DNA of 64,000 bases from Micromonospora sp. FIMYZ51. Its GTDB lineage: Bacteria > Actinomycetota > Actinomycetes > Mycobacteriales > Micromonosporaceae. Of the stretch, positions 1 through 64,000 are shown piece after piece; position 1 is the stretch's first letter; each line of letters opens with the position of its first letter. The stretch is taken from the NCBI RefSeq assembly GCF_038246755.1, contig NZ_CP134706.1, positions 4,216,001-4,280,000 of the forward strand, in the 5' to 3' direction. The notes beneath the pieces were generated by a model. It ran no database searches, had not been told where the DNA came from, and saw only the letters and a program-made list of their open reading frames with translations. Both the position numbers and the translations under genes were made by a program.

Positions 1-288
1 ATCTCCGAGCTCGCCGGGATGGCCGACCCGAAGTCGCTGCTCAAGCCGGACGGAAAGATCACCAAGGGCGAGGTCAAGGAGATCGAAGCCGGACCGGCCA
101 TCGCACTCGTCGACGAGTCGGACAAGAGCAGTCTGTACGTGGCGACGACCGGCGAGCCGTACCCGTTGCTCGTCGAGTCCTCCGACGGAGACGTGGCGAT
201 CAGCGGTTTCGGGGAGTCCTTCCCGGAGCTCAAGGAGCCGACCGAGAAGGAGATTGTCGATCTCAGCGAGATGACCGCCGGCAGCTGA
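1..288 (+). CDS. LppX/LprAFG-like lipoprotein, C-terminal part (partial)
   Basis: The open frame runs from the first base of the window to the TGA at 286-288, so only the last 95 codons are present and the true start lies upstream. The tail, with a DxDV...SGFGESFPELKEP pattern followed by a short acidic helix, matches in layout the end of the full-length lipoprotein at 34528-35367 (DYSDYGKAVTIETP then a short helix). That family binds lipids or is a periplasmic-type lipoprotein on the outer face of the membrane. The family call rests on this within-window resemblance and is moderately sure; the lipobox cannot be seen here. A strong hairpin follows. Confidence 0.6.
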   Translation: MSELAGMADPKSLLKPDGKITKGEVKEIEAGPAIALVDESDKSSLYVATTGEPYPLLVESSDGDVAISGFGESFPELKEPTEKEIVDLSEMTAGS

Positions 289-310
289 CCGCGCGGTAGC
301 CGAAGACGAG

Positions 311-348
311 CAGCGGCGGGGCGGGACTTCGGTCCCACCCCGCCGCTG
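311..348. terminator. Bidirectional hairpin terminator
   Basis: Seventeen-base arms with a single mismatch close on a TTCG tetraloop, between two convergent genes ending at 288 and 356. It would serve both. There is no long T run, as is usual in high-GC actinobacteria. Confidence 0.75.
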
Positions 349-355
349 TTTACCG

Positions 356-1330
356 TCAGGAGGTGAACTTTTCCAGGGCGAGTTCGAGGGCGGCGGTGTC
401 CGGCTGGGCGTACGCCTTCATGGTCTCCTTGTTGTAGGAGACGAAGCTCGGGCAACGGACGGCCGGGGCGTTGATCCGTCCACCCTCGCCGATCTTCTCA
501 CCGGTCTTCGCCGCGTAGAAGGTAAGCGTGTAGCGCGAGGAGACGTAGTCGACGGTGACCTTCTTGTCGTCCCGGTCCTTGTACTCGCACTTGCGCGCTT
601 CGCCCTCGCTACCCTGCTCGAAGGCGAGGCAGCCGACGACGGAGACCGAGGCCCAGTCCGAGGTCCGGGCGTGGTACGGCTTGTCGAAGCCGACCGACTT
701 GCTCAGCCAGGATTCCGGCCGCTCCGGGGAGTTGGCGAAGGTGTAGACCTTGGCGCCCTTGGCCGCGGTGTAATCCGCGGCGTTCAGGATCGGGCTGCCC
801 TCGCAGACCGCCGACATGTCGCTGGAGTTGCGGGCGGTGATGGCGTTGTTGTTTTGCGGCTGCTCCTCGGGCGACGGCGGGGCCGCGGGAGACTCGCTCG
901 CGGCGGGCGAGCTGGTCCCGCCGGTGGTGACCGTCGGCTCGTCGTCGTCGCCGGAGAACACGAAGAAGCCGATCAGCCCGCCACAGGCGACAAGCACCGC
1001 CATCACCACCGCGCCGATGCCCACGCCGAGCCAGAGCCCGTTCTTCGAGGAACTCTTCGGCGCAGCAGCGTAGGACGGCGGCGGGAGGGGCGCACCGAAC
1101 TGGGAAGGGTAACCGGGCTGGCCGGGCTGTCCGACCGGAGAGCCGGGAGGTAGGGGTTGGCCGACCGGGGAGCCGGGAGGTAGGGGTTGGCCGACCGGGG
1201 AGCCGGGAGGTAGGGGTTGGCCGACCGGGGAGCCGGGCGGGACCGGCTGACCCACGGGAGAACCGGGCGGGGTGCCCCAGGCGGCGTTCGGATCCGGCTG
1301 CCCTCCGTGCGGAGGGTAACTGTCACTCAT
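356..1330 (-). CDS. Single-pass membrane protein with Pro/Gly decapeptide repeats
   Basis: The product has 324 residues and no function I recognise. Residues about 1-90 are proline/glycine rich and contain five copies of a PPGSPVGQPL-type decapeptide. One hydrophobic segment follows (about 97-120, WLGVGIGAVVMAVL...), then a Ser/Pro/Glu-rich spacer, then a soluble domain of about 150 residues with four spaced cysteines (AVCEG, VVGCL, RKCEY, VRCPS) that could form two disulfides outside the cell. The order disordered-N-terminus, helix, extracellular domain suggests a type II anchored protein. It ends in the shared hairpin at 311-348. ATG is at 1328-1330. Orthologues are likely in the genus, but the role is unknown. 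Confidence 0.75.
   Translation of the reverse strand: MSDSYPPHGGQPDPNAAWGTPPGSPVGQPVPPGSPVGQPLPPGSPVGQPLPPGSPVGQPLPPGSPVGQPGQPGYPSQFGAPLPPPSYAAAPKSSSKNGLWLGVGIGAVVMAVLVACGGLIGFFVFSGDDDEPTVTTGGTSSPAASESPAAPPSPEEQPQNNNAITARNSSDMSAVCEGSPILNAADYTAAKGAKVYTFANSPERPESWLSKSVGFDKPYHARTSDWASVSVVGCLAFEQGSEGEARKCEYKDRDDKKVTVDYVSSRYTLTFYAAKTGEKIGEGGRINAPAVRCPSFVSYNKETMKAYAQPDTAALELALEKFTS
1111..1260 (-). repeat. Five 30-bp tandem repeats coding for PPGSPVGQPL
   Basis: Units at 1141-1170, 1171-1200 and 1201-1230 are identical at the DNA level. The flanking units at 1111-1140 and 1231-1260 are diverged. The period is a whole number of codons, so copy-number changes would keep the reading frame. Confidence 0.9.
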
Positions 1331-1676
1331 GTGTGGCCCTTGTCAAAGTCGAGCGGTTCACTTGCACAAGATCAGAGCCAGGGTAGTGAGCGAGGCAAAT
1401 CGGGGCGCCGGCTCCCCTCGGTCTTGTTCCGCAGCGTGGACACGGATGGTGACGAAGCCGGACCATCCAGACCTGAGTGCGCGCCGCCGACGGGTCTCGC
1501 TCCGCCCGTACCCGCCGGGTCTCGCTCCGTCCGCTGCCGGGTCTCGCTCCGCCCGTACCCGCCGGGTCTCGCTCCGTCCGCTGCCGGGTCTCGTTCCGCG
1601 CGCCGCCGCCCGGCGTCCGGTGTGGCCGGGCGGCGCAGCGGGTACCTGACCGGAAACCGGCGAGGAGGAGGACGAG
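1331..1676. other. Intergenic region with alternating repeats
   Basis: This 346-base stretch lies upstream of both the membrane protein (minus) and the small ORF at 1677 (plus), so it should hold both promoters. I see no convincing -35/-10 pair. Its centre is taken up by the 25/22-bp alternating repeat at 1492-1600. Open frames across it on either strand are shadows of the repeat. Confidence 0.6.
1492..1600. repeat. Alternating 25-bp/22-bp tandem repeat built on GGGTCTCGCTCCG
   Basis: Units of 25 bp (1492-1516, 1539-1563) ending CCCGTACCCGCC alternate with units of 22 bp (1517-1538, 1564-1585) ending TCCGCTGCC, giving a 47-bp higher-order repeat. A degenerate unit starts at 1586. The reverse complement core CGGAGCGAGACCC resembles the CGGCGCGGGACCC core of the array at 6441-6560. 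Confidence 0.85.
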
Positions 1677-1904
1677 ATGACCGACCCGAGGTACACCCCG
1701 ATCGCGGTCACCGCGGCCGGGCTGGTCGACGACGCCAGCGACGCGGACGGCGGTGCGGTGGTCGGCGCGGACGACGCGGCGGCCGACGCCGCCCGGGCGG
1801 GTGCCGACGTCGATCTCAGCGGCGCGCGGCGGGATGTCGACCCGACTCCGGTCGGCGCGGCCGACGCCGAGGCAGACCGGCGGCGCGCCGCCAACGAGGT
1901 GTGA
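1677..1904 (+). CDS. Small acidic Ala/Asp-rich protein, unknown
   Basis: The gene would encode 75 residues, starts with ATG and has a strong purine-rich GAGGAGGAGGACGAG ribosome site just before it. Composition is low-complexity (Ala, Asp, Val, Gly) with no cysteine, membrane segment or recognisable domain, and it is probably intrinsically disordered. A clean hairpin directly downstream (1932-1961) supports its being a transcribed unit. No function is proposed. Confidence 0.55.
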   Translation: MTDPRYTPIAVTAAGLVDDASDADGGAVVGADDAAADAARAGADVDLSGARRDVDPTPVGAADAEADRRRAANEV

Positions 1905-1931
1905 CGGCAAACTCGCAGTACGCGGCAGGTA

Positions 1932-1961
1932 GACGCCCCGGGACCGGATTACCGGGGCGTC
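1932..1961 (+). terminator. Hairpin terminator after the small acidic protein
   Basis: Perfect ten-base arms GACGCCCCGG and CCGGGGCGTC enclose a ten-base loop and are followed by a CTTCTC stretch. It isolates the small gene from the cellulase gene. Confidence 0.7.
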
Positions 1962-2025
1962 GCCTTCTCGACACTTTGATAGATGGAAATATTGCGTGAC
2001 TGTTTCGCGGCATCGTAGGCTGCCG

Positions 2026-2039
2026 TGGGAGCGCTCCCG
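2026..2039. promoter_or_regulatory. CebR-like LacI-family operator
   Basis: TGGGAGCGCTCCCG is a 13-of-14 match to the Streptomyces CebR consensus TGGGAGCGCTCCCA (known for cellobiose/cellotriose-responsive repression of cellulase genes). It lies 67 bases upstream of the cellulase ATG. The site is seen directly; the identity of the repressor is inference, and no CebR gene is recognised in this window. Confidence 0.75.
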
Positions 2040-2105
2040 GCCATTCCGTCCGACCGCGTGGGAGCTGCCGTACCCACCACCACGACCAGATTGCGACGGT
2101 CCCCC

Positions 2106-3548
2106 ATGAAGCATCCTCCCCGCCGCACCCGCCGCCTGTTGGTCGCCGCCGGTGCCGTCGGTGCGCTGACTCTCGGCGCGCTGGCGTCGCTGCCCGCCAC
2201 CAGCGCGATGGCCGCGACCGGCTGCTCCGTGAGCTACACGACGAACAGCTGGTCCGGCGGATTCACCGCGAGCGTGACGATCACCAACCTCGGCGACGCG
2301 GTTTCCAGCTGGAGCCTCGGATTCTCCTTCCCGGACAGCGGCCAGCGCGTCACCCAGGGCTGGTCGGCGACGTGGAGCCAGAGCGGCAACGCCGTCACCG
2401 CCCGGAGCGAGAGCTGGAACGGCTCATTGGCGACCGGTGCCCGTACCAGCATCGGCTTCAACGGCAGCTTCACCGGCGCCAACCCGGCCCCGACCTCGTT
2501 CACCCTCAACGGGACGGTCTGCACCGGCTCGACCGCTCCCACCACGCCAGCACCGACGACTCCCCCGCCGCCCACGACGCCCCCGCCGACGACTCCCCCG
2601 CCCGGCGGGCAGACTCCGGTGGCCATCAACGGACAGCTGCGGGTCTGCGGAGTCAACCTGTGCAACCAGTACGGTCGGCCGATCCAGCTGCGTGGCATGA
2701 GCACCCACGGCATCCAGTGGTTCGGTAACTGCTACAACAGCGCCTCGCTCGACGCCCTCGCCACCGACTGGCGGTCCGACCTGTTCCGGATCGCCATGTA
2801 CGTGCAGGAGGACGGTTACGAGACCGACCCCGCCGGCTTCACCAACCGGGTGAACAACCTGGTCGAGGAGGCCACCCGGCGCGGCATGTACGCGATGATC
2901 GACTTCCACCTGCTCACCCCGGGTGACCCGATGTTCAACCTGGAGCGGGCCAAGACCTTCTTCGCCGCCGTCTCCGCCCGGCACGCCGCGAAGAACAACG
3001 TGATCTACGAGATCGCCAACGAGCCAAACGGGGTGAGCTGGTCGACCATCAAGAACTACGCCGATCAGGTCATCCCGGTGATCCGGGCCAACGACCCGGA
3101 CGCGGTGGTCATCGTGGGCACCCGGGCGTGGTCCTCGCTTGGCGTCTCGGAGGGCGGCAACCACACCGAGATCGTCAACAACCCGGTGAACGCCAGCAAC
3201 GTCATGTACGCGTTCCACTTCTACGCCGCCTCGCACCGGGACAACTACCGGGCCGAGGTGGAGCGGGCGGCGGCCCGGCTGCCGCTCTTCGTCACCGAGT
3301 TCGGCACGGTGGACTACACCGGAGACGGCGCTGCCGACCTGGCCAGCAGCACCCAGTGGCTGGACCTGCTGGACCGGCTGAAGATCGGCTACGCGAACTG
3401 GACCTTCTCCGACAAGGCCGAGGGCAGCGCCGCGCTGCGGCCCGGCACCTGCAACGGCAGCAACTACACCGGCACCTCGATGCTCACCACCTCCGGTGCC
3501 TTCATGCGGGACCGCATCCGTACCCCGGACGACTTCCCGACCAGCTGA
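2106..3548 (+). CDS. Secreted cellulase: CBM2 plus GH5 endoglucanase
   Basis: The 480-residue preprotein begins with a twin-arginine-rich signal peptide (KHPPRRTRRLLVAAG..., cleavage after SAMA near residue 36). An N-terminal CBM2 follows (about 37-138, framed by Cys residues CSV...TVC with surface Trp residues), then a Pro/Thr linker (about 140-170), then a GH5 catalytic domain to the C terminus. Catalytic acid/base Glu is in ANEPN (about residue 306), nucleophile Glu in VTEFG (about 398). The enzyme would cut beta-1,4-glucan outside the cell, anchored to crystalline cellulose by CBM2. The ATG at 2106 is chosen because it starts the signal peptide; an upstream in-frame GTG at 2025 would place the start beside the operator. 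Endoglucanase is the likely activity; other GH5 specificities cannot be excluded. Confidence 0.92.
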   Translation: MKHPPRRTRRLLVAAGAVGALTLGALASLPATSAMAATGCSVSYTTNSWSGGFTASVTITNLGDAVSSWSLGFSFPDSGQRVTQGWSATWSQSGNAVTARSESWNGSLATGARTSIGFNGSFTGANPAPTSFTLNGTVCTGSTAPTTPAPTTPPPPTTPPPTTPPPGGQTPVAINGQLRVCGVNLCNQYGRPIQLRGMSTHGIQWFGNCYNSASLDALATDWRSDLFRIAMYVQEDGYETDPAGFTNRVNNLVEEATRRGMYAMIDFHLLTPGDPMFNLERAKTFFAAVSARHAAKNNVIYEIANEPNGVSWSTIKNYADQVIPVIRANDPDAVVIVGTRAWSSLGVSEGGNHTEIVNNPVNASNVMYAFHFYAASHRDNYRAEVERAAARLPLFVTEFGTVDYTGDGAADLASSTQWLDLLDRLKIGYANWTFSDKAEGSAALRPGTCNGSNYTGTSMLTTSGAFMRDRIRTPDDFPTS

Positions 3549-3565
3549 GTCTGTACCACCACCAC

Positions 3566-3599
3566 GGCGGCCCCGGCGTTGCACCGCGCCGGGGCCGCC
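3566..3599 (+). terminator. Terminator of the cellulase gene
   Basis: Perfect 13-base arms (GGCGGCCCCGGCG and its complement) with an eight-base loop, 18 bases past the stop codon. Confidence 0.8.
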
Positions 3600-3647
3600 C
3601 CCTGTGCCGATCAGGGGCGGGACCGCCCCCTGCGCCCGCCGGGACGG

Positions 3648-3689
3648 GACCGCCCGGCCACCAGTGGGGAGCCTGGTGGCCGGGCGGTC
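3648..3689 (-). terminator. Terminator of the Spo0M-family gene
   Basis: Perfect 17-base arms (left arm GACCGCCCGGCCACCAG) with an eight-base loop, located 43 bases beyond the minus-strand stop at 3732. A weaker bulged hairpin at 3612-3632 lies between the two terminators. Confidence 0.75.
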
Positions 3690-3731
3690 GGTACGGGGTG
3701 GTCAGCTGCTCGTGGGGACAGCCCGCGGGTC

Positions 3732-4763
3732 CTATTCCTCGCCGCCGTCCTCGCCCTCGTCACCGCCGAAGGAGTCGAAGACCTCCTCGGCGACCATGCC
3801 GCCGGCGAAGCCGAGCGCCGCGCCACCGACCACCCCGGCGGCCACCGCGCCCATTCCCGACCCCCGCCGCTCGTGGTGCTCCTCATAGTGCCCGTAGCCG
3901 GGCTGATGCGGAGGGTAGCCCATCGGCGCACCGTAGCCAGCCGGTCCCCGGTGGCCGGTCGGCGCACCGTAGCCGGGGTGCTGGGTCTGGTACTGCTGCA
4001 ACGCCTCGCGCAGCCAGCGGTCGACCTCGGCGGCCCAGTCCAGCCCGTCGGCGTCGGCGTGCGCGACCCGGTATCGGCCGTAGGAGTCGTGGCTGCCCAT
4101 GAAGAGCCCGGTCTGCCGGTCGAACTCCAGCACGATCTCCACGCCCTGCTCGTCGGCGAGGAAGGTCAGCTCGACCTGGTTGACGCCGTGGGCGTACTGC
4201 GGCGCGGCGAAGTACTCGATCTCCTGGTAGAAGGGGAGCGTCTGGTGCGCCCCGGCGATGTACCCGTGTTCCAGGTCAGCGCTCTTGAATCGGAAGCCGA
4301 GCTGGCCGAAGGCGGTCAGGATCCGCTCCTGCACCGGCAACGGGTGCACGTGCACCGGGTCGAGATCGCCCTTGTCGACCGCACCACGGATGGCGACCTC
4401 GGTGCGTAGGCCCAGGGTCATGCCGGGCAGCCGCTGCCCGTAGATGTCGGTCACCGGCGTCTGCAACGGGATCGGGAGCTGGAACGGAATCGCCAGCTGC
4501 TGCCCCTGCGCCAGGCGCAACCCGCTGGCGACCGGGACCCGGTGGAACTCGACGCTGGCGTCGTGGTCTGCCTCCGCGCCGTCGACCTCCACCCGGGTCA
4601 CCAGCCCCAGCACGATCTGGTCGATGTCCGCGTCCTGGCTGCCGCCGGTGAGGTTCACCTGCCCGTCGAGCGTCAGGCCGGGACGGGTGTTCGGATTGGA
4701 CAGGACCGTGTCGACGCTGGGCGCGCCGATCCCGAAGGCACCCAGCATCTTCTTGAACACCAC
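3732..4763 (-). CDS. Spo0M-family arrestin-like protein with glycine-rich C-terminal tail
   Basis: The first 230 or so of 343 residues match the sporulation-control protein Spo0M/SpoOM fold: beta-sandwich halves starting KKMLGAFGIGAPSVDTVL with the conserved FRFKSADLEHG and HDSYGRYRVAHADADG segments. Known members modulate development and cytoskeleton-related processes, without a defined reaction. After a helix (WAAEVDRWLREAL) comes a Gly/Tyr/Pro-rich linker, then a hydrophobic glycine-zipper segment (MGAVAAGVVGGAALGFAGGMVAEE) and an acidic end, so this copy may be membrane-associated. Start GTG 4763 is supported by GGGAGAG six to ten bases upstream; GTG 4760 is the alternative. It stands alone, convergent with the cellulase gene. 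Confidence 0.85.
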   Translation of the reverse strand: MVFKKMLGAFGIGAPSVDTVLSNPNTRPGLTLDGQVNLTGGSQDADIDQIVLGLVTRVEVDGAEADHDASVEFHRVPVASGLRLAQGQQLAIPFQLPIPLQTPVTDIYGQRLPGMTLGLRTEVAIRGAVDKGDLDPVHVHPLPVQERILTAFGQLGFRFKSADLEHGYIAGAHQTLPFYQEIEYFAAPQYAHGVNQVELTFLADEQGVEIVLEFDRQTGLFMGSHDSYGRYRVAHADADGLDWAAEVDRWLREALQQYQTQHPGYGAPTGHRGPAGYGAPMGYPPHQPGYGHYEEHHERRGSGMGAVAAGVVGGAALGFAGGMVAEEVFDSFGGDEGEDGGEE

Positions 4764-4807
4764 GAGTCTCTCCCTCGACAGTGAGCGGGCGCGACGCACG
4801 GCAGAAA

Positions 4808-4822
4808 CGTGAAACTTTCACG
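4808..4822. promoter_or_regulatory. 15-bp palindrome upstream of the Spo0M-family gene
   Basis: CGTGAAA and TTTCACG arms flank a central C, 45 bases upstream of the GTG start. A second inverted repeat, ACGGAATC (4841-4848) with GATTCCGT (4865-4872), lies further upstream. Either could be an operator; the binding protein is unknown. Confidence 0.45.
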
Positions 4823-4952
4823 CACAACCCCTGCGCCACAACGGAATCAGCGCCGTCCATGATGGATTCCGTCGCGCCGGGAAGCTAGCACCGACACCTG
4901 AAAGATAGCTGAGAGAGATCAGGGTGTCACCATAAGTGAGTACGGCGATCGG

Positions 4953-6392
4953 TCAGCCCGGCACCGGACCGAGCAGCGAGTCGGCAGGCCCGGTGGAACC
5001 CGCGGGGTACTCCCCCAGCGGCACCGTGCCCGCCTTCCAGGCGGCCAGCACCGGCTCGACGATCCGCCAGCACTCCTCGGCGACGTCACCGCGTACCGAC
5101 AGCGTCGGGTCGCCCTCGAACGCGCCGCGCAGCACCTCGCCGTACGCCGGCAGTTCCCCCGGGCCGAAGTCGGCCGTCAGCCGGACCCGGTCCAGATCGA
5201 AGGGGTTACCGGGACCGTTGATGTTGAGATCGAGGCCGAGGCAGTCCGGGCCGAACCCGATCCGCAGCCGGTCGGGATGCTGGTAGCCGATCAGCCCGTC
5301 GGGCACCCGGGCCGGCTGCTTGAAGGTGATGATCGCCTCCTTGCGCATCTCCGCCATGGCCTTGCCGGACCGTAGCCGGAACGGCACCCCCGCCCAGCGC
5401 CAGGTGTCCACGGTGAGCACCATCTCGGCGAGGGTTTCGGTGTGCCGGCTCGGGTCCACGCCCGGCTCGTCGACATAGTTGGGCAGCCCGCGCCCGGCGA
5501 TCTCGCCCGCCGTGTAGCGGGCCCGCCGGCTGGCCGCCGCCGGGTCGTCGTCCCAGAGCCGGGTGGCCCGCAGCACCTGCGCGGAACGGCCGCGCAACTC
5601 CTGCGCTTGCAGGGTCGGCGGCGGATCCATCGCGAGCAGGGCGAGCACCTGGAGCAGGTGGCTCTGCACCATGTCGATCAACGCACCCGCGCGGTCGTAG
5701 TAGCCGGCCCGGCCCTCCAACCCGAGGGTCTCGTCGAAGACGATGTCCACGCAGGCCACGTGCGTGGCGTTGAGCAGCGGCTCGAAGATCCGGTTGGCGA
5801 ACCGCAGGCCGAGCAGGTTCAGCACGGTCGATTTGCCCAGAAAATGGTCGATCCGGTGGACCTGGTCCTCCGGTACCAGGGTGGCCAGCAGGTTGTTGAG
5901 CGAGTGGGCCGAGATCCGGTCGACGCCGAACGGCTTCTCCAGCATCAGCCGGGTGCCGGGCGGCACGCCGATGCGGGCCAGCGCCGCCGCCGCGCGGGCG
6001 GTCACCATCGGCGGCAGCGCGAAGAAGATCACCACTGGCCCGGCGCAGTCGGCCAGCAGCCGTCGCAGGCCGTCCTCGCTGGTCACGTCGGCGGTCACGT
6101 ACCGGCTGTTCCGGATCACCTCGCTTTCGGCGGGTCCGTCGGCACCGACGGTGGCGAACGAGTCGGCCACCCGGCGACGCCAGCGCTCGTCGTCCCAGTC
6201 GTCCATGCCACTGCCGATCAGGCGCAGACCGGGGACCCCGCCGCTGGCCAGCAACACCCCCAGACCGGGCAGCAGCAGCCGCCCGGTCAGGTCACCGCTG
6301 GCACCGAGCACCAGCAACGTCTGCCGGATGGGCCGGGTGGTGGCGGAACTCACGGGAGCGGCTGCGGGGGCGCTGGGAACCGGCGTCGTCAT
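4953..6392 (-). CDS. zwf: Glucose-6-phosphate dehydrogenase (second-copy type)
   Basis: The 479-residue cytoplasmic enzyme oxidises glucose 6-phosphate to 6-phosphogluconolactone with NAD(P)+, the entry to the oxidative pentose phosphate pathway. It shows the N-terminal dinucleotide-binding GASGDLT, an EKPFGVD motif and the active-site RIDHFLGK. The usual GASGDLAKRK-type basic residues after GDL are replaced by TGRLLLPG. It is not beside tal, opcA or pgl as the main actinobacterial zwf normally is, which suggests a paralogue. The start at ATG 6392 follows GGTGGAGGC; a nine-codon upstream extension is possible. It is divergent from pgi, so the two genes using the same substrate share one promoter region. 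Confidence 0.9.
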   Translation of the reverse strand: MTTPVPSAPAAAPVSSATTRPIRQTLLVLGASGDLTGRLLLPGLGVLLASGGVPGLRLIGSGMDDWDDERWRRRVADSFATVGADGPAESEVIRNSRYVTADVTSEDGLRRLLADCAGPVVIFFALPPMVTARAAAALARIGVPPGTRLMLEKPFGVDRISAHSLNNLLATLVPEDQVHRIDHFLGKSTVLNLLGLRFANRIFEPLLNATHVACVDIVFDETLGLEGRAGYYDRAGALIDMVQSHLLQVLALLAMDPPPTLQAQELRGRSAQVLRATRLWDDDPAAASRRARYTAGEIAGRGLPNYVDEPGVDPSRHTETLAEMVLTVDTWRWAGVPFRLRSGKAMAEMRKEAIITFKQPARVPDGLIGYQHPDRLRIGFGPDCLGLDLNINGPGNPFDLDRVRLTADFGPGELPAYGEVLRGAFEGDPTLSVRGDVAEECWRIVEPVLAAWKAGTVPLGEYPAGSTGPADSLLGPVPG

Positions 6393-6739
6393 GCCTCCAC
6401 CTTGCCCTGTGCCGATCAACGGCCCGGCACGGACCCCGCCGACCGGCCCGGCGCGGGACCCGACGGCCCGGCGCGGGACCCGACGGCCCGGCGCGGGAGC
6501 CGACGGCCCGGCGCGGGACCCGATGGCCCGGCGCGGGACCCGATGGCCCGGCGCGGGGTCGCTGACAGGTGCCGTCGAGCCGCGCGGCGTGGTCAGAGGC
6601 CGGGCGCTCGGCTGCCGACGGTTACCGGTCCACCGCGTCCGGCTCGCGCCACGATCTTCGTGTGGCAGGCTGGTCCTACCTCCGCCGGTGCACCACGACG
6701 CCGGCGACGCGCCGACCCTGCGAGGAGACGATCGATCCG
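6393..6739. other. zwf-pgi divergent intergenic region
   Basis: This 347-base region must carry promoters for zwf (minus) and pgi (plus). About a third is the 20-bp repeat array at 6441-6560. The rest is GC-rich with no site I can name. Long open frames crossing it in all frames are a by-product of the repeats. Confidence 0.6.
6441..6560. repeat. Six tandem 20-bp repeats in the zwf-pgi intergenic region
   Basis: Six units of GGCCCGGCGCGGGACCCGAC type follow each other exactly in phase (6441, 6461, 6481, 6501, 6521, 6541), differing at one to three positions, mainly C to T at unit position 4 in the last two. There are no spacers, so this is not a CRISPR. Each unit contains GGCCCGGCGCGGGACC, which can form small hairpins. 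Confidence 0.9.
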
Positions 6740-8374
6740 ATGGCTGCGGACGTCACCACCACCGACGAGTGGCAGGCCCTGCGCAAGCACGCCGACGAGA
6801 TCCGCGCCACGCATCTGCGGGACCTGTTCGCCGCCGACCCCCAGCGCGGCGAACGGTTGACCGTCGAGGTGGCCGACCTCTACATCGACTACAGCAAGAA
6901 CCTGGTCACCGACGAGACGCTCGGGCTGCTGACCGCGCTGGCCGAGCGGGTCGGGCTCACCGACCGGATCGCCGCGATGTTCGCCGGTGCGCACATCAAC
7001 GGCACCGAGGACCGGGCCGTGCTGCACACCGCGCTGCGGCTGCCGCGCGAGGCCACGCTGACCGTGGACGGTCAGGACGTGGTGGCCGACGTGCACGGCG
7101 TACGGGAGCGGATGGCCGAGTTCGCCGAGCAGGTGCGTTCCGGGCGGTGGCGTGGGCACACCGGCGAGCGGATCCGCACCGTGGTCAACATCGGCATCGG
7201 CGGCTCCGACCTCGGGCCGGTGATGGCGTACGAGGCGCTGAAGGCGTACCGCGACGGCGGCCTCAGCTGCCGCTTCGTGTCGAACATCGACCCCACCGAC
7301 ATCGCCGAGACCACCGCCGACCTCGACCCGGCGACCACGCTGTTCGTGGTGGTGTCGAAGACCTTCTCCACCCAGGAGACCCTGGCCAACGCCGAGCAGG
7401 CCAAGCGCTGGCTGCTGACCGGGCTCGGCGTCGGCGAGGAGGCGGTGGCCAAGCACTTCGTCGCGGTGAGCACCAATGCGCAGCGGGTGGGCGACTTCGG
7501 CATCGACCCGGCGAACATGTTCGGCTTCTGGGACTGGGTGGGCGGGCGGTACTCACTGCCCTCGGCGGTGGGCCTGTCCGTGCTGCTCGCCATCGGGCCG
7601 GCCCACTTCGACGACCTGCTCGCCGGCTACCACGCCGTCGACGAGCACTTCCGCACCGCACCACCGGCCCGTAACGCGCCGGTGCTGCTCGGGCTGCTCA
7701 ACGTCTGGTACGCCAACTTCCTCGGCGCGCAGACCCACGCGGTGCTGCCGTACTCGCAGTACCTGCACCGCTTCCCGGCGTACCTGCAACAGCTGACCAT
7801 GGAGAGCAACGGCAAGTCGGTGCGTACCGACGGGCAGCCGGTGTCGTACGACACCGGGGAGATCTTCTGGGGTGAACCCGGCACCAACGGTCAGCACGCC
7901 TTCTACCAACTGCTGCACCAGGGCACCCGGCTGGTGCCGGCGGACTTCATCGGGTTCAGCGCGCCGAATCACGACATCGGCGAGATGCACGACCTGTTCA
8001 TGTCCAACTTCCTCGCCCAGACCGCAGCGCTGGCCTTCGGTCGCACCGCCGAGCAGGTGGCCGCCGAGGGCACCCCGGCGGATCTCGTGCCGCACCGGGT
8101 CATGCCCGGCAACCACCCCACCACCACGATCATGGCCGAGAAACTCACCCCCGGCACCCTCGGCCAACTTGTCGCCCTCTACGAACACATCGTGCTCACC
8201 GAGGGCGTCATCTGGGACATCAACCCCTTCGACCAGTGGGGTGTGGAACTCGGCAAGGTGATGGCCAACCAACTTGCCCCCCTGCTCACCGGGGACCGGG
8301 CCGACCTGTCCAACCTGGACTCCTCCACCGCCGCCCTGATCTCCCGCTACCGCACCCAGCGCCGCCGCGACTAG
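6740..8374 (+). CDS. pgi: Glucose-6-phosphate isomerase
   Basis: The 544-residue cytoplasmic enzyme interconverts glucose 6-phosphate and fructose 6-phosphate. Both SIS-type halves are visible: [18 protein letters not shown] and [10 protein letters not shown] (phosphosugar binding), the signature [14 protein letters not shown], the catalytic-region MESNGKSV with its Glu, [13 protein letters not shown] with the catalytic His, and the C-terminal [10 protein letters not shown] with the conserved Lys. Length is normal. The start at ATG 6740 is chosen since the preceding residues are repeat-derived; GAGGAG at 6722-6727 lies twelve bases upstream, slightly far. A strong hairpin follows the TAG stop. 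Confidence 0.97.
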
Positions 8375-8380
8375 GAAGTC

Positions 8381-8427
8381 GACCAGGAGGTTGTGGTCAC
8401 GGCGCGCCGGTCCGCAACCTCCTGGTC
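8381..8427 (+). terminator. Terminator of pgi
   Basis: Perfect 13-base arms GACCAGGAGGTTG and CAACCTCCTGGTC with a 21-base loop, six bases after the stop codon. Confidence 0.8.
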
Positions 8428-8630
8428 AACTCCGGCGAGGGCGGCACGGCACGGTGCGCGGCCCGTTCGCCGCCTGACTCGATCTCGACCGTAGCCCGGC
8501 TGCGACCGTGGCGCTGGTCACGGGATTCGGCGTTCGGTTGTTTTTCGGTTCGCTCTGGCCCAATGGGTCACGAGCGGGTGCCCGGCCTGGGTCGGGTACC
8601 GCGTCCCTGACGCGACCGAGGAGCACGTGC

Positions 8631-9677
8631 GTGACGACGACCGACATCCGCGAATTCCACGTCATCGGCGAACGCGCCGAGGACACCAGGCTGCTGGAAC
8701 AGACCCTGTTCGAGGTGAAGCGGGTCATCGTCGGGCAGGACCGGTTGGTGGAACGACTGCTTACCGCGTTACTGGCCCGAGGGCACTGCCTGCTGGAGGG
8801 GGTGCCCGGGGTCGCCAAGACCCTCGCGGCGGAAACCCTGGCCACCGCGGTGGGCGGCAGCTTCGCCCGGATCCAGTTCACCCCCGACCTGGTGCCCTCG
8901 GACATTCTGGGTACCCGGATCTACCGGGCGTCGAAGGAGAGCTTCGACGTCGAGCTGGGACCGGTGATGGCCAACCTGGTCCTCGCCGACGAGATCAACC
9001 GGGCACCGGCAAAGGTGCAGTCGGCGTTGCTTGAGGTGATGGCCGAGGGTCACGTCTCCCTCGGCGGCCGGACGTACCCGATGCCGACCCCGTTCCTGGT
9101 GCTGGCCACCCAGAACCCGATCGAGTCCGAAGGGGTCTACCAGCTGCCCGAGGCGCAGCGGGACCGGTTCCTGATGAAGGTCGTGGTGGACTATCCCACC
9201 GACGACGAGGAGCTGGGCATCCTCTACCGGATGGGCACCAGCGTTCCGGCCGCCCGGCCGGTGCTGGATCCGGGCCGCCTGGTGGCCTTGCAGGCGCGGG
9301 CCCGCGCGGTGTTCGTCCACCACGCCCTGGCCGAGTACGTGGTCCGGCTGGTGCTGGCCACCCGGGATCCGCAGCGGTTCGGGCTGGCCGACGTGGCCGC
9401 GCACCTGGCGTACGGTGCCAGTCCGCGCGCCACCCTCGGCCTGGTCGCCGCCGCCCGGGCGCTGGCCCTGCTGCGCGGACGCGACTACGTGCTGCCCGTC
9501 GACGTGCGGGAGATCGCCACCGACGTGCTCGCGCACCGGCTGGTGCTCTCCTTCGACGCGGTCGCCGACGACGTCGACCCGACCGAACTGGTGCGGCGCG
9601 TCGTCGAGGCCGTGCCACCGCCGCAGATCGCCCCCGCCCAGCAGGACCAGGGTCCGGGTCTGGGGGCGGCGGCATGA
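8631..9677 (+). CDS. MoxR-family AAA+ ATPase
   Basis: The 348-residue chaperone-like ATPase has Walker A GVPGVAKT, Walker B VLADEINR, sensor 1 ATQNP and the MoxR stretch QLPEAQRDRFLMKV. It starts a three-gene unit with DUF58 and VWA proteins, the conserved MoxR-DUF58-VWA arrangement in which the ATPase is thought to remodel or load VWA partners at the membrane; substrates are generally unknown. GTG 8631 is chosen for the GAGGAG at 8618-8623; longer upstream frames have no ribosome site. It overlaps the next gene by four bases (ATGA). Confidence 0.93.
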   Translation: MTTTDIREFHVIGERAEDTRLLEQTLFEVKRVIVGQDRLVERLLTALLARGHCLLEGVPGVAKTLAAETLATAVGGSFARIQFTPDLVPSDILGTRIYRASKESFDVELGPVMANLVLADEINRAPAKVQSALLEVMAEGHVSLGGRTYPMPTPFLVLATQNPIESEGVYQLPEAQRDRFLMKVVVDYPTDDEELGILYRMGTSVPAARPVLDPGRLVALQARARAVFVHHALAEYVVRLVLATRDPQRFGLADVAAHLAYGASPRATLGLVAAARALALLRGRDYVLPVDVREIATDVLAHRLVLSFDAVADDVDPTELVRRVVEAVPPPQIAPAQQDQGPGLGAAA

Positions 9678-10648
9678 ACTCCGACTCGACCCGGCTCGGA
9701 CAGTTGGCGCCGCAGCGCCGGTTGCGTCGGCTGGAACTGACGATCAGCCGCCGGCTCGACGGCCTGCTGCACGGGCAGCATCTGGGCCTGCTGCCGGGGC
9801 CGGGCAGCGAGCCGGCCGGCAGCCGCGAGTACCGCCCCGGCGAGGACGAGGTACGGCGAATGGACTGGTCGGTGACGGCGCGGACCGCGGTGCCGCACGT
9901 GCGTACCGTCGACGCCGATCGGGAGTTGACCACCTGGACGCTTGTGGACGCGACGCCGAGCATGGACTTCGGCACCGCGGAGCTGGAGAAGCGGGAGCTG
10001 GCGGTGGCCGCGGTGGCCGCGGTCGGCTTCCTCACCGCCGGTGCCGGCAACCGGCTCGGCGCGCATGTGCTCGGCGCGGCCGGGGTACGCCGCTTCCCCG
10101 CCCGCACCGGCCGCTACCACCTGCTCAGCCTGCTGCGTACGTTGCTGGCGGTGCCTCGGGGCCGGCCGGCCAGCCAGCCGGTGTCGCTTGCCGACGCGAT
10201 CGACGGGCTGCGCCGGTCGGCCAGCCGGCGGGGCCTCGCGGTGGTGGTCTCCGACTTCCTCGACGGCCTGCCCGACGAGGGGATCGGCGCCGCGCCGCCG
10301 GACTGGGAGCGGCCGTTGCGCCGGTTGGCCGCCCGGCACCAGGTGCTCGCCGTGGAGGTCCGCGACCCGCGCGAGTGGGAACTGCCCGACGTCGGCCTGA
10401 TCACGCTTGTGGACCCGGAGAGCGGACGCCGCCGTGAGGTGTCCACCGGCAGTCGCCGGCTGCGCGAACGGTACGCGGCGGCGGCTGCCGCCCAGCGGCT
10501 GACGGTGGCCCGGGCGCTGCGCCGGGCCGGCGCCGCCCACCTGCCGCTGAGCACCGACCGGGACTGGATCGGCGACATCATCCGGCACGTGCACGCCCAA
10601 CGCCGCCTGTCCCGCACGCCCCGACCCGCCAACGGAGGTGCCGCATGA
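9674..10648 (+). CDS. DUF58 domain protein
   Basis: The 324-residue protein carries the DUF58 hallmark REYRPGEDEVRRMDWSVTART near residues 50-70, followed by a degenerate VWA-like fold with DATPSMDFG. No signal peptide or membrane helix is evident, so it is cytoplasmic. It overlaps both neighbours by four bases, consistent with translational coupling and a MoxR-dependent complex. Biochemical role is not established for the family. Confidence 0.9.
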   Translation: MNSDSTRLGQLAPQRRLRRLELTISRRLDGLLHGQHLGLLPGPGSEPAGSREYRPGEDEVRRMDWSVTARTAVPHVRTVDADRELTTWTLVDATPSMDFGTAELEKRELAVAAVAAVGFLTAGAGNRLGAHVLGAAGVRRFPARTGRYHLLSLLRTLLAVPRGRPASQPVSLADAIDGLRRSASRRGLAVVVSDFLDGLPDEGIGAAPPDWERPLRRLAARHQVLAVEVRDPREWELPDVGLITLVDPESGRRREVSTGSRRLRERYAAAAAAQRLTVARALRRAGAAHLPLSTDRDWIGDIIRHVHAQRRLSRTPRPANGGAA

Positions 10649-11595
10649 GTTGGGCGTCGCCGGAACGATTGTGGCTGCTGGTCGGGGTGGCCGCCCTGAC
10701 CGTCGGCTACCTGCTGAGGCAACGACGACACAGCCGGTACGCGGTCCGTTTCACCAACCTGCGGTTGCTGGACAAGGTGGCACCGGCCCGCCCGGCGTGG
10801 CGGCGGCACGTGCCGGCCGGGCTCTTCATCGCCATGCTGGCGCTGCTGGTGGTGGGCTTCGCCCGCCCGACCGACGACGTGCGGGTGCCCCGGGAACGGG
10901 CCACCGTGATCGTGGCGGTCGACGTGTCCCGCTCCATGCTCGCCGACGACGTGCCGCCGGACCGGCTGATCGCGGCCAAGGACGCCGCCCAGGAGTTCGT
11001 CGCGGACCTGCCGCAGGAGTTCAACGTCGGGCTGGTGGCGTTCGCCGGCAACGCGTCCGTGCTGGTGGCTCCCGGCGGCGACCGGGAGTCGGTCGCCGCC
11101 GGCATCGACCGGCTCGACGAGGGCATCACCAGTCTCCAGGGCACGGCGATCGGCGAGGCCATCCATTCGTCGCTGGAGTCGATCCGCAGCCTGGACGCCC
11201 AGGCCGTGGAGGAACCGCCGCCGGCCCGGGTGGTGGTGCTCTCCGACGGGGCGAACACCTCCGGGCGCGACCCGGTGTCGGCCGCCGCCGACGCGGTGGC
11301 GGCCGGCGTCCCGGTCGACACCATCTCCTTCGGTACGGCCGACGGCCGCATCGGCGGGGCCCAGCCGGTCCCGGTCGACGGGGAGACCCTGCGTACTGTC
11401 GCCGAGCAGGCGGGCGGCGGCTACTACGAGGCCGGCAGCAGCGACGAGCTGCGCGCGGCGTACGCCGACATCGGTTCCTCGGTCGGCTACCGGTTGGAGC
11501 GGCAGGACGTCTCGGCCCGGTTCATCGGCGCCGGCCTGGTGTTCGCCCTGCTGGCCGCCGGTGCGTCGATGCTCTGGTTCTCCCGCCTGCCCTGA
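10645..11595 (+). CDS. VWA-domain membrane protein (BatA-like)
   Basis: The 316-residue protein has an N-terminal helix, a second helix about residues 50-72 (HVPAGLFIAMLALLVVGFARP), a von Willebrand A domain about 85-275 with an intact MIDAS motif (DVSRS, then Thr in QGTA and the SDGAN Asp), and a C-terminal helix ending FSRLP. The layout is that of Bat/YjfL-type proteins working with MoxR and DUF58. It would sit in the membrane with a metal-dependent adhesion-type domain. Its partner is unknown. Confidence 0.9.
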   Translation: MSWASPERLWLLVGVAALTVGYLLRQRRHSRYAVRFTNLRLLDKVAPARPAWRRHVPAGLFIAMLALLVVGFARPTDDVRVPRERATVIVAVDVSRSMLADDVPPDRLIAAKDAAQEFVADLPQEFNVGLVAFAGNASVLVAPGGDRESVAAGIDRLDEGITSLQGTAIGEAIHSSLESIRSLDAQAVEEPPPARVVVLSDGANTSGRDPVSAAADAVAAGVPVDTISFGTADGRIGGAQPVPVDGETLRTVAEQAGGGYYEAGSSDELRAAYADIGSSVGYRLERQDVSARFIGAGLVFALLAAGASMLWFSRLP

Positions 11596-11656
11596 CGGCT
11601 GCTCCCCCGGCCGCTGCGACCAGGCCGCCGGACGTCCACCTAGGAGGGACATCGCC

Positions 11657-12577
<921 letters not shown>

Positions 12578-12584
12578 GGCGGAC

Positions 12585-13283
12585 ATGCGGCTACTCGTGG
12601 TGGAGGACGAGGAGGATCTGGCCGGCGCGCTGCGCGTCGGGCTGACCCGGGCCGGCTACGCCGTCGACGTCGCGGCCGACGCGGCGGAGGCGTACGAGTT
12701 GTTGCAGGTCAACGCGTACGATCTGATGCTGCTGGACATCAACCTGCCGGACGTGGACGGCTTCGCGCTGTGCCGGGCGGTCCGCCGCGGCGAGGTGGCG
12801 GTGGCCGGCGGGCCGGAGCTGCGGGTGCTGATGCTCACCGCCCGGGGCGCGCTGGGTGACCGGGTCCGGGGCCTGGATGAGGGCGCGGACGACTACCTGG
12901 TCAAGCCGTTCGCCCTGGCCGAACTGCTGGCCCGGGTACGGGCACTGCTGCGCCGGGACACCGGCGGCACGTCGGCGGTGCTCTCGGTCGGTGCGCTGAC
13001 CCTGGACACGGCCCGGCACGAGGCCCGGCGGGGTACCCGCCGGCTGCACCTGACCCGCAAGGAGTTCGGGGTGCTGGAGTACCTGATGACCCGCCCCGGG
13101 CTGGTGGTGCCGGCGGAGGAGTTGCTGGAGCACGTCTGGGACGCCAACGCCGACCCGTTCACCGAGACCGTCCGGGTCACCGTCGGCACGCTGCGGCGCA
13201 AGCTCACCGCCGACGATGACGACCAGGCCCCGATCGAGACGGTGATCGGCCGGGGTTACCGCCTCCGGGAGGTGGCCGCGTGA
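12585..13283 (+). CDS. OmpR-family response regulator
   Basis: The 232-residue regulator has a receiver domain (acidic pocket VEDEED, phospho-acceptor Asp about 51 in LMLLDINLPD, Lys in VKPFA) and a C-terminal winged helix with RKEFGVLEYLMTRPG and GYRLREV. It overlaps the downstream kinase by four bases. A perfect 11-bp tandem direct repeat just after the operon (14495-14516) has the geometry expected for binding by this class. Confidence 0.95.
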   Translation: MRLLVVEDEEDLAGALRVGLTRAGYAVDVAADAAEAYELLQVNAYDLMLLDINLPDVDGFALCRAVRRGEVAVAGGPELRVLMLTARGALGDRVRGLDEGADDYLVKPFALAELLARVRALLRRDTGGTSAVLSVGALTLDTARHEARRGTRRLHLTRKEFGVLEYLMTRPGLVVPAEELLEHVWDANADPFTETVRVTVGTLRRKLTADDDDQAPIETVIGRGYRLREVAA

Positions 13284-14485
13284 CGATCTTCCGGTCGATC
13301 CGGTTCCGCCTGACGGTGCTCTACTCGACACTGCTGTTCGCGCTTGCCGGCGCGGGTCTGCTGGTGGCGTACCTGGCAGTGGACCGGGCGGTCGACCCGA
13401 AGCCGATCACCGAGCGTTACCAGGCGCATCTGGTCAAGCTCAAGGCCGACGGTCGTACCGTGCCGACCGGCACCACTCTGGAGGTGGCCGAGGTGCAGCA
13501 GATCGAGGACGAGGTGAACCTGCGGCTGCTGGAGACGGTCCGGGACTATTCGTTGATCGCCCTGGGCGGGCTCTTCGTGGCCAGTCTCGGCATCGGCTGG
13601 GTGCTCTCCGGCCGGGCGTTGCGGCCGGTGGGCGCGATCGCCCGGACCGCCCGGGACATCCAGGCCACCGACCTGTCCCGCCGGATCCGGCTCGCCGGTC
13701 CCCGCGACGAACTACGCGACCTCGGCGACACCATCGACTCGATGCTGGACCGCCTGGACCAGGCGTTCCGCGCCCAGCGGCAGCTCATCGACGACGCCTC
13801 GCACGAGCTGCGCAGCCCGCTGGCGATCATCCGGGCCAACCTGGACGCGTCCCTCACCGCACCGGAGGCCACCGAGGCGGAGCGCGCCGCCGCCGTGGCG
13901 ACCGTCGACCGGGCCACCACCCGGATGTCCCGGCTGGTCGAGGACCTGCTGGCCACCGCCCGGCGGGACGCCGACTCGATGGCCGACACCGACGTCGATC
14001 TGAGTGTCGTCGCCCGGGAGGCGGGCGAGGACTTCACGCCGCTGGCCGCCGGGCGCGGGCTGCGCCTGCGGTACGCGCTCGGCACCGACCTCACGCTCGT
14101 CGGCGATCCGGACGGGCTGCGCCGCGCCGCGGCGAACCTGCTCTCCAACGCGGTACGCCTCTCCCCGCTGGGCGGTGCCATCGTGGTGGCGACCGGCCGG
14201 GTGGGCGGCTGGCTCTGGCTGGCCGTGGTCGACGAGGGGCCCGGCATCGCCGAGCCCGACCAGGCGCGGGTCTTCGACCGGTTCTGGCGGGGCGAGGGTG
14301 GCCGGAGCGGCTCCGGCGACCGACGGACCGGGCTGGGACTGGCCATCGTCCGGCAGATTGTCGAGTCCCACGGTGGGCAGGCCGCGGTGCACTCCGTGCC
14401 GGGCGCGGGCAGCACCTTCGTGCTGTGGCTGCCGGCGGCGGACCGGGACGATGACGCTGCGCCACCGGCCGACTCGCCGTGGTGA
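13280..14485 (+). CDS. Sensor histidine kinase, two helices with HAMP
   Basis: The 401-residue kinase has a first membrane helix near 12-32, a short extracellular loop of about 60 residues, a second helix near 90-115, a HAMP domain, a HisKA segment with the phospho-acceptor His in DDASHELRSPL, and a HATPase domain with AANLLSNAVRLSP, DEGPGI and GLGLAIV. The small loop implies sensing at or in the membrane. GTG start overlaps the regulator stop, so the two are coupled. Confidence 0.95.
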   Translation: MTIFRSIRFRLTVLYSTLLFALAGAGLLVAYLAVDRAVDPKPITERYQAHLVKLKADGRTVPTGTTLEVAEVQQIEDEVNLRLLETVRDYSLIALGGLFVASLGIGWVLSGRALRPVGAIARTARDIQATDLSRRIRLAGPRDELRDLGDTIDSMLDRLDQAFRAQRQLIDDASHELRSPLAIIRANLDASLTAPEATEAERAAAVATVDRATTRMSRLVEDLLATARRDADSMADTDVDLSVVAREAGEDFTPLAAGRGLRLRYALGTDLTLVGDPDGLRRAAANLLSNAVRLSPLGGAIVVATGRVGGWLWLAVVDEGPGIAEPDQARVFDRFWRGEGGRSGSGDRRTGLGLAIVRQIVESHGGQAAVHSVPGAGSTFVLWLPAADRDDDAAPPADSPW

Positions 14486-14494
14486 TGCCGCGAT

Positions 14495-14516
14495 CTGTCA
14501 TCCAACTGTCATCCAA
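14495..14516. promoter_or_regulatory. Perfect 11-bp tandem direct repeat, probable response-regulator box
   Basis: CTGTCATCCAA is repeated twice without a gap, placing the copies one helical turn apart, which is how OmpR/PhoB-family dimers bind. It lies 92 bases upstream of the BON gene and immediately downstream of the OmpR-type operon. The repeat is seen directly; the binder is inferred. Confidence 0.6.
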
Positions 14517-14607
14517 CCGTGCGGTCGACTCCAAGGTTGGTGCGCAAGGTGGTGGTCGATCGGGACGGCGCGTCTGGCCGCCGGCATCGACGACGAAGGA
14601 GACCGCT

Positions 14608-14913
14608 GTGGTGATGCCGTGGCCCTGGCCCATGCCCGACGACCACTCCTTCCGAGCGCTCTGGGACGAGCCGCAGGGGCACGACGAGGACGTCCGTCTC
14701 GCCGCCCTGGTCGCCCAACGACTCAGCGCCGACTGGACGACCCGGCGGCAGCAGATCACGGTAATGGTGCAGAACCGGGTCGTGATCCTCACCGGCCTGG
14801 TGGCCGGGGCCGAGACCCGGCGCGCCGCCGGTGAGCTGGCCTGGGACGTCGAGGGCGTACTCGATGTCTGCAACGCTCTGCGGCTGGCCGGTCACCGGCG
14901 CGGTCGCCGCTGA
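14608..14913 (+). CDS. BON-domain protein
   Basis: The 101-residue protein contains a BON fold: ALVAQRLSADWTTRRQQITVMVQNRVVILTGLVAGAETRRAAGELAWDVEGVLDVCNAL in outline, with the conserved helix, strand, Gly-turn and VxGVxxVxN end. BON domains bind phospholipid or other envelope components. No signal peptide is present, so location is unclear. GTG 14608 is taken because AAGGAG ends seven bases before it; GTG 14611 and ATG 14614 follow at once. The direct repeat upstream suggests control by the neighbouring two-component system. Confidence 0.8.
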   Translation: MVMPWPWPMPDDHSFRALWDEPQGHDEDVRLAALVAQRLSADWTTRRQQITVMVQNRVVILTGLVAGAETRRAAGELAWDVEGVLDVCNALRLAGHRRGRR

Positions 14914-14916
14914 CCT

Positions 14917-14961
14917 CCGGTCCGCCCGCGCCGCCCGGCACCGGTGGCGCGGGCGGACCGG
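14917..14961. terminator. Strong bidirectional terminator
   Basis: Perfect 16-base arms starting CCGGTCCGCCCGCGCC enclose a 13-base loop between the BON gene (plus) and the STAS gene (minus), which converge here. Confidence 0.8.
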
Positions 14962-15031
14962 CTCCTGCCGCTGAGATGGCGGGACGTCGCGTTGGCGCCG
15001 CCGCTGGCGGCCCCTCCGGCGGCGCGGGTGG

Positions 15032-15574
15032 TTACTGCGGCCGGTTCTCCAGCAGGGCGAACGCCTCGGCCCGGCTGCCGGCGACGCAGAAGACCTCGGC
15101 GAGGCGGGTGGCCTGGAAGACCTGCCGGATCAGCGGCGAGATCGTCACGACGCAGAGCCGCGCGCCGCGCTCGGCGGCGTGGCGATGGGCGCGGGCGAGC
15201 AACCCGAGGGCGGTGGAGTCGACCAGATCGGTGCGACCCAGGTCGACGACCACGTGACCGCCCATGTCGGCGGCGTGCCGGAGCGCCTGCCGCAGGGTGT
15301 CGCCGGTGTCGAGGTCGACATCACCGGCGACGGTCACCACCGTGACGCCGTCGACGTGCTCGATGCCGAGGATGCCGCCGGGTACGCCGCCGGTGGCCGG
15401 CCCGCAGTGGGCGCACCGGTGTGGTCCGGCGGCGAGCGGCGAGCCGCTCCAACCGTGCTCGGCGAGCAGGGTCCAGGCCACCTCGCCGTCGGACGGCACG
15501 CGGGGACCGGCGACGGTGTCACCGCAGCTGTCACAGGTCAAAGTGACCAGGTGATCGTCCAAGGCGACGGCCAT
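15032..15574 (-). CDS. Zinc-ribbon plus STAS anti-sigma factor antagonist
   Basis: The 180-residue protein begins with a putative four-cysteine zinc site, CDSC about residue 15 and CAHC about residue 52, followed by a STAS domain about 65-178. The STAS domain contains VVDLGRTDLVDSTALGLL with the Ser of DST as the usual phosphorylation target of RsbW/SpoIIAB-type kinases. It would free a sigma factor by binding its anti-sigma partner. The zinc ribbon before STAS is uncommon. Start ATG 15574 is preceded by GGGAAGGAGC; an upstream extension of 13 codons is less likely. No partner kinase is adjacent. Confidence 0.85.
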   Translation of the reverse strand: MAVALDDHLVTLTCDSCGDTVAGPRVPSDGEVAWTLLAEHGWSGSPLAAGPHRCAHCGPATGGVPGGILGIEHVDGVTVVTVAGDVDLDTGDTLRQALRHAADMGGHVVVDLGRTDLVDSTALGLLARAHRHAAERGARLCVVTISPLIRQVFQATRLAEVFCVAGSRAEAFALLENRPQ

Positions 15575-15737
15575 GGCGTGCTCCTTCCCAACGTCGAGTG
15601 ATCGGTCCCCCACCCTGCACCGGTCAGGTGGCGGAGACCGCGCGGGCAGATGACGGTTAAGTGACGAATTGATGTCCTGGTCCTTGGGTCGGATGCCCGA
15701 CCGCCGACGCCAAACACGCCGCTCACCTAGGAATATG

Positions 15738-15762
15738 ACGTAAGGGATTGATTCGATTACGT
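15738..15762. promoter_or_regulatory. Inverted repeat ACGTAA-N13-TTACGT upstream of the MRJP-like gene
   Basis: Six-base arms sit 23 bases upstream of the ATG in a locally AT-rich stretch that probably holds the promoter. An operator is possible, but short arms make this weak. Confidence 0.35.
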
Positions 15763-15784
15763 TACGCGACTGGAGGTGGCGGAG

Positions 15785-16891
15785 ATGTGGACCCGGCTAC
15801 CCACCGACGAACCCGTCGGCACTCTGGAGCTCGTCCACCGGTTCCGTGGGCCGATGCCGACCGGGGTGACCGTCGCACACCGGGGACGAATCTTCGTCAA
15901 CTTCCCCCGGTGGGGTGACGAGGTGCCCGCGACCGTCGTCGAGTTGCGCCGTGGGCGCGAGATTCCCTATCCCGACCTGCGCTGGAACACGCCGTCCGGC
16001 AACGACGACCCGTCGGCTTTCGTGTCGGTGCAGAGTGTCGTGGTCGACCCCGCCGACCGGCTCTGGGCGCTCGACACCGGCAGCCCGTTGTTCGCGCCCA
16101 CCACGCCCGGTGGTCCGAAACTGGTCCGGATCAATCTCACGACCGACACCGTCGAGCAGGTGATCACCTTCCCGCCCGACGTGGTGCTGCCCACGTCGTA
16201 CCTCAACGATGTGCGGTTCGACCTGCGGCGCGGCGAGGCCGGGCTGGCATACCTCACCGATAGCGCCGACGCTGCCCCGAACGCCATCATCGTGGTGGAC
16301 CTGGCGACCGGGGCGTCGTGGCGCCGACTGAACGACCACCCGTCCACCAAGGCGGAACCGCTCGCGGACTTCCGGCCGGTGGTCGAGGGCCGTCCGTTCC
16401 TGGTCCGTCCGCCGGACGGGCCGGCGCAGCCGGTGGGCGTCGGTGCCGACGGCATCGCCATCTCCGCCGACGGCGCCCGCCTGTACTACTGCGCCCTCGC
16501 CTCGCGGCGCTGGTACAGCGTCGCCACCGACGCGCTTGCCGATCCGGCGCTCGACCCGGACGAGGTCGCCGCGACAGTCGTCGACGAGGGTGACAAGGGC
16601 GGTGGCGCCGACGGGCTGGAGTCCGACGACGCCGGCCGGCTCTACCTCACCAACTACGAGCACAACGCGGTGCTGCGTCGGCGCCCGGACGGCGGGTACG
16701 AGACGGTCGTGCACGACCCGCGACTGCTCTGGCCGGACACGTTGAGTGTGGCCACCAACCGGCACCTGTATGTCATCGCCAACCAGGTGCACCGGCAGCC
16801 ACCGTTCAACCGCGGCCGGGACCTGCGCCGCAAGCCGTACGCGCTGTTCCGCACCCGGATCGACGCCGGACCGGTACTGCTGCGGCCCTGA
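15785..16891 (+). CDS. Yellow/major royal jelly protein-like beta-propeller
   Basis: The 368-residue protein resembles bacterial members of the MRJP/yellow family: FVNFPRWGD, LWALDTGSP, YLNDVRFD, AYLTDSADAAPNAIIVVDL and GGADGLESDDAGRLYLTNYEHNAV mark successive propeller blades with the metal-binding Asn/Asp/Glu of the SMP-30-like fold. There is no signal peptide, so it is cytoplasmic. Substrate is unknown; related enzymes include lactonases. ATG 15785 is preferred over GTG 15776 since GGAGG at 15772-15776 is eight bases upstream of it. Confidence 0.85.
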   Translation: MWTRLPTDEPVGTLELVHRFRGPMPTGVTVAHRGRIFVNFPRWGDEVPATVVELRRGREIPYPDLRWNTPSGNDDPSAFVSVQSVVVDPADRLWALDTGSPLFAPTTPGGPKLVRINLTTDTVEQVITFPPDVVLPTSYLNDVRFDLRRGEAGLAYLTDSADAAPNAIIVVDLATGASWRRLNDHPSTKAEPLADFRPVVEGRPFLVRPPDGPAQPVGVGADGIAISADGARLYYCALASRRWYSVATDALADPALDPDEVAATVVDEGDKGGGADGLESDDAGRLYLTNYEHNAVLRRRPDGGYETVVHDPRLLWPDTLSVATNRHLYVIANQVHRQPPFNRGRDLRRKPYALFRTRIDAGPVLLRP

Positions 16892-16998
16892 CCCGGCCGG
16901 CGCACCCGATCGGGTGGTCGCGACGGCCGCCCGCAGTGCGGTGGCGGACCCGCCCCGTAGCGTCGGGAAGCAGTGGCCACGAGGTGAGGAGCGGGTCG

Positions 16999-17169
16999 GT
17001 GACCGAGCCGGAGGAAGACCGCGAGAAGAGCGCGAAGACCGATCCCGTGCTGTTCTCCCCCGACGGCGACCCGCACCACAACCTGGCTCAGGCGGCGCAG
17101 CCCGACGAACACCTGCCGCCGCGGTTCATCCACGACGGCGAGACCGAGATCGTCGACGACGAGCAGTAG
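16999..17169 (+). CDS. Small hydrophilic protein, unknown
   Basis: It encodes 56 residues from GTG 16999, with GAGGAG at 16985-16990 upstream. The sequence is acidic with a PxFIHDGETEIVDDEQ end, no Cys and no hydrophobic segment. It lies between the MRJP-like gene and the convergent GT87 gene, with only seven bases to the latter. Nothing in it suggests a function. Confidence 0.55.
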   Translation: MTEPEEDREKSAKTDPVLFSPDGDPHHNLAQAAQPDEHLPPRFIHDGETEIVDDEQ

Positions 17170-17176
17170 CGCCGGC

Positions 17177-18769
17177 TCAGTCGTGCCGGGCCAGGGCGGC
17201 GGTCAACTCGTCGTCGTAGCTGGCAAGTTGACGCCCGTCCGCGGCGTACGCGATCAACCGCCCGTGGATCATGGTCGCCGACCGGAACGAGAAGGTCCGG
17301 ACGCCCGGGTAGGCCGCCAGCAGCGGGATGGCGCGTGGTGGGCCGCCGGGGGCGGAGTGGTATTCGAGCCGGTCCACCTGCTCGGAGACCACACCGTTGA
17401 CGCGTACCTTCGTCTTCTCGCTGCGGGTGTCGAAGGTGACCGGAGCGGCGGTGCCGAAGTCGGCGCACTCGGCCGGGCCCCGGCAGACGAAGAAGTAGCG
17501 CGGGTTGACCAGCTCCGCCGGACCGTACGCCTTGAAGGTGGGATCGGCCCCGGCGGGCAGCGGCTGCACCGCGAAGAACGCCAGGACGCCGGCAGCGGCG
17601 ACGCCCACCCGCAGCCAGGCCCGCCGCAGCGCGGCCCGGCGGGCCGGCCGGGCGACGACCGCGACCGTGCCGAAGCCGGCCAGGCAGAGCAGACAGACGC
17701 CGAGCGTACGGGCGTTCTCGAAGAGGAACTGCACGCCGGGTCGCATCGAGACCGGCCCCAGCACCACTCCCAGGGAGAGCAGCATGCTGGTCAGCAGCGC
17801 GGCACCGGCCACCCGCCGGGTGACCCCGGCGGCGCCGATCAGCAGCATCGCGGCAAGCACCGGCCAGACCTGGTGATGCGTCCAGGAGACCGGGGACGCG
17901 GCCACGGTGGCACAGCCGACGAGCACCGTCGCCTGCCCGGTACGTCCCTGCCCGGCCAGTTGCCGGGCCCGGAGCAGGGCCACCGCACAGACGACGGCCA
18001 CCAGCGCCGCCCAGACCAGTGGCAACGCGGCATCGGGCAGGCCGAGGCGGAGCAGCATGCCGTGCACGGACTGGTTGCCCAGCGACGCCAGGTTGCCGAT
18101 CCGGGAGGTCTGGGTCACCGTGCCCGCCCAGTAGGTCAGGCTCTCGGTGGGCAGCACGATGAGGGCGAGCGCGCCACACGCGACGAACGTGGCGCCCGCG
18201 CGGGCGGCGTCGCGGTACCGACCGCAGACCAGGAAGTAGGCCACGAACAGCAGCGGGGTGAGCTTGATCGCCGCCGCCACCCCGATCAGCATCCCGCGTA
18301 CCCGCGACGGCCGACCCATGCCGTCGAGCAGCGCCAGGAGCACGAGGAAGATGCTCACCTGGCCGAAGCGCAGGTTGCTCTGCACCGGTGCGGAGAGCAT
18401 CAACACCACGGCCACCGCCGCCACCGCCATCGGGCGGCCGGCGCGCCCGGTGGCCAGCGCGCGACCGACGGGTACGGCGAGGGCGACCACGGCCGCGCAG
18501 GTCGCCACCATCCAGGCCGCCTCGACCACACCGAGCGGCACGGTGGTGATCGGCCAGAGCACGAGTGCCGCGAACGGCGGGTAGGTGAACGGCCCGCCGT
18601 TGGCGGCCACGTACTCGTAGAGCGGGCGACCGGCGCGCAGGTCGACCAGGGCACCGTGATAGATGTGCAGGTCGGACAGGCGATCCGGGCGGCGCAGCAC
18701 CAGGGCGACGGAGACCAGGGCGGCCACCGCGAAAGCGACCCACAGCAGCACCAACCGACGATCCCGCAT
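17177..18769 (-). CDS. GT87-family polyprenol-phosphate-dependent glycosyltransferase
   Basis: The 530-residue polytopic membrane protein (about ten to twelve helices) belongs to the DUF2029/GT87 family of GT-C glycosyltransferases, whose mycobacterial members are alpha-1,2-mannosyltransferases in lipoglycan synthesis. Seen: first loop with SDLHIYHGALVDLRAGRPLYEY (the acidic DLxxY motif), TYPPFAALVLWP, NLRFGQVSIFLVLL and AAIKLTPLLFVAYFL, all typical. The C-terminal 100 residues form a soluble extracellular domain with two Cys. It would move a sugar from a polyprenyl phosphate carrier to a cell-envelope acceptor. Confidence 0.87.
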   Translation of the reverse strand: MRDRRLVLLWVAFAVAALVSVALVLRRPDRLSDLHIYHGALVDLRAGRPLYEYVAANGGPFTYPPFAALVLWPITTVPLGVVEAAWMVATCAAVVALAVPVGRALATGRAGRPMAVAAVAVVLMLSAPVQSNLRFGQVSIFLVLLALLDGMGRPSRVRGMLIGVAAAIKLTPLLFVAYFLVCGRYRDAARAGATFVACGALALIVLPTESLTYWAGTVTQTSRIGNLASLGNQSVHGMLLRLGLPDAALPLVWAALVAVVCAVALLRARQLAGQGRTGQATVLVGCATVAASPVSWTHHQVWPVLAAMLLIGAAGVTRRVAGAALLTSMLLSLGVVLGPVSMRPGVQFLFENARTLGVCLLCLAGFGTVAVVARPARRAALRRAWLRVGVAAAGVLAFFAVQPLPAGADPTFKAYGPAELVNPRYFFVCRGPAECADFGTAAPVTFDTRSEKTKVRVNGVVSEQVDRLEYHSAPGGPPRAIPLLAAYPGVRTFSFRSATMIHGRLIAYAADGRQLASYDDELTAALARHD

Positions 18770-18963
18770 GGACCGAGAATAGGCAACGGACGTCGATCCC
18801 GACGCCCCCGCGCGGCCGGCGGCGTCCCAAGGTCAGCTGACGCCTTGCCGCGAGCCCCCGCCGACACTGACAATCATCTATGTTCCTGAGCCGGACGAGA
18901 TCGGGCGCCGGGCAGCCCTCGATCGGAACACCGCCCTGTCCAACTCCGTCCGGAGGACATTTC

Positions 18964-20337
18964 ATGAGCAAGACGATCAGACTGTGGTGCGCCGCCCTGG
19001 CGGCCGTCGCCCTGACCGCGCTGGCCGCGCTCTCGGTGCCGGGTCCGGCGTCGGCGGCGACGCTTACCGAGGTGACCAACTTCGGCACCAACCCCAGCAA
19101 CCTGCGCATGCACCTGTACGTGCCGGACCGGGTCGCACCCCGACCCGGGCTACTGGTCGTGGTCCACTACTGCACCGGCAGCGGACCCGCGATGCACACC
19201 GGCACCCAGTTCGCCTCGCTTGCCGACCAGTACGGCTACCTCGTGGTCTACCCGTCGGTGACCCGCAGCAGCCGCTGCTTCGACGTCTCCTCGCCGCAGG
19301 CCCTGCGCCGGGGCGGCGGCAGCGACCCGGTGGGCATCATGTCGATGGTGGACTACGTGCGGGCGCGCTATCCCGTCGACCCGGCCCGGATCTTCGCCAC
19401 CGGAACGTCCTCGGGCGCGATGATGACAAACGTCCTGCTCGGGCTCTATCCGGACGTGTTCGCCGCCGGTGCCGCCTTCGCCGGCGTGCCGTTCGGTTGC
19501 TTCGCCACCACGAACGGTTCGGAATGGAACAGCGAGTGCGCCAACGGGCAGGTCATCCGCACCCCGCAGCAGTGGGGTGACCTGGTGCGCAACGCGTACC
19601 CGGGCTACACCGGCCCGCGACCGCGGATGCAGATCTGGCACGGCACCAACGACGACACCCTGCGCTACCCGAACTTCGGCGAGCAGGTCAAGCAGTGGAC
19701 CAACCTGCACGGGCTGAGCCAGACGCCGACCTTCACCGACAGCCCGCAGTCGGGCTACACCCGCACCCGCTACGGCAGTTCCGGAGGCAACGCTCCGGTC
19801 GAGGCGATCAGCATGCAGGGCGTGACGCACAACCTGCCGGTCGACGCCGCCCAGGCCGTCCGCTTCTTCGGCCTCAACTCCCCGACGCCGACGTCGTCGC
19901 CGACCCCGACGTCGAGCCCCACCCCGTCACCGAGCCCGACGTCGTCACCGGGCCCCACCCCGTCGCCGACGGTGACCCCGACCAGCACTCCGCCGCCGAG
20001 CCCGACCCTGCCACCGGGCACCGGATGCCGGGTCGGTTACACGGTCAACGCCTGGAACACCGGGCTGACCGCCTCGGTGACCATCACCAACACCGGCCCC
20101 ACCAGCGTGAACGGCTGGAGCCTGGCGTTCACCCTGCCCGGCGGGCAGAGCATCACCAACGGCTGGAACGCGACGTACTCGCCGACCTCCGGCGCGGTGA
20201 CCGCACGCAACGTCTCCTACAACGGCACCATCGCCCCGAACGCCTCGACCACCATCGGCTTCCAGGCCAACCACAGCGGCAACACCGCCAGCCCGACCTC
20301 GTTCACCCTGAACGGAAACCCCTGCTCGATCGGCTGA
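18964..20337 (+). CDS. Secreted CE1/PHB-depolymerase-type esterase with CBM2
   Basis: The 457-residue preprotein has a signal peptide (about 1-32, cleavage after ASA), an alpha/beta-hydrolase domain (about 33-310) with nucleophile Ser in GTSSGAM, the oxyanion segment HYCTGSG, acid in GTNDDTLRY and His in GVTHNLP, a Ser/Pro/Thr linker, and a C-terminal CBM2 (about 355-455, CRVGYTVNAWNTG...NPC). The catalytic domain is of the type found in acetylxylan and feruloyl esterases of actinobacteria, which strip ester groups from xylan. Start ATG 18964 follows GGAGGACATTTC. It is divergent from GT87. Confidence 0.9.
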   Translation: MSKTIRLWCAALAAVALTALAALSVPGPASAATLTEVTNFGTNPSNLRMHLYVPDRVAPRPGLLVVVHYCTGSGPAMHTGTQFASLADQYGYLVVYPSVTRSSRCFDVSSPQALRRGGGSDPVGIMSMVDYVRARYPVDPARIFATGTSSGAMMTNVLLGLYPDVFAAGAAFAGVPFGCFATTNGSEWNSECANGQVIRTPQQWGDLVRNAYPGYTGPRPRMQIWHGTNDDTLRYPNFGEQVKQWTNLHGLSQTPTFTDSPQSGYTRTRYGSSGGNAPVEAISMQGVTHNLPVDAAQAVRFFGLNSPTPTSSPTPTSSPTPSPSPTSSPGPTPSPTVTPTSTPPPSPTLPPGTGCRVGYTVNAWNTGLTASVTITNTGPTSVNGWSLAFTLPGGQSITNGWNATYSPTSGAVTARNVSYNGTIAPNASTTIGFQANHSGNTASPTSFTLNGNPCSIG

Positions 20338-20378
20338 CCCCCGGAACCACAAATCCGCGCTGCTCTATATATTTGGCT

Positions 20379-20392
20379 GGAAAGCGCTTGCC
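20379..20392. promoter_or_regulatory. LacI-type operator GGAAAGCGCTTGCC
   Basis: The palindrome matches at 12 of 14 positions around AAGCGCTT and lies 59 bases upstream of the lectin/beta-helix gene. A 13-of-14 identical site occurs at 26780-26793 before the GH3 gene. The sequence just upstream (CTATATATTTGG) is the most AT-rich nearby and may be part of the promoter. Confidence 0.65.
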
Positions 20393-20450
20393 CCGTCCCG
20401 GTCTCCAGCGGGCAGGCGCGCCACCACCGACCCGTACCGGAGGAACCCGC

Positions 20451-22061
20451 ATGCTGTTCCGGACAAGGACCCGACGACCACGCCGCTGGCTGGCCGTCGC
20501 CGGCACGCTGGCCATGCTCGGCGCCGCCACGGCGGTCGCCGCGCCAAGCGCGCTGGCCGCCACCGTCGACCCCAACGCCACATACGTGATCGTCAACCGA
20601 CACAGTGGCAAGGCGATGGACGTGTGGAACTGGTCCACCGCCGACAACGCCCCGATCAACCAGTACGCCCGCAACGACGCCGCGGTGCAGCAGTGGCGCT
20701 TCGTCGACGTCGGCGGCGGCTACTACCAGATCCGCTCGGTGCACAGTGGCAAGGTCCTCGAACTGCCAAACGCCACCGACGGCGTACAACTGGTGCAGAA
20801 CGCCTCGGCCAGCGGCAACAACCGCCAGCACTTCCGGCTGGCGGACTCCGATGCCGGCCACGTCCGCTTCATCAACCGGCACTCGAACAAGGCGCTGGAC
20901 GTCTGGGGTTGGTCCACCGCCGACGGTGGCATGATCTCCCAGTACCAGGACGTCAACGGCGCCAACCAGCAGTGGCAGCTGATCGCCCTCGGCGGCGGCA
21001 ACGGCGGCACCGGCTGCGGCAGCGGCGCCTTCCAGGCCGAGGCTGTGCTCAGCGGCGGCACGTGGACCGCCCGCAACGGCGGCAGCACGGTCTACACCGG
21101 CGGCGACATGCGGGCGGCCGTGCAGGCGGCGGTGAACAGCCTCAGCGCCGGGCGCACCAGCAAGCAGCGGGTCGTGGTACGCGGCTCCGGCTCGATCAGC
21201 GCCGGATCCCGGATCTCACTGCCCAGCTACACCACGATCGACGTGTGCGGCACGATAAACGTGACCGGCTCCGGCAGCGGCGACCAGGCACCTATCTACT
21301 CCCGCGGCACCACCCAGGTCGAGGTGCAGCACCTCACCGTCACCGGTTCCCCGTTGTACGGCATCTTCCTGCGCAACGTCACCGACGTGGTGCTCGGTCA
21401 GATCGACATGCGGCTCTCCGGCGGACTGGGCGTACGCATCGACAACCGGGGTGACACCAGTCAGTGGACCCGCAACGTACGCATCGACAACGTGTACGTC
21501 TCCGGCGCCAGTTCGCACGCGGTGGAGACGTACGGGGTGGACGGGTTGACCGTCGGCACCGTCACCGCCCGCAACGTCGGTGAGTCGGGGCTGCTGCTCA
21601 ACCAGACCATCAACGCCACGGTGACCACTGTCGACGCCGAGAACGCCGGCAGCGGCACCGGGTACGCCGCCTTCCGGATCGCCAACCGGGCCGGCCGGAT
21701 CGGCTCCGGCTACCCGACCAACATCCGGGTCGGCACCGTACGGGCGCGCGGCGGTGGCCGGGGCATCTTCTGCGTCTCGGAGTCCGGCGGGCTCGCGGTC
21801 AACCGGGTGGACATCGCCAACACCGGCAACAACGCGATCCTGCTGGAGAACTGCTACGGCGTGGACATCGCCGCGGGTGGCGGCACGATCAGCGGCGGCG
21901 GTGAGGTGCGGCTGGCCGCCCGCACCGAGTTCCCCGGCAACCGGGATCTGACCCTGCGCAACTTCACGCTGGTCAACAACCGGATCCTGGAGAACCCCTG
22001 CACCACCAACCTGACCATCAGCAACATCACCCTAAACAACGCCACCATAACCCGCTGCTAA
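20451..22061 (+). CDS. Secreted ricin-B lectin plus right-handed beta-helix protein
   Basis: The 536-residue preprotein has an Arg-rich signal peptide (RTRTRRPRRWLAVAG, cleavage after ALA near 37), a ricin-B/CBM13 module (about 45-180) with repeated VNRHSGKAMDVW and QQWRF/QQWQL motifs, a Gly-rich hinge, and a parallel beta-helix domain (about 195-536) with many short NVTxVxxGxI-type turns. The beta-helix fold is shared by pectate lyases, polygalacturonases and other polysaccharide enzymes; the substrate cannot be told here. Start ATG 20451 follows CCGGAGGAACCC. The operator upstream suggests sugar control. Confidence 0.87.
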   Translation: MLFRTRTRRPRRWLAVAGTLAMLGAATAVAAPSALAATVDPNATYVIVNRHSGKAMDVWNWSTADNAPINQYARNDAAVQQWRFVDVGGGYYQIRSVHSGKVLELPNATDGVQLVQNASASGNNRQHFRLADSDAGHVRFINRHSNKALDVWGWSTADGGMISQYQDVNGANQQWQLIALGGGNGGTGCGSGAFQAEAVLSGGTWTARNGGSTVYTGGDMRAAVQAAVNSLSAGRTSKQRVVVRGSGSISAGSRISLPSYTTIDVCGTINVTGSGSGDQAPIYSRGTTQVEVQHLTVTGSPLYGIFLRNVTDVVLGQIDMRLSGGLGVRIDNRGDTSQWTRNVRIDNVYVSGASSHAVETYGVDGLTVGTVTARNVGESGLLLNQTINATVTTVDAENAGSGTGYAAFRIANRAGRIGSGYPTNIRVGTVRARGGGRGIFCVSESGGLAVNRVDIANTGNNAILLENCYGVDIAAGGGTISGGGEVRLAARTEFPGNRDLTLRNFTLVNNRILENPCTTNLTISNITLNNATITRC

Positions 22062-22107
22062 CCCCACCCCCCACCCCTCCCCTCCCCTCCCCCACCCTCC
22101 CCTCCCT

Positions 22108-22168
22108 GTTGATCATGAGGTTAGCGGCACTAGTTGATCTTCAAACTGCCGCCAACCTCATGATCAAC
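22108..22168. terminator. Long hairpin between convergent genes
   Basis: Arms of 22 bases (GTTGATCATGAGGTTAGCGG... and complement, one mismatch) flank a 17-base loop. It follows the lectin gene. The right arm covers the stop codon of the minus-strand acetyltransferase gene (22164-22166). It is less GC-rich than the other terminators here. Confidence 0.75.
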
Positions 22169-22757
22169 GGGGTAGAAGGTGCCTGCGCTGGACGGCGCTT
22201 GTTGGTGTGACCAGGCTTAGCGGCGGCACATCCTTCGCGACAACGGCGCCCGCGCCGACGACCGAGCCCCGACCGATTGTCACTCCGGGGGTGACCGTGG
22301 CTGCGGCGCCGATCCACACGTCATCCTCGATGACGATGGGCGCGTGCGTGATGAAGTCGTACCGCTCGTTGAGCTCGACGGGGTGCCCGGCCGTGCTCAG
22401 AGTCACTCGGGGACCAATCAGGACGCGATCCCCGATGGTGATGCCGCCGTAGTCGAGGAGAAAGCATCCCTGGTTGATGAAGACCCGCTCGCCGAACGAC
22501 GTTCCGAGCCCATAGTCGCAGTAGAACGGCGGCAGGATGGAGAGCGAGCCGGGGATGGGGCCACCGAAGATCTCGGCGAGCACCGTTCTGCGCGCGTCAA
22601 GGTCGTCAAACGGCAACGCGTTGAGGCGCGCGGTCAGGTTCATGACGAGCTGTACGCGCTCCGCGAAGGCTCGGGATTCCGGCGTCCGTGTTCGTAGCCG
22701 TTGCTCGTTGCGCACCAGGCATCTTGGCACGGCGGGCAGCGCACCGTTGGCCGCCAT
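22164..22757 (-). CDS. Maltose/galactoside-type O-acetyltransferase (LbH)
   Basis: The 197-residue enzyme has an N-terminal Mac segment (about 30-75) and a left-handed beta-helix of hexapeptide repeats (ITIGDRVLIGPRVTLSTAGHPV with the catalytic His, then VIEDDVWIGAAATVTPGVTIGRGSVVGAGAVVAKDVP). It would transfer acetyl from acetyl-CoA to a sugar hydroxyl in the cytoplasm. The N terminus is slightly long (MAANGALPAVPRCLVRNEQ), so a later start is possible. Its codon use includes more A/T third positions than neighbours, a hint of separate origin. Confidence 0.85.
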   Translation of the reverse strand: MAANGALPAVPRCLVRNEQRLRTRTPESRAFAERVQLVMNLTARLNALPFDDLDARRTVLAEIFGGPIPGSLSILPPFYCDYGLGTSFGERVFINQGCFLLDYGGITIGDRVLIGPRVTLSTAGHPVELNERYDFITHAPIVIEDDVWIGAAATVTPGVTIGRGSVVGAGAVVAKDVPPLSLVTPTSAVQRRHLLPR

Positions 22758-22803
22758 GGCGGTCAGGCGATCGATCCGGGTGCCGGCGCGGGCCAGTGGG
22801 GCT

Positions 22804-22864
22804 GAGGCGTTAAGAAGGGCCCCTTCCTATGCACGAGGCGTTAGGAAGGGGCCCTTCCTTTCAC
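22804..22864. repeat. Tandem Micromonospora-type GGCGTTA...AAGGGGCCCTTCC hairpins
   Basis: Two copies of about 30 bases (22804-22834 and 22835-22864) each start GAGGCGTTA and contain a palindrome around GGGCCC. The second palindrome GGAAGGGGCCCTTCC is followed by TTTC and abuts the stop of the minus-strand xylanase. They probably act as a terminator between the xylanase and the acetyltransferase genes. Confidence 0.7.
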
Positions 22865-24435
<1,571 letters not shown>

Positions 24436-24469
24436 TCAGCCGGCCACCATGAGTAGATCGAGGCTGTTC

Positions 24470-24493
24470 TATCGAAAACAGTATCGAAACACG
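24470..24493. promoter_or_regulatory. Tandem TATCGAAA repeats upstream of the xylanase
   Basis: TATCGAAAACAG and TATCGAAACACG are contiguous 12-base direct repeats, 149 bases upstream of the xylanase start. The TATCGAAA core recurs, in palindromic form, upstream of the GH3 gene at 26889-26899. Regulation by the LacI protein encoded at 25643-26674 is inferred. Confidence 0.55.
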
Positions 24494-24583
24494 TCCGTAA
24501 GCTCAACGTGCCCCGACCGTCTTCTGCGCGACCGGCGCACGCCACCGCGCCGGCTCGATCCGCAGTAAACCACAGCCGACTCC

Positions 24584-25618
24584 TCAGCCGGCCGTTATCG
24601 GAACGGCCGGAAGTTTCGGACCGTCCGCCGACTCGGTGAGCAGCGCGGCCAACCAGCTCAGCTGACGTCGGACGTGGGTGGCGTCGCCGTGCTCGTGACC
24701 GTTGAACGGGTACACGTGCATGCTCCGCGCCGGTGCCGGGCCGCCACTGGCCGCGCCGTACTGGTTGTACGCGGCGAAGCCGGTGCTCGGCGGGCAGACC
24801 ATGTCGCGCAGCCCGATCCCGAAGTGTGCCGGCGCGGTGGCGCGACGCGCGAAGCAGACCCCGTCCATGTAGGACAGGGTGTGGCGCACCGCCGCTTCGA
24901 CGTCCCGGTTGACCGCGAGGTAGTTGACGATCTCGCCGTACACGCCGACCTCGGTGATCTCGATGGCCCGTTGCAGGTGACAGAGGAACGGCGCGGTGGC
25001 AAGCACGGCGGCGAGATCCGGCACCAACCCGGCGACCGCGAGCGCCAGCCCGCCGCCCTGACTGTTGCCCGCGACGACCACCCGCTGCGGGTCGACGCCC
25101 GGCAGGGCACGGGCCGCCTGGACCGCCCGCACCGCGTCGGTGATCAACCGGCGGTAGTAGTAGCCCTGCGGCGACAGGATGCCCCGGGTCACCGGGCTGG
25201 GCCCGCCCGGCGCGCTGCCGTGCGGATCGGCCGTGTCACCCGCGCCGAACTGCCCGGACTGCCCCCGGGCGTCCATCAGCAGGTGCGCGTATCCGGCGAC
25301 CGGCCAGGTCAACCGCTCGTGCGGCAACCCCCGGCCACGCCCGTAGCCGACGTACTCCACGATCACCGGCAAGCGGCCGTCGACGCCGGCCGGCCGGTGG
25401 TACCAGGCCCGGACCGGGTCACCGGCGAAGCCGGCGAAGGTGACGTCCCAGGTGTCGACCAGGCGCAGGTCGGTCGGCTCGGGACGGACGTCGACAAGCA
25501 CCGGCAGCTTCGCCGCCGAATCCAGGGTGCTCCGCCAGAACCTGTCGAAGTCCGCCGGCTCCGCCACCGTGGGGGCGTAGTCGCGCAGTTGGTCGAGGGG
25601 CAGGTCGAAAAGGGGCAT
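24584..25618 (-). CDS. CE7 acetylxylan esterase / cephalosporin-C deacetylase
   Basis: The 344-residue cytoplasmic alpha/beta hydrolase has the CE7 features: nucleophile Ser in AGNSQGGG, RGQSGQFGAGDT, acid in LRDMVCPPSTGFAAYN, His in NGHEHG. No signal peptide is present, so it would deacetylate imported xylo-oligomers. Start ATG 25618 follows GAGGAGCC. It is 24 bases downstream of the LacI gene on the same strand, so the two form an operon. This links deacetylation to the xylan locus. Confidence 0.9.
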   Translation of the reverse strand: MPLFDLPLDQLRDYAPTVAEPADFDRFWRSTLDSAAKLPVLVDVRPEPTDLRLVDTWDVTFAGFAGDPVRAWYHRPAGVDGRLPVIVEYVGYGRGRGLPHERLTWPVAGYAHLLMDARGQSGQFGAGDTADPHGSAPGGPSPVTRGILSPQGYYYRRLITDAVRAVQAARALPGVDPQRVVVAGNSQGGGLALAVAGLVPDLAAVLATAPFLCHLQRAIEITEVGVYGEIVNYLAVNRDVEAAVRHTLSYMDGVCFARRATAPAHFGIGLRDMVCPPSTGFAAYNQYGAASGGPAPARSMHVYPFNGHEHGDATHVRRQLSWLAALLTESADGPKLPAVPITAG

Positions 25619-25642
25619 GGCTCCTCGCAGGTGGTAGGGCGG

Positions 25643-26674
25643 TCAGGTACGCCGGGGCGGCGCGGTGCTCTCGCGTACCACCAGCTCGGCGACCAGGTCG
25701 ATCCGGCTGCTGGGCAGGGTCACCTCCCGCGCGAGATCGAGCAGCATCTTGGCGGCGGTGCCGGCCATGTCGCGCAGCGGCTGGTTGACCGTGGTCAACG
25801 CCGGCCCGATCCAGCGGGACAGCGGCAGGTTGTCGTACCCGACCACGGAGACGTCGGCGGGGACGTTGATGCCGAGCTGCCGGGCGGCCCGCAGCACCCC
25901 CACCGCCTGTAGGTCGGAGCCGGCGAAGATCGCCGTCGGCCGGTCCGGCCCGGTCAACAGCTCCATGCCCTGGCGGTAGCCGGCGTCGGTGTGGAAGTTG
26001 CCGGAGCGGACCAGCCGGGGATCGACGGGTACGGCGAACTCCTCGTGGGCGCAGCGGAAGCCCGCGGTGCGCGCCCGCGCGCAGAGCACGTCCCGGGGGC
26101 CGGAGATGATCGCGATCCGGCGGTGCCCGAGTTCCAGCAGGTGGCGGGTGGCGAGCAGGCCACCGTTCCAGTTGTTCGAGCCCACCGTGGGTACCGAGGC
26201 CGCACTGGCGCTGTCGGTGTCGACCACGACAACCGGGATCGCCTGGCGCCGCAACTGCTGTCGCTGCTGGCCGGTCAGGTTGCACATGACCAGCACGACC
26301 CCGAGCGGACGCCGGCCGATCACCGCGTCGAGCCAGGACTGCGGCGGCCGGCGGGCACCGCCCAGTTGCGACAGCACCACGTTGAGCCGCTCGGCGGCGG
26401 CCACGGCCTCGACCCCGCGGATGATCTCCAGCGCCCAGTCGGAGCCGAACTCGTGGAACACCAGGTCGATCTGGCCGTCGGCGGTCGTACGTCGAGCGCG
26501 GCGGCGGTAGCGGTGCCGTTCCAGGCTGGCCTCGACGCGCGCCCGGGTGCCGGCCGCGACGTCCGCCCGGCCGTTGAGGACCTTCGAGACCGTCGCCGAC
26601 GAGACGCCGACCTCCCGCGCGATCGTCGCGATCGTCGCGGAGCCGAACGCCGTCGGCGGGCGGTCTGCGGTCAT
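25643..26674 (-). CDS. LacI-family repressor of the xylan locus
   Basis: The 343-residue repressor has an N-terminal HTH (ATIATIAREVGVSSATVSKVLNGRADVAAGTRARVEA in outline) with the hinge, and a periplasmic-binding-like effector domain with DADVSVVGYDNLPLSRWIGPALTTVNQP typical of the family. Start ATG 26674 is chosen for family length and the AGGGA ribosome site; the much longer upstream frame has neither. It is divergent from the GH3-importer operon and upstream of the CE7 esterase. CGAAAATTTCG at 26697-26707, only 23 bases before its ATG, suggests autoregulation. Effector is probably a xylo-oligosaccharide or aldouronate (inference). Confidence 0.92.
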   Translation of the reverse strand: MTADRPPTAFGSATIATIAREVGVSSATVSKVLNGRADVAAGTRARVEASLERHRYRRRARRTTADGQIDLVFHEFGSDWALEIIRGVEAVAAAERLNVVLSQLGGARRPPQSWLDAVIGRRPLGVVLVMCNLTGQQRQQLRRQAIPVVVVDTDSASAASVPTVGSNNWNGGLLATRHLLELGHRRIAIISGPRDVLCARARTAGFRCAHEEFAVPVDPRLVRSGNFHTDAGYRQGMELLTGPDRPTAIFAGSDLQAVGVLRAARQLGINVPADVSVVGYDNLPLSRWIGPALTTVNQPLRDMAGTAAKMLLDLAREVTLPSSRIDLVAELVVRESTAPPRRT

Positions 26675-26696
26675 CGGAATCCCTGGAACCGGTCGG

Positions 26697-26707
26697 CGAA
26701 AATTTCG
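26697..26707. promoter_or_regulatory. Operator CGAAAATTTCG near the LacI gene
   Basis: Eleven-base palindrome around a central A, extended by CGGGGAAC, in the leader of the LacI gene. It shares CGAAAATTTCGG and a following AAC with the reverse complement of the 26889 site. It resembles the CGAA-N-TTCG motif described for the Streptomyces beta-xylosidase regulator BxlR. Confidence 0.7.
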
Positions 26708-26779
26708 GGGAACTGTAGCACGCTGGCAACCTTTGCCGATGACACCGGTCGATGGCGAGGCGGCCACGGCCAGGCGACA

Positions 26780-26793
26780 GGAAATCGCTTGCC
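26780..26793. promoter_or_regulatory. LacI-type operator GGAAATCGCTTGCC
   Basis: It differs by one base from GGAAAGCGCTTGCC at 20379-20392. It is on the promoter-distal side of the putative -35 of the GH3 operon. Confidence 0.5.
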
Positions 26794-26888
26794 AGCTCCG
26801 CATCACCCGCGTGGTCAGTGTCTTTCCGGCTCTTGACACGGATTCATCAACGCCTTTAGGTTCCGGACACAGGTGTCGATCTGGTTTC

Positions 26889-26899
26889 CGAAATTTTCG
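26889..26899. promoter_or_regulatory. Operator CGAAATTTTCG upstream of the GH3 operon
   Basis: Eleven-base palindrome around a central T; read on the minus strand the context is TTATCGAAAATTTCGGAAAC, joining the ATCGAAA and TTTCGGAAAC elements found at 24470 and 42256. It lies about 50 bases past the TTGACA at 26833-26838, so repression by blocking transcription start or elongation is plausible. Confidence 0.7.
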
Positions 26900-26996
26900 A
26901 TAACCGCCGTGCCGCACGGTGGTCGTTCCCACGTCGTCGTGACGGCGACTGGTACGGCCGCGGGGCGACCTCGCGGGCGCGGCCGGAGGGGTGCGC

Positions 26997-29381
26997 ATGA
27001 CAAGTCAGCTACCCGTCGATGATCGATTGGCCCCACCGGATGCCGATCGATGGCGTGACCCGACGCTGCGACCCGACGAACGGGCCGATGCGCTCATCCC
27101 GCTGATGTCGCTTGAGGAGAAGGTGGCCCAGCTGGTCGGCCTCTGGGTCGGCGCCGACGCCTCCGGTGAGGGCGTCGCGCCCCACCAGAACGACATGGTC
27201 GAACACACCCCACCCTGGCCGGAGGCGATCCGGCACGGACTGGGCCAGCTGACCCGGCCCTTTGGGACCGCACCGGTCGACCCGGCCCTCGGTGCCCGCT
27301 CCCTGGCCGCCTCCCAGGCCCAGATCGTGGCGGCCAGCCGGTTCGGGATTCCGGCCCAGGTCCACGAGGAGTGTCTGACCGGCTTCGCCGCCTGGCGGGC
27401 CACCGTCCATCCCGCGCCGCTGAGCTGGGGCGCGGCCTTCGATCCCACCCTGGTCGAGGAGATGGCCGGCTGGATCGGCCGGTCCATGCGGGCCGTCGGC
27501 GTCCACCAGGGACTGGCGCCGGTGCTGGACGTGACCCGCGACTACCGCTGGGGACGCACCGAGGAGACGATCGGCGAAGACCCGTACCTGGTGGGCACGA
27601 TCGGCGCGGCGTACGTGCGCGGGCTGGAACAGGCCGGCGTGGTGGCCACGCTCAAGCACTTCGCCGGATACTCGGCCTCCCGGGGCGGACGGAACCTGGC
27701 CCCGGTGCCGATGGGCCCCCGGGAACTCGCCGACGTGATCCTGCCCCCGTTCGAGATGGCGCTGCGGCTGGGCGGCGCACGGTCGGTGATGCATTCCTAC
27801 GCCGAGATCGACGGCGTGCCGGTGGCTGCCGATGAGCAGCTGCTGACCCGGGTGCTGCGCGAGCAGTGGGGATTCGGCGGCACGCTGGTGGCCGACTACT
27901 TCGCGGTGCGTTTCCTGGAGACCCTGCACGGCGTCGCCGCCGATGCCGGCGAGGCGGCCGGCCTGGCGTTGCGCGCCGGCATCGACGTGGAGCTGCCCAC
28001 AACGGACGCCTACGGTGCGCCGCTTGTCGCCGCCGTACGCGCCGGTGCGGTCGACGAGGCGCTCGTCGACCGGGCCCTGCGCCGGGTGTTGATCCAGAAG
28101 GTCGAGCTGGGGCTGCTCGACGAGGAGTGGCCGGGGCGGCCCGCCGACCTTGACGAGGTGCGCCTGGACGACGAGGGCAGCCGGGAGACGGCGCTGCGGC
28201 TGGCCCGCCAGTCCGTGGTGCTGCTGCGCAACCGCGACGGGTTGCTGCCGCTCGCCGCCGACCGGCACGTCGCGCTCGTCGGTCCGGTCGCGGACGATCC
28301 GATGGCCATGCTCGGCTGCTACTCGTTCCCGCTGCACGTCGGGGTGCATCACCCGGAACACGGCGTCGGGGTGGAGATCCCCTCGCTGCGCGCGGCGTTG
28401 CAGCGGCGGCACCCCCGGCTCACCCATGTGCCGGGCACCGACATCACCGGTGACGACACCTCCGGCATCGCCGCCGCCGTCGAGGCCGCGGCCGAGGCCG
28501 ACGTCTGCGTGCTCGCGGTGGGCGACCGGGCCGGCATGTTCGGCCGGGGCACCTCCGGCGAGGGCTGCGACGCGGCCGACCTTCAGCTGCCCGGGGTCCA
28601 GGCCGAGTTGGTACGCGCGGTGCTCGCCACCGGGACACCGGTGGTGCTGCTGGTGCTCTCCGGCCGCCCGTACGCGCTCGGCGCGGCGGTGGACGACGCG
28701 GGCGCCATCGTCCAGGCGTTCTTCCCCGGCCAGCTCGGCGGTCAGGCGCTGGCCGAGGTGCTCACCGGCGAGGTCAATCCGTCCGGGCGGCTGCCGGTCA
28801 GCGTGCCCCGGCACGCCGGGGGCCTGCCCGGCACCTATCTCGCCCCGCCGCTGGGCCGCCGTACCCGGGTGTCGTCGGTGGATCCGACACCCGCGTTCCC
28901 GTTCGGCCACGGCCTGAGCTACACCACCTTCGAGTGGTCCGACGCCCAGGTGACCGGGGGAACCGGCGCCACCGACAGACCGGTCGACTGGCCGGTGGAC
29001 GGGGAGGTGACGGTCGGCGTCACGGTCCGCAACACAGGTGCCCGGTCCGGCACCGAAGTGGTGCAGCTCTACCTGCACGACCCGGTGGCGCAGACCACCC
29101 GACCGGTGGTCCGCCTGATCGGTTACGCGCGGGTGCCGGTGGCACCGGGCGCGGCGGCGCGGGTCACCTTCGTGGTCCCCGCCGACCTCACCTCGTTCAC
29201 CGGCGTACGTGGCCGGCGCGTGGTCGAGCCCGGTGCGGTGTGGTTACGGCTCGGCCGGTCCAGCGGCGAGACCGTGGAAAGCCTGGCGCTGCGGCTGGTG
29301 GGCGACGAACGCGAAACCGGTCACCACCGGCAACTCGTCTGCCGGGTGAGCGTCGAGCCGATCCCGGAGCACCTGCGATGA
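26997..29381 (+). CDS. GH3 glycosidase, probable beta-xylosidase
   Basis: The 794-residue enzyme has the GH3 N-terminal TIM barrel with ATLKHFAGYS, YRWGRTEETIGEDPYLV and the nucleophile Asp about 300 in GTLVADYFAV; the alpha/beta sandwich (SVVLLRNRDGLLPL); and a C-terminal fibronectin III-like domain (NTGARSGTEVVQLYLHDP). No signal peptide is present, so it acts on imported oligosaccharides. Beta-xylosidase is inferred from the CE7 esterase, aldouronate importer and GH67 context; beta-glucosidase cannot be excluded by sequence alone. ATG 26997 has GGAGGG six bases upstream. Its stop overlaps the permease start (ATGA). Confidence 0.9.
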   Translation: MTSQLPVDDRLAPPDADRWRDPTLRPDERADALIPLMSLEEKVAQLVGLWVGADASGEGVAPHQNDMVEHTPPWPEAIRHGLGQLTRPFGTAPVDPALGARSLAASQAQIVAASRFGIPAQVHEECLTGFAAWRATVHPAPLSWGAAFDPTLVEEMAGWIGRSMRAVGVHQGLAPVLDVTRDYRWGRTEETIGEDPYLVGTIGAAYVRGLEQAGVVATLKHFAGYSASRGGRNLAPVPMGPRELADVILPPFEMALRLGGARSVMHSYAEIDGVPVAADEQLLTRVLREQWGFGGTLVADYFAVRFLETLHGVAADAGEAAGLALRAGIDVELPTTDAYGAPLVAAVRAGAVDEALVDRALRRVLIQKVELGLLDEEWPGRPADLDEVRLDDEGSRETALRLARQSVVLLRNRDGLLPLAADRHVALVGPVADDPMAMLGCYSFPLHVGVHHPEHGVGVEIPSLRAALQRRHPRLTHVPGTDITGDDTSGIAAAVEAAAEADVCVLAVGDRAGMFGRGTSGEGCDAADLQLPGVQAELVRAVLATGTPVVLLVLSGRPYALGAAVDDAGAIVQAFFPGQLGGQALAEVLTGEVNPSGRLPVSVPRHAGGLPGTYLAPPLGRRTRVSSVDPTPAFPFGHGLSYTTFEWSDAQVTGGTGATDRPVDWPVDGEVTVGVTVRNTGARSGTEVVQLYLHDPVAQTTRPVVRLIGYARVPVAPGAAARVTFVVPADLTSFTGVRGRRVVEPGAVWLRLGRSSGETVESLALRLVGDERETGHHRQLVCRVSVEPIPEHLR

Positions 29382-30358
29382 GCAGCCCGACAACGCTGAC
29401 GTCCGCGCCGGTGGCGGGCCCGCCGACCGCACCGCCCGCTCCCCCACGGGCCGCCCGCAACACCTGGCGCCGGGCGCTGCGGCGGGACTGGCAGCTCTAC
29501 TCGCTGGCGATCCTGCCGCTGCTGTTCTTCCTGATCTTCCGGTACCTGCCGATGCTCGGCAACGTGATCGCCTTCCGCCGGTTCCAGCCCGGCGGCAACA
29601 TCTTCGGCGAGTACTGGGTGGGTCTGCGGTACTTCAAGATGTTCCTGACCGACCCGACGTTCTGGAACGTCTTCACCAACACGCTGGTGCTTGGCGGGTT
29701 GACGCTGCTCTTCTGTTTCCCGCTGCCCATCGTGCTGGCGCTGCTGCTCAACGAGGTACGCACCGGCCGGCTCAGGCGCTTCGTGCAGTCCGTGTCGTAC
29801 CTGCCGCACTTCCTGTCCATCGTGATCGTGGCCGCCATGGTCATGCAGTTGCTCGCCGTGGACGGCACGGTCAACCAGCTGGTCGGCGCGGCCGGCGGGG
29901 ACGCCATCCCGTTCCTGCAACGGCCGGAGTGGTTCCGCACCATCTACGTCTCCTCGGAGGTCTGGCAGACGGTGGGCTGGGGCACCATCCTCTACCTCGC
30001 CGCGCTCACCACCATCGACGACGACCTCTACGAGGCGGCCCGGATCGACGGCGCCAACCGGTGGCGGCAGACCTGGCACGTCACGTTGCCGGGCATCCGG
30101 CCGACAATGGTGACCCTGCTGATCCTCAACATCGGCACCTTCATGGCGGTCGGGTTCGAGAAGATCCTGCTGCTGTACAACCCGCTTACGTACCCGACGG
30201 CGGACGTCATCTCCACGTACCTGTTCCGGGTGGGCTTCGCGTCCAGCAACTTCAGTTACGCCGCCGCGATCGGGCTGTTCGAGGCGGTGATCGGGTTGAT
30301 CCTGGTCCTGTCGGCGAACCTGATCGCCCGACGCACGGTGGGGACGAGCCTGTGGTGA
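29378..30358 (+). CDS. lplB: LplB-type aldouronate ABC importer permease
   Basis: The 326-residue protein has a Pro-rich N terminus, RRDWQLYSLAILPLLFFLIFRYLPM typical of the LplB group, six predicted helices, and the EAA loop YEAARIDGANRWRQTWHVTLPGIRPTM that contacts the ATPase. The LplB/YtcP/LipO set imports aldotetraouronic acids in Paenibacillus next to a GH67 gene, the same association seen here. No ATPase gene is adjacent; a shared MsiK-like ATPase elsewhere is expected in actinobacteria. It overlaps both neighbours by four bases. Confidence 0.9.
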   Translation: MSSPTTLTSAPVAGPPTAPPAPPRAARNTWRRALRRDWQLYSLAILPLLFFLIFRYLPMLGNVIAFRRFQPGGNIFGEYWVGLRYFKMFLTDPTFWNVFTNTLVLGGLTLLFCFPLPIVLALLLNEVRTGRLRRFVQSVSYLPHFLSIVIVAAMVMQLLAVDGTVNQLVGAAGGDAIPFLQRPEWFRTIYVSSEVWQTVGWGTILYLAALTTIDDDLYEAARIDGANRWRQTWHVTLPGIRPTMVTLLILNIGTFMAVGFEKILLLYNPLTYPTADVISTYLFRVGFASSNFSYAAAIGLFEAVIGLILVLSANLIARRTVGTSLW

Positions 30359-31290
30359 CCATCGACGCCGCCGAGCACCCCACCGAGACCGTTCCCCGTC
30401 CGCGTCGGCGGCGCGGCATCCGGGAGACCCGCGGCTACCGAGCGTTCCAGGTGGTGAACGGGATCATCCTGACCGTCGTGGTGGTGGTGACGCTCTACCC
30501 GTTCGTCAACATCGTGGCCCGCTCGATGAGTCACGAGGCGTACATCATCGCCGGCGAGGTGAACCTCGTGCCGCGCGGGTTCACGCTTGACACGTACCAG
30601 TTGCTGATGTCCGATCCGCTGTTCTGGACGAACTACCGCAACACGGTGTTCTACACGGTGACCGCCACGATCATCTCGATCACGCTCACCACCTGCTACG
30701 CCTATGTGCTCTCCAAGAAGCAGCTCAAGGGACGCAGCGCGCTTGTCGGCATCGCGGTGTTCACCATGTTCTTCACCGGCGGGCTGATCCCCAACTACGT
30801 GCTGGTCACCAGCCTGGGACTGAAGAACAGCGTGTGGGCCATCGCGCTGCCCAACGCGATAAGCGTGTTCAACCTGCTGGTGATGAAGGCGTTCTTCGAA
30901 AGCCTGCCGAACGACCTGGAGGAGGCCGCGGCGGTGGACGGCCTCAACACGTACGGCATCCTGCTGCGCATCGTGCTGCCGCTGTCGAAGGCGATCGTCG
31001 CCACGATGGTGCTGTTCTACGCGGTGTCCTTCTGGAACTCCTGGTTCGCGGCCTTCCTCTACATGGACCGGCAGGAGCTGTGGCCGGTCACCGTCTACCT
31101 GCGCAACCTGATCGCCGGTGCCACCGGCGCGGAGAACGTCGGGACCATCTCCGAGGCCAACGAGGTGCAGGCCGAGGCGACCCTCAAGGCCGTGACCATC
31201 GTGCTCACCACCCTGCCCATCCTGCTGGTCTATCCCTTCGTCCAACGGTATTTCGTCCGCGGCATCATGCTCGGCGCGGTGAAGGGCTGA
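30355..31290 (+). CDS. ytcP: YtcP-type aldouronate ABC importer permease
   Basis: The 311-residue second permease starts at GTG 30355 overlapping the first (GTGA). It has six helices, the EAA loop LEEAAAVDGLNTYGILLRIVLPLSKAI and the family ending VQRYFVRGIMLGAVKG. With LplB it forms the heterodimeric channel. A possible CGAAATTCG element lies between it and the binding-protein gene. Confidence 0.9.
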   Translation: MTIDAAEHPTETVPRPRRRRGIRETRGYRAFQVVNGIILTVVVVVTLYPFVNIVARSMSHEAYIIAGEVNLVPRGFTLDTYQLLMSDPLFWTNYRNTVFYTVTATIISITLTTCYAYVLSKKQLKGRSALVGIAVFTMFFTGGLIPNYVLVTSLGLKNSVWAIALPNAISVFNLLVMKAFFESLPNDLEEAAAVDGLNTYGILLRIVLPLSKAIVATMVLFYAVSFWNSWFAAFLYMDRQELWPVTVYLRNLIAGATGAENVGTISEANEVQAEATLKAVTIVLTTLPILLVYPFVQRYFVRGIMLGAVKG

Positions 31291-31317
31291 GACGGGCACC
31301 CACCCCCCTCCCACCAT

Positions 31318-31326
31318 CGAAATTCG
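31318..31326. promoter_or_regulatory. CGAAATTCG element before the binding-protein gene
   Basis: It is a perfect CGAA-N-TTCG palindrome in the 48-base gap after ytcP, overlapping the start of the GAAAGGA ribosome site. It could mark an internal promoter that gives extra binding protein; chance occurrence is possible. Confidence 0.35.
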
Positions 31327-31338
31327 AAAGGACCCGCC

Positions 31339-32973
31339 ATGTTCCGCAGATCGTGGCGTCACGCGGCGGCAGCCACCGCCGCGCTGCTCGCCCTCTCCAG
31401 CGTCACCGCCTGTGGCGACGATCCGTCCGAGAACCTGTCCGAGAACCGGGCTGGCGCGATGGACAACTACGCCACCGGTACGCAGTTCAAGGCCACCGAG
31501 CCGGTCTCCTTCTCGGTCCTCTACAACAACCACCCGAACTACCCGCTGAAAAACGACTGGCTGTTCTGGTCGGAGTTGAAGTCCCGGACCAACGTCACGC
31601 TCGAACCGGTCGCGGTGCCGCTGAGCGACTACAACCAGAAGCGCAGCCTGCTCATCGGTGCCGGTGACGCGCCGATGCTCATCCCGAAGACGTACCCGCC
31701 GGACGTGCACGCGTACGTCTCCTCGGGGGCGATCCTGCCGGTAAGCGACTACCTCGACCTGATGCCGAACCTCAAGGACAAGATCGAGAAGTGGAACCTC
31801 CAGCCTGAGCTGGACACGCTGCGCCAGGCGGACGGCAAGTTCTATCTGTTGCCCGGCGTGCACGAGAAGCCCTGGCACGAGTACTCGCTTGTGGTCCGCA
31901 CCGACATCCTCGACGAGCTGAACCTGGAGATCCCGAAGACCTGGGACGACGTCTACGCCATGCTCAAGGCGATGAAGGCGAAGTACCCGGACGTCTACCC
32001 GTTCTCCGACCGGTACAGCCAGCCCCACCCGGCCGGCAACCTGCTCAACCTGCTGGCCGTGTCGCATGGCCTGGAGGGCGCGGGCTGGAACTTCCAGCAC
32101 GTGAGCTGGAACGCGCAAGCGCAGAAGTTCGAGTACACCGGGGCGACCGAGCACTACCGGCACATGTTGGAGTACCTCAACAAGCTGGTCGCCGAGAAGT
32201 TGCTGGACCCGGAGAGCTTCACCCAGACCGACGACCTCGCCCGGCAGAAGCTCGCCAACAGCAAGTCCTTCGTGATCAGCGGCAACGCCCAGGCACTGGT
32301 GAACGACTACCGGCCGGACCTGGCCGCGACCAACCCGAAGGCGAAGGTCACCAAGATTCCGCTGCCGGTCGGTCCGGCCGGGGAGATCAACCCGGCCAGC
32401 CGGCTGGAGAACGGCATGATGATCTCCTCGAAGGCCCGCGACAGCAAGAACTTCGTGGCGATGATGCAGTTCGTCGACTGGCTCTGGTACTCCGACGAGG
32501 GCCAGCAGTTCGCCAGGTGGGGCGTGGAGGGCACCACCTACGTCAAGGACGCCGCCGGCAAGTCGAGCCTCGCTCCGGACGTCGACATGATCGGTCTCAA
32601 CCCGGGCGCGCCCAAGCACCTCCAGAAGGACTTCGGCTTCGCCAACGGCGTCTTCGCCTACGGCGGCAAGCCCGAGCTGGTGCAGGCCTTCTTCTCCGCC
32701 GAGGAGCAGGAGTTCCAGCAGGTGATGAACGCCCGTACGCCGAAGTCGCCACCGCCGCCGTACCCGCTCAGCGACGAGGAGCGCGAGCAGGTGTCGCTCT
32801 GGGAGACCCCGCTGAAGGACCACGTGTACCAGGCGACGCTCCAGTTCGTCCTGGGTCAGCGTGACCTCGCCCAGTGGGACACCTACGTGGCGGAGCTGAA
32901 GAGCAAGAACATGGACGCCTACCTGGAGACGGTCAACAAGGCGTACGAGCGCTACCGCGAGGAGCACAGCTGA
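31339..32973 (+). CDS. Aldouronate-type sugar-binding lipoprotein
   Basis: The 544-residue protein carries a lipoprotein signal peptide with lipobox SVTAC (Cys about 25), then a large LipO/LplA-type extracellular solute-binding domain: NVTLEPVAVPLSDYNQKRSLLIGAGDAP, KFYLLPGVHEKPWHEYSLVVRTD, and a C-terminal SPPPPYPLSDEEREQV typical of this long subgroup. It would deliver methylglucuronoxylo-oligomers to LplB/YtcP. A GC hairpin ends the operon. Confidence 0.9.
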   Translation: MFRRSWRHAAAATAALLALSSVTACGDDPSENLSENRAGAMDNYATGTQFKATEPVSFSVLYNNHPNYPLKNDWLFWSELKSRTNVTLEPVAVPLSDYNQKRSLLIGAGDAPMLIPKTYPPDVHAYVSSGAILPVSDYLDLMPNLKDKIEKWNLQPELDTLRQADGKFYLLPGVHEKPWHEYSLVVRTDILDELNLEIPKTWDDVYAMLKAMKAKYPDVYPFSDRYSQPHPAGNLLNLLAVSHGLEGAGWNFQHVSWNAQAQKFEYTGATEHYRHMLEYLNKLVAEKLLDPESFTQTDDLARQKLANSKSFVISGNAQALVNDYRPDLAATNPKAKVTKIPLPVGPAGEINPASRLENGMMISSKARDSKNFVAMMQFVDWLWYSDEGQQFARWGVEGTTYVKDAAGKSSLAPDVDMIGLNPGAPKHLQKDFGFANGVFAYGGKPELVQAFFSAEEQEFQQVMNARTPKSPPPPYPLSDEEREQVSLWETPLKDHVYQATLQFVLGQRDLAQWDTYVAELKSKNMDAYLETVNKAYERYREEHS

Positions 32974-32978
32974 GGTCG

Positions 32979-33014
32979 GGCCGGTCCGGTCGAATCGGCG
33001 TGACCGGACCGGCC
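32979..33014 (+). terminator. Terminator of the GH3-importer operon
   Basis: Perfect 13-base arms GGCCGGTCCGGTC and GACCGGACCGGCC enclose a ten-base loop, five bases after the stop codon. Confidence 0.8.
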
Positions 33015-33061
33015 ACCCTCTCCGCACCCCCGCTCACCCGCCGCAAGCGATGAGGACACCG

Positions 33062-33148
33062 ATGCGCATCACCGTTGCCGAGCAACCCGACGGCCGGCTC
33101 TGCGAAGCGTGGCGGTTCACCGTCCGCACCGGCGCGGGGCCGTCATGA
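33062..33148 (+). CDS. Possible 28-residue microprotein coupled to DUF624 gene
   Basis: An ATG at 33062 preceded by GATGAGGAC opens 28 codons (MRITVAEQPDGRLCEAWRF...) whose TGA overlaps the ATG of the DUF624 gene (ATGA). It could be a translated leader or the remnant of a longer gene. There is no homology I recognise. Confidence 0.3.
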   Translation: MRITVAEQPDGRLCEAWRFTVRTGAGPS

Positions 33149-33828
33149 GCACCGCCACCCGTCGGGAGTTCGGCGCCGGGCCGCTGTCCCGCGTCGCCGC
33201 GCTGGTCTACACGCTGCTCGTGGTCGAGCTGCTGCTGTTGCTCTGCGCGGCCCCCGGTCTGGTCGCGCTCTTCGCGTTGGAACGCCACGTGAGCAACCTG
33301 CCGCTTGTCGCCGTCTGTGCGGTGCCGCTCGGTCCGGCGCTCGCCGCCGCGCTGTACGCGCTGCACCACCAGCGTCTCGACCTGACCGAGCTGCGCCCGG
33401 CGCGGCTGTTCTGGCGCGGCTACCGGGCCAACCTGGCCGGGTCGCTGCTGGTCTGGGTGCCGATGCTGCTGTGGTTGACCATTCTCGCGGTCAACCTGGT
33501 CAACCTGCGGTCGGCCGGGCTGTCCGGGTGGTGGGCGGTGCCGCTGGTGCTGGTCGGCGCGATGGTGGCGGTGGTCGGGGTCAACGCCCTGGTGATCACC
33601 TCGCTCTTCACCTTCCGGTTGCGCGACGTGATCCGGCTGGCCCGATACTTCGTCCTGCGTACCCCTCAGGTCGCGGTCGGCACCGCGTTGCTGCTGGTGG
33701 CGGCGACGGTGCTCACCCTGGTCGCCTCCGAGGCCGCACTTGCCGCGTTGGCTTCGGTGCTGGCGTTGGCGCTGGTCCGGGGCAGTGCGCCGATGACCAC
33801 CGCGATCCGGCAGGAGTTCACCCGATGA
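33145..33828 (+). CDS. DUF624 family integral membrane protein
   Basis: The 227-residue protein has five to six hydrophobic segments and the DUF624/YesL organisation (cytosolic start with GPLSRVAALVYTLLVVELLLLL, loop ALYALHHQRLDLTELRPARLFWRGYRANLAGS). DUF624 proteins travel with LplB/YtcP-type importers in pectin and xylan loci, but their role is unknown. It is just downstream of the operon terminator and convergent with a methyltransferase gene. Confidence 0.8.
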   Translation: MSTATRREFGAGPLSRVAALVYTLLVVELLLLLCAAPGLVALFALERHVSNLPLVAVCAVPLGPALAAALYALHHQRLDLTELRPARLFWRGYRANLAGSLLVWVPMLLWLTILAVNLVNLRSAGLSGWWAVPLVLVGAMVAVVGVNALVITSLFTFRLRDVIRLARYFVLRTPQVAVGTALLLVAATVLTLVASEAALAALASVLALALVRGSAPMTTAIRQEFTR

Positions 33829-33845
33829 CGCTGCCGGCGACGGCG

Positions 33846-34511
33846 TCACGCCTGGTCAGGATCTGAGACGTACGCCGGTGCGGGCTTTGTGGCGTGGACG
33901 CGCTCGATCAGGCCGGCCTTCGATCGATCGGTCTCCTCGATCCGGAAGCCGGCGGCCCGTACCAGCGGCAGTTGGCGGCGGGTGAAGTGTTCTCCGGCGG
34001 TACGGATGGTGAACCGTTCGACCAGCCATTGCAGCGCGTACACCGGCGGCCAGGTGCTGCCGACATGGTCGAGCAGGAGCAGCCGGCCGCCCGGGACGAG
34101 GACCCGGTGCATCTCGGCGAGCGCCGCGGCCGGTTCCGGGATGGTGCACAGCGACAGCGCGCAGACGGCGGTGTCGAAGGAGGCGTCGGGGAACGGCAGC
34201 CGTTCCGCGTCCCCCTCCCGCAGGTCGACGCGGCGGCCGAGGTCGGCGGCCCGCTGCCGGGCGATGGCGAGCATTTCCGGGCTCAACTCGATGCCGGTGA
34301 TCTCCACATCCGCCGGGTAGTGGGGCAGGCTGCGGCCGGTGCCGATGGCCACTTCGAGGACCCGGCCGTGGGCACGGGTGCCGAGCCACTCCCGCGCACC
34401 GGCGAACAGGTGCCGTTCGGCGAAGCCGATCTGCCGGTCGTAGCTGTCGGCCATCCGGTTCCAGACACGCCGCTGCCGGGCGGTCGGGTCTTCCTGTCGG
34501 CCCTGCCTCAT
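33846..34511 (-). CDS. Class I SAM-dependent methyltransferase
   Basis: The 221-residue protein has motif I VLEVAIGTGRSLPHYP, the acidic loop ITGIELSPEMLAIARQRA, DAERLPFPDASFDTAVCAL and a post-motif LVPGGRLLLLDHVGS, a UbiE/Methyltransf_11 pattern. The substrate is unknown. It lies 16 bases downstream of a lipoprotein gene on the same strand and is probably co-transcribed. No link to xylan use is apparent. Confidence 0.87.
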   Translation of the reverse strand: MRQGRQEDPTARQRRVWNRMADSYDRQIGFAERHLFAGAREWLGTRAHGRVLEVAIGTGRSLPHYPADVEITGIELSPEMLAIARQRAADLGRRVDLREGDAERLPFPDASFDTAVCALSLCTIPEPAAALAEMHRVLVPGGRLLLLDHVGSTWPPVYALQWLVERFTIRTAGEHFTRRQLPLVRAAGFRIEETDRSKAGLIERVHATKPAPAYVSDPDQA

Positions 34512-34527
34512 GCCTGCCCCACCAACC

Positions 34528-35367
34528 TCAGTCGTTGCCGGGGTTCTGCATTTCCTCGATCATCTTGGCCAGATCGAGAGTCTCCGCGTCCGGCGGCGTC
34601 TCGATGGTAACCGCCTTACCGTAGTCGCTGTAGTCGATCGTCATGTCGGTCACCGTGCCCATGACCAGGGCCGCCCGCCGTGGCCGGTACTGCTCGTCGA
34701 CCCAGAGATCGATCTTGATTTCCTTGACGCCCTGCTCGGTCAGCTGCCCTTCGACGGGCCCGCGCAGCTTGGGATCGACCTGCTCGAGGTACTTCCCCAA
34801 CGGGGTGGTGACGGTGTAGTGGACGGTGGGCGTGCCGTCCAGCGTCTCCTCGCCGACGACCTTCACGCCCTCGCTGGCGAGCAGCGCCTTGACCTGCTTG
34901 GCCGGGTCGACGTCATCCAACTGCTTGCTGAACTCCAGGCCCTGCTGCTCACCGCTCGCGGTAGGGTCCATCTTCATCCAGCTCTTGCCGTTCATGCTCG
35001 CGCGCTGATCCGCCGGGATCTCGACGAAGACCACCGTGTCGATGATCCGGACGGTGATCGTCTCGTTCTCCGCACTGGTGGTAATCAACTCGGCCTTGAT
35101 CGGATCGCGCAGGTCCACCGCGCCCTGTATCGAGACCTTCTCGCCGCCCACGTTGCCCTGCATGGCCAGGGTCACCGAGTCGCTCTTCTCGGTGCTCTCG
35201 ACCGTTTTCTGCAACGAGCCCTTGAGATCGGTGGCAAGCAGTTCCAGCACGCTGGACTGCGCCGGTGCGTCGGCATCCGCGTCGGACTCAGCGCCGCCAC
35301 AAGCGGTCAACGCGGCGGCCGTGACGACGGAGACCGCCAGCAGGGCGGGCCTCTTCCAAACTGACAT
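34528..35367 (-). CDS. LppX/LprAFG-family lipoprotein
   Basis: The 279-residue lipoprotein has a signal peptide with lipobox AALTAC (Cys about 23). The mature domain has the LppX/LprG-like curved beta-sheet pattern (SDSVTLAMQGNVGGEKVSIQGAVDLRDP, SWMKMDP, VKVVGEETLDGTPTVHYTVTTP, DLWVDEQYRPRRAALVMG). Mycobacterial members carry lipids across the cell wall. A related C-terminal fragment opens the window at 1-288. It probably forms an operon with the methyltransferase. Confidence 0.87.
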   Translation of the reverse strand: MSVWKRPALLAVSVVTAAALTACGGAESDADADAPAQSSVLELLATDLKGSLQKTVESTEKSDSVTLAMQGNVGGEKVSIQGAVDLRDPIKAELITTSAENETITVRIIDTVVFVEIPADQRASMNGKSWMKMDPTASGEQQGLEFSKQLDDVDPAKQVKALLASEGVKVVGEETLDGTPTVHYTVTTPLGKYLEQVDPKLRGPVEGQLTEQGVKEIKIDLWVDEQYRPRRAALVMGTVTDMTIDYSDYGKAVTIETPPDAETLDLAKMIEEMQNPGND

Positions 35368-35541
35368 GTACAGCCTCTTCCCAAATCAGTGTGGCTCTGC
35401 GCAGGCGATTCGAGCAGCACGCTATGTCAGGCCGTCAAGCGCGGTGGGTGCCGGGCCCCGAGCTCGCTGAGCCCACCTGCCGGTTGCCGTACCCGGCCTC
35501 TGTGTCGGCCGCTGAGGCGCTCGCGTCGAGCCCGGCCCGTC

Positions 35542-36036
35542 TCACCGCGGCCCGAGCCCGGTCCGTCCGTCGATGAGTTCGCGTGCCACGTCGAGGTGAC
35601 CCGCGTGCCGGGCGGTCTCCTCGATCATGTGCAGGATGATCCGGCGCAGGTCGGTGGTCTGTGCGGCCAGCGGCTCACCCGGATGCCGCCCGGCCGGTGA
35701 CGCCGTCAACGCGGTGACCGCGATGATCCGGTCGGAGAGCTCGCACTGGTCGCGGTAGAAGTCGAAGACCACTGCTGGCGAGCGGGACGTGGTCAGCGGC
35801 GCGTCGCCGGTGTCGGGCCAGGGCAGCGGCGCGACCGAGCCGGTGAGCACCTCCTGGAACCAGTGCCGCTCCGCGTGCGCCAGGTGCTCGACGAGCCCGA
35901 GCGGCGTCCAGCCGGAGGGAAGCACCCGCATCCGCAGCGCACGCTCGTCGAGACCGGACAGGATCGCCCGGACGCTGTCGCGTTGGCAGGTAAGGAATTC
36001 GTGCAGTGCCGCCTTCTCCGCATCGACATCGACCAT
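35542..36036 (-). CDS. DinB/DUF664 family protein
   Basis: The 164-residue protein matches the DUF664 branch of the DinB four-helix fold: His in LGLVEHLAHAERHWF and in ILHMIEETARHAGHLDVARELIDG provide the usual three-His metal site. Related proteins are thiol transferases or of unknown activity. It lies 47 bases downstream of the GH67 gene on the same strand, a possible but unexplained co-transcription. Confidence 0.85.
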   Translation of the reverse strand: MVDVDAEKAALHEFLTCQRDSVRAILSGLDERALRMRVLPSGWTPLGLVEHLAHAERHWFQEVLTGSVAPLPWPDTGDAPLTTSRSPAVVFDFYRDQCELSDRIIAVTALTASPAGRHPGEPLAAQTTDLRRIILHMIEETARHAGHLDVARELIDGRTGLGPR

Positions 36037-36083
36037 GACGTCACGCTAACGAGTGGGACCGACAGCGCCGCTCGGGCAGCTGC

Positions 36084-38144
36084 TCAATACAGCGGACGGC
36101 CACGGGCGTCGGGGGTGCCGGACTTGCGGTGGAAGTAGGCGTTCACCTGGTCGCGCCACTCCCGGGCGCAGCGCAGCTGCTCGGTCAGGCGTTCGGTGAC
36201 CTGGGCGTGCAGGTCGGCATCGACCAGGCCGGCGAGACGCTGCCAGCGGGCGGCCATCTCCTCGACCTCCCGTACGCCGGCGAAGTGCGTGTCGTAGATG
36301 TGCTGGATGACCGTGCTGCCGCTGTGCAGCACGTGGTCGTACGGCACGTGGTGGAAGAAGAGCAGCAGCTCGTCGGGGCACCGGTCGAGCGACTCGTAGA
36401 CCTCGGACCAGGGCGACGGGTACTGGCCGGTGAAGCCGGTGCCGGTGGCCCGGGTACGGTCCACGCCCACCCCGTCACGGTCGGCGAAATGGTAGGTGCC
36501 CCACGGGGTGTACTCGTACCCGTCCACGTCGGGGCCGTAGTGGTGGCCGGGGCGGACCATGAAGCCCACGCCCAGCGGGGCGGTGTACCGCTCGTAGGTA
36601 AGCCACGAATCGTCCATGATCTGGTGCAGCGTGGTACGCAGCCGCACGGGATCGGCCGACGCCGTCGGATCGAAGGTCAGGTCGATCCACTCGTCGAGCA
36701 CCGTCTCGGGATCCAGCCGGGGGTCCCAGGCGAGCCGGCCGAAGGCGTACAGGTTGGCCTGGGCCAGCGGGTGCCCGGTCCAGAACCGGTCGTCGCCCAC
36801 GTTCGAGACCGCGACCAGGTCGGCGGCCACGTCGGCGACCGACCGGTCACCCTCGCCCCAGGGGGTGAACCGCAGCACCTCGCTCCACCAGGGGGCCAGG
36901 TAACAGACGTGCCGCTGCTGGCCGGTGTACTCCTGGGTCACCTGGAACTCCACCGCCAGCCGGGTGCCGGGCATCGCGGCGATCACCGGCGAGACCGGCT
37001 CCCGCGGCTGGAAGTCGATCGGACCGTACTTGACCTGCACGATCACGTTGTCCCGGAACTGGCCGTCGAGCGGGGCGAAGTGGTCGAAGGCGGCCCGGGC
37101 CCGGTCGGTCGACCGATCCCGCCAGTCCTGCCGGTGGTTGTAGACGAAGGCCCGCCAGTGCACCACGCCACCGTGCGGCGCCAGCGCCTCGGCCAGCACG
37201 TTCGCCCCGTCGGCGTGGTCCCGGCCGTAGCTGAACGGCCCCGGTTGGCCCTCCGAGTCGGCCTTGACCAGGTAGCCGCCGAAATCCGGGATGCGGGCGT
37301 ACACCCGCCGGGTGGTCTGCGCCCACCAGGCGCGGACCGCCTCGTCGAGCGGGTCGGCGGTGGGCAGGCCGGCGAGGACGACGGGCGCGGCGAAGGTGAC
37401 CGAGAGGTGCAGCCGGATGCCGTACGGCCGCAGTTCGTCGGCGATCTCGGCGACCTCGTCGAGCCGCTCGGTCAGCAGCCGCGCCTCGGTGGCGTGCACG
37501 TTCACGTTGTTCACCGCCACCGCGTTGATCCCGCACGCCGCCAGCAGTCGCGCGTACGCCCGCAGCCGGGCCCGGTCGCGTCGGGGCCGTCCGTCCCGCC
37601 AGAAGATCGACCCCCCGGCGTACCCGCGCTCGACCTGCCCCATCACCGGATGCACGTCGACGTTGTCCCAGTGGTCCAGCATCCGCCGCCGCAACGCCGG
37701 ACGGTGCACGCGCACCGGCTGCGGCGCACCGAACGCCGCCGCACCGATCCGGACCACCTGGAACAGCCCGTAGACAAGCCCGGCGGGCGCCTCGGCCAGC
37801 ACCACGGTGACCTCGCCGGTACGGGTCAGCGCGAAGCCCTCGGCACCGAGCGGCCCGGCATCGGCGGCGACGAGTTCGGCGTGCGCCACCCGCACGACGT
37901 CGAGATCGTCGTGTGAGGTCAGCGCGAGCACCAGGTCGGTCGGCTGGCCGTCGGGGTTGTCGGGCGCTCGCCGCACCGTGCCGCCGTGTTCGGCGCAGGC
38001 CCGCTCGACCTCCCGGAACACCGTGTCGACGAGCGTCCCGGCACCGAGCACGAGGGTGTGCCGGGCACCGACGGCTCGAAAGGCCGATGGCGGCAGCCAG
38101 GCCGGATGCGCGTCGGAGGCGGGGACAGGGGCGGTCACGGGCAC
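36084..38144 (-). CDS. aguA: GH67 alpha-glucuronidase
   Basis: The 686-residue intracellular enzyme removes 4-O-methyl-D-glucuronic acid from the non-reducing end of xylo-oligomers. An N-terminal GH67N domain (1-130) precedes the barrel with RRMLDHWDN, acid Glu about 295 in VKADSEGQPGPFSYGRDHADGAN (split motif), Asp about 375 in YGPIDFQPREP and Glu about 403 in VTQEYTG, the triad known from Geobacillus and Cellvibrio enzymes. The C-terminal helical domain is complete. Start GTG 38144 has GGGAG five bases upstream. No signal peptide is present. It completes the xylan pathway begun by GH10, although three unrelated genes lie between. TTGACG and TACGAT boxes lie upstream. Confidence 0.95.
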   Translation of the reverse strand: MPVTAPVPASDAHPAWLPPSAFRAVGARHTLVLGAGTLVDTVFREVERACAEHGGTVRRAPDNPDGQPTDLVLALTSHDDLDVVRVAHAELVAADAGPLGAEGFALTRTGEVTVVLAEAPAGLVYGLFQVVRIGAAAFGAPQPVRVHRPALRRRMLDHWDNVDVHPVMGQVERGYAGGSIFWRDGRPRRDRARLRAYARLLAACGINAVAVNNVNVHATEARLLTERLDEVAEIADELRPYGIRLHLSVTFAAPVVLAGLPTADPLDEAVRAWWAQTTRRVYARIPDFGGYLVKADSEGQPGPFSYGRDHADGANVLAEALAPHGGVVHWRAFVYNHRQDWRDRSTDRARAAFDHFAPLDGQFRDNVIVQVKYGPIDFQPREPVSPVIAAMPGTRLAVEFQVTQEYTGQQRHVCYLAPWWSEVLRFTPWGEGDRSVADVAADLVAVSNVGDDRFWTGHPLAQANLYAFGRLAWDPRLDPETVLDEWIDLTFDPTASADPVRLRTTLHQIMDDSWLTYERYTAPLGVGFMVRPGHHYGPDVDGYEYTPWGTYHFADRDGVGVDRTRATGTGFTGQYPSPWSEVYESLDRCPDELLLFFHHVPYDHVLHSGSTVIQHIYDTHFAGVREVEEMAARWQRLAGLVDADLHAQVTERLTEQLRCAREWRDQVNAYFHRKSGTPDARGRPLY

Positions 38145-38171
38145 TCCCGGCGATACCGTCGCATTGCGCAG

Positions 38172-38199
38172 ATCGTAACGATTCCCGCGAATGCGTCAA
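38172..38199 (-). promoter_or_regulatory. Promoter of the GH67 gene with embedded palindrome
   Basis: On the minus strand TTGACG (38199-38194) and TACGAT (38177-38172) are 16 bases apart, fitting a housekeeping promoter. Between them lies a 10-of-12 palindrome ATTCCCGCGAAT (38181-38192), well placed for a LacI-type repressor. The elements are seen; function is inferred. Confidence 0.5.
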
Positions 38200-38313
38200 G
38201 GTGCTTCCGGAAGTCCCGTCCCGCCCCCTCCCCCCGCACGACCGGCCCTAGGCCGTTTGGCGGGGCCCGGCACGGGTAGACGCACCATCCGTGGCGAGAA
38301 GGGGGCCGGCGAG

Positions 38314-38703
38314 GTGGACGACAACCAGTTCATCGACTCCGTGGCGGACCGCACGGGTGCGTCAGCCGAGCAGGCCACCGCGATCGCGCGGGCCACGCTG
38401 ACCACCCTGGCCGAACGGATCGACGGCGGCGAGGCACGGGACCTCGCCGACCGGCTGCCCGAGGCGCTGCGGGCGTACGCCTTCGCCTCCGGCGAGACCG
38501 CCGAACCGTTCGGACTCGACGTGTTCGTGCAGCGCGTCGGCGGCCGGGCGGACGTCGAGCCCGACCTGGCCGAGGCCGGCATCCGGGCGGTCTTCGACAC
38601 CATCCGCGACACCATCGGGGCGGGCGACTACGACGACGTCATCGCGCAGTTGCCCGCCGAGCTGTGGCAGGTGGCCGACCCGAACCCGCCGTACGACGGG
38701 TAG
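38314..38703 (+). CDS. DUF2267 family protein
   Basis: The 129-residue acidic protein has the DUF2267 pattern: FIDSVADRTGASAEQATAIARATLTTLAERI, ARDLADRLPEALR, then a repeat of the same helical fold ending YDDVIAQLPAELWQV. No catalytic residues are known for the family. The start at GTG 38314 is chosen over earlier codons since the domain begins there. It is convergent with the roadblock gene. Confidence 0.85.
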   Translation: MDDNQFIDSVADRTGASAEQATAIARATLTTLAERIDGGEARDLADRLPEALRAYAFASGETAEPFGLDVFVQRVGGRADVEPDLAEAGIRAVFDTIRDTIGAGDYDDVIAQLPAELWQVADPNPPYDG

Positions 38704-38719
38704 CACCTCGGGACGGGGC

Positions 38720-39127
38720 CTACGGAAACGCCGGTTCCAGGTACACCGGCAGATGGTGTCCGGCTTTGGCAACGAACATGGCCACCTCGTAGGCCATGTC
38801 GCCGACCTCGGCGTCACCGTCGATGCCGACGGCGAGGATCGCGCCGTTGCCGGTCGTCGCGTGGAACAGAAACGCCCGCGACATCTGCACCACGACCTGG
38901 TGCAACTCGCCGTCACCGCAGACCCGGGCGGCGGCCAGGCCGAGCGACTGGAGGCCACAGACCATGCTGGACAGCTGCGTGGCGAGTTCGTCGTCGATGT
39001 CGCGGGACGCTCCCAGCAGGATCCCGTCCGGCGAGAGCACCACCGCGAACTGGGCACCCGGTACCCGGTCGACGATGTCGTCGAGCGCGCGACCGAGGTT
39101 GTCGGCGGTGGCCACAGCAGGGGTCAT
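38720..39127 (-). CDS. Roadblock/LC7 domain protein
   Basis: The 135-residue protein matches the roadblock fold of actinobacterial conservons: LDDIVDRVPGAQFAVVLSPDGILLGASRDI, then ELATQLSSMVCGLQSLG and AILAVGIDGDAEVGDMAYEVAMFV. Such proteins dimerise and regulate small Ras-like GTPases with a kinase-like partner and DUF742. None of those partners is next to it. ATG 39127 follows GAGGAC, and an upstream ORF ends in an ATGA overlap with it. Confidence 0.88.
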   Translation of the reverse strand: MTPAVATADNLGRALDDIVDRVPGAQFAVVLSPDGILLGASRDIDDELATQLSSMVCGLQSLGLAAARVCGDGELHQVVVQMSRAFLFHATTGNGAILAVGIDGDAEVGDMAYEVAMFVAKAGHHLPVYLEPAFP

Positions 39128-39318
39128 GGGCTGTCCTCTCGTTCGGGATCGGTGACACGCGTTCTCGGGCGTCCGGTGCGGCCGGAGCCAACGGTCACGG
39201 CGCTCGGCCGGTTCGCCGGATGCTCCCACTTTCGTACCAGAGTCACTCCGGCATCAGGAGCCCCAACCACCGCCAATTCCGCTCCTCGCTCCGCCCAACG
39301 TACGACGTCCCTGCTCAC
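39124..39318 (-). CDS. Possible 64-residue ORF coupled to the roadblock gene
   Basis: A frame from GTG 39318 ends in TGA overlapping the ATG of the roadblock gene. It contains SRDVVRWAERGAELAVVG... and no recognisable domain. Third-position GC is lower in the first half than in neighbouring genes, so it may be only a leader or chance frame. Confidence 0.3.
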   Translation of the reverse strand: MSRDVVRWAERGAELAVVGAPDAGVTLVRKWEHPANRPSAVTVGSGRTGRPRTRVTDPEREDSP

Positions 39319-39432
39319 CCCGATCGGACGGGTCGGACCTTTTGCTCGTTCCCGCGCGTCGGCGTGCTCACGGTCGGTAGCACGAGCACGTTCACGGTGG
39401 GTAGCGCGGTCCGGTCGATGCGTGGCGTGCCG
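39128..39432. other. Region between roadblock and propeller lipoprotein genes
   Basis: The 305-base gap holds the possible small ORF at 39124-39318, and an imperfect direct repeat (CTCACGGTCGGTAGCACG and TTCACGGTGGGTAGCGCG near 39367-39410). I see no clear promoter or terminator. Confidence 0.4.
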
Positions 39433-40698
39433 TCAGAGCGATCGGGCCGGGCCGCGCAGCCCCACCAGACCCGGCACCGTCACCCGGCCGAGTTCGCCGC
39501 CGGTGGCCGCCGGGTCGTGCCAGCTCACCGCCGCCCGCTGGCCGACGTAGAGCCGGTCGGCGGCGGGGCTCAGCGCGAGGCCACAGACCGGGTCGGCCAC
39601 CGACCATTCGGCGACGCTGCCCAGTTTTTCGAGGTCAGCGGTCCACACGGCCGGTCCGGCGGCGACGAACAGCCGGTCGGCGCCGGCCACCGCGTACGCG
39701 GGGCCGGTGCTGGCGACGAAGCTGGCGGTGCGGCGTACCGTCAACTCCTCGGTGGAGATCTCGGCGACGCGACCCGAGGTGACGTCGACGACGTGGAGCC
39801 GGCTGCCGTCCGGGGTGATCGCCATCGCGTGCCCCTCGGCCGGGCCCTCGCCGAACGGGTGCGGCAGGTCGACGCAGTACGCCCAACGCTGCTCAAGGTG
39901 CAGGGTGTGTACGAAGGCGTGCACGTCGCTGCCGGGCCGCCCACTGATCCGGTCCCGGGTGTGCCGGTGGTCGGGCTGGTGGGTGTAGAGCGTGTAGAGC
40001 ACGGCGCGGTCCTGGTCGAGCACCGCCTGTCGCCCGTCGCCGCGCATCTCCTCCTCGGCACCGGGCGGGATCGGCTGCTTGAGTCGGGTGCCGAGCGGGC
40101 CGGCGGTCCCGGTGGCGAGATCGACCTCCCGGACCCGGTAGCGGTCCGGCGCGTTCGGCGGCAGCCACTCCAGCACGAAAAGCCCGTTGTGGTCGCTGGT
40201 GAACGCCTCCGGCACGACGTTGCCCGGCAGTGCCAGCCGCCGCCCGACGCCGTCGCCGTTGACGATCAGCACCGGAGTGCTCTCCCGCCCCGGCGGGCGT
40301 TCCTTCGTGACGCTTACCTTCTCGGTGGTCAGCGCCACAATCGTCCCGTCGGCAGAGACGGTCTGCGGCACCCATCGGCCGGGCAGCCGCACCCGGTCGG
40401 TGGCAGTGCCGCTGACGGCCTCGACGCGCCACAGCGCGGTGTCGGCACCGGCGGGTTCGCTGGCGTGGATCAGCCGGCCGTCGGCGGTGGCCACCGCCGA
40501 CCGGATGGTCTGTCGGCCGGTACCGCGCAGCACGCCGAGTGCGCCGTCGACCTCGATCAGCAGCGGGTCCGGGAGCGGAACGGCAGCGGTGGGGGCCGCC
40601 GGGCGGCGAACCGGATCGCAGCCGGCCAGCGCCGCGGCCCCCGCGCCGGCCAGGGCGGTCAGCAGGGTACGGCGGGAGAACGTGCTCTTCGGCATCAT
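39433..40698 (-). CDS. Secreted beta-propeller lipoprotein, Tat-type signal
   Basis: The 421-residue protein begins KSTFSRRTLLTALAGAGAAALAGC, that is an SRRTLL twin-arginine motif and lipobox (Cys about 26). The rest is a WD40-like propeller with repeated blades (GRLIHASEPAGADTALWRVEAV, MAITPDGSRLHVVDVTSGRVAEI, LALSPAADRLYVGQRAAVSWHD). It is divergent from the ECF sigma operon, so it may be a target or sensor partner of that system (inference). ATG 40698 or the adjacent ATG 40695 is the start. Confidence 0.82.
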   Translation of the reverse strand: MMPKSTFSRRTLLTALAGAGAAALAGCDPVRRPAAPTAAVPLPDPLLIEVDGALGVLRGTGRQTIRSAVATADGRLIHASEPAGADTALWRVEAVSGTATDRVRLPGRWVPQTVSADGTIVALTTEKVSVTKERPPGRESTPVLIVNGDGVGRRLALPGNVVPEAFTSDHNGLFVLEWLPPNAPDRYRVREVDLATGTAGPLGTRLKQPIPPGAEEEMRGDGRQAVLDQDRAVLYTLYTHQPDHRHTRDRISGRPGSDVHAFVHTLHLEQRWAYCVDLPHPFGEGPAEGHAMAITPDGSRLHVVDVTSGRVAEISTEELTVRRTASFVASTGPAYAVAGADRLFVAAGPAVWTADLEKLGSVAEWSVADPVCGLALSPAADRLYVGQRAAVSWHDPAATGGELGRVTVPGLVGLRGPARSL

Positions 40699-40721
40699 GC
40701 CCCGGTGACACCACCGGACGC

Positions 40722-40765
40722 GCCGAGGTTCCGTGCCGCGAAAGCCGAGGTTCGGTGCCGCGAAA
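40722..40765. repeat. Two 22-bp tandem repeats in the sigma-factor intergenic region
   Basis: GCCGAGGTTCCGTGCCGCGAAA style units at 40722-40743 and 40744-40765 differ at one base. They sit directly upstream of the ECF-type promoter, in a position suited to a regulator. Confidence 0.75.
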
Positions 40766-40768
40766 AGT

Positions 40769-40794
40769 GGAACCGGCGGGACGTCGGCGGTGTC
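40769..40794 (+). promoter_or_regulatory. ECF-type promoter, probably autoregulated and leaderless
   Basis: GGAACC (40769-40774), a 17-base spacer and GTC (40792-40794) fit the common ECF consensus GGAAC-N16/17-GTC. Transcription would begin near 40801, the first base of the sigma gene GTG, leaving no leader; no ribosome site is visible before that GTG. Confidence 0.5.
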
Positions 40795-40800
40795 AAGACA

Positions 40801-41376
40801 GTGATCGCACCGGAGGTTCCCCTGGACGACGAGGAGTTCGTCAGCCGAGCTCAGGCCGGCGACCTGGCGGCGTACGAGTCGCTTGTCGCCCGGCACACCG
40901 CGTCCGCGTACCGGACCGCGGTGCTGCTCGGCGCGGGTTCGGACGCCGAGGACGTCATCCAGGAGGCGTTCGTGAAGGGCTACCGGAAGCTGTCCCGTTA
41001 TCGGGGCGACTCGTCGTTTCGCTCCTGGCTGCTGGCGATCGTGGCGAACGAGACCCGCAACCTGCACCGGTCCCGGGACCGGCGGCACGGCCTGGTGTTG
41101 CGGGCGGCGCGGGTGGCACCGGGTGCCGAGGTCGGCGAGGACTCGGCGGTCGGCAGCGTCCTCGCCGGGGAGCGGCGGGCGACGCTGGTGCGAGCCCTGC
41201 GGCAGCTTCCGGACCGGGACCGGGAGGTGATCGTCTGCCGGTACTTCCTCGACCTGAGCGAGGACGAGACCGTCGCGATGCTCGGCTGGCCCCGGGGGAC
41301 GGTCAAGTCCCGGACCTCGCGCGCTCTGGTGAAACTGCGCGCCCTGCTCGACGTCGAAGCGGTCCGGCATGGATGA
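40801..41376 (+). CDS. ECF RNA polymerase sigma factor
   Basis: The 191-residue protein has region 2 (YESLVARHTASAYRTAVLLGAGSDAEDVIQEAFVKGYRKL with the following RGDSSFRSWLLAIVANE) and region 4 (LPDRDREVIVCRYFLDLSEDETVAMLGWPRGTVKSRTSRALVKL). A longer upstream frame exists but has no sigma homology, so GTG 40801 is preferred. It overlaps the next gene, a putative anti-sigma factor, by eight bases, the usual ECF arrangement. Confidence 0.92.
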   Translation: MIAPEVPLDDEEFVSRAQAGDLAAYESLVARHTASAYRTAVLLGAGSDAEDVIQEAFVKGYRKLSRYRGDSSFRSWLLAIVANETRNLHRSRDRRHGLVLRAARVAPGAEVGEDSAVGSVLAGERRATLVRALRQLPDRDREVIVCRYFLDLSEDETVAMLGWPRGTVKSRTSRALVKLRALLDVEAVRHG

Positions 41377-42103
41377 CCTGGAGCGGGAGCTGCGCGAACT
41401 GTCCGGGTGGCTGGCCACGCCCGAGCCGCCCGACGTCACGGCCCAGGTACGCGCCCGGATCATCGCCCCACCCCGCCCGGCCGTCGACAACCGGCGACGC
41501 CGATGGCGGTACGCGGTGGGCGCGGCGCTGGCCGTGCTGCTCGTCGCGCTGCTGCCGCCCGGCCGGGCGGCCGTCGCCGACGCGGTCACCGGGCTGCTGC
41601 GCTTCGCCGGGGTCACCATCACCACCTCTTCGGCACCGGTGCTGCCGACCGGCTCCCCCGCGCCGTTGCCCGGACAGCGGCCGGCCGGGCTGGACGAGGC
41701 GCAGCGCGCGGTCCGGTTCCCGATCCGGGTGCCGGCGGCGCTGGGCCCACCCGAGCGGGTGCTGGTGGCCGATCCCGACGGCACCGGCGGTCACCGGGTG
41801 GCGAGCCTGCTCTACCGCGGCGGCACCGTACGCCTGGACGCCTTCGACGGTGGGCTCGACCCGGTCTTCTTCAAGCAGGTCGCCGGGTCGGGTCCGGAGT
41901 GGACGCAGGTCGGTGCGGCGTCGGCGATCTGGATTTCCGCACCGCATCCGGTGTCGTACGTTGATCGTGCCGGCACGGTACGGCAGGCGGACGCCCGGCT
42001 CTCCGCCGCCACCCTGATCTGGGCAGACCTGGGTGTTACCTACCGGCTGGAGGGCGAGCTGACCAGGGCCGAAGCGGTCGCGATCGGCACCTCGTTGCGC
42101 TGA
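41369..42103 (+). CDS. Putative membrane anti-sigma factor
   Basis: The 244-residue protein has a cytoplasmic N terminus (about 45 residues with LRELSGWLATPEPPDVTAQVRARI), one membrane helix (about 48-68) and an extracellular domain without cysteines. It overlaps the sigma gene. The cytoplasmic part is short and lacks a visible ZAS zinc motif (HxxxCxxC), so the family is not certain. Role as a regulator of the adjacent sigma is inferred from gene order. Confidence 0.7.
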   Translation: MDDLERELRELSGWLATPEPPDVTAQVRARIIAPPRPAVDNRRRRWRYAVGAALAVLLVALLPPGRAAVADAVTGLLRFAGVTITTSSAPVLPTGSPAPLPGQRPAGLDEAQRAVRFPIRVPAALGPPERVLVADPDGTGGHRVASLLYRGGTVRLDAFDGGLDPVFFKQVAGSGPEWTQVGAASAIWISAPHPVSYVDRAGTVRQADARLSAATLIWADLGVTYRLEGELTRAEAVAIGTSLR

Positions 42104-42482
42104 GCGGGCTACGGATCGACGCCGAGTAACGCTTACCGGGATTTTTCCGATAGGGAATCATTCCGATTTCCTGACACAGAGACGCAAACTGGACCCCAGC
42201 CCCACCGCGCCACACTCTCACCCGCTGCCAACATGCTCGACAATCGCGGGTGGAAGTTTCGGAAACGTGTCTTGTTTTTTTCGGTTCGGTCTGCGACTGT
42301 TTTGGCCGTCGGTGGCCCGGTCTTTCCGGTCGACCGCGATGCGAGCGACCGCGAGCCAAGCCCGGACCAGCGCCTGTCGGCAGTGGGACGCCCTCCGTCC
42401 TCCGTCGATGAATGCCCTGGTCGGTAGCTCCGTTCGCTGGAGCGAGCGACAGCTGGACAGTCTCGGCAGGAGAGGAAGTCTG
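42104..42482. other. Upstream region of the second sugar importer
   Basis: The 379-base region is noticeably AT-richer than its surroundings around 42140-42300. It contains an 11-base palindrome GGAATCATTCC (42154-42164), the TTTCGGAAAC element at 42256-42266, and a T run at 42274-42281. It must hold the importer promoter. Confidence 0.6.
42256..42266. promoter_or_regulatory. Palindrome GTTTCGGAAAC upstream of the xylobiose-type importer
   Basis: Five-base arms around a central G. TTTCGGAAAC is identical to the right half of the operator before the GH3 operon (reverse complement of 26883-26903). It lies 217 bases upstream of the binding-protein start. Confidence 0.5.
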
Positions 42483-43781
42483 ATGAGGGCGAGAAAACTA
42501 CTGGCCGTATCGGTAGCTCTGGCAACGGGCGTGCTGGCCACGGCCGCTTGCGGGGCCGGCGATTCGGAGAACCGCGACAGTGACGGCAACGTCACCATGA
42601 GCTTCTGGCACAACGCCTCCACCGGGCCCGGCAAGGCCTTCTGGGAGAAGACCGTCGCCGACTTCGAGGCGGCCAACGGGGGCGTGAAGATCCAGATCCA
42701 GGCGATTCAGAACGAGGACCTGGACGGCAAGCTCCAGACCGCGCTGAACTCCGGCGATGCCCCCGACGTCTTCATGCAGCGCGGCGGCGGCAAGATGGCG
42801 GCGATGGTCAAGGCCGGCCAGCTGCTGGACATCACCGACTCGATCACCGAAGACACCAAGAAGGTGATCTCGGAGGGCTCGTTCACGGCGCAGACGATCG
42901 AGGGCAAGGTCTACGCGATGCCGGTGGCGGTACTGCCCGGCGGCTTCTTCTACAGCAAGGACCTGTTCGCCAAGGCCGGCATCACCGAGACGCCGACCAC
43001 GCTCGCCGACCTCCAGGCCGCCGTGCAGAAGCTGAAGGCGGCGGACGTCCAGCCGATCGCCCTCGGTGCCAAGGACGCCTGGCCGGCCGCCTTCTACTAC
43101 TACTTCTTCGCGCTGCGCGAGTGCAGCTCGGACACCATCACCAAGGCCGGCCAGACGATGAACTTCGACGACCCGTGCTGGTTGAAGGCCGGTCAGAGCG
43201 TGCAGGACTTCGCCGCCACCCAGCCGTTCAACAACGGCTTCCTGACCACGTCGGCGCAGCAGGGTGCCGGCAGCTCCGCCGGTCTGCTCGCCAACCACAA
43301 GGCGGCGATGGAGCTGATGGGCGCCTGGAACCCCGGCGTCATCGCCTCCCTGACCCCGGACGAGAAGCCGCTGCCCGACCTGGACTGGTTCCCCTTCCCC
43401 AGCGTCGAGGGCGGTGCCGGTGAGCCCGGCGCGATCCTCGGCGGGGTCGACGGGTACTCCTGCTCGGCGCAGGCCCCCAAGGCAGAGTGCACCGCCTTCC
43501 TGAACTACATGGCAAGGACGGACGTGCAGAAGGCCTACTACGAGGCGTTCAACGCGCCGCCGGTGAACAGCGAGGCGCAGGCCGCGGTCGAAGAGCCGCA
43601 CCTGAAGTCCATCCTCGCCGCCTACAACCAGGCGCCGTTCGTCTCGCAGTGGCTCGACACCGTCTACGGCCAGAACGTCGGCAACGCCCTGAACACCGCA
43701 GTGGTGAACATGCTGGCCGGCAAGGGCGACCCGCAGAGCATCGTCGACGCGGTCAAGACCGCCGCCAAGAAGGCGCAGTAG
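42483..43781 (+). CDS. Sugar-binding lipoprotein, BxlE-like
   Basis: The 432-residue protein has a lipoprotein signal with lipobox ATAAC (Cys about 23) and a family 1 extracellular solute-binding domain: MSFWHNASTGPGKAFWEKTVADFE, GDAPDVFMQRGGGKMAAMV, VYAMPVAVLPGGFFYSKDLFAKAGI. It resembles the xylobiose-binding protein BxlE of Streptomyces in sequence style and operon order; other beta-oligosaccharides are possible. Start ATG 42483 follows AGAGGAAG. The shared element at 42256 fits membership in the xylan regulon (inference). Confidence 0.85.
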   Translation: MRARKLLAVSVALATGVLATAACGAGDSENRDSDGNVTMSFWHNASTGPGKAFWEKTVADFEAANGGVKIQIQAIQNEDLDGKLQTALNSGDAPDVFMQRGGGKMAAMVKAGQLLDITDSITEDTKKVISEGSFTAQTIEGKVYAMPVAVLPGGFFYSKDLFAKAGITETPTTLADLQAAVQKLKAADVQPIALGAKDAWPAAFYYYFFALRECSSDTITKAGQTMNFDDPCWLKAGQSVQDFAATQPFNNGFLTTSAQQGAGSSAGLLANHKAAMELMGAWNPGVIASLTPDEKPLPDLDWFPFPSVEGGAGEPGAILGGVDGYSCSAQAPKAECTAFLNYMARTDVQKAYYEAFNAPPVNSEAQAAVEEPHLKSILAAYNQAPFVSQWLDTVYGQNVGNALNTAVVNMLAGKGDPQSIVDAVKTAAKKAQ

Positions 43782-43791
43782 TTCAACCGCC

Positions 43792-44814
43792 ATGTCTGAC
43801 ACGCAACACGAGAGCGTGCGACTCGCGCCGGACCCGGCGCCGGGTCTGACGAAGGTCGGGGGTGACACGCCGGTCGTGTCGCCCCCGGCCGGGCGCCGCA
43901 AACGCAAGGGCATCGGCTGGCCGGCCCGGCTGGAAATCGCGCTGATGACAGGGCCGACACTTGTCGTGTTCCTGTCCTTCGTGATCCTCCCCGTGGCGAT
44001 GGCCGCGTACTACGGCTTCTACAGCTGGCAGGGGTTCGGCCCACCCACCGAATTCGTCGGCTTCCGCAACTACGTGTTCATCTTCGAGGACGGCACCTTC
44101 CTCGCCGCCCTGCGCCACAACGGCGTGATCGTGGTGCTGTCGCTGCTGCTCCAGGGCCCGGCAGCCGTCCTGCTCGCCCTGCTGCTGAACCGGCAGATCC
44201 GGGGGCAGACCCTCATCCGGGTGCTCGTCTTCATCCCGTACGTGATCTCCGAGGTGGTCGTCGGCACCGGCTTCAGCCTGATGCTGCACTGGGACGGCGT
44301 CGTCAACGCCGCCCTCGGAAAGATCGGGCTGGGCTTCCTGCAAGCCGAGTGGCTCTCCGATCCGAACATCGCGATCTGGACGCTGATGGGCATCCTCACC
44401 TGGAAGTACATCGGCTTCGCCGTCATCCTCTTCCTCGCCGGGTTGCAGGGCATCCCCGAGGAGCTGACGGAGGCGGCGGCGATCGACGGGGCGTCGTACT
44501 GGCAGATCCAGCGTCGGATCACCCTGCCACTGCTCGGCCCGACGCTCCGGATCTGGGCGTTCCTGTCGATGATCGGCGCGCTCCAGCTGTTCGACCTGGT
44601 CTACATCATCTGGGGCCAGTACATCGCGGACACCGCCGGCACGTCGACGATGGCCACCTACATGGTCGCCAACGGCCGAACCGCCGGAGAGTACGGGTAC
44701 GGCAACGCGGTCGCCGTGGTGCTGTTCTTCGTCTCGCTCGTCGCCGCCCTGTTCTACCAGCGATTCATCCTGCGCCGGGACACCGAGGGCGCGATCACCG
44801 GAGGGAGGAACTGA
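43792..44814 (+). CDS. Sugar ABC importer permease, BxlF-like
   Basis: The 340-residue permease has a long cytoplasmic N terminus (about 45 residues), six helices and the EAA loop LTEAAAIDGASYWQIQRRITLPLLGPTL. It follows the binding protein by ten bases. Its stop overlaps the next start by one base (TGATG). No ATPase gene is adjacent, consistent with use of a shared MsiK-type ATPase. Confidence 0.9.
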   Translation: MSDTQHESVRLAPDPAPGLTKVGGDTPVVSPPAGRRKRKGIGWPARLEIALMTGPTLVVFLSFVILPVAMAAYYGFYSWQGFGPPTEFVGFRNYVFIFEDGTFLAALRHNGVIVVLSLLLQGPAAVLLALLLNRQIRGQTLIRVLVFIPYVISEVVVGTGFSLMLHWDGVVNAALGKIGLGFLQAEWLSDPNIAIWTLMGILTWKYIGFAVILFLAGLQGIPEELTEAAAIDGASYWQIQRRITLPLLGPTLRIWAFLSMIGALQLFDLVYIIWGQYIADTAGTSTMATYMVANGRTAGEYGYGNAVAVVLFFVSLVAALFYQRFILRRDTEGAITGGRN

Positions 44815-45680
44815 TGGCCGCGACTGCCGTGTTCGGGCGCCGGGCGAGGCGACCCCGCCAGCGACTGGCGTGGGGCAACCCGTCGGTCTACTTCGTCGCG
44901 CTGCTGCTCATCGGGACGATGCTGGCCCCGGTCATCTACATCATCCTCGGTGGCTTCCGCACCAACGCGCAGATCACCACCGACCCCGCCGGCTGGCCCA
45001 GCCCGTGGCGGGTCGACAACTACCTCGACGTGCTGACCGGCACCACGTTCTGGCGTCAGGTGTTCAACTCCACCCTCGTCGCCCTGTTCACCACGGCGGG
45101 CGTGGTCATCCTCGGCCTGATGACCAGCTTCATCATCGCGCGGTACAAGTTCCGAGGGCGGGGGGCGATGTACTCGCTCTTCGCCGCCGGCCTGATGTTC
45201 CCGCTGACCGTGGCGATCACCCCGCTCTACATCCTGGTCAAGAGCCTCGGGCTGATGAACACGCTGCCGGGGGTGATCCTCCCGCAGATCGGCTTCGGCA
45301 TCCCGATGACGATCATCATCCTGGTGCCGTTCGTACGGGCCATCCCCGACGAGATCCAGGAGGCCGCCTCGATCGACGGGTGCGGCCGACTGGGCTTCTT
45401 CTGGCGGATGGTGCTCCCGCTGGCCATGCCGGGAGTCATCACCGTGGGCATCCTGACGTTCATCCAGAGCTGGAACGGCTACCTGCTGCCGCTGTTCATC
45501 CTGAACCGGGAGGAGACCTTCACGCTGCCGCTCGGCGTACAGGCCTTCGCGTCGCAGTACTCGGTCGACACGGCAAAGGTGCTGGCGTTCACCTCGCTGT
45601 CGATGATCCCGGCGCTGCTGTTCTTCAGCCTGTTCCAGCGACGGATCGTCGGCGGCCTGACCGGCGCCGTGAAGGGCTGA
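44814..45680 (+). CDS. Sugar ABC importer permease, BxlG-like
   Basis: The 288-residue permease has six helices and the EAA loop IQEAASIDGCGRLGFFWRMVLPLAMPGVI, ending FQRRIVGGLTGAVKG as usual in this class. ATG 44814 follows GGAGGGAGGAAC. In Streptomyces bxlEFG is followed by a beta-xylosidase gene; here no glycosidase follows, so the GH3 enzyme at 26997 may serve both importers (inference). Confidence 0.9.
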   Translation: MAATAVFGRRARRPRQRLAWGNPSVYFVALLLIGTMLAPVIYIILGGFRTNAQITTDPAGWPSPWRVDNYLDVLTGTTFWRQVFNSTLVALFTTAGVVILGLMTSFIIARYKFRGRGAMYSLFAAGLMFPLTVAITPLYILVKSLGLMNTLPGVILPQIGFGIPMTIIILVPFVRAIPDEIQEAASIDGCGRLGFFWRMVLPLAMPGVITVGILTFIQSWNGYLLPLFILNREETFTLPLGVQAFASQYSVDTAKVLAFTSLSMIPALLFFSLFQRRIVGGLTGAVKG

Positions 45681-45775
45681 CCGACCGAGCGCTACCCAGG
45701 GGGTGAGGTGCGGGCACTGGCACCGTTCGACTAGACAGGTAGCCGTACCTGATCTTCCTCGGACGGCGGGAGCGC

Positions 45776-46081
45776 ATGTCACCATCCCTGCTCAGCTGGC
45801 TGGCCGGCGGTGTGCTGCTGCTGGCCGCCGGCCTCGTCACCACCCTGCTGCCCCGCCGCCGGGCCCGCGCCGAGCGGGCCCGGTTGGCCTGGTCGACCGC
45901 GCGGGCCGCGATCGACAGTGCCACGGTCAGTCGCGACGCCAGCCCGGCCCGGATACCCGAGGCCGAACGCCTGCTGGCCCGCGCCGAACTGCTCGCCGCC
46001 GAGCGGGGCGGCGCGGCGGCGGCCAGCGCGGCGGCCGAGCACGCCCGCCGCGCCGACGAGTTGTGGCAGGCGCGGTCATGA
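45776..46081 (+). CDS. Small membrane protein, first of an unknown three-gene cluster
   Basis: The 101-residue protein has one N-terminal helix (LLSWLAGGVLLLAAGLVTTLLP) and a basic, Ala-rich helical cytoplasmic tail with RRRARAERARLAWSTARAAIDSA and a predicted second helix AAAASAAAEHARRADELW. It overlaps the next gene by four bases. Function is unknown; coiled-coil-like association is possible. Confidence 0.75.
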   Translation: MSPSLLSWLAGGVLLLAAGLVTTLLPRRRARAERARLAWSTARAAIDSATVSRDASPARIPEAERLLARAELLAAERGGAAAASAAAEHARRADELWQARS

Positions 46082-47442
46082 CGGCCCGATTTCCGGTACG
46101 CCGCCTTGACCTGCTGCGGTGGGCGCTGCTCGGCGTGGCCGCGGTCGTCCTGGTGGTCTTCCTGCTGGCCCAGCGGCAGAGCGTCGACGTCAGCTACGGC
46201 CGGTCCCCGGCACCGTCGGCCCGCATCGAGGAGGGCTCGGCCGGGGAGTTGAGCGACGCCACGGTGCCCTCGACTCAGGAGATGACCGCGCTGGTGGCCG
46301 CCGACCCGGTGGTCCGGCTGCCCGGTGCCGTGGCCCGGTGGGACGAGCAGCGGGTCCGGGACGCGATAGGCGACGACGACATCCGGATCCTGGTCGCCCC
46401 GCCCGGTCTCGACGAGGCCGAACGCAAGCGCGTGCGGGAGGTCGAGAACGCCACCGTACGGGTGGTCGGCACCCAGGTCGGCGGCGGCGCGTACCTGGCG
46501 ACCCCGGACAGCCTCGACGGTTGGCGGGCCCAGTTCGCCAACCGCGACGTGACCGGCCAACTGGTCACCATGATCGCCAAGCTGCGGGACGTACCGGCCG
46601 ACGCCGACCGGGACGAGCCGCAGTGGCGTGACCCGTCCGACGCGGAGCTGGCCACCGTGCTGGCCGACCTGCGCGCCGACGGGCTGCACATCGGCCCCGG
46701 TGCCAGCCTCACCCAGCTGCCCGAGGAGGCCAGCCGGTCCGCCTTTCCCGACGGGGCGTGGTACGTCGTCCTGCCCGCCCAGCCGTACGGCGAGCCGCTG
46801 CCCGGGTACGGGCCGGCGTTGACCCGGCTCGCGCCGGACCGCCCGATCCTGGTGATGTACGGCGAGTGGATCGAGTACCACGGCCCGGCCGCCGCGGAGT
46901 TCGCGGAGCTGGCCGGGGCGAGCTTCTACGCCCAGTTCGGCGACCGGCTCAGCCGGTACGACTATCCACAGCAGAACGTGCTCGGCGCGTACCTGGGTCG
47001 GGTCACCGACATCAGGTACGCGGGCCTGTTCGACCGCCCACTGCCGTACCGGCCGCTCGACCCGCTGCGGGTGGCGCTGCCGGCGCTGCCCTGGATCTTC
47101 GCGGCCTGCGTGGCGGGTTTCGTGGTGCTGTCGGTCCGCTCGCTGCACCGCTCCGGCGTGCTGGGCGGTGGCCGGCGACAGGCGGCCAGCCCGGCCCGAC
47201 TGGCCGGCCTCACCGCGCTCGCGGTGGAGGTGTCGCTGCTTACCGACGCCCGCAGCAACCCGGCGCTGACCCGGGGCATCGGCAAGCTCCAGGCCGCCCG
47301 CGCGGCGCTGGAGCAGGGCCTGCCCGCACCGCACGTGAGCCGGCTGCTGGACGACGCGACCGCCGAACTGGACGAGACCGCCCGGCTGGTGGGCATCTCC
47401 AGCTATCGGCCCGACCACTACCTCCAGGGCAGGCTCTCGTGA
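46078..47442 (+). CDS. Two-helix membrane protein with large extracellular domain, unknown
   Basis: The 454-residue protein has a helix near 13-33, an extracellular domain of about 300 residues rich in acidic and aromatic residues (YVVLPAQPYGEPLPGYGPAL, ILVMYGEWIEYHGPAAAEFAELAG), a second helix near 340-360, and a cytoplasmic C-terminal helical bundle (LEVSLLTDARSNPALTRGIGKLQAARAALEQG in outline). I do not recognise the family. It overlaps both neighbours by four bases, so the three proteins probably act together. Confidence 0.75.
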   Translation: MTARFPVRRLDLLRWALLGVAAVVLVVFLLAQRQSVDVSYGRSPAPSARIEEGSAGELSDATVPSTQEMTALVAADPVVRLPGAVARWDEQRVRDAIGDDDIRILVAPPGLDEAERKRVREVENATVRVVGTQVGGGAYLATPDSLDGWRAQFANRDVTGQLVTMIAKLRDVPADADRDEPQWRDPSDAELATVLADLRADGLHIGPGASLTQLPEEASRSAFPDGAWYVVLPAQPYGEPLPGYGPALTRLAPDRPILVMYGEWIEYHGPAAAEFAELAGASFYAQFGDRLSRYDYPQQNVLGAYLGRVTDIRYAGLFDRPLPYRPLDPLRVALPALPWIFAACVAGFVVLSVRSLHRSGVLGGGRRQAASPARLAGLTALAVEVSLLTDARSNPALTRGIGKLQAARAALEQGLPAPHVSRLLDDATAELDETARLVGISSYRPDHYLQGRLS

Positions 47443-48347
47443 CCGCCACGCTGCGCCGCTGGCTCGGCAACCTCGTCGGTACCCGGTTCGGCCGTGCCGT
47501 GCTGGCCTGCCTGGCGCTGGCCGGATGGGCGTTGTGGACCGGCGGGATCTTCGACGGCCCGATCGCCCGCGAGGTCCGCTCCTCGTCGGTGTACGTCGCG
47601 CCCGGGGTCGACCTGGACCGGGCCGCCGCCGAGCGGGCCATCGGAAACCGCCGGCTGGTGGTGCTGCTGATGGCACCGGGGGACGACCTGCGGGCCGCCT
47701 GCCGGCAGACCGAGCGCGCCGCAGCGGGCACCGTCGTGCTGGTCATGAGCCGCGCCGGGGACGACTGGGACACGTACGGCTGCTCCCGCATTGCCCAGCA
47801 CGACGACCGGGACCTGGGCCGGGCGATCGTGGTGGAAACGACGATCGGCCAGGGTACCGACGCCTTCGTCGACCAGCCGGTGGAGGCGGTGAAGATGATC
47901 GTGCTCAACTACGACCGGTTGGTCCGGGCCGGCATCGTCCCCGACGGCGCCCGGACGATCAGCCCGTCGTTGCCCCGGTACGTGCTGGCCGGCGCGGCGG
48001 TCGGTGGCGTGGTGGCCGGTGCGACGATGCTCTGGCTCATCGGACGCCGGGCCGGCCGGCTCGCCGACGCCCAGCGGGCCCGCCGCACCGCGCGGGCCGA
48101 CGACCGGGCCGCGCTCACCGCCGCCACCGCCGCCCTCGCCCAGCAGATCATCGACCTCGACCAGCGGTACGCCAACCGCCCAGGCGGCGACGCCCGCCCG
48201 GCGTTCCTGCGGCTGGCCAGCGACTACACCCGACTGCTCGACGATGTCACGGCGGTCGACGGCGACGACGAGACCGCGGTACGCCAGCTCCGCCGCCAAG
48301 TCGACGCGATCAGCCAGCGGGCGGCCCGGCTGGCCGGCGAGTCCTGA
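47439..48347 (+). CDS. Two-helix membrane protein, possibly TPM-like, unknown
   Basis: The 302-residue protein has a helix near 19-37, an extracellular alpha/beta domain about 40-175 (VYVAPGVDLDRAAAERAIGNRRLVVLLMAPGDDL, ASGTVVLVMSR-type strand, AIVVETTIGQGTDAFVDQPVEAVKMIVLNYDRLVRAG) reminiscent of TPM/Psb32-type domains, a second helix near 188-208 and a cytoplasmic coiled-coil-like tail. The TPM resemblance is only by strand-helix pattern. It shares the two-helix layout of the preceding gene. Confidence 0.7.
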   Translation: MTATLRRWLGNLVGTRFGRAVLACLALAGWALWTGGIFDGPIAREVRSSSVYVAPGVDLDRAAAERAIGNRRLVVLLMAPGDDLRAACRQTERAAAGTVVLVMSRAGDDWDTYGCSRIAQHDDRDLGRAIVVETTIGQGTDAFVDQPVEAVKMIVLNYDRLVRAGIVPDGARTISPSLPRYVLAGAAVGGVVAGATMLWLIGRRAGRLADAQRARRTARADDRAALTAATAALAQQIIDLDQRYANRPGGDARPAFLRLASDYTRLLDDVTAVDGDDETAVRQLRRQVDAISQRAARLAGES

Positions 48348-48407
48348 GCACCCTGGCTCGTACTTTGGGCCGATCCGGGCTGCGGTGAGGATTCCTACCA
48401 TTGGTGC

Positions 48408-49538
48408 GTGCCCGCTCTGCTGCGCTCCGTGTGGGACGAGCCGCGCCCGGCCGGCGCGCCCCGCCGCGGTTGGCGGGACTGGCTGCTGCTCGGCCTGCTC
48501 GTGCCGGCCGCGCTGCTCGAAGGGCTGCTCCGGCCGGAGCTTGCCTGGCGGAGCGGCACGGTGATCGTGACGGTGGCGCTGATCCCGACGCTGCTGTGGC
48601 GACGGACCCACCCGCTGCTGATGGTGGCGCTCGCCTTCGGGCTGCTCGGGCTGTTGCCGCTGCTGACCGGCCCGGAGGTTACCGACCTGGCCGCCGGGGC
48701 GTTCGTCCTGCTGCTGGCGTACGCGCTGTTCCGCTGGGGATCCGGGCGTGAGGCGCTGCTCGGTACGGCGATCATCGTGGGCAAGGTGTGCCTCGGCGCC
48801 GCGATCGGGCAACTCGGGCTCGCCGACCTGGTCGGCGGCTTCGTCGTCCTCTTCGCGGTACTGGCCGCAGGGGCCGCGCTGCGCTACCGGACCGGTGCCC
48901 GGCAGCGCGAACTCGACGCGGCCAAGCTGCTCGAACGGGAACGGCTGGCCCGCGACCTGCACGACACCGTCGCCCACCACATCTCGGCCGTGGCGGTCCG
49001 CGCCCAGGCCGGGCTCGCGGTCGCGGCGACCCGCCCGCAGGCGGCCACCGAGGCACTGCGGCTGATCGAGGTCGAGGCGTCCCGGGCGCTCGCCGAGATG
49101 CGTGGCCTGGTCCGGGTGCTGCGCGACGGCACGCCACCGGAGCTGACGCCGACTCCGCAGGTGTCGGATCTGGCCCGCCTCGCCGAAGGTGCACCGGCCG
49201 AGCCTGCCGTGCACGTGGAGATCGTCGGTGACTCCGCAGCCCTTGATCCGGCGGTCGGCAGCACGGTCTACCGGCTGGCCCAGGAGTCGGTGACAAACGC
49301 CCGCCGGCACGCCCGGCACGCGACCCGCATCCAGGTCCGCGTGCAGGTCGACGAGCGCACGGTACGGCTCCAGGTGACCGACGACGGCGAAGCCGCCGGC
49401 CGATCCGGCGGCTCCTCGGGGTACGGGCTGGTCGGCATGACCGAACGGGCCGGCCTGCTCGGCGGCACCTGCGAGGCCGGTCCCGGCCCGGAGCGGGGCT
49501 GGCTGGTCGTCGCGGTACTGCCCCGGACGGCGGCGTGA
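48408..49538 (+). CDS. NarL-type sensor histidine kinase
   Basis: The 376-residue kinase has about five N-terminal helices with almost no loops (1-165), a HisKA_3 segment with ERLARDLHDTVAHHISAV, and a HATPase domain (QESVTNARRHARHA, GYGLVGMTERAGLLGG). Sensing should be within the membrane. GTG 48408 is the start; the stop overlaps the regulator start. It follows the three unknown membrane proteins by 60 bases. Confidence 0.93.
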   Translation: MPALLRSVWDEPRPAGAPRRGWRDWLLLGLLVPAALLEGLLRPELAWRSGTVIVTVALIPTLLWRRTHPLLMVALAFGLLGLLPLLTGPEVTDLAAGAFVLLLAYALFRWGSGREALLGTAIIVGKVCLGAAIGQLGLADLVGGFVVLFAVLAAGAALRYRTGARQRELDAAKLLERERLARDLHDTVAHHISAVAVRAQAGLAVAATRPQAATEALRLIEVEASRALAEMRGLVRVLRDGTPPELTPTPQVSDLARLAEGAPAEPAVHVEIVGDSAALDPAVGSTVYRLAQESVTNARRHARHATRIQVRVQVDERTVRLQVTDDGEAAGRSGGSSGYGLVGMTERAGLLGGTCEAGPGPERGWLVVAVLPRTAA

Positions 49539-50245
49539 CCGGCCCGCCGCCCGGCGCACCGGTGCCCGCCGGTGAGCGGCCGATCCGGGTGGTCGTCGCG
49601 GACGACCAGGAGATCGTCCGGACCGGGCTGGCGATGATTCTCGACGCCCAGCCCGGCATCGAGGTCGTCGGCCAGGCAGCCGACGGTAGGCAGGCGGTCG
49701 AGCTGGCCCGGCGGTTGCGCCCGGACGTGTGCCTGTTCGACATCAGGATGCCCGGCGTCGACGGCATCGAGGCCACCCGCCAGCTCGCCGGACCGGCGGT
49801 GGCCGAACCGCTCGCGGTCGTCGTCATCACCACCTTCGACCTCGACGAGTACGTCTACGCGGCGCTGCGCGCCGGTGCCCGTGGTTTCCTCCTCAAGGAC
49901 GCCGGCTCGGCCCTGCTGGCCCAGGCGGTGCATGCCGCCGCCAACGGCGATGCGCTGATCGCCCCCAGCGTGACCACCCGGCTGTTGACTGCCTTCGCCG
50001 ACAGTGGACCGACCACACCGCCGCCGCAGCCGGTCGATCCGCTCACCGACCGCGAGGAGCAGGTGCTCACCGCCGTGGCCCGGGGACGAACCAACAGCGA
50101 GATCGCCGACGAGTTCCACATCAGCCTCAGCACCGTGAAAAGCCACCTCGCCAGCCTGATGGCCAAACTCGGGGCCCGGAACCGGGTCGAGATCGCGATC
50201 TGGGCGTACGAGACGCGCCGGGTGTCTGGCGGTGGCCGGCGCTGA
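49535..50245 (+). CDS. NarL/LuxR-family response regulator
   Basis: The 236-residue regulator has a receiver domain with DDQE, phospho-acceptor Asp about 69 in VCLFDIRMPG and Lys in FLLKDAG, then a LuxR HTH (LTDREEQVLTAVARGRTNSEIADEFHISLSTVKSHLASLMAKLGARNR in outline). GTG 49535 overlaps the kinase stop. Targets are unknown; the divergent or adjacent membrane-protein genes are candidates. Confidence 0.95.
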   Translation: MTGPPPGAPVPAGERPIRVVVADDQEIVRTGLAMILDAQPGIEVVGQAADGRQAVELARRLRPDVCLFDIRMPGVDGIEATRQLAGPAVAEPLAVVVITTFDLDEYVYAALRAGARGFLLKDAGSALLAQAVHAAANGDALIAPSVTTRLLTAFADSGPTTPPPQPVDPLTDREEQVLTAVARGRTNSEIADEFHISLSTVKSHLASLMAKLGARNRVEIAIWAYETRRVSGGGRR

Positions 50246-50344
50246 CGTCGGACTTTGGTACGACGACGTCCTCGCACCATCGGCCGGGACGGCCGGAGCC
50301 TGCGCGCCGATGAGTTCAGGCCGCCGGGATCGCACGATCGGGGT

Positions 50345-51034
50345 ATGTCCGCGAAGCGTCTCGGTCGCCGGGAGTGGCTGATCCCCGCCGGCCTGATCCT
50401 GCTCAGTCTCGTACCGGTGGTCGCCGGTGCCGTCCGCGTCGTCCAACTCTCGGTCGGCGTCGCGGTGACGCCGGAGAACGCCCGGTTCGTCGGTGACCCG
50501 GCACCGGTCGTCGTGCACATCGTCGCCGCGACCCTGTACTGCCTGCTCGGCGCGTTCCAGTTCGTCCCCAGCCTGCGCCGTCGGCATCCACGCTGGCACC
50601 GGGTCGCCGGGCGGCTGCTGGTCCCGGCCGGCATCGCCGCCGCCCTTGCCGGGGTGTGGATGGCCCTGTTCTACCCGCTGCTGCCGATCGACGGTGCGCT
50701 GCTCATCGGGCTGCGGGTGAGCTTCGGCGCCGCGATGGCGGTGAGCATCGTGCTCGGCTTCGTCGCGATCCTGCGGCGTGACCTCGTCCGGCACCGCGCC
50801 TGGATGATCCGGGGGTACGCCATCGGCCAGGGCGCCGGCACCCAGTTCCTGACCCACCTACCGTGGCTGCTGGTGATCGGCCCGCCGAGCGAGCTGACCC
50901 GGGCGCTGTTGCACGCCGCCGGCTGGCTGATCAACATCGCGGTCGCCGAATGGATCATCCACCGCAGCACCGCTCGCCGGACGCCCGTGCCGCCGCGTCG
51001 CTCGCAGCCGGTCGTCCACGCCGCACCGCAGTGA
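50345..51034 (+). CDS. DUF2306 integral membrane protein
   Basis: The 229-residue protein has six to seven helices and His residues positioned as in DUF2306: VVVHIVAATLYCLLGAFQF, RRHPRWHRVAGRLLVPAG, VRHRAWMIRGYAIGQGAGTQ. The conserved His pattern suggests heme or metal binding as in related cytochrome b561-like folds, which is not proven. ATG 50345 is chosen to begin just before the first helix. Confidence 0.82.
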   Translation: MSAKRLGRREWLIPAGLILLSLVPVVAGAVRVVQLSVGVAVTPENARFVGDPAPVVVHIVAATLYCLLGAFQFVPSLRRRHPRWHRVAGRLLVPAGIAAALAGVWMALFYPLLPIDGALLIGLRVSFGAAMAVSIVLGFVAILRRDLVRHRAWMIRGYAIGQGAGTQFLTHLPWLLVIGPPSELTRALLHAAGWLINIAVAEWIIHRSTARRTPVPPRRSQPVVHAAPQ

Positions 51035-51092
51035 CGGAAGCTAGGCAACGCCATATGCTGCCGACGTCATCGAGCCACAGATGGGAGCCACG

Positions 51093-51149
51093 ATGCGCCT
51101 CGACATGGTGACGGTCCCCGCTTCGCCGCGAGAGCACGCCGGGCGCTGA
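51093..51149 (+). CDS. 18-residue leader peptide ORF before the MFS gene
   Basis: ATG 51093 is five bases after GGGAG (51083-51087) and opens MRLDMVTVPASPREHAGR followed by TGA. It ends nine bases before a hairpin, and 94 bases before the start of the exporter gene. Short size, good ribosome site and downstream mutually positioned stems fit a regulatory leader, not a functional protein. Confidence 0.55.
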   Translation: MRLDMVTVPASPREHAGR

Positions 51150-51157
51150 CCGGTCCG

Positions 51158-51176
51158 CCGCCGGGCCTACCGGCGG
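51158..51176 (+). promoter_or_regulatory. Leader hairpin after the short ORF
   Basis: Perfect seven-base stem CCGCCGG/CCGGCGG with a five-base loop, nine bases after the leader stop codon. It is the first of two stems between leader and exporter gene. Confidence 0.6.
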
Positions 51177-51181
51177 TGCGC

Positions 51182-51239
51182 TGCTCCTCGCCGCGAAGCG
51201 GTCCGGTGTCGACCGTTTCCCTTCCTGGCTCGAGGAGCA
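51182..51239 (+). promoter_or_regulatory. Stem sequestering the exporter ribosome binding site
   Basis: TGCTCCTCG (51182-51190) is the exact complement of CGAGGAGCA (51231-51239), which contains the GAGGAG ribosome site of the exporter five bases before its TTG start. A four-base CCGC-GAA-GCGG hairpin sits in the loop. Folding would hide the start region. A partly complementary CGAGAGCA lies inside the leader ORF (51129-51136) and could compete for the same strand. Confidence 0.65.
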
Positions 51240-51242
51240 TTC

Positions 51243-52460
51243 TTGCCTGCCCTGTCATCCGCGCGTCTCGGCGCGGACTTCACCAGACTGTGGGCCGCTT
51301 CGGCGGTCTCCAACATCGGCGACGGAGTCACCATGGCGGCCGGTCCGCTGCTGGTGGCCGCCGTCAGCGACGACCCGGCCCTGATCGCCGGTGCGGTCTT
51401 CGCCCAGCAACTGCCCTGGCTGCTGTTCGCCCTGGTCAGTGGCGTCTACGTGGACCGGCTCGACCGGCGTCGGCTGGTCGTGGCGGTCAACCTGCTGCGG
51501 GCCGCCGCCCTCGCTGCGCTGGCCCTGACCGTCGCCACCGGCACCGTCACCGTGGCGGTGATCTACGCGGTGGTCTTCCTGCTCGGCACCGGGGAGACCC
51601 TCGCCGACACCGCGCTGGGCGCCCTGCTGCCGTCAGTGGTCACCGCCGACCGGCTACCCGCCGCCAACGCGCGCCTGGCCGCCACCTTCACCATCGGCAA
51701 CCAGTTCGCCGCCAAACCGCTCGGGGCCTGGCTGTTCGTCATCTCCGCCGCCGTGCCGTTCGGCCTCAACGCGCTGACCTTCGCCGTCTCGGCGGCGTTT
51801 ATCGCAACCCTGCGGCCGGCGCAGGCTGAGCCGATCAGGCCCGCGCACGTCCCGCCGGTGGGGTCGCTGCGCGGCGACATCGCCGAGGGCATGCGGTGGC
51901 TCTGGCGACACCGCCTGCTGCGGACCCTGGCCGTGAGCATGGGCCTGGCCAACGTCGCCTTCTGCGCGGCGTTCGCCGTGTTCGTGCTCTACTGCCGGCA
52001 GCGACTCGGTCTGTCCGATCTCGGGTACGGCTTCCTGCTGACCACCTTCGCGGTCGGCGGCCTGGCCGGCACCACGGTCGCGGCCCGGCTCGGGCGGACG
52101 TTCGGCAATCCGATGGTGCTGCGGACCGGCCTGCTGATCGAGGTGGCCACCCATCTGGTTCTGGCGGTCACGACGACGCCCTGGGTGGCGGCGACCGCCA
52201 TCGTCCTGTTCAGCCTGCACGGCATGGTCTGGGGCATCACCGTCGCGTCGATCCGGCAGCGACTGGTGCCCGATGCACTGCGCGGCCGGGTGGGCAGCAC
52301 GTACGCGCTGCTGGACCTGGGCGGCGCCGCACTCGGTTCCCTGCTCGGTGGCCTGCTCGCCAGCGCCGGGACGGTCACCACGCCGTTCTGGATCGCCGCC
52401 GCGACGGTGGCGGTCGTCGCCGCCCTCGCCTGGCGTCCGCTCGGCGAAGCAGCCAGGTAA
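51243..52460 (+). CDS. MFS exporter (MFS_3 family)
   Basis: The 405-residue protein has twelve predicted helices in two halves. FTRLWAASAVSNIGDGVTMAAGPLL begins the first; the signature loop DRLDRRRLVVAVNLLRAA links helices 2 and 3. This branch includes macrolide and other drug exporters of actinobacteria. The start is TTG 51243, supported by GAGGAG at 51232-51237 and by absence of a better codon; rare initiation with TTG plus a masked ribosome site suggests tight translational control. The substrate is unknown. Confidence 0.9.
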   Translation: MPALSSARLGADFTRLWAASAVSNIGDGVTMAAGPLLVAAVSDDPALIAGAVFAQQLPWLLFALVSGVYVDRLDRRRLVVAVNLLRAAALAALALTVATGTVTVAVIYAVVFLLGTGETLADTALGALLPSVVTADRLPAANARLAATFTIGNQFAAKPLGAWLFVISAAVPFGLNALTFAVSAAFIATLRPAQAEPIRPAHVPPVGSLRGDIAEGMRWLWRHRLLRTLAVSMGLANVAFCAAFAVFVLYCRQRLGLSDLGYGFLLTTFAVGGLAGTTVAARLGRTFGNPMVLRTGLLIEVATHLVLAVTTTPWVAATAIVLFSLHGMVWGITVASIRQRLVPDALRGRVGSTYALLDLGGAALGSLLGGLLASAGTVTTPFWIAAATVAVVAALAWRPLGEAAR

Positions 52461-52471
52461 TCACCCGAGAC

Positions 52472-52511
52472 CCGGCCCGCGAGCAGGCTCACCCCTCCTC
52501 GCGGGCCGGGC
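52472..52511. terminator. Bidirectional terminator
   Basis: Perfect 13-base arms CCCGGCCCGCGAG and CTCGCGGGCCGGG with a 14-base loop, between the convergent exporter and TIGR02452 genes. Confidence 0.8.
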
Positions 52512-52524
52512 CGCACGGCCCGAA

Positions 52525-53319
52525 TCAGCGCAGCGCATCGGCGAACGCGGCGTACGTCGGGGTGCCGGATTGGCGGTCCAGGACGGCGAACACCACCTCG
52601 TCGAACCAGGGCATGTCGCGCAGGGCGGTGGCGAACGCGGCGGCGACCGTGCCCGGCTCGTTACCGAACACCCCGCAGCCCCAGGCACCCAGGACGAGCC
52701 GACGATGGCCGTGGGCGGCGGCGACCTGAAGGATCCGGGCGGCGCGGCGGGCCAGCACCGCCGGCAGGTCGGGAAGATGCTGCGGCTGGTTGCGGACGAT
52801 CGCGGACCGGTTGGGCGCGGCGGCGGTCAGGAACGACACCGGATACGGCGCCGGCAGCAAACTTCCGCTGTCGTCGCGGAAGACCGGCACGGCCGGCGAG
52901 TAGATCACCCGGTCGCTGTAGGTCAGCTCCGGGTGGCTGCGGTGATGGGTGTAGAAGTCCTCGGCCGCCCGCAGGCAGGGGTAGAGCGCCGACGAGCGGG
53001 CCACGCTCTCCTCCTGGGCCTGGGCACCATTGAGGAAGCCGCCACCGGGGTTGCGCGCCGAGGCGAAGACGAGGCAGGCGAGGTCGCCGCCGAGCCGGCT
53101 GGTCGCCGAGAGGGTCGACTCGTTGGTCACCTCGACCGCCGGCACGGTGTCGGCCGGCGCGGGCGCCGCCAGGGCGTCCGTCGGCAGGTACAACCGGGTA
53201 CCGGCCACCGCCCGCACGACCTCGGCGGCGATGGAAACCTCGCCGTCGGTCGTACGGTAGGCGCCACGCTCGGCGATGGCGACCGTGTCCTCGGCGATGG
53301 CGCGCAATCGGCTACTCAC
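52525..53319 (-). CDS. TIGR02452/DUF2263 family protein (bacterial-type PARG fold)
   Basis: The 264-residue protein has a macrodomain with the poly(ADP-ribose) glycohydrolase signature: NPGGGFLNGAQAQEES, i.e. GGG-x6-QEE with the catalytic Glu pair, and RLVLGAWGCGVFGNEP near the C terminus. Bacterial PARGs of this type hydrolyse ADP-ribose polymers or related ADP-ribosyl groups in the cytoplasm. No ADP-ribosyltransferase is adjacent. It converges on the exporter gene. Confidence 0.9.
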   Translation of the reverse strand: MSSRLRAIAEDTVAIAERGAYRTTDGEVSIAAEVVRAVAGTRLYLPTDALAAPAPADTVPAVEVTNESTLSATSRLGGDLACLVFASARNPGGGFLNGAQAQEESVARSSALYPCLRAAEDFYTHHRSHPELTYSDRVIYSPAVPVFRDDSGSLLPAPYPVSFLTAAAPNRSAIVRNQPQHLPDLPAVLARRAARILQVAAAHGHRRLVLGAWGCGVFGNEPGTVAAAFATALRDMPWFDEVVFAVLDRQSGTPTYAAFADALR

Positions 53320-53431
53320 GACGCGACAGCCTGCCCGACATCCCTGCCGAACCGCGAGCGAAATACCTCCGACACTGTCGCCTGCCTAATACCTGAGCCG
53401 GGGATCGTGGTGACGGCTCGGTGGCATTCCC

Positions 53432-54847
53432 TCAGGTTCGTTCACCACCTCGCCGGCCTGCCGCGTCATTCAGAAAGACCGCAGCCCGCCGATCGAGCTG
53501 CTTCGCGAATACAGGCAGGCGGGAGCCGAAGCTGCCGAGACGGGTTCGGATGTTCCTCACGGCGACCGCCGCTCGGCCGGATCTGACTCCCGCCATCGCA
53601 TCGATGGCATGGTTCCAGTTCTCGGTCGCCTCGTGGAGTCGTCCTTGGGCGCATTGCACATCAGCGAGGTTGGCCAGGGTCAGGCTGTGGATGCGCCGAT
53701 ACGCCTCAGAATTCCGGGTGGCGATCGACCGCCGGAATTGGGCTTCGGCCGCAGGCAGGTCACCGAGATCGCGAAGGGCCTGGCCGGCTTGGCTGGCCAG
53801 GGAGGTCTCAGTGAACCCGCTGGTCCGGATCCAGATCGGCTCGTCGTCGGGCTCGGCGTTTGCGAGGTGAGCCTCGGCCGCCGTTATCGCCGCCGAGGTA
53901 CGCGCCTTGTCGTCCGTCGCTGCGTGACCCCGCGCAGTCAGGACGGTGAAGAGCGCAGTCGCCGCCGGGGTCGCCCTGCCCCTCGACCATTCGAGCGATG
54001 AGGTTGCGAGTCGCAGCGCTTCCTGTCCATGGCCGAGGTCAACGGCCTGGTGTGCCATCGCCCGCAGCGTGAAGCCGGCGAGCGGCCGGTCGTCCGCCTC
54101 GTTCGCCAAACGCAGCGCTTGGACGTAGTACCGCTGGGCCAGCCCGTGTAGCGACGAATCGAAGGCTTTCCAGCCGGCAAGGTAGGTCATCTCGGCCGCG
54201 ACACTGAACATGGCCCTGCGGTCCTGGTCGGAGGAGAAGCGCCCCTGAAGAAAGCCCGCCACGTCGGAGGTTAGGTACTGAACAACAGCGAGGCGAGCAT
54301 GACCACCGCCGAACCGCTCGTCCGCCTTGCTGAACACCGCCAGCATGTCCCGTACGGCGTCGATCTCGCGATGGCCCACGGCGATCCCCCCGCCCCGAGC
54401 CTGCCGCCCCCGGTCCGCGATCTCCTGCCATTGGTCAAGCGGTACGGCCAGCGCTGCCAACGAGTACAGGGCGCTAAGCCCGAACTCTCGTCGCTCCAAG
54501 TCGGCCCTCCCGACTGTCAGGAGATCGGTGACAGGTGCATGCTCCCACCAATCCAGGCCGCCAAGGTCGGGCTCCAGATTACCGCCTTCGAGTAGGCCGA
54601 GATCGATCGGATTCATCACCCGGCCGAGTCTGCGAGAGATCGCTTCGGCCAGGAATCGGCAGGTCCTGCCATGGGGCTTCACTCCGGCGACCCAGTGTCC
54701 GATGTGGGACCGGTCGCAGGACGAAAGATCGTCCCCATTCTCACGAGCGACCACTCGAAGGGCTGCGGCACAAGCCTCGTACGACCACCGACAGTCTCTG
54801 ATGGCTGCCAGCAACTTCTCGTTGCGCTGCCTGGGTGCCCGCGCCAT
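53432..54847 (-). CDS. HTH-TPR regulator, NsdA-like
   Basis: The 471-residue protein begins with a helix-turn-helix-like region (NEKLLAAIRDCRWSYEACAAALRVVARENG then SHIGHWVAGVKPHGRTCRFLAEAISRRLG), then a spacer and about seven TPR-type helical repeats (LAGFTLRAMAHQAVDLGHGQEALRLATSSLEWSRG, AAEAQFRRSIATRNSEAYRRIHSLTLANLADVQCAQGRLHEATENWNHAIDAM). The layout recalls Streptomyces TPR regulators of development such as NsdA, without certainty. Start ATG 54847 follows GAGGGAAGG. It is divergent from another TPR regulator. Codon third positions are slightly less GC-biased than in neighbours. Confidence 0.82.
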   Translation of the reverse strand: MARAPRQRNEKLLAAIRDCRWSYEACAAALRVVARENGDDLSSCDRSHIGHWVAGVKPHGRTCRFLAEAISRRLGRVMNPIDLGLLEGGNLEPDLGGLDWWEHAPVTDLLTVGRADLERREFGLSALYSLAALAVPLDQWQEIADRGRQARGGGIAVGHREIDAVRDMLAVFSKADERFGGGHARLAVVQYLTSDVAGFLQGRFSSDQDRRAMFSVAAEMTYLAGWKAFDSSLHGLAQRYYVQALRLANEADDRPLAGFTLRAMAHQAVDLGHGQEALRLATSSLEWSRGRATPAATALFTVLTARGHAATDDKARTSAAITAAEAHLANAEPDDEPIWIRTSGFTETSLASQAGQALRDLGDLPAAEAQFRRSIATRNSEAYRRIHSLTLANLADVQCAQGRLHEATENWNHAIDAMAGVRSGRAAVAVRNIRTRLGSFGSRLPVFAKQLDRRAAVFLNDAAGRRGGERT

Positions 54848-54971
54848 CCGCTGGCCTTCCCTCTTGAATCTGGCGTTCAACACGTTCAACATGCCCGCTG
54901 GCCCCTCGGGCTACCGAGGAACCCAACGAGCCACTTCACTTTATGTAGACATTACGACACAGGAGGTGAGG
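54848..54971. promoter_or_regulatory. Divergent promoter region of two TPR regulators
   Basis: The 124-base region contains a hairpin CCTCGG-GCTA-CCGAGG (54904-54919) and an AT-richer TTCACTTTATGTAGACATT stretch (54934-54952) that could hold a -10 for the plus strand. A regulator site is likely but not identifiable. Confidence 0.45.
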
Positions 54972-55124
54972 GTGCTCGTGGCTGCCAGGGCCGTGTTGGT
55001 GGTGCTCGGTGGGCTGCTGCCGGGCTTCTTACTCGGGCTGTTCGCGTTTCGGATCAAGTCCCGCTGGTGTCCACGCTGTGGGGAGTCCACTGCGGCCATG
55101 ACACCGGTGGAGTGGAAACGATGA
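54972..55124 (+). CDS. 50-residue membrane microprotein with zinc knuckle
   Basis: GTG 54972 has AGGAGGTGAG directly upstream. The product is one helix (VLVAARAVLVVLGGLLPGFLLGLFAF) followed by a cytoplasmic tail with a CPRC motif, RIKSRWCPRCGESTAAM. Its stop overlaps the start of the XRE regulator (ATGA), so translation is coupled and a partnership is likely. The frame continues upstream without a ribosome site. Confidence 0.7.
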   Translation: MLVAARAVLVVLGGLLPGFLLGLFAFRIKSRWCPRCGESTAAMTPVEWKR

Positions 55125-56272
55125 ACCGCCCCCACCGGCGCGATCACAACGCGGTTCCACTCGGGCGGCGGGTGGCCGAGCTACGCGCCCGCCGGGGCAT
55201 GAGCCAACAAGCCTTCGCCGACCGACTCGGCAAGTCGAAGAGCTGGGTCGACAAGGTCGAACGCGGCGTACGCAGGCTCGACCGCTACTCGGTGATCAGG
55301 GAGATCGCCGTCGTGCTGCGCCTCGACCCGGAGATCCTGCTCGGCCCCCGCCATCCTCCACCGCCCACGACGGCTGGCCTCGACGGGGTCGACGCCGTCC
55401 GCGCTGCGCTGGCCAGCTACCACCACCGATCGGAGCGAACCGGCACGGCGGACCAGGCCCGCCGGCAGGTGGCGCACGCCTGGCTGAGCTACCAGCACGC
55501 TCGCTACCCGCAACTCCTGAACGCCCTGCCCGCCCTGCTCGACGCCACCCACGGCACCCGAAGTCTGCTCGTGGCCACCTATCGGATCACCGCCGCCGTG
55601 CTTGTCAAACTCGGCGAACCCCACCTCGCCTGGCTCGCCGCCGACCGCGCCGTGACGAACGCTGCCGGCGGCCCAACCCTCATCGGCACCGCCAGCATCG
55701 CCGTCAGCGCAGCACTCCGCGCCCTCGGGCAACACCGCCTCGCCCTCACCGCCGCCCTCGCGGTGGCGGACGCCGTAGACGACGACGCCGTACGCGGCAG
55801 TCTTTTCGTCCAGGCCGGACTCGCCGCCGCCGGCACCGGCGACCGCCGCAACACCCATGACCTGCTCGATCACGCCGCAGATCTCGCAGACCGGCGTCCC
55901 AGTCATCCGGATCCGCAGCACACCGGTTTCGGCCGCAGCGCCGTCCAGTTGGCCCGCTGCCTCGCCGCACTTCACCTCGGCGACCTCGGCGACGCCATCC
56001 ATCGGCATGAACACGCCATCCGCCAGCACGGCTGGCGACACCTACCACCCGAACATCGAGCCGCCCACCTCATCGAGGCTGCCCGTGCCTACCTTGATAC
56101 CGGCGACGTCGGCAAGGCGGGACAGAAGCTGGTCGAGGCAGACGGCGTTGCTCCCGCCGAAGTCCGCTGCCGTCCCACCGCCCGTACGCTTCTCGCCGAA
56201 ATCACCCAACGCGGACCGGTACCAGCCGACGTCGCCCGACTCGGCACTGTCCTCCACGACCGGCCCTTATAA
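55121..56272 (+). CDS. XRE-family HTH regulator with TPR-like domain
   Basis: The 383-residue protein has an N-terminal XRE HTH (LGRRVAELRARRGMSQQAFADRLGKSKSWVDKVERGVRRLDRYSVIREIAVVL), then an Ala-rich helical repeat domain (QLARCLAALHLGDLGDAIHRHEHAIRQHG, AAHLIEAARAYLDTGDVGKAGQKL). Such proteins are common in actinobacteria with small divergent genes. It is coupled to the zinc-knuckle microprotein and divergent from another TPR regulator. Confidence 0.88.
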   Translation: MNRPHRRDHNAVPLGRRVAELRARRGMSQQAFADRLGKSKSWVDKVERGVRRLDRYSVIREIAVVLRLDPEILLGPRHPPPPTTAGLDGVDAVRAALASYHHRSERTGTADQARRQVAHAWLSYQHARYPQLLNALPALLDATHGTRSLLVATYRITAAVLVKLGEPHLAWLAADRAVTNAAGGPTLIGTASIAVSAALRALGQHRLALTAALAVADAVDDDAVRGSLFVQAGLAAAGTGDRRNTHDLLDHAADLADRRPSHPDPQHTGFGRSAVQLARCLAALHLGDLGDAIHRHEHAIRQHGWRHLPPEHRAAHLIEAARAYLDTGDVGKAGQKLVEADGVAPAEVRCRPTARTLLAEITQRGPVPADVARLGTVLHDRPL

Positions 56273-56363
56273 ATCTTGGACGGAATACGCCCTTCCGAGG
56301 GCGGTTCTGGACCAAGATCCATTCGGCAGCGGATGGAGCGGACGGCTCGGTTAGGGTCGGGGG

Positions 56364-57428
56364 GTGCAGGACCTCGACGGGGTGGCGGAGGCGTTTCGGA
56401 CGGCGCGGGGATTCGGCAGCTCGGCGCTCTACAGTCATCTGCTTGCGGTGGTCGCGGACGATCCGGGGCTGCTCGAACTGGCGGCGCGTACCCGGGCAGG
56501 ACAGCAGCCGACGTTCGCGCTCTTCGGTGCCGTCCATCATCTGCTGTTGGGCGGCACCACCGACCCGCTGGCCGAGTACTACCCCTCCGTCGTCGGTGAC
56601 CGGGCCAGGGCGGTCGACGGGGAGACCGGCCCGGCCTTCGCCCGGTTCTGTGCGGCGTACGCTGCCGAGATCGCGGCGCTGCTCGCCACCCGGCTGGTGC
56701 AGACAAACCAGGTGCAGCGCGCCCTGGTGACGCGGCTCGGGTTGGCGCTGCTGCGCCGCGCGCACCCGGGGCCGGTCTGCGTGGTCGAGGTGGGGTGCAG
56801 CGCGGGCCTGAACCTGCGCGCCGACCGCTACGCCTTCACCGTGGGCGGCACGACAATCGGCGCGCCCACCGCGCCGGTGCGGATTCCGGTCGACGTGCCG
56901 GACGCCCACCTGTTGCCGGCGCTGGACGGGGTGCCGCGCATCGTCGACGCCGTCGGCGTGGATCTGGATCCGCCCGATCTCACCGATGCGGCCGACCGGG
57001 CGTGGCTGCGTGCGCTCGTCTGGCCGGAGAACGCGCACCAGGCAGCGTTGCTGCGGGCGGCGATGGCGGCGGTGGCCGCTGATCCGCCCCGGGTGCTGCG
57101 GGGCAACGTGATCGACATCGGTGCCGACGTCGCGGCGAGCCTGCCGCCGGGAGTGCCACGGCTGGTCGTGCACACCGCGACCCGGATCCACGTGCCGGTC
57201 GAGCAACGCCCGGCCTTCGACGCGGCCATCGCCGGCTTCGCGGCGGGCGGGCCGATGCTGCACCTCGCGCTGGAGGACGACCAGCGCACCGCACCCTCCG
57301 GACGGCCGGGCGTCGGGCTGACCGCGACCGATTCGACAGGCAGCCGGACCATCGCGGTCGCCGACGGTCACCTGGCCTGGCTGGAACCGCTGCCGGCGAT
57401 GAGCGAGCTAGGGCTCGTCCGGCGATGA
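56364..57428 (+). CDS. DUF2332 family protein
   Basis: The 354-residue cytoplasmic protein matches DUF2332: FGSSALYSHLLAVVADDPGLLELA near the N terminus, VCVVEVGCSAGLNLRADRY in the middle (a methyltransferase-like Gly-rich loop) and RLVVHTATRIHVPVEQRPAF later. Function is unknown. GTG 56364 is the start. The last eight codons, MSELGLVRR, are the first unit of the tandem repeat at 57399-57480. Confidence 0.85.
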   Translation: MQDLDGVAEAFRTARGFGSSALYSHLLAVVADDPGLLELAARTRAGQQPTFALFGAVHHLLLGGTTDPLAEYYPSVVGDRARAVDGETGPAFARFCAAYAAEIAALLATRLVQTNQVQRALVTRLGLALLRRAHPGPVCVVEVGCSAGLNLRADRYAFTVGGTTIGAPTAPVRIPVDVPDAHLLPALDGVPRIVDAVGVDLDPPDLTDAADRAWLRALVWPENAHQAALLRAAMAAVAADPPRVLRGNVIDIGADVAASLPPGVPRLVVHTATRIHVPVEQRPAFDAAIAGFAAGGPMLHLALEDDQRTAPSGRPGVGLTATDSTGSRTIAVADGHLAWLEPLPAMSELGLVRR

Positions 57429-57480
57429 GCGAGCTAGGGCTCGTCCGGGGATGAACGAGCTACGGCTCGCCTGGGAGTGA
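57399..57480 (+). repeat. Three 26-bp tandem repeats, each an ATG...TGA mini-frame with a hairpin
   Basis: Units start at 57399, 57425 and 57451 with ATGAGCGAGCTAGGGCTCGT or a close variant; the third is diverged. Each contains CGAGC-TAGG-GCTCG (or TACG loop), a small hairpin, and each ATG overlaps the previous TGA, giving MSELGLVRR, MSELGLVRG and MNELRLAWE. The first lies inside the DUF2332 coding end. Confidence 0.8.
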
Positions 57481-57506
57481 CCCGGGACGACACCTGGTCG
57501 CGTCGT

Positions 57507-57535
57507 CACTATATCTTGCGCGGCAAGATATAGTG
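57507..57535. promoter_or_regulatory. PadR operator, 13-base arms
   Basis: CACTATATCTTGC and GCAAGATATAGTG are perfect inverted arms around GCG. The right arm contains TATAGT (57529-57534), a good -10 placed so that transcription would begin at or next to the ATG at 57541. PadR proteins usually bind such sites in their own promoter. Confidence 0.85.
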
Positions 57536-57540
57536 ATCGC

Positions 57541-57888
57541 ATGAGCTCCCGGGCAATGAGCGAACCCGCGTTCTTCATCCTCACCGCACTTGTCGACGCC
57601 CCCCGGCACGGGTACGGCATCGTCGCGGAGACGACCGAACTCTCCCAGGGCCGGGTACGGCTGAAGATCGGCTCCCTCTACGGGGCCCTGGACCGGCTCG
57701 TCGGTGACGGCCTGGTCGAAGTGGACCGTGAGGAGGCATGGCAGGGGCGGTTACGTCGGTACTACCGGCTGACCGAGCGTGGTCGCCATGCGCTCGATGC
57801 GGAGGCCCGCCGGCTGGCCGCCAACGCGCACCTCGCCTCGGCCCGACTGGCCAACTCTGGCAGACCGGTCACGGGAGAGTCGTCGTGA
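57541..57888 (+). CDS. PadR-family transcriptional regulator
   Basis: The 115-residue protein has the PadR winged helix: EPAFFILTALVDAPRHGYGIV, KIGSLYGALDRLVGDGLVEV, RRYYRLTERGRHALDAEARRL. No ribosome site precedes ATG 57541 and the operator ends five bases upstream, so the transcript is probably leaderless. Its stop overlaps the membrane-protein gene, forming the usual PadR-partner pair; effector and partner role are unknown. Confidence 0.93.
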   Translation: MSSRAMSEPAFFILTALVDAPRHGYGIVAETTELSQGRVRLKIGSLYGALDRLVGDGLVEVDREEAWQGRLRRYYRLTERGRHALDAEARRLAANAHLASARLANSGRPVTGESS

Positions 57889-58919
57889 GCCGCCTGGAGG
57901 AGCGCTACCGCCGGGTGCTGCGCCTGCTGCCCGCCGCGTACCGGCAGGAATGGGAAGACGAGATGGTCGCCGCCTTCCTGGAGAGCATGACCACCGGCGA
58001 TCCGGAGACCGACGAGTATCTCGCGGACTACGGCCGGCCGAGCCTGCCGGAGGTCGCCAGCGTGCTGTCGCTGGCCGCTCGGCTGCGGCTCGGCGGCGTC
58101 GGTGCACCACCGCGGGCGTACGCCTGGGGCCAGGCCGTGCGACTGGCGACGCTGATGGGGGTGCTGGCCAATGCCGTCATGGCCACCGCCGGGATCAGCA
58201 TCATGCTGTGGCTTGCCGGGCGGATCCCCGGGTTGCCAGCACCGGAGGCGACCCTCACGGTGCCGGCGCAGAGCTGGCACACCACCTGGCAACTCGCGAG
58301 TTACGCCTGGCTGCCGGCCTACCTCGCGCTCGTCCTGGGGCACCGACGGGTGGCCCAGGCGGTCGCCCTGATCGCCGTCGTCCCCCCGGTCATCACCGCC
58401 GTGATCGAGGCCGTCGGCGCCTCGCCATTGTCCGTGACGACCTGGGCCATGCGGATCACCGACATCGTGCTGCTGCTGGCCATGTCGACCTTCCGCCACG
58501 ACTCCCCTGCGGTGCCACGCCGTCCCTGGCTGCTCGCCGTGCCGGTCGGCATCCTGCTGGTCCCGGTGCCACTGTTCGTCGTCCAGACCAGCACACCGGC
58601 GCTCCACCTGCTGGACTGGCCGGGCCTGGCCTGCCTGGTGGTGACCGCCGCCATCGCGGTCCACCTGGCGGTGCGCGGGGTCGGTCGATCGCCCGGCGCC
58701 GCGCCCTGGTCGCTGGCGTTCAGCCTGCTCGCCACGGCAACGCTCATCGTCCGGGTCGCGACCCTGCTCGACTACCGCAACCAGGTGCAGCACGTCGCCC
58801 TGGCCACGCTCGGCTCGATCGAGGCGGTCGCCGTGGTGGCCGTCGGCGTGCCCGTCGCCGTACTCGCCGCCCGAAGGTTGCGCCAGCTGCCACCGGCCAG
58901 CACGGTGTCAGCGGGGTAG
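57885..58919 (+). CDS. Multi-pass membrane protein paired with PadR
   Basis: The 344-residue protein starts with a cytoplasmic domain (EERYRRVLRLLPAAYRQEWEDEMVAAFLESM) typical of PadR-associated membrane proteins, then about eight helices. GTG 57885 overlaps the PadR stop. The 3-prime end overlaps the convergent kinase gene by twelve bases. It may be the target of PadR control, for example in membrane stress or export; there is no direct evidence of function. Confidence 0.82.
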   Translation: MSRLEERYRRVLRLLPAAYRQEWEDEMVAAFLESMTTGDPETDEYLADYGRPSLPEVASVLSLAARLRLGGVGAPPRAYAWGQAVRLATLMGVLANAVMATAGISIMLWLAGRIPGLPAPEATLTVPAQSWHTTWQLASYAWLPAYLALVLGHRRVAQAVALIAVVPPVITAVIEAVGASPLSVTTWAMRITDIVLLLAMSTFRHDSPAVPRRPWLLAVPVGILLVPVPLFVVQTSTPALHLLDWPGLACLVVTAAIAVHLAVRGVGRSPGAAPWSLAFSLLATATLIVRVATLLDYRNQVQHVALATLGSIEAVAVVAVGVPVAVLAARRLRQLPPASTVSAG

Positions 58920-59435
58920 CCCGGCCAGCCAGCGCTCCAGCGCCTCGGGGGTGTCGACGAGCAGCACCGGTGGCCCGGACGGGTCGGCGTGCCAGGCCCG
59001 CATCCGCCGCCGTTCCCGGGCGTACCCGGTGAGGTGCCAGCGCAGCACGGAGTCCCAGGAGAGCACGCTGCCCAGCGACTCACGGTTGCCGTTGCAGATC
59101 TCCTCCCCGGTGCGCAGCCGGCGCATGGTGCGCCGCCACAGTCGACCGAAGGAGAGCCCGCGCGGGTAGTCCAGGCCGATGACCAGGTCGGCGCGGGCCA
59201 GCGGGACGTCGCGCCAGCCGTGGTAGGCGCCGTCGAGGATCCAGCGGTCCCGGCGGCAGATCGCCTCGATCCGGCTGCGCTGCACGGCGACCGGCACCTC
59301 GACCCAGCCGGGCTCCCAGAGCAGGTCGTCGACCGGGTACCAGGGCACGCCGAGCCGCTGCGCCAACTGCTCCGCGAGGGTGGACTTACCGGAACCATGC
59401 ACCCCGTAGACGAGGATGCGAGACGGCGCGTTCAT
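58908..59435 (-). CDS. Small P-loop kinase (adenylate-kinase-like, FlaR-type)
   Basis: The 175-residue protein has Walker A GVHGSGKST at residues about 10-18, a lid-like Arg-rich region (RRTMRRLRTGEEICNGNRESLG) and a DYPRG segment. It matches the topology-modulation/FlaR group of AAA_17-type kinases of unknown substrate. Its stop lies inside the 3-prime end of the convergent membrane-protein gene. Confidence 0.85.
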   Translation of the reverse strand: MNAPSRILVYGVHGSGKSTLAEQLAQRLGVPWYPVDDLLWEPGWVEVPVAVQRSRIEAICRRDRWILDGAYHGWRDVPLARADLVIGLDYPRGLSFGRLWRRTMRRLRTGEEICNGNRESLGSVLSWDSVLRWHLTGYARERRRMRAWHADPSGPPVLLVDTPEALERWLAGLPR

Positions 59436-59510
59436 CGGGCGGCAGCCTAGACGCTCCGGTCCGGGATCCGCCGGGCGGCCGGTGGGCAGGTCGGCCGCCC
59501 GGTACACCGG

Positions 59511-60404
59511 TCAGCTCTTGTTCGCCAGGTCGCCGCAGTCGGTCTCGTCGGGCAGCAGCGGGCGCAGGGTGACCGTCCACCGCTTGCCCTCGGACACCCA
59601 CGGGGTGAGCGCGTTGGCGCTCGCGGCGGCGGTAAGCATCTTCCGCGCCTGGTCACCGGTGACCGTCACACAGCCGATCCCCAGGTCCTTGCCGAGTTCC
59701 GCGCCGGGCAGGGCCGGGCCGGGCCAGGCCAGCTCGGGCTGCTCGCCGAGTTCGTCGTTGGCGACCCACGGCTCGGCGACGGCCGCCACGGCGGTCGGTG
59801 CGTACGCCTCGGTGGTGGTGTGTGCCGTGCCGAGCGGACCTGACTCGCTGGTCAACGACTCGGCGAATTCGCGTAGCTTGTCGCGGGCCGTCCGCTGGTC
59901 GGCGGTCAGACCCGCCTCGGCAGCCGGGTCGTCGGCACCGCCCATGGTAAGGGCCTGCACCTCCAACTCCTGCATCCCACCGGTGTCGAAGACGGCGAAC
60001 CGGGTGGACGGGACGTCGGCGACCGGTGGCGTGCCCAGGTCGCTCACCGTGCCGACCCCGGCGGCGTGCGCCGACTCGACAAGCTTCTCCACCTCCTCGG
60101 CGCTGATCGTGCCGAGCTGGAGGTTGGGCAACGCCGGACCGGGATAGGCCAGGGTCATCGGCCCTTCGGTGATCACCCGCCCGTCGCCGTAGACGCTTAT
60201 CGCGGGCAGGCGGGCGGCCCGCATGGTCGGCGTCACGAACCCGCCGACATGATCCATGCGAAAGACCACGGTGTCGGCCGAGTAGAACCGCTCGGCAGAG
60301 CCGGTGTCACCGGCACCTGCGGAATCGCTCTGCTGGCCACAGGCCGATGAGGTGAGCATCAGCAGGGGCAGCAGAGCCAGCCACCCACTTCGGGAAGTTC
60401 TCAT
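59511..60404 (-). CDS. Secreted lipoprotein, unknown
   Basis: The 297-residue protein has a lipoprotein signal with lipobox TSSAC (Cys about 22). The mature part contains VFRMDHVGGFVTPTMRAARLPAISVYGDGRVI and a single later cysteine pair (IGCVTVTG, ETDCGDL). No family is recognised. It is transcribed apart from the ABC operon, from which a hairpin separates it. Confidence 0.75.
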   Translation of the reverse strand: MRTSRSGWLALLPLLMLTSSACGQQSDSAGAGDTGSAERFYSADTVVFRMDHVGGFVTPTMRAARLPAISVYGDGRVITEGPMTLAYPGPALPNLQLGTISAEEVEKLVESAHAAGVGTVSDLGTPPVADVPSTRFAVFDTGGMQELEVQALTMGGADDPAAEAGLTADQRTARDKLREFAESLTSESGPLGTAHTTTEAYAPTAVAAVAEPWVANDELGEQPELAWPGPALPGAELGKDLGIGCVTVTGDQARKMLTAAASANALTPWVSEGKRWTVTLRPLLPDETDCGDLANKS

Positions 60405-60414
60405 GCCGCTTGGA

Positions 60415-60449
60415 CGTACGCGGACCCGACTTGGTTGCGTCCGCGTACG
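60415..60449 (-). terminator. Terminator of the ABC exporter operon
   Basis: Perfect 11-base arms CGTACGCGGAC and GTCCGCGTACG with a 13-base loop, downstream of the last permease gene and upstream of the lipoprotein gene. Confidence 0.7.
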
Positions 60450-60482
60450 GGTCGTCGGCGGGGTGCGGTGCCGTGGGTACGC

Positions 60483-61196
60483 TCAGGCGTCCCGGTGCAG
60501 GAAGGCCACCACCGCCACGGTGCCGACGGCCAGTATCCACCCGAGCAGCACGAGCAGGCCGGTGGCCGGGGTGAGCACGTCGTCCGACCCGGGCCGGTAG
60601 AGCAACTCACCCGCGCCCGGCAGATAGCGGGCGTGCCGGGTGACCCCACGCAGCAGCGGCGTCAGGATCAGAACCAGGCAGAGCATGCCGATCAGGGCGG
60701 GTAGGAGTCCTCGGGTGAGCACGGCGAGGAACTGGGCGAGCAGCCCGATCAGCACGAGGTAGGCGATCGCGCCGACGACCGGCCACGAGGTGCCGGTGGC
60801 CGGAACGCCCCGAGCGGCCAGTACGACGTGGGCGGTCAGCCACCCGGCGAGCACCGCCGCGATGGCGGTGCTGCTGGCCCAGGCCAGGTAGGCGAGGGTT
60901 TTGCCGCTCAGCATGACCCAGCGGTCCGGTACGCAGGCCAGGCTCGTCCTGATCTGGTCCCCGGTGTACTCCGTCCCGACGGCCAGCACGCCGAGCAGGA
61001 TCGTGCCGGCCTGTAGGTACGGCACCGCCTGGAGCACGATCGCGGTGGCCCGCTCCGCCCCGACCTGTGCCCCGGCCAGCGCCGCGGTCATCACGATCGC
61101 GGCACCGACCGTGCCGAGCACGGCGGCGACGACGGCCGGCAGGCCACCCAGCTTGACAAGTTCCGCCGTGACCGCCTGCCGAAGCACCCGGCTCAT
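60483..61196 (-). CDS. ABC-2-type exporter permease
   Basis: The 237-residue protein has six helices. Start ATG 61196 overlaps the upstream gene (ATGA). Motifs such as GTEYTGDQIRTSLACVPDRW match a family of paired permeases beside an ATPase and a two-component system. Substrate is unknown; bacitracin- or lantibiotic-type immunity systems have this layout. Confidence 0.85.
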   Translation of the reverse strand: MSRVLRQAVTAELVKLGGLPAVVAAVLGTVGAAIVMTAALAGAQVGAERATAIVLQAVPYLQAGTILLGVLAVGTEYTGDQIRTSLACVPDRWVMLSGKTLAYLAWASSTAIAAVLAGWLTAHVVLAARGVPATGTSWPVVGAIAYLVLIGLLAQFLAVLTRGLLPALIGMLCLVLILTPLLRGVTRHARYLPGAGELLYRPGSDDVLTPATGLLVLLGWILAVGTVAVVAFLHRDA

Positions 61197-61978
61197 GCGT
61201 CCCGCCGAGCGAACACGACACCGGCGAGGACGAGCAACCCTGCCGTCCAAGCCGCCATGACGAGACCACCGGCGAGCGGGGCGAGCGCGTTGTCCAAGGC
61301 CAGCAGGTCACCGGCGAACAGGCTGGCGCCCGCGAGGTCCGGCAGGTACCTCGCCAGCGGGGTGAGGTGGGACAGCAGGTACGAGACGGAGACGAGGGAG
61401 CTGTTGGCCACGAGCACGATGACCGGGATGATCCCGCTGCGGGTGAAGACCGTCACCGCCAGCGCGATCAGCGCCGTGAGCGCCCAGTAGACACCGGCGC
61501 CGACCAGACGGGCTGGGGCGTCGGCCGGACCGGGTGTGCCGTCGGTGCCGAGGATCCCGCCGGCCAGGGCCAGGGAGGCGGGAATGGCCACGACGGCCGC
61601 TGCCGCGACGAGCAGCACGACTGCGGTGGCCTTCGCAGCCAGCACGGTGACCCGGCCGGTAGTGGCGGTGAGAGTGGTGGTGATCTGTCGTCCACCTCCC
61701 GTCCTGGTGCTGTTCGCGGTGTACTCGCTGCCCATGGCGACGACGCCGAGCACCACGGCGCCGACCGCACCGAGCGGGACGGCGGAGAGAACCGCCTCCG
61801 CGGCCGTGCTGTAGGCGGTCAGCTCGGGCCGTCCGGCCCGCAGCACGCTGCGGATGGACAGAGCGTTGAGCAGCGTTACCCCGGCCGGACCGAGCACCGC
61901 GACGGCCAACGCCACGAGGGCCGCGGGCAGGGTCAGGGTCTTGCGTAGCTCGGCCGCGACGACGTACGGGAACCTCAT
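61193..61978 (-). CDS. ABC-2-type exporter permease
   Basis: The 261-residue protein has six helices and GSEYTANSTRTGGGRQITTTLTAT, parallel to the segment in the other permease, indicating an ancient duplication. It overlaps the ATPase gene upstream and the second permease downstream by four bases. Confidence 0.85.
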   Translation of the reverse strand: MRFPYVVAAELRKTLTLPAALVALAVAVLGPAGVTLLNALSIRSVLRAGRPELTAYSTAAEAVLSAVPLGAVGAVVLGVVAMGSEYTANSTRTGGGRQITTTLTATTGRVTVLAAKATAVVLLVAAAAVVAIPASLALAGGILGTDGTPGPADAPARLVGAGVYWALTALIALAVTVFTRSGIIPVIVLVANSSLVSVSYLLSHLTPLARYLPDLAGASLFAGDLLALDNALAPLAGGLVMAAWTAGLLVLAGVVFARRDA

Positions 61979-62700
61979 CGGGCACCCGCCGTCGGCTCGG
62001 TGTCGGTGAGTGCGAAGAAGGCCGCTTCCAACGTCGGATGTCCCGCCGTGACCTGGTCGATCGGGCCGGCGGCGACCACCCGGCCACGGGCGATGACGAC
62101 GAGATCGTCGGCGATCTCGGCGACCTCGCCCATCAGGTGACTGGAGAGCAGCACGGTGCCGCCGGCGTCGGCGTGTCCACGTAACAGTTCCCGCAGCCAG
62201 CGGATGCCCTCTGGGTCCAGCCCGTTGACCGGCTCGTCGAGCACCAGCGCCTCGGGTTCACCGAGCAGTGCGGTGGCCAGCCCGAGGCGCTGTCCCATGC
62301 CCAGGGAGAACCGGCCGACGCGGGTACGGCCGGCGGCGCCGAGACCGACCTGTTCGAGCAGATCGGCCACCCGTCGCCTCGGGATGCCGTTGCTGCGCGC
62401 CACCCAGGTGAGGTGGTTGCGGGCGGTACGGGAGCGGTGCGCGCCGGAACCCTCCAACATCGACCCGACGGTGCGCAGCGGGTCACGCAGCGACCGGTAG
62501 GGCCGACCGTTGACCAGCGCCGTACCGGCGTCGGCCCGGTCCAGGCCCAGCAGGATACGCAGGGTGGAGGACTTTCCCGCGCCGTTGGGTCCGAGCAGGC
62601 CGGTCACCCGGCCCGGTACGGCCCGGAAGGTGACGTCGGTGAGGATCTGGCGGGAGCCGCGCCGCTTGGCCAGGCGTTCGACTGACAACATGACCACCAT
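61975..62700 (-). CDS. ABC exporter ATPase
   Basis: The 241-residue protein has Walker A GPNGAGKSS, signature FSLGMGQRLGLA, Walker B ALVLDEPVNGLDP and a switch His in SSHLMGEVA. It leads an operon with two permeases. ATG 62700 and ATG 62691 are both possible starts; homology begins at MLSVERL (62691). It is divergent from a NarL-type kinase/regulator pair. Confidence 0.93.
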   Translation of the reverse strand: MVVMLSVERLAKRRGSRQILTDVTFRAVPGRVTGLLGPNGAGKSSTLRILLGLDRADAGTALVNGRPYRSLRDPLRTVGSMLEGSGAHRSRTARNHLTWVARSNGIPRRRVADLLEQVGLGAAGRTRVGRFSLGMGQRLGLATALLGEPEALVLDEPVNGLDPEGIRWLRELLRGHADAGGTVLLSSHLMGEVAEIADDLVVIARGRVVAAGPIDQVTAGHPTLEAAFFALTDTEPTAGAR

Positions 62701-62824
62701 GTCAGTCCATGGCCGGGGTCGGCGTCATCGGGCCGTGGCCCGGACTCCGCCGCCGCCACCCCGACCGGGGGCGCTCCGACCTAGGTCCGATGGCATGCGA
62801 GGGGTTGTTTCCTAGACTCGTGAC

Positions 62825-63685
62825 GTGGCACCTGGCGAGCGTCCGGCACGGCGACCCTGGCTGTCCGTCGTCGCCGCCACGGTGCCGGCGGGCCTGGTCC
62901 TGTGCCTGGTGACGACGGGTGCCGAAGGGCCGGTCGGGGTGCTCCTGCTGGCAGTGATCACCGTCCTCGCCGTCGCGGCGTCGGTGTGGGCGCTGGTTCG
63001 TGCCCGGCGTCAGCACCGGCGGTACGAGGACCGACTGACCGCCTGGGCGGCCGAGCGGGCGGCCACCGCGGAACGTCTGCGCATCGCACGTGAGCTGCAT
63101 GACCTCGTCTCGCATGGACTCGGATTGGTCACGGTGCGGGCCGCCACTGCGGCGCGGCTCACCGGTCCGGCCGGCGAGACCGAGCGGCTGACCGCGTTGG
63201 CCGACATCGCGCGGGTCAGCCGGGAGACCACCGCCGAGTTGCGGCGCATGCTCGACGTGCTGCGCTCGCCCACCGGTGAGCCCGCTCCCCTGCGGCCGAT
63301 CGACACGCTCGACGCCCTGCCCACGATCCTGCGTGAAGCGAACGACGCCGGCCTGGCGGGCACGCTCGACGTACGCGAGGTGGGGGCGGTATCGCCCGGC
63401 GTTCAGCTGGCCGTCTGCGCGGTCGTCCGGGAAGGGCTGAACAATGCCGCCCGGCACGCGGGCCCGACCAGGGTGTGGGTGAGTGTGGCCCGCGACGGCG
63501 ACGCGGTCGTGGTCGGTGTCCGCGACGACGGCCCGCGCGACGGCTGGCGGTCCAGTCCGGGGGCGGGTCGAGGGCTGGACGGGCTACGCGAACGGGTGTC
63601 CACTTTCGGTGGGAAGGTTTCCGCTCGGCCAGCCGGGCCAGGTTGGCATCTCACGGCGCGCCTGCCTGATCGGGAGCCCGGATGA
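62825..63685 (+). CDS. NarL-type sensor histidine kinase
   Basis: The 286-residue kinase has two helices at the N terminus (about 12-60), HisKA_3 with RIARELHDLVSHGLGLVTV and a HATPase domain (VREGLNNAARHAG, GRGLDGLRERVSTFGG). GTG 62825 is the start. It overlaps the regulator gene by four bases. The divergent ABC operon is the likely target. Confidence 0.92.
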   Translation: MAPGERPARRPWLSVVAATVPAGLVLCLVTTGAEGPVGVLLLAVITVLAVAASVWALVRARRQHRRYEDRLTAWAAERAATAERLRIARELHDLVSHGLGLVTVRAATAARLTGPAGETERLTALADIARVSRETTAELRRMLDVLRSPTGEPAPLRPIDTLDALPTILREANDAGLAGTLDVREVGAVSPGVQLAVCAVVREGLNNAARHAGPTRVWVSVARDGDAVVVGVRDDGPRDGWRSSPGAGRGLDGLRERVSTFGGKVSARPAGPGWHLTARLPDREPG

Positions 63686-64000
63686 GCGTCGAGCCGTCGG
63701 GGCGGCAGCACAGCGACATCCGGGTGCTCGTCGCGGATGACCAGCAACTGTTGCGGCACAGTCTCGCGATCCTCATCGACAGCACCCCCGGCCTCGCCGT
63801 GGTGGGCCAGGCCGCCACCGGCGACGAGACCGTGACGCTCGCCCTGGAACGCCGGCCGGACGTCATCCTCATGGACATCCGGATGCCCGACGGCGACGGC
63901 ATCGAGACGACCCGCCGCATCACCGGGCACGCCGAGCTGCGTCACAGCAGTGTCGTCGTACTCAGCATGTTCGCCCTCGACGAGTACGTGTCCGCCGCGC
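63682..64000 (+). CDS. NarL-type response regulator, partial at window end
   Basis: Only 106 codons are present. The receiver domain shows DDQQ, Asp about 62 in ILMDIRMPDGDG and the beginning of the fourth strand (VVVLSMFALDEY). The C-terminal HTH lies beyond the window. Confidence 0.9.
   Translation, partial: MSVEPSGRQHSDIRVLVADDQQLLRHSLAILIDSTPGLAVVGQAATGDETVTLALERRPDVILMDIRMPDGDGIETTRRITGHAELRHSSVVVLSMFALDEYVSAA

Follow-up and report, generated by a model that had tools for sequence, protein, structure and literature searches.

The window, a stretch of 64,000 nucleotides from the 7.05 Mb, single-contig genome of Micromonospora sp. FIMYZ51, carries a gene for an MFS exporter of 405 residues, which starts with TTG at position 51243, as the initial annotation had read. 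The protein belongs to the MFS_3 family (PF05977), whose model it matches with 119 bits against a gathering cut-off of 27. All 12 of its NCBIfam matches, drug pumps included, fall under the models' own cut-offs; these models include EntS, Tap, Tet(V), Mef(A) and Cmx, and the Mef(A) model, with 32 bits against a cut-off of 675, indicates a weak protein relation. Among the best 120 of 1639 relatives, the names are general (e.g., MFS transporter) and give no specific function, and a single-sequence search found no relative of solved structure. Upstream, on the same strand, lie sensor kinase-like and response-regulator-like genes (48408-50245), named by reading their translations, with a DUF2306 gene between this pair and the exporter. 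The convergent neighbour on the reverse strand (52525-53319) encodes a microbial PARG-type protein (TIGR02452 / PF10021).

The region directly upstream of the exporter contains a short leader open reading frame (ORF) and a series of RNA strands with alternative partners, one of which is the Shine-Dalgarno (SD) block of the exporter:

51031..51059, forward strand: likely promoter candidate, with GTGACG (51031-51036), a 17-nt spacer and TATGCT (51054-51059)
51083..51087, forward strand: leader ribosome-binding site GGGAG, read from the sequence, with a similar purine-rich block in relatives
51093..51149, forward strand: leader ORF MRLDMVTVPASPREHAGR, 18 codons, ATG at 51093, stop TGA, read from the sequence
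51110..51116, forward strand: strand 1a, GACGGTC, codons 6-8, able to pair with 51211-51217 (88.6% of cells paired)
51119..51137, forward strand: strand 1, CGCTTCGCCGCGAGAGCAC, an SD mimic that pairs with strand 2 (90.7% of cells paired, covariation)
51158..51176, forward strand: local 7-bp hairpin between leader and strand 2, with pairing checked letter by letter
51182..51203, forward strand: strand 2, TGCTCCTCGCCGCGAAGCGGTC, anti-SD, with strand 1 or strands 3 and 4 as alternative partners
51211..51219, forward strand: strand 4, GACCGTTTC, hairpin with 51195-51203 (96.7% of cells paired, double changes in 3 pairs)
51231..51239, forward strand: strand 3, exporter SD block CGAGGAGCA, pairing with 51182-51190 (96.9% of cells paired, found de novo by RNAalifold)
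51243..52460, forward strand: MFS exporter, 405 aa, TTG start, MFS_3 (PF05977)

Letter by letter, the sequence bears out the elements first proposed for this region, namely the 18-codon leader ORF with its own ribosome site, a perfect seven-base hairpin (51158-51164 with 51170-51176) and a perfect nine-base stem (51182-51190 with 51231-51239) covering the GAGGAG of the exporter at 51232-51237. The leader segment 51129-51136 (CGAGAGCA), named as a competitor, is complementary to the same strand as the SD, with one bulge, and the competing segment proved longer than first stated: 51119-51136 can pair with 51182-51200 in 17 pairs, with one mismatch and one bulge. Within the masking stem, strand 2 pairs a second time: 51195-51203 and 51211-51219 make up a 9-bp hairpin. 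The earlier reading is corrected in one respect: the seven-base hairpin is not essential to the layout, because it is missing from the shorter leaders of the family, while a comparable local hairpin occurs in many longer ones.

The computed minimal states of the window with strands 1:2 paired and with strands 2:3 and 2:4 paired have energies of -42.2 and -42.4 kcal/mol, respectively, and adding 1a:4 to the 1:2 state gives -48.8 kcal/mol. The leader of the window folds with a z-score of -2.65, and 0 of 200 shuffles fold as well; a perfect match of at least nine bases to the SD block occurred in 22 of 5000 mononucleotide shuffles of 51093-51230. A chance origin of the layout was rejected on these shuffles and on its conservation in relatives, the latter being the decisive evidence. 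In the minimum-energy fold of the window, the leader start (ATGCGCCTCG) pairs with the SD of the exporter; this pairing was set aside because leaders starting with MQHTS, MRTHE and similar do not have it.

Homologues of the exporter were collected in three ways. Named genomes, searched by translated comparison, provided 36 loci, of which 33 were used (L042 was a partial match, and L043 and L044 showed 31-32% identity); 250 Micromonosporaceae genomes yielded 62 exporters at E 1e-100 or better; and a class-wide draw of 394 genomes yielded 6, three of them outside the family (L076 in the same order, L074 and L077 in the same class). Once duplicates were removed, 84 distinct upstream regions remained, 63 with a leader of the window's type (type I), 10 with a second type (type II) and 11 with neither (L033-L038, L041, L076, L077, L104 and L108). 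L036-L038 belong to distant exporter relatives with 41-44% identity. A related leader precedes 59 of the 62 Micromonosporaceae exporters (49 type I and 10 type II, with 3 having neither), and it is also found in loci named Actinomadura, Actinoallomurus, Nocardia and Acrocarpospora. Leaders were recognised by an open frame, a ribosome site and a loose residue pattern together with reading, so that the open frame is in part a selection criterion. Since dozens of related species share the layout, the conserved leader is probably a genuine regulator.

A promoter-like element also recurs in the family. Of the 63 type I loci, 57 have the motif TANNNT between -55 and -33 relative to the leader ATG, whereas mononucleotide shuffles give 8.4 ± 2.8. 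The -35 element in the window is considered weak because a sigma-70 scan of its leader region found no site at threshold. From TATGCT at 51054-51059, the mRNA is predicted to start near 51066, well before 51190; a start downstream of 51190, which the initial annotation had named as evidence against its reading, is thus not indicated.

Within the leader peptide, conservation is uneven. Across 62 of the 63 type I leaders (L090, one codon shorter, was omitted), T7 is kept in 55, V8 in 54, A10 in 53, V6 in 46 and S11 in 43, and R13 is kept in 48 of the 58 type I leaders that are long enough to reach residue 13. Free variation of the leader codons, frameshifts included, had been proposed as a sign against the regulatory reading. 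Length changes within codons 1-11 come only in multiples of three in the 61 of 63 type I leaders that were aligned, although the leaders had been picked as open frames to begin with; codons 2-5 do vary freely, with much less variation at codons 6-8 and 10-11. Counts of synonymous and non-synonymous changes carry little information, since nearly all third positions are G or C. The wide variation of residues 2-5 speaks against a strict drug-specific arrest peptide, and a drug-specific peptide motif was accordingly not established. T7-V8 persist in four short leaders without strand 4 (L017, L025, L066 and L067), which are close relatives, and type II leaders carry GTV or GTM; these residues hint at a role of peptide or codons beyond RNA pairing. 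In four other leaders (L020, L091, L096 and L103), a TAG stop stands at codon 12 and the GCGAG core of strand 1 is kept as non-coding RNA, which means that codons 12-18 can matter there only as RNA.

Compensatory changes in the two alternative pairings were examined in an alignment of 49 of the 63 type I leaders. The other 14 (L017, L024, L025, L030, L031, L032, L066, L067, L070, L074, L078, L081, L082 and L091) were left out for a missing strand, a long insertion or poor alignment, and their omission favours the pair counts. Unguided, RNAalifold finds 2:3 and 2:4 in this alignment and closes the SD. For these two stems, 96.8% of cells are paired, against 42-57% in slid versions, with a covariation score of 0.129 (shuffles 0.111 ± 0.006, slid at most 0.082) and 9 double-change cells (shuffles 2.9 ± 1.3, slid at most 6); stem 2:3 has almost no covariation because the SD and its complement hardly vary. 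The 18 pairs of strands 1:2 are paired in 90.7% of cells, against 37-59% in slid versions, and score 0.198 (shuffles 0.137 ± 0.009, slid at most 0.102). Their 36 double-change cells exceed the 16.3 ± 3.1 of shuffles, but the count does not distinguish 1:2, since two slid controls reach 33 and 34. Pairing of 1a with 4, seen in 88.6% of cells, was not retained, its covariation being weak (4 double-change cells against 0.6 in shuffles and up to 3 in slid versions). Examples of the pairs found are:

columns 46 and 139: UA 26, CG 13, UG 4
columns 50 and 135: CG 27, AU 8
columns 45 and 140: CG 45, UA 2
columns 142 and 161: GC 47, AU 2

A quick tree was made from 62 of the 63 type I exporters, the L040 sequence being too short; on it, columns show 1-6 independent changes. 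Wherever both sides of a pair differ on the tree, the change goes in the pairing-preserving direction and never the other way, and the events are too few for a sign test to be able to reach significance. The compensatory changes looked for in relatives thus exist, whereas independent events are few and significance was not reached, and the covariation of 1:2 and of 2:3/2:4 is taken as supportive, not conclusive. The sequences and their computed folds agree on alternative RNA structures, one of which masks the ribosome site of the gene.

A covariance model built on type I leaders only finds one significant place in the window's own genome, the leader itself (E 1e-36). The next match (L110, E 0.045) was looked at and taken as chance. 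In 81 Micromonosporaceae genomes, scanned with stricter filters, the model matched 24 genomes at E 0.01 or better, with 26 matches, 14 of them below 1e-10. Nine of these strong matches precede full-length exporters, three precede truncated remnants (L118, L122 and L136), and for two (L121 and L123) no exporter was found in the available flanking stretch. These last five are extra leader copies in relatives, apparently decayed copies of the cassette. No exporter was found by tblastn beside any of the twelve weaker matches (E 1.8e-5 to 0.01), six of which (L125-L130) had their sequence and ORFs inspected. Apart from L121 and L123, no use of the leader for another gene was seen among the matches of the model, and both scans would miss type II and short leaders, given the type I model and, in the 81 genomes, the stricter filters. 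As far as these matches go, the leader appears to travel and decay with the exporter.

The effect of a ribosome on the leader was computed by folding the 63 leaders with a ribosome footprint on each codon and reading out the probability that the SD is unpaired. The median is 0.10-0.23 with the ribosome on codons 1-7, 0.01-0.02 on codons 8-15 and 0.18 with no ribosome, and the mean (n=63) is 0.21 on codons 4-7 and 0.05 on codons 9-12. Early positions (4-7) give higher accessibility than late ones (9-12) in 54 of the 63 leaders, in 39 of them more than five-fold, and in computation the position of the ribosome therefore changes SD accessibility. Nine leaders show no switch (L009, L010, L016, L024, L039, L053, L057, L078 and L081), one of which, L009, has the exporter of highest identity to that of the window among the loci from the named-genome search. 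With footprint edges at +11, +13 and +15, the drop in accessibility still falls between codons 7 and 10.

Shuffling strand 1 in 62 of the 63 leaders (the Nocardia locus was omitted) gave an accessibility of 0.046 early and 0.056 late, against 0.212 and 0.046 in the wild type, and the wild-type early value was above the shuffled one in 58 of 62. A first control used 20 leaders chosen by hand, with none of the nine exceptions included; early and late values were 0.308 and 0.023 for the wild type, 0.047 and 0.034 with strand 1 shuffled, and 0.267 and 0.275 with the whole interior shuffled. From these controls it follows that, in the computation, strand 2 makes the SD mask and strand 1 lifts it. 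The computed SD accessibility of the ON state is only about 0.2-0.3. The type I fold is partly open (mean 0.24) when no ribosome occupies the leader, so that the OFF state would depend on leader translation and kinetics.

Type II leaders (L075, L083, L087, L093, L095, L097, L098, L099, L105 and L107) are characterised by LGT(V/M) and a longer spacer. The strand corresponding to the mask covers the SD of another, small ORF (VFP... or LFP...). In 9 of the 10, all but L099, the stop of this ORF shares bases (ATGA) with an ATG that lies in the exporter's reading frame. Two builds can therefore be proposed from the sequences, type I apparently masking the exporter SD directly and type II that of a small relay ORF. 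Without a ribosome, eight type II leaders have an SD that is closed or nearly so (0.00-0.02), and the other two give 0.17. Five type II leaders (L075, L087, L095, L097 and L099) clearly open early and close late in the computation, L083 and L105 do so more weakly, and L093, L098 and L107 show this pattern slightly or not at all; in some type II members the switch logic is kept, with a different SD at its centre. In L098, the leader is directly preceded by a perfect 54-base palindrome, located 327-381 bases before the exporter match.

Other layouts occur among the regions with neither leader type. Upstream of the exporter in L035 (Asanoa) stands a 12-codon ORF (MTNAFLGTAPAA), a candidate third leader type, whose codons TTCCTCGG look complementary by eye to the exporter SD CCGAGGAG; pairing of leader codons straight with the SD would be a possible two-strand version. 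L033, L034 and L041 (Actinosynnema, Kibdelosporangium) carry a GAAGCGGTC-type hairpin strand before the exporter orthologue, with no recognised leader peptide upstream of it, and in L034 GGAGGCCG is followed by ATGTAG, a start-stop pair.

The arrangement is probably a ribosome-operated translational attenuator of the MFS exporter. Strand 2 would have two mutually exclusive partners, the downstream SD region or the SD-like segment of the leader: paired with strands 3 and 4 it would keep the exporter OFF, and paired with strand 1, which lies inside leader codons 9-15, it would leave it ON. Ribosomes running through the leader would cover strand 1 while strand 2 emerges, letting strand 2 close over the SD. 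If a ribosome were held in roughly the first 7-8 codons, strand 1 would stay uncovered and could take strand 2 as its partner, which would release the SD. That early stalling opens rather than closes the exporter is suggested by the anatomy and the simulation. The leader would thus have to be translated, with stalling as the signal; the most likely cause of an early stall would be a ribosome-targeting antibiotic, which the exporter may then remove. For a drug as the cause, the analogy with known attenuators and the family of the exporter are the only arguments.

Four other explanations seem less likely than translational attenuation because of evidence specific to each. If the 2:4 hairpin (51195-51219) were a terminator and stalling in the leader led to antitermination, as proposed for lmrC, control would be exerted on transcription. 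The hairpin is strongly kept and is followed by a pyrimidine stretch (UUUCCCUU), and transcription attenuation is described for actinobacterial resistance genes in the portions consulted of two reports (PMC8546547, PMC12421871). However, a scan for terminator-like sites of the intrinsic type returned 0 in 50950-51300, there is no U tract, and the intrinsic terminator before the gene that marks the lmrC type was not found. Strand 2 is also complementary to the SD block, RNAalifold closes the SD, and L017, L025, L066 and L067 lack the hairpin yet keep the SD mask, which makes a terminator unlikely. The ligand-binding RNA or thermosensor, in which translation of the leader would have no role, can draw on the conserved alternative structure, but it is scarcely credible given that the open frame and the leader ribosome site are kept, that no aptamer-like conserved core was seen and that Rfam gives no match at the leader even at E 5.

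The free variation of residues 2-5 and the partly open fold of type I leaders without a ribosome would both suit a general sensor of slowed leader translation, in which starvation or failed initiation rather than a drug leaves strand 1 ribosome-free and opens the exporter. Against this improbable alternative stand the absence of any homopolymeric stretch from the leader peptide, the membership of the controlled gene in an exporter family weakly similar to drug-pump models, the eight of ten type II leaders computed to be closed without a ribosome, and the retention of T7-V8 in the four short leaders without strand 4, close relatives though they are. A switch of reverse sign, in which the nascent peptide arrests the ribosome late (codons 9-15) and represses until an inducer relieves the arrest, would accord with the SD being most closed with a ribosome at codons 8-15; it is nevertheless very unlikely, since little late peptide would be left to act, four leaders ending at codon 11 and codons 12-18 being variable.

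The translational attenuator was first likened to those of erm and cat genes. In the erm attenuator, strands 1:2 and 3:4 form the OFF state and 2:3 the ON state, with the SD in strand 4. Such a four-strand scheme is not what is found here, where leader strand and SD compete for one strand. The attenuator interpretation itself was supported, and none of the three checks that could have refuted it, run as far as sequence allows, did so. In erm-type systems such as ermC, the position of a ribosome in the leader decides whether the SD of the downstream gene is masked, as the consulted part of PMC10219788 describes. The leader upstream of the exporter shares with them the short ORF, the RNA switch and the masked downstream SD, and differs in that a single anti-SD strand has either the SD or its mimic within the leader as partner and in that the controlled gene encodes an MFS exporter and not a methyltransferase. 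It may thus be a three-strand variant of ribosome-mediated attenuation, apparently new.

Further parallels come from other systems. In toiL-topAI of E. coli, stalling on an upstream ORF (uORF) unmasks a ribosome site and several classes of ribosome drugs are sensed (PMC12121999); leader stalling would free a ribosome site here as well, but gene, sequence and organism are different. The nearest logic is that of lmrC uORF2 in Streptomyces lincolnensis, also an actinomycete, where loss of the leader start makes expression constitutive and the OFF state needs leader translation (PMC8546547). According to the same source, uORF2 acts via a premature transcription terminator on an ABCF gene, unlike the masking of the SD of an MFS exporter proposed here. 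The mef pumps are MFS proteins, as is the exporter, though the protein relation is weak, and attenuation of the mef(E)/mel macrolide efflux operon of streptococci is transcriptional, unlike here (PMC4335068). The actinobacterial whiB7/wblC uORF, mentioned in PMC12121999 and PMC12421871, is responsive to several ribosome drugs; the gene under its control encodes a transcription factor, and going by a cited title it acts on transcription. The initial annotation knew of no description of this leader with this exporter, and none was found in Rfam 15 or in the portion of the open-licence literature searched. In an Rfam search of 49000-54000, no match fell in the leader region, even at E 5; as for known riboswitches or sRNAs, the search gave five sub-threshold matches only, all outside the leader.

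Micromonosporaceae are rich in antibiotic producers. If the attenuator reading is true, the family would own an inducible exporter system with a testable RNA logic, which would also provide a ready-made reporter for translation inhibitors that stall ribosomes early. The four natural leaders with a codon-12 stop and a kept strand-1 core would separate the role of the peptide from that of the RNA, and the regions upstream of other genes could be screened for the three-strand SD-mimic scheme. On a broader view, which we hold to be possible while leaning slightly against it, the leader may represent an undescribed class of actinobacterial resistance switch, existing in at least two builds, in which a stop within the first 7-8 codons of an SD-mimic leader would unlock the exporter and serve as a broad sensor of early-elongation inhibitors.
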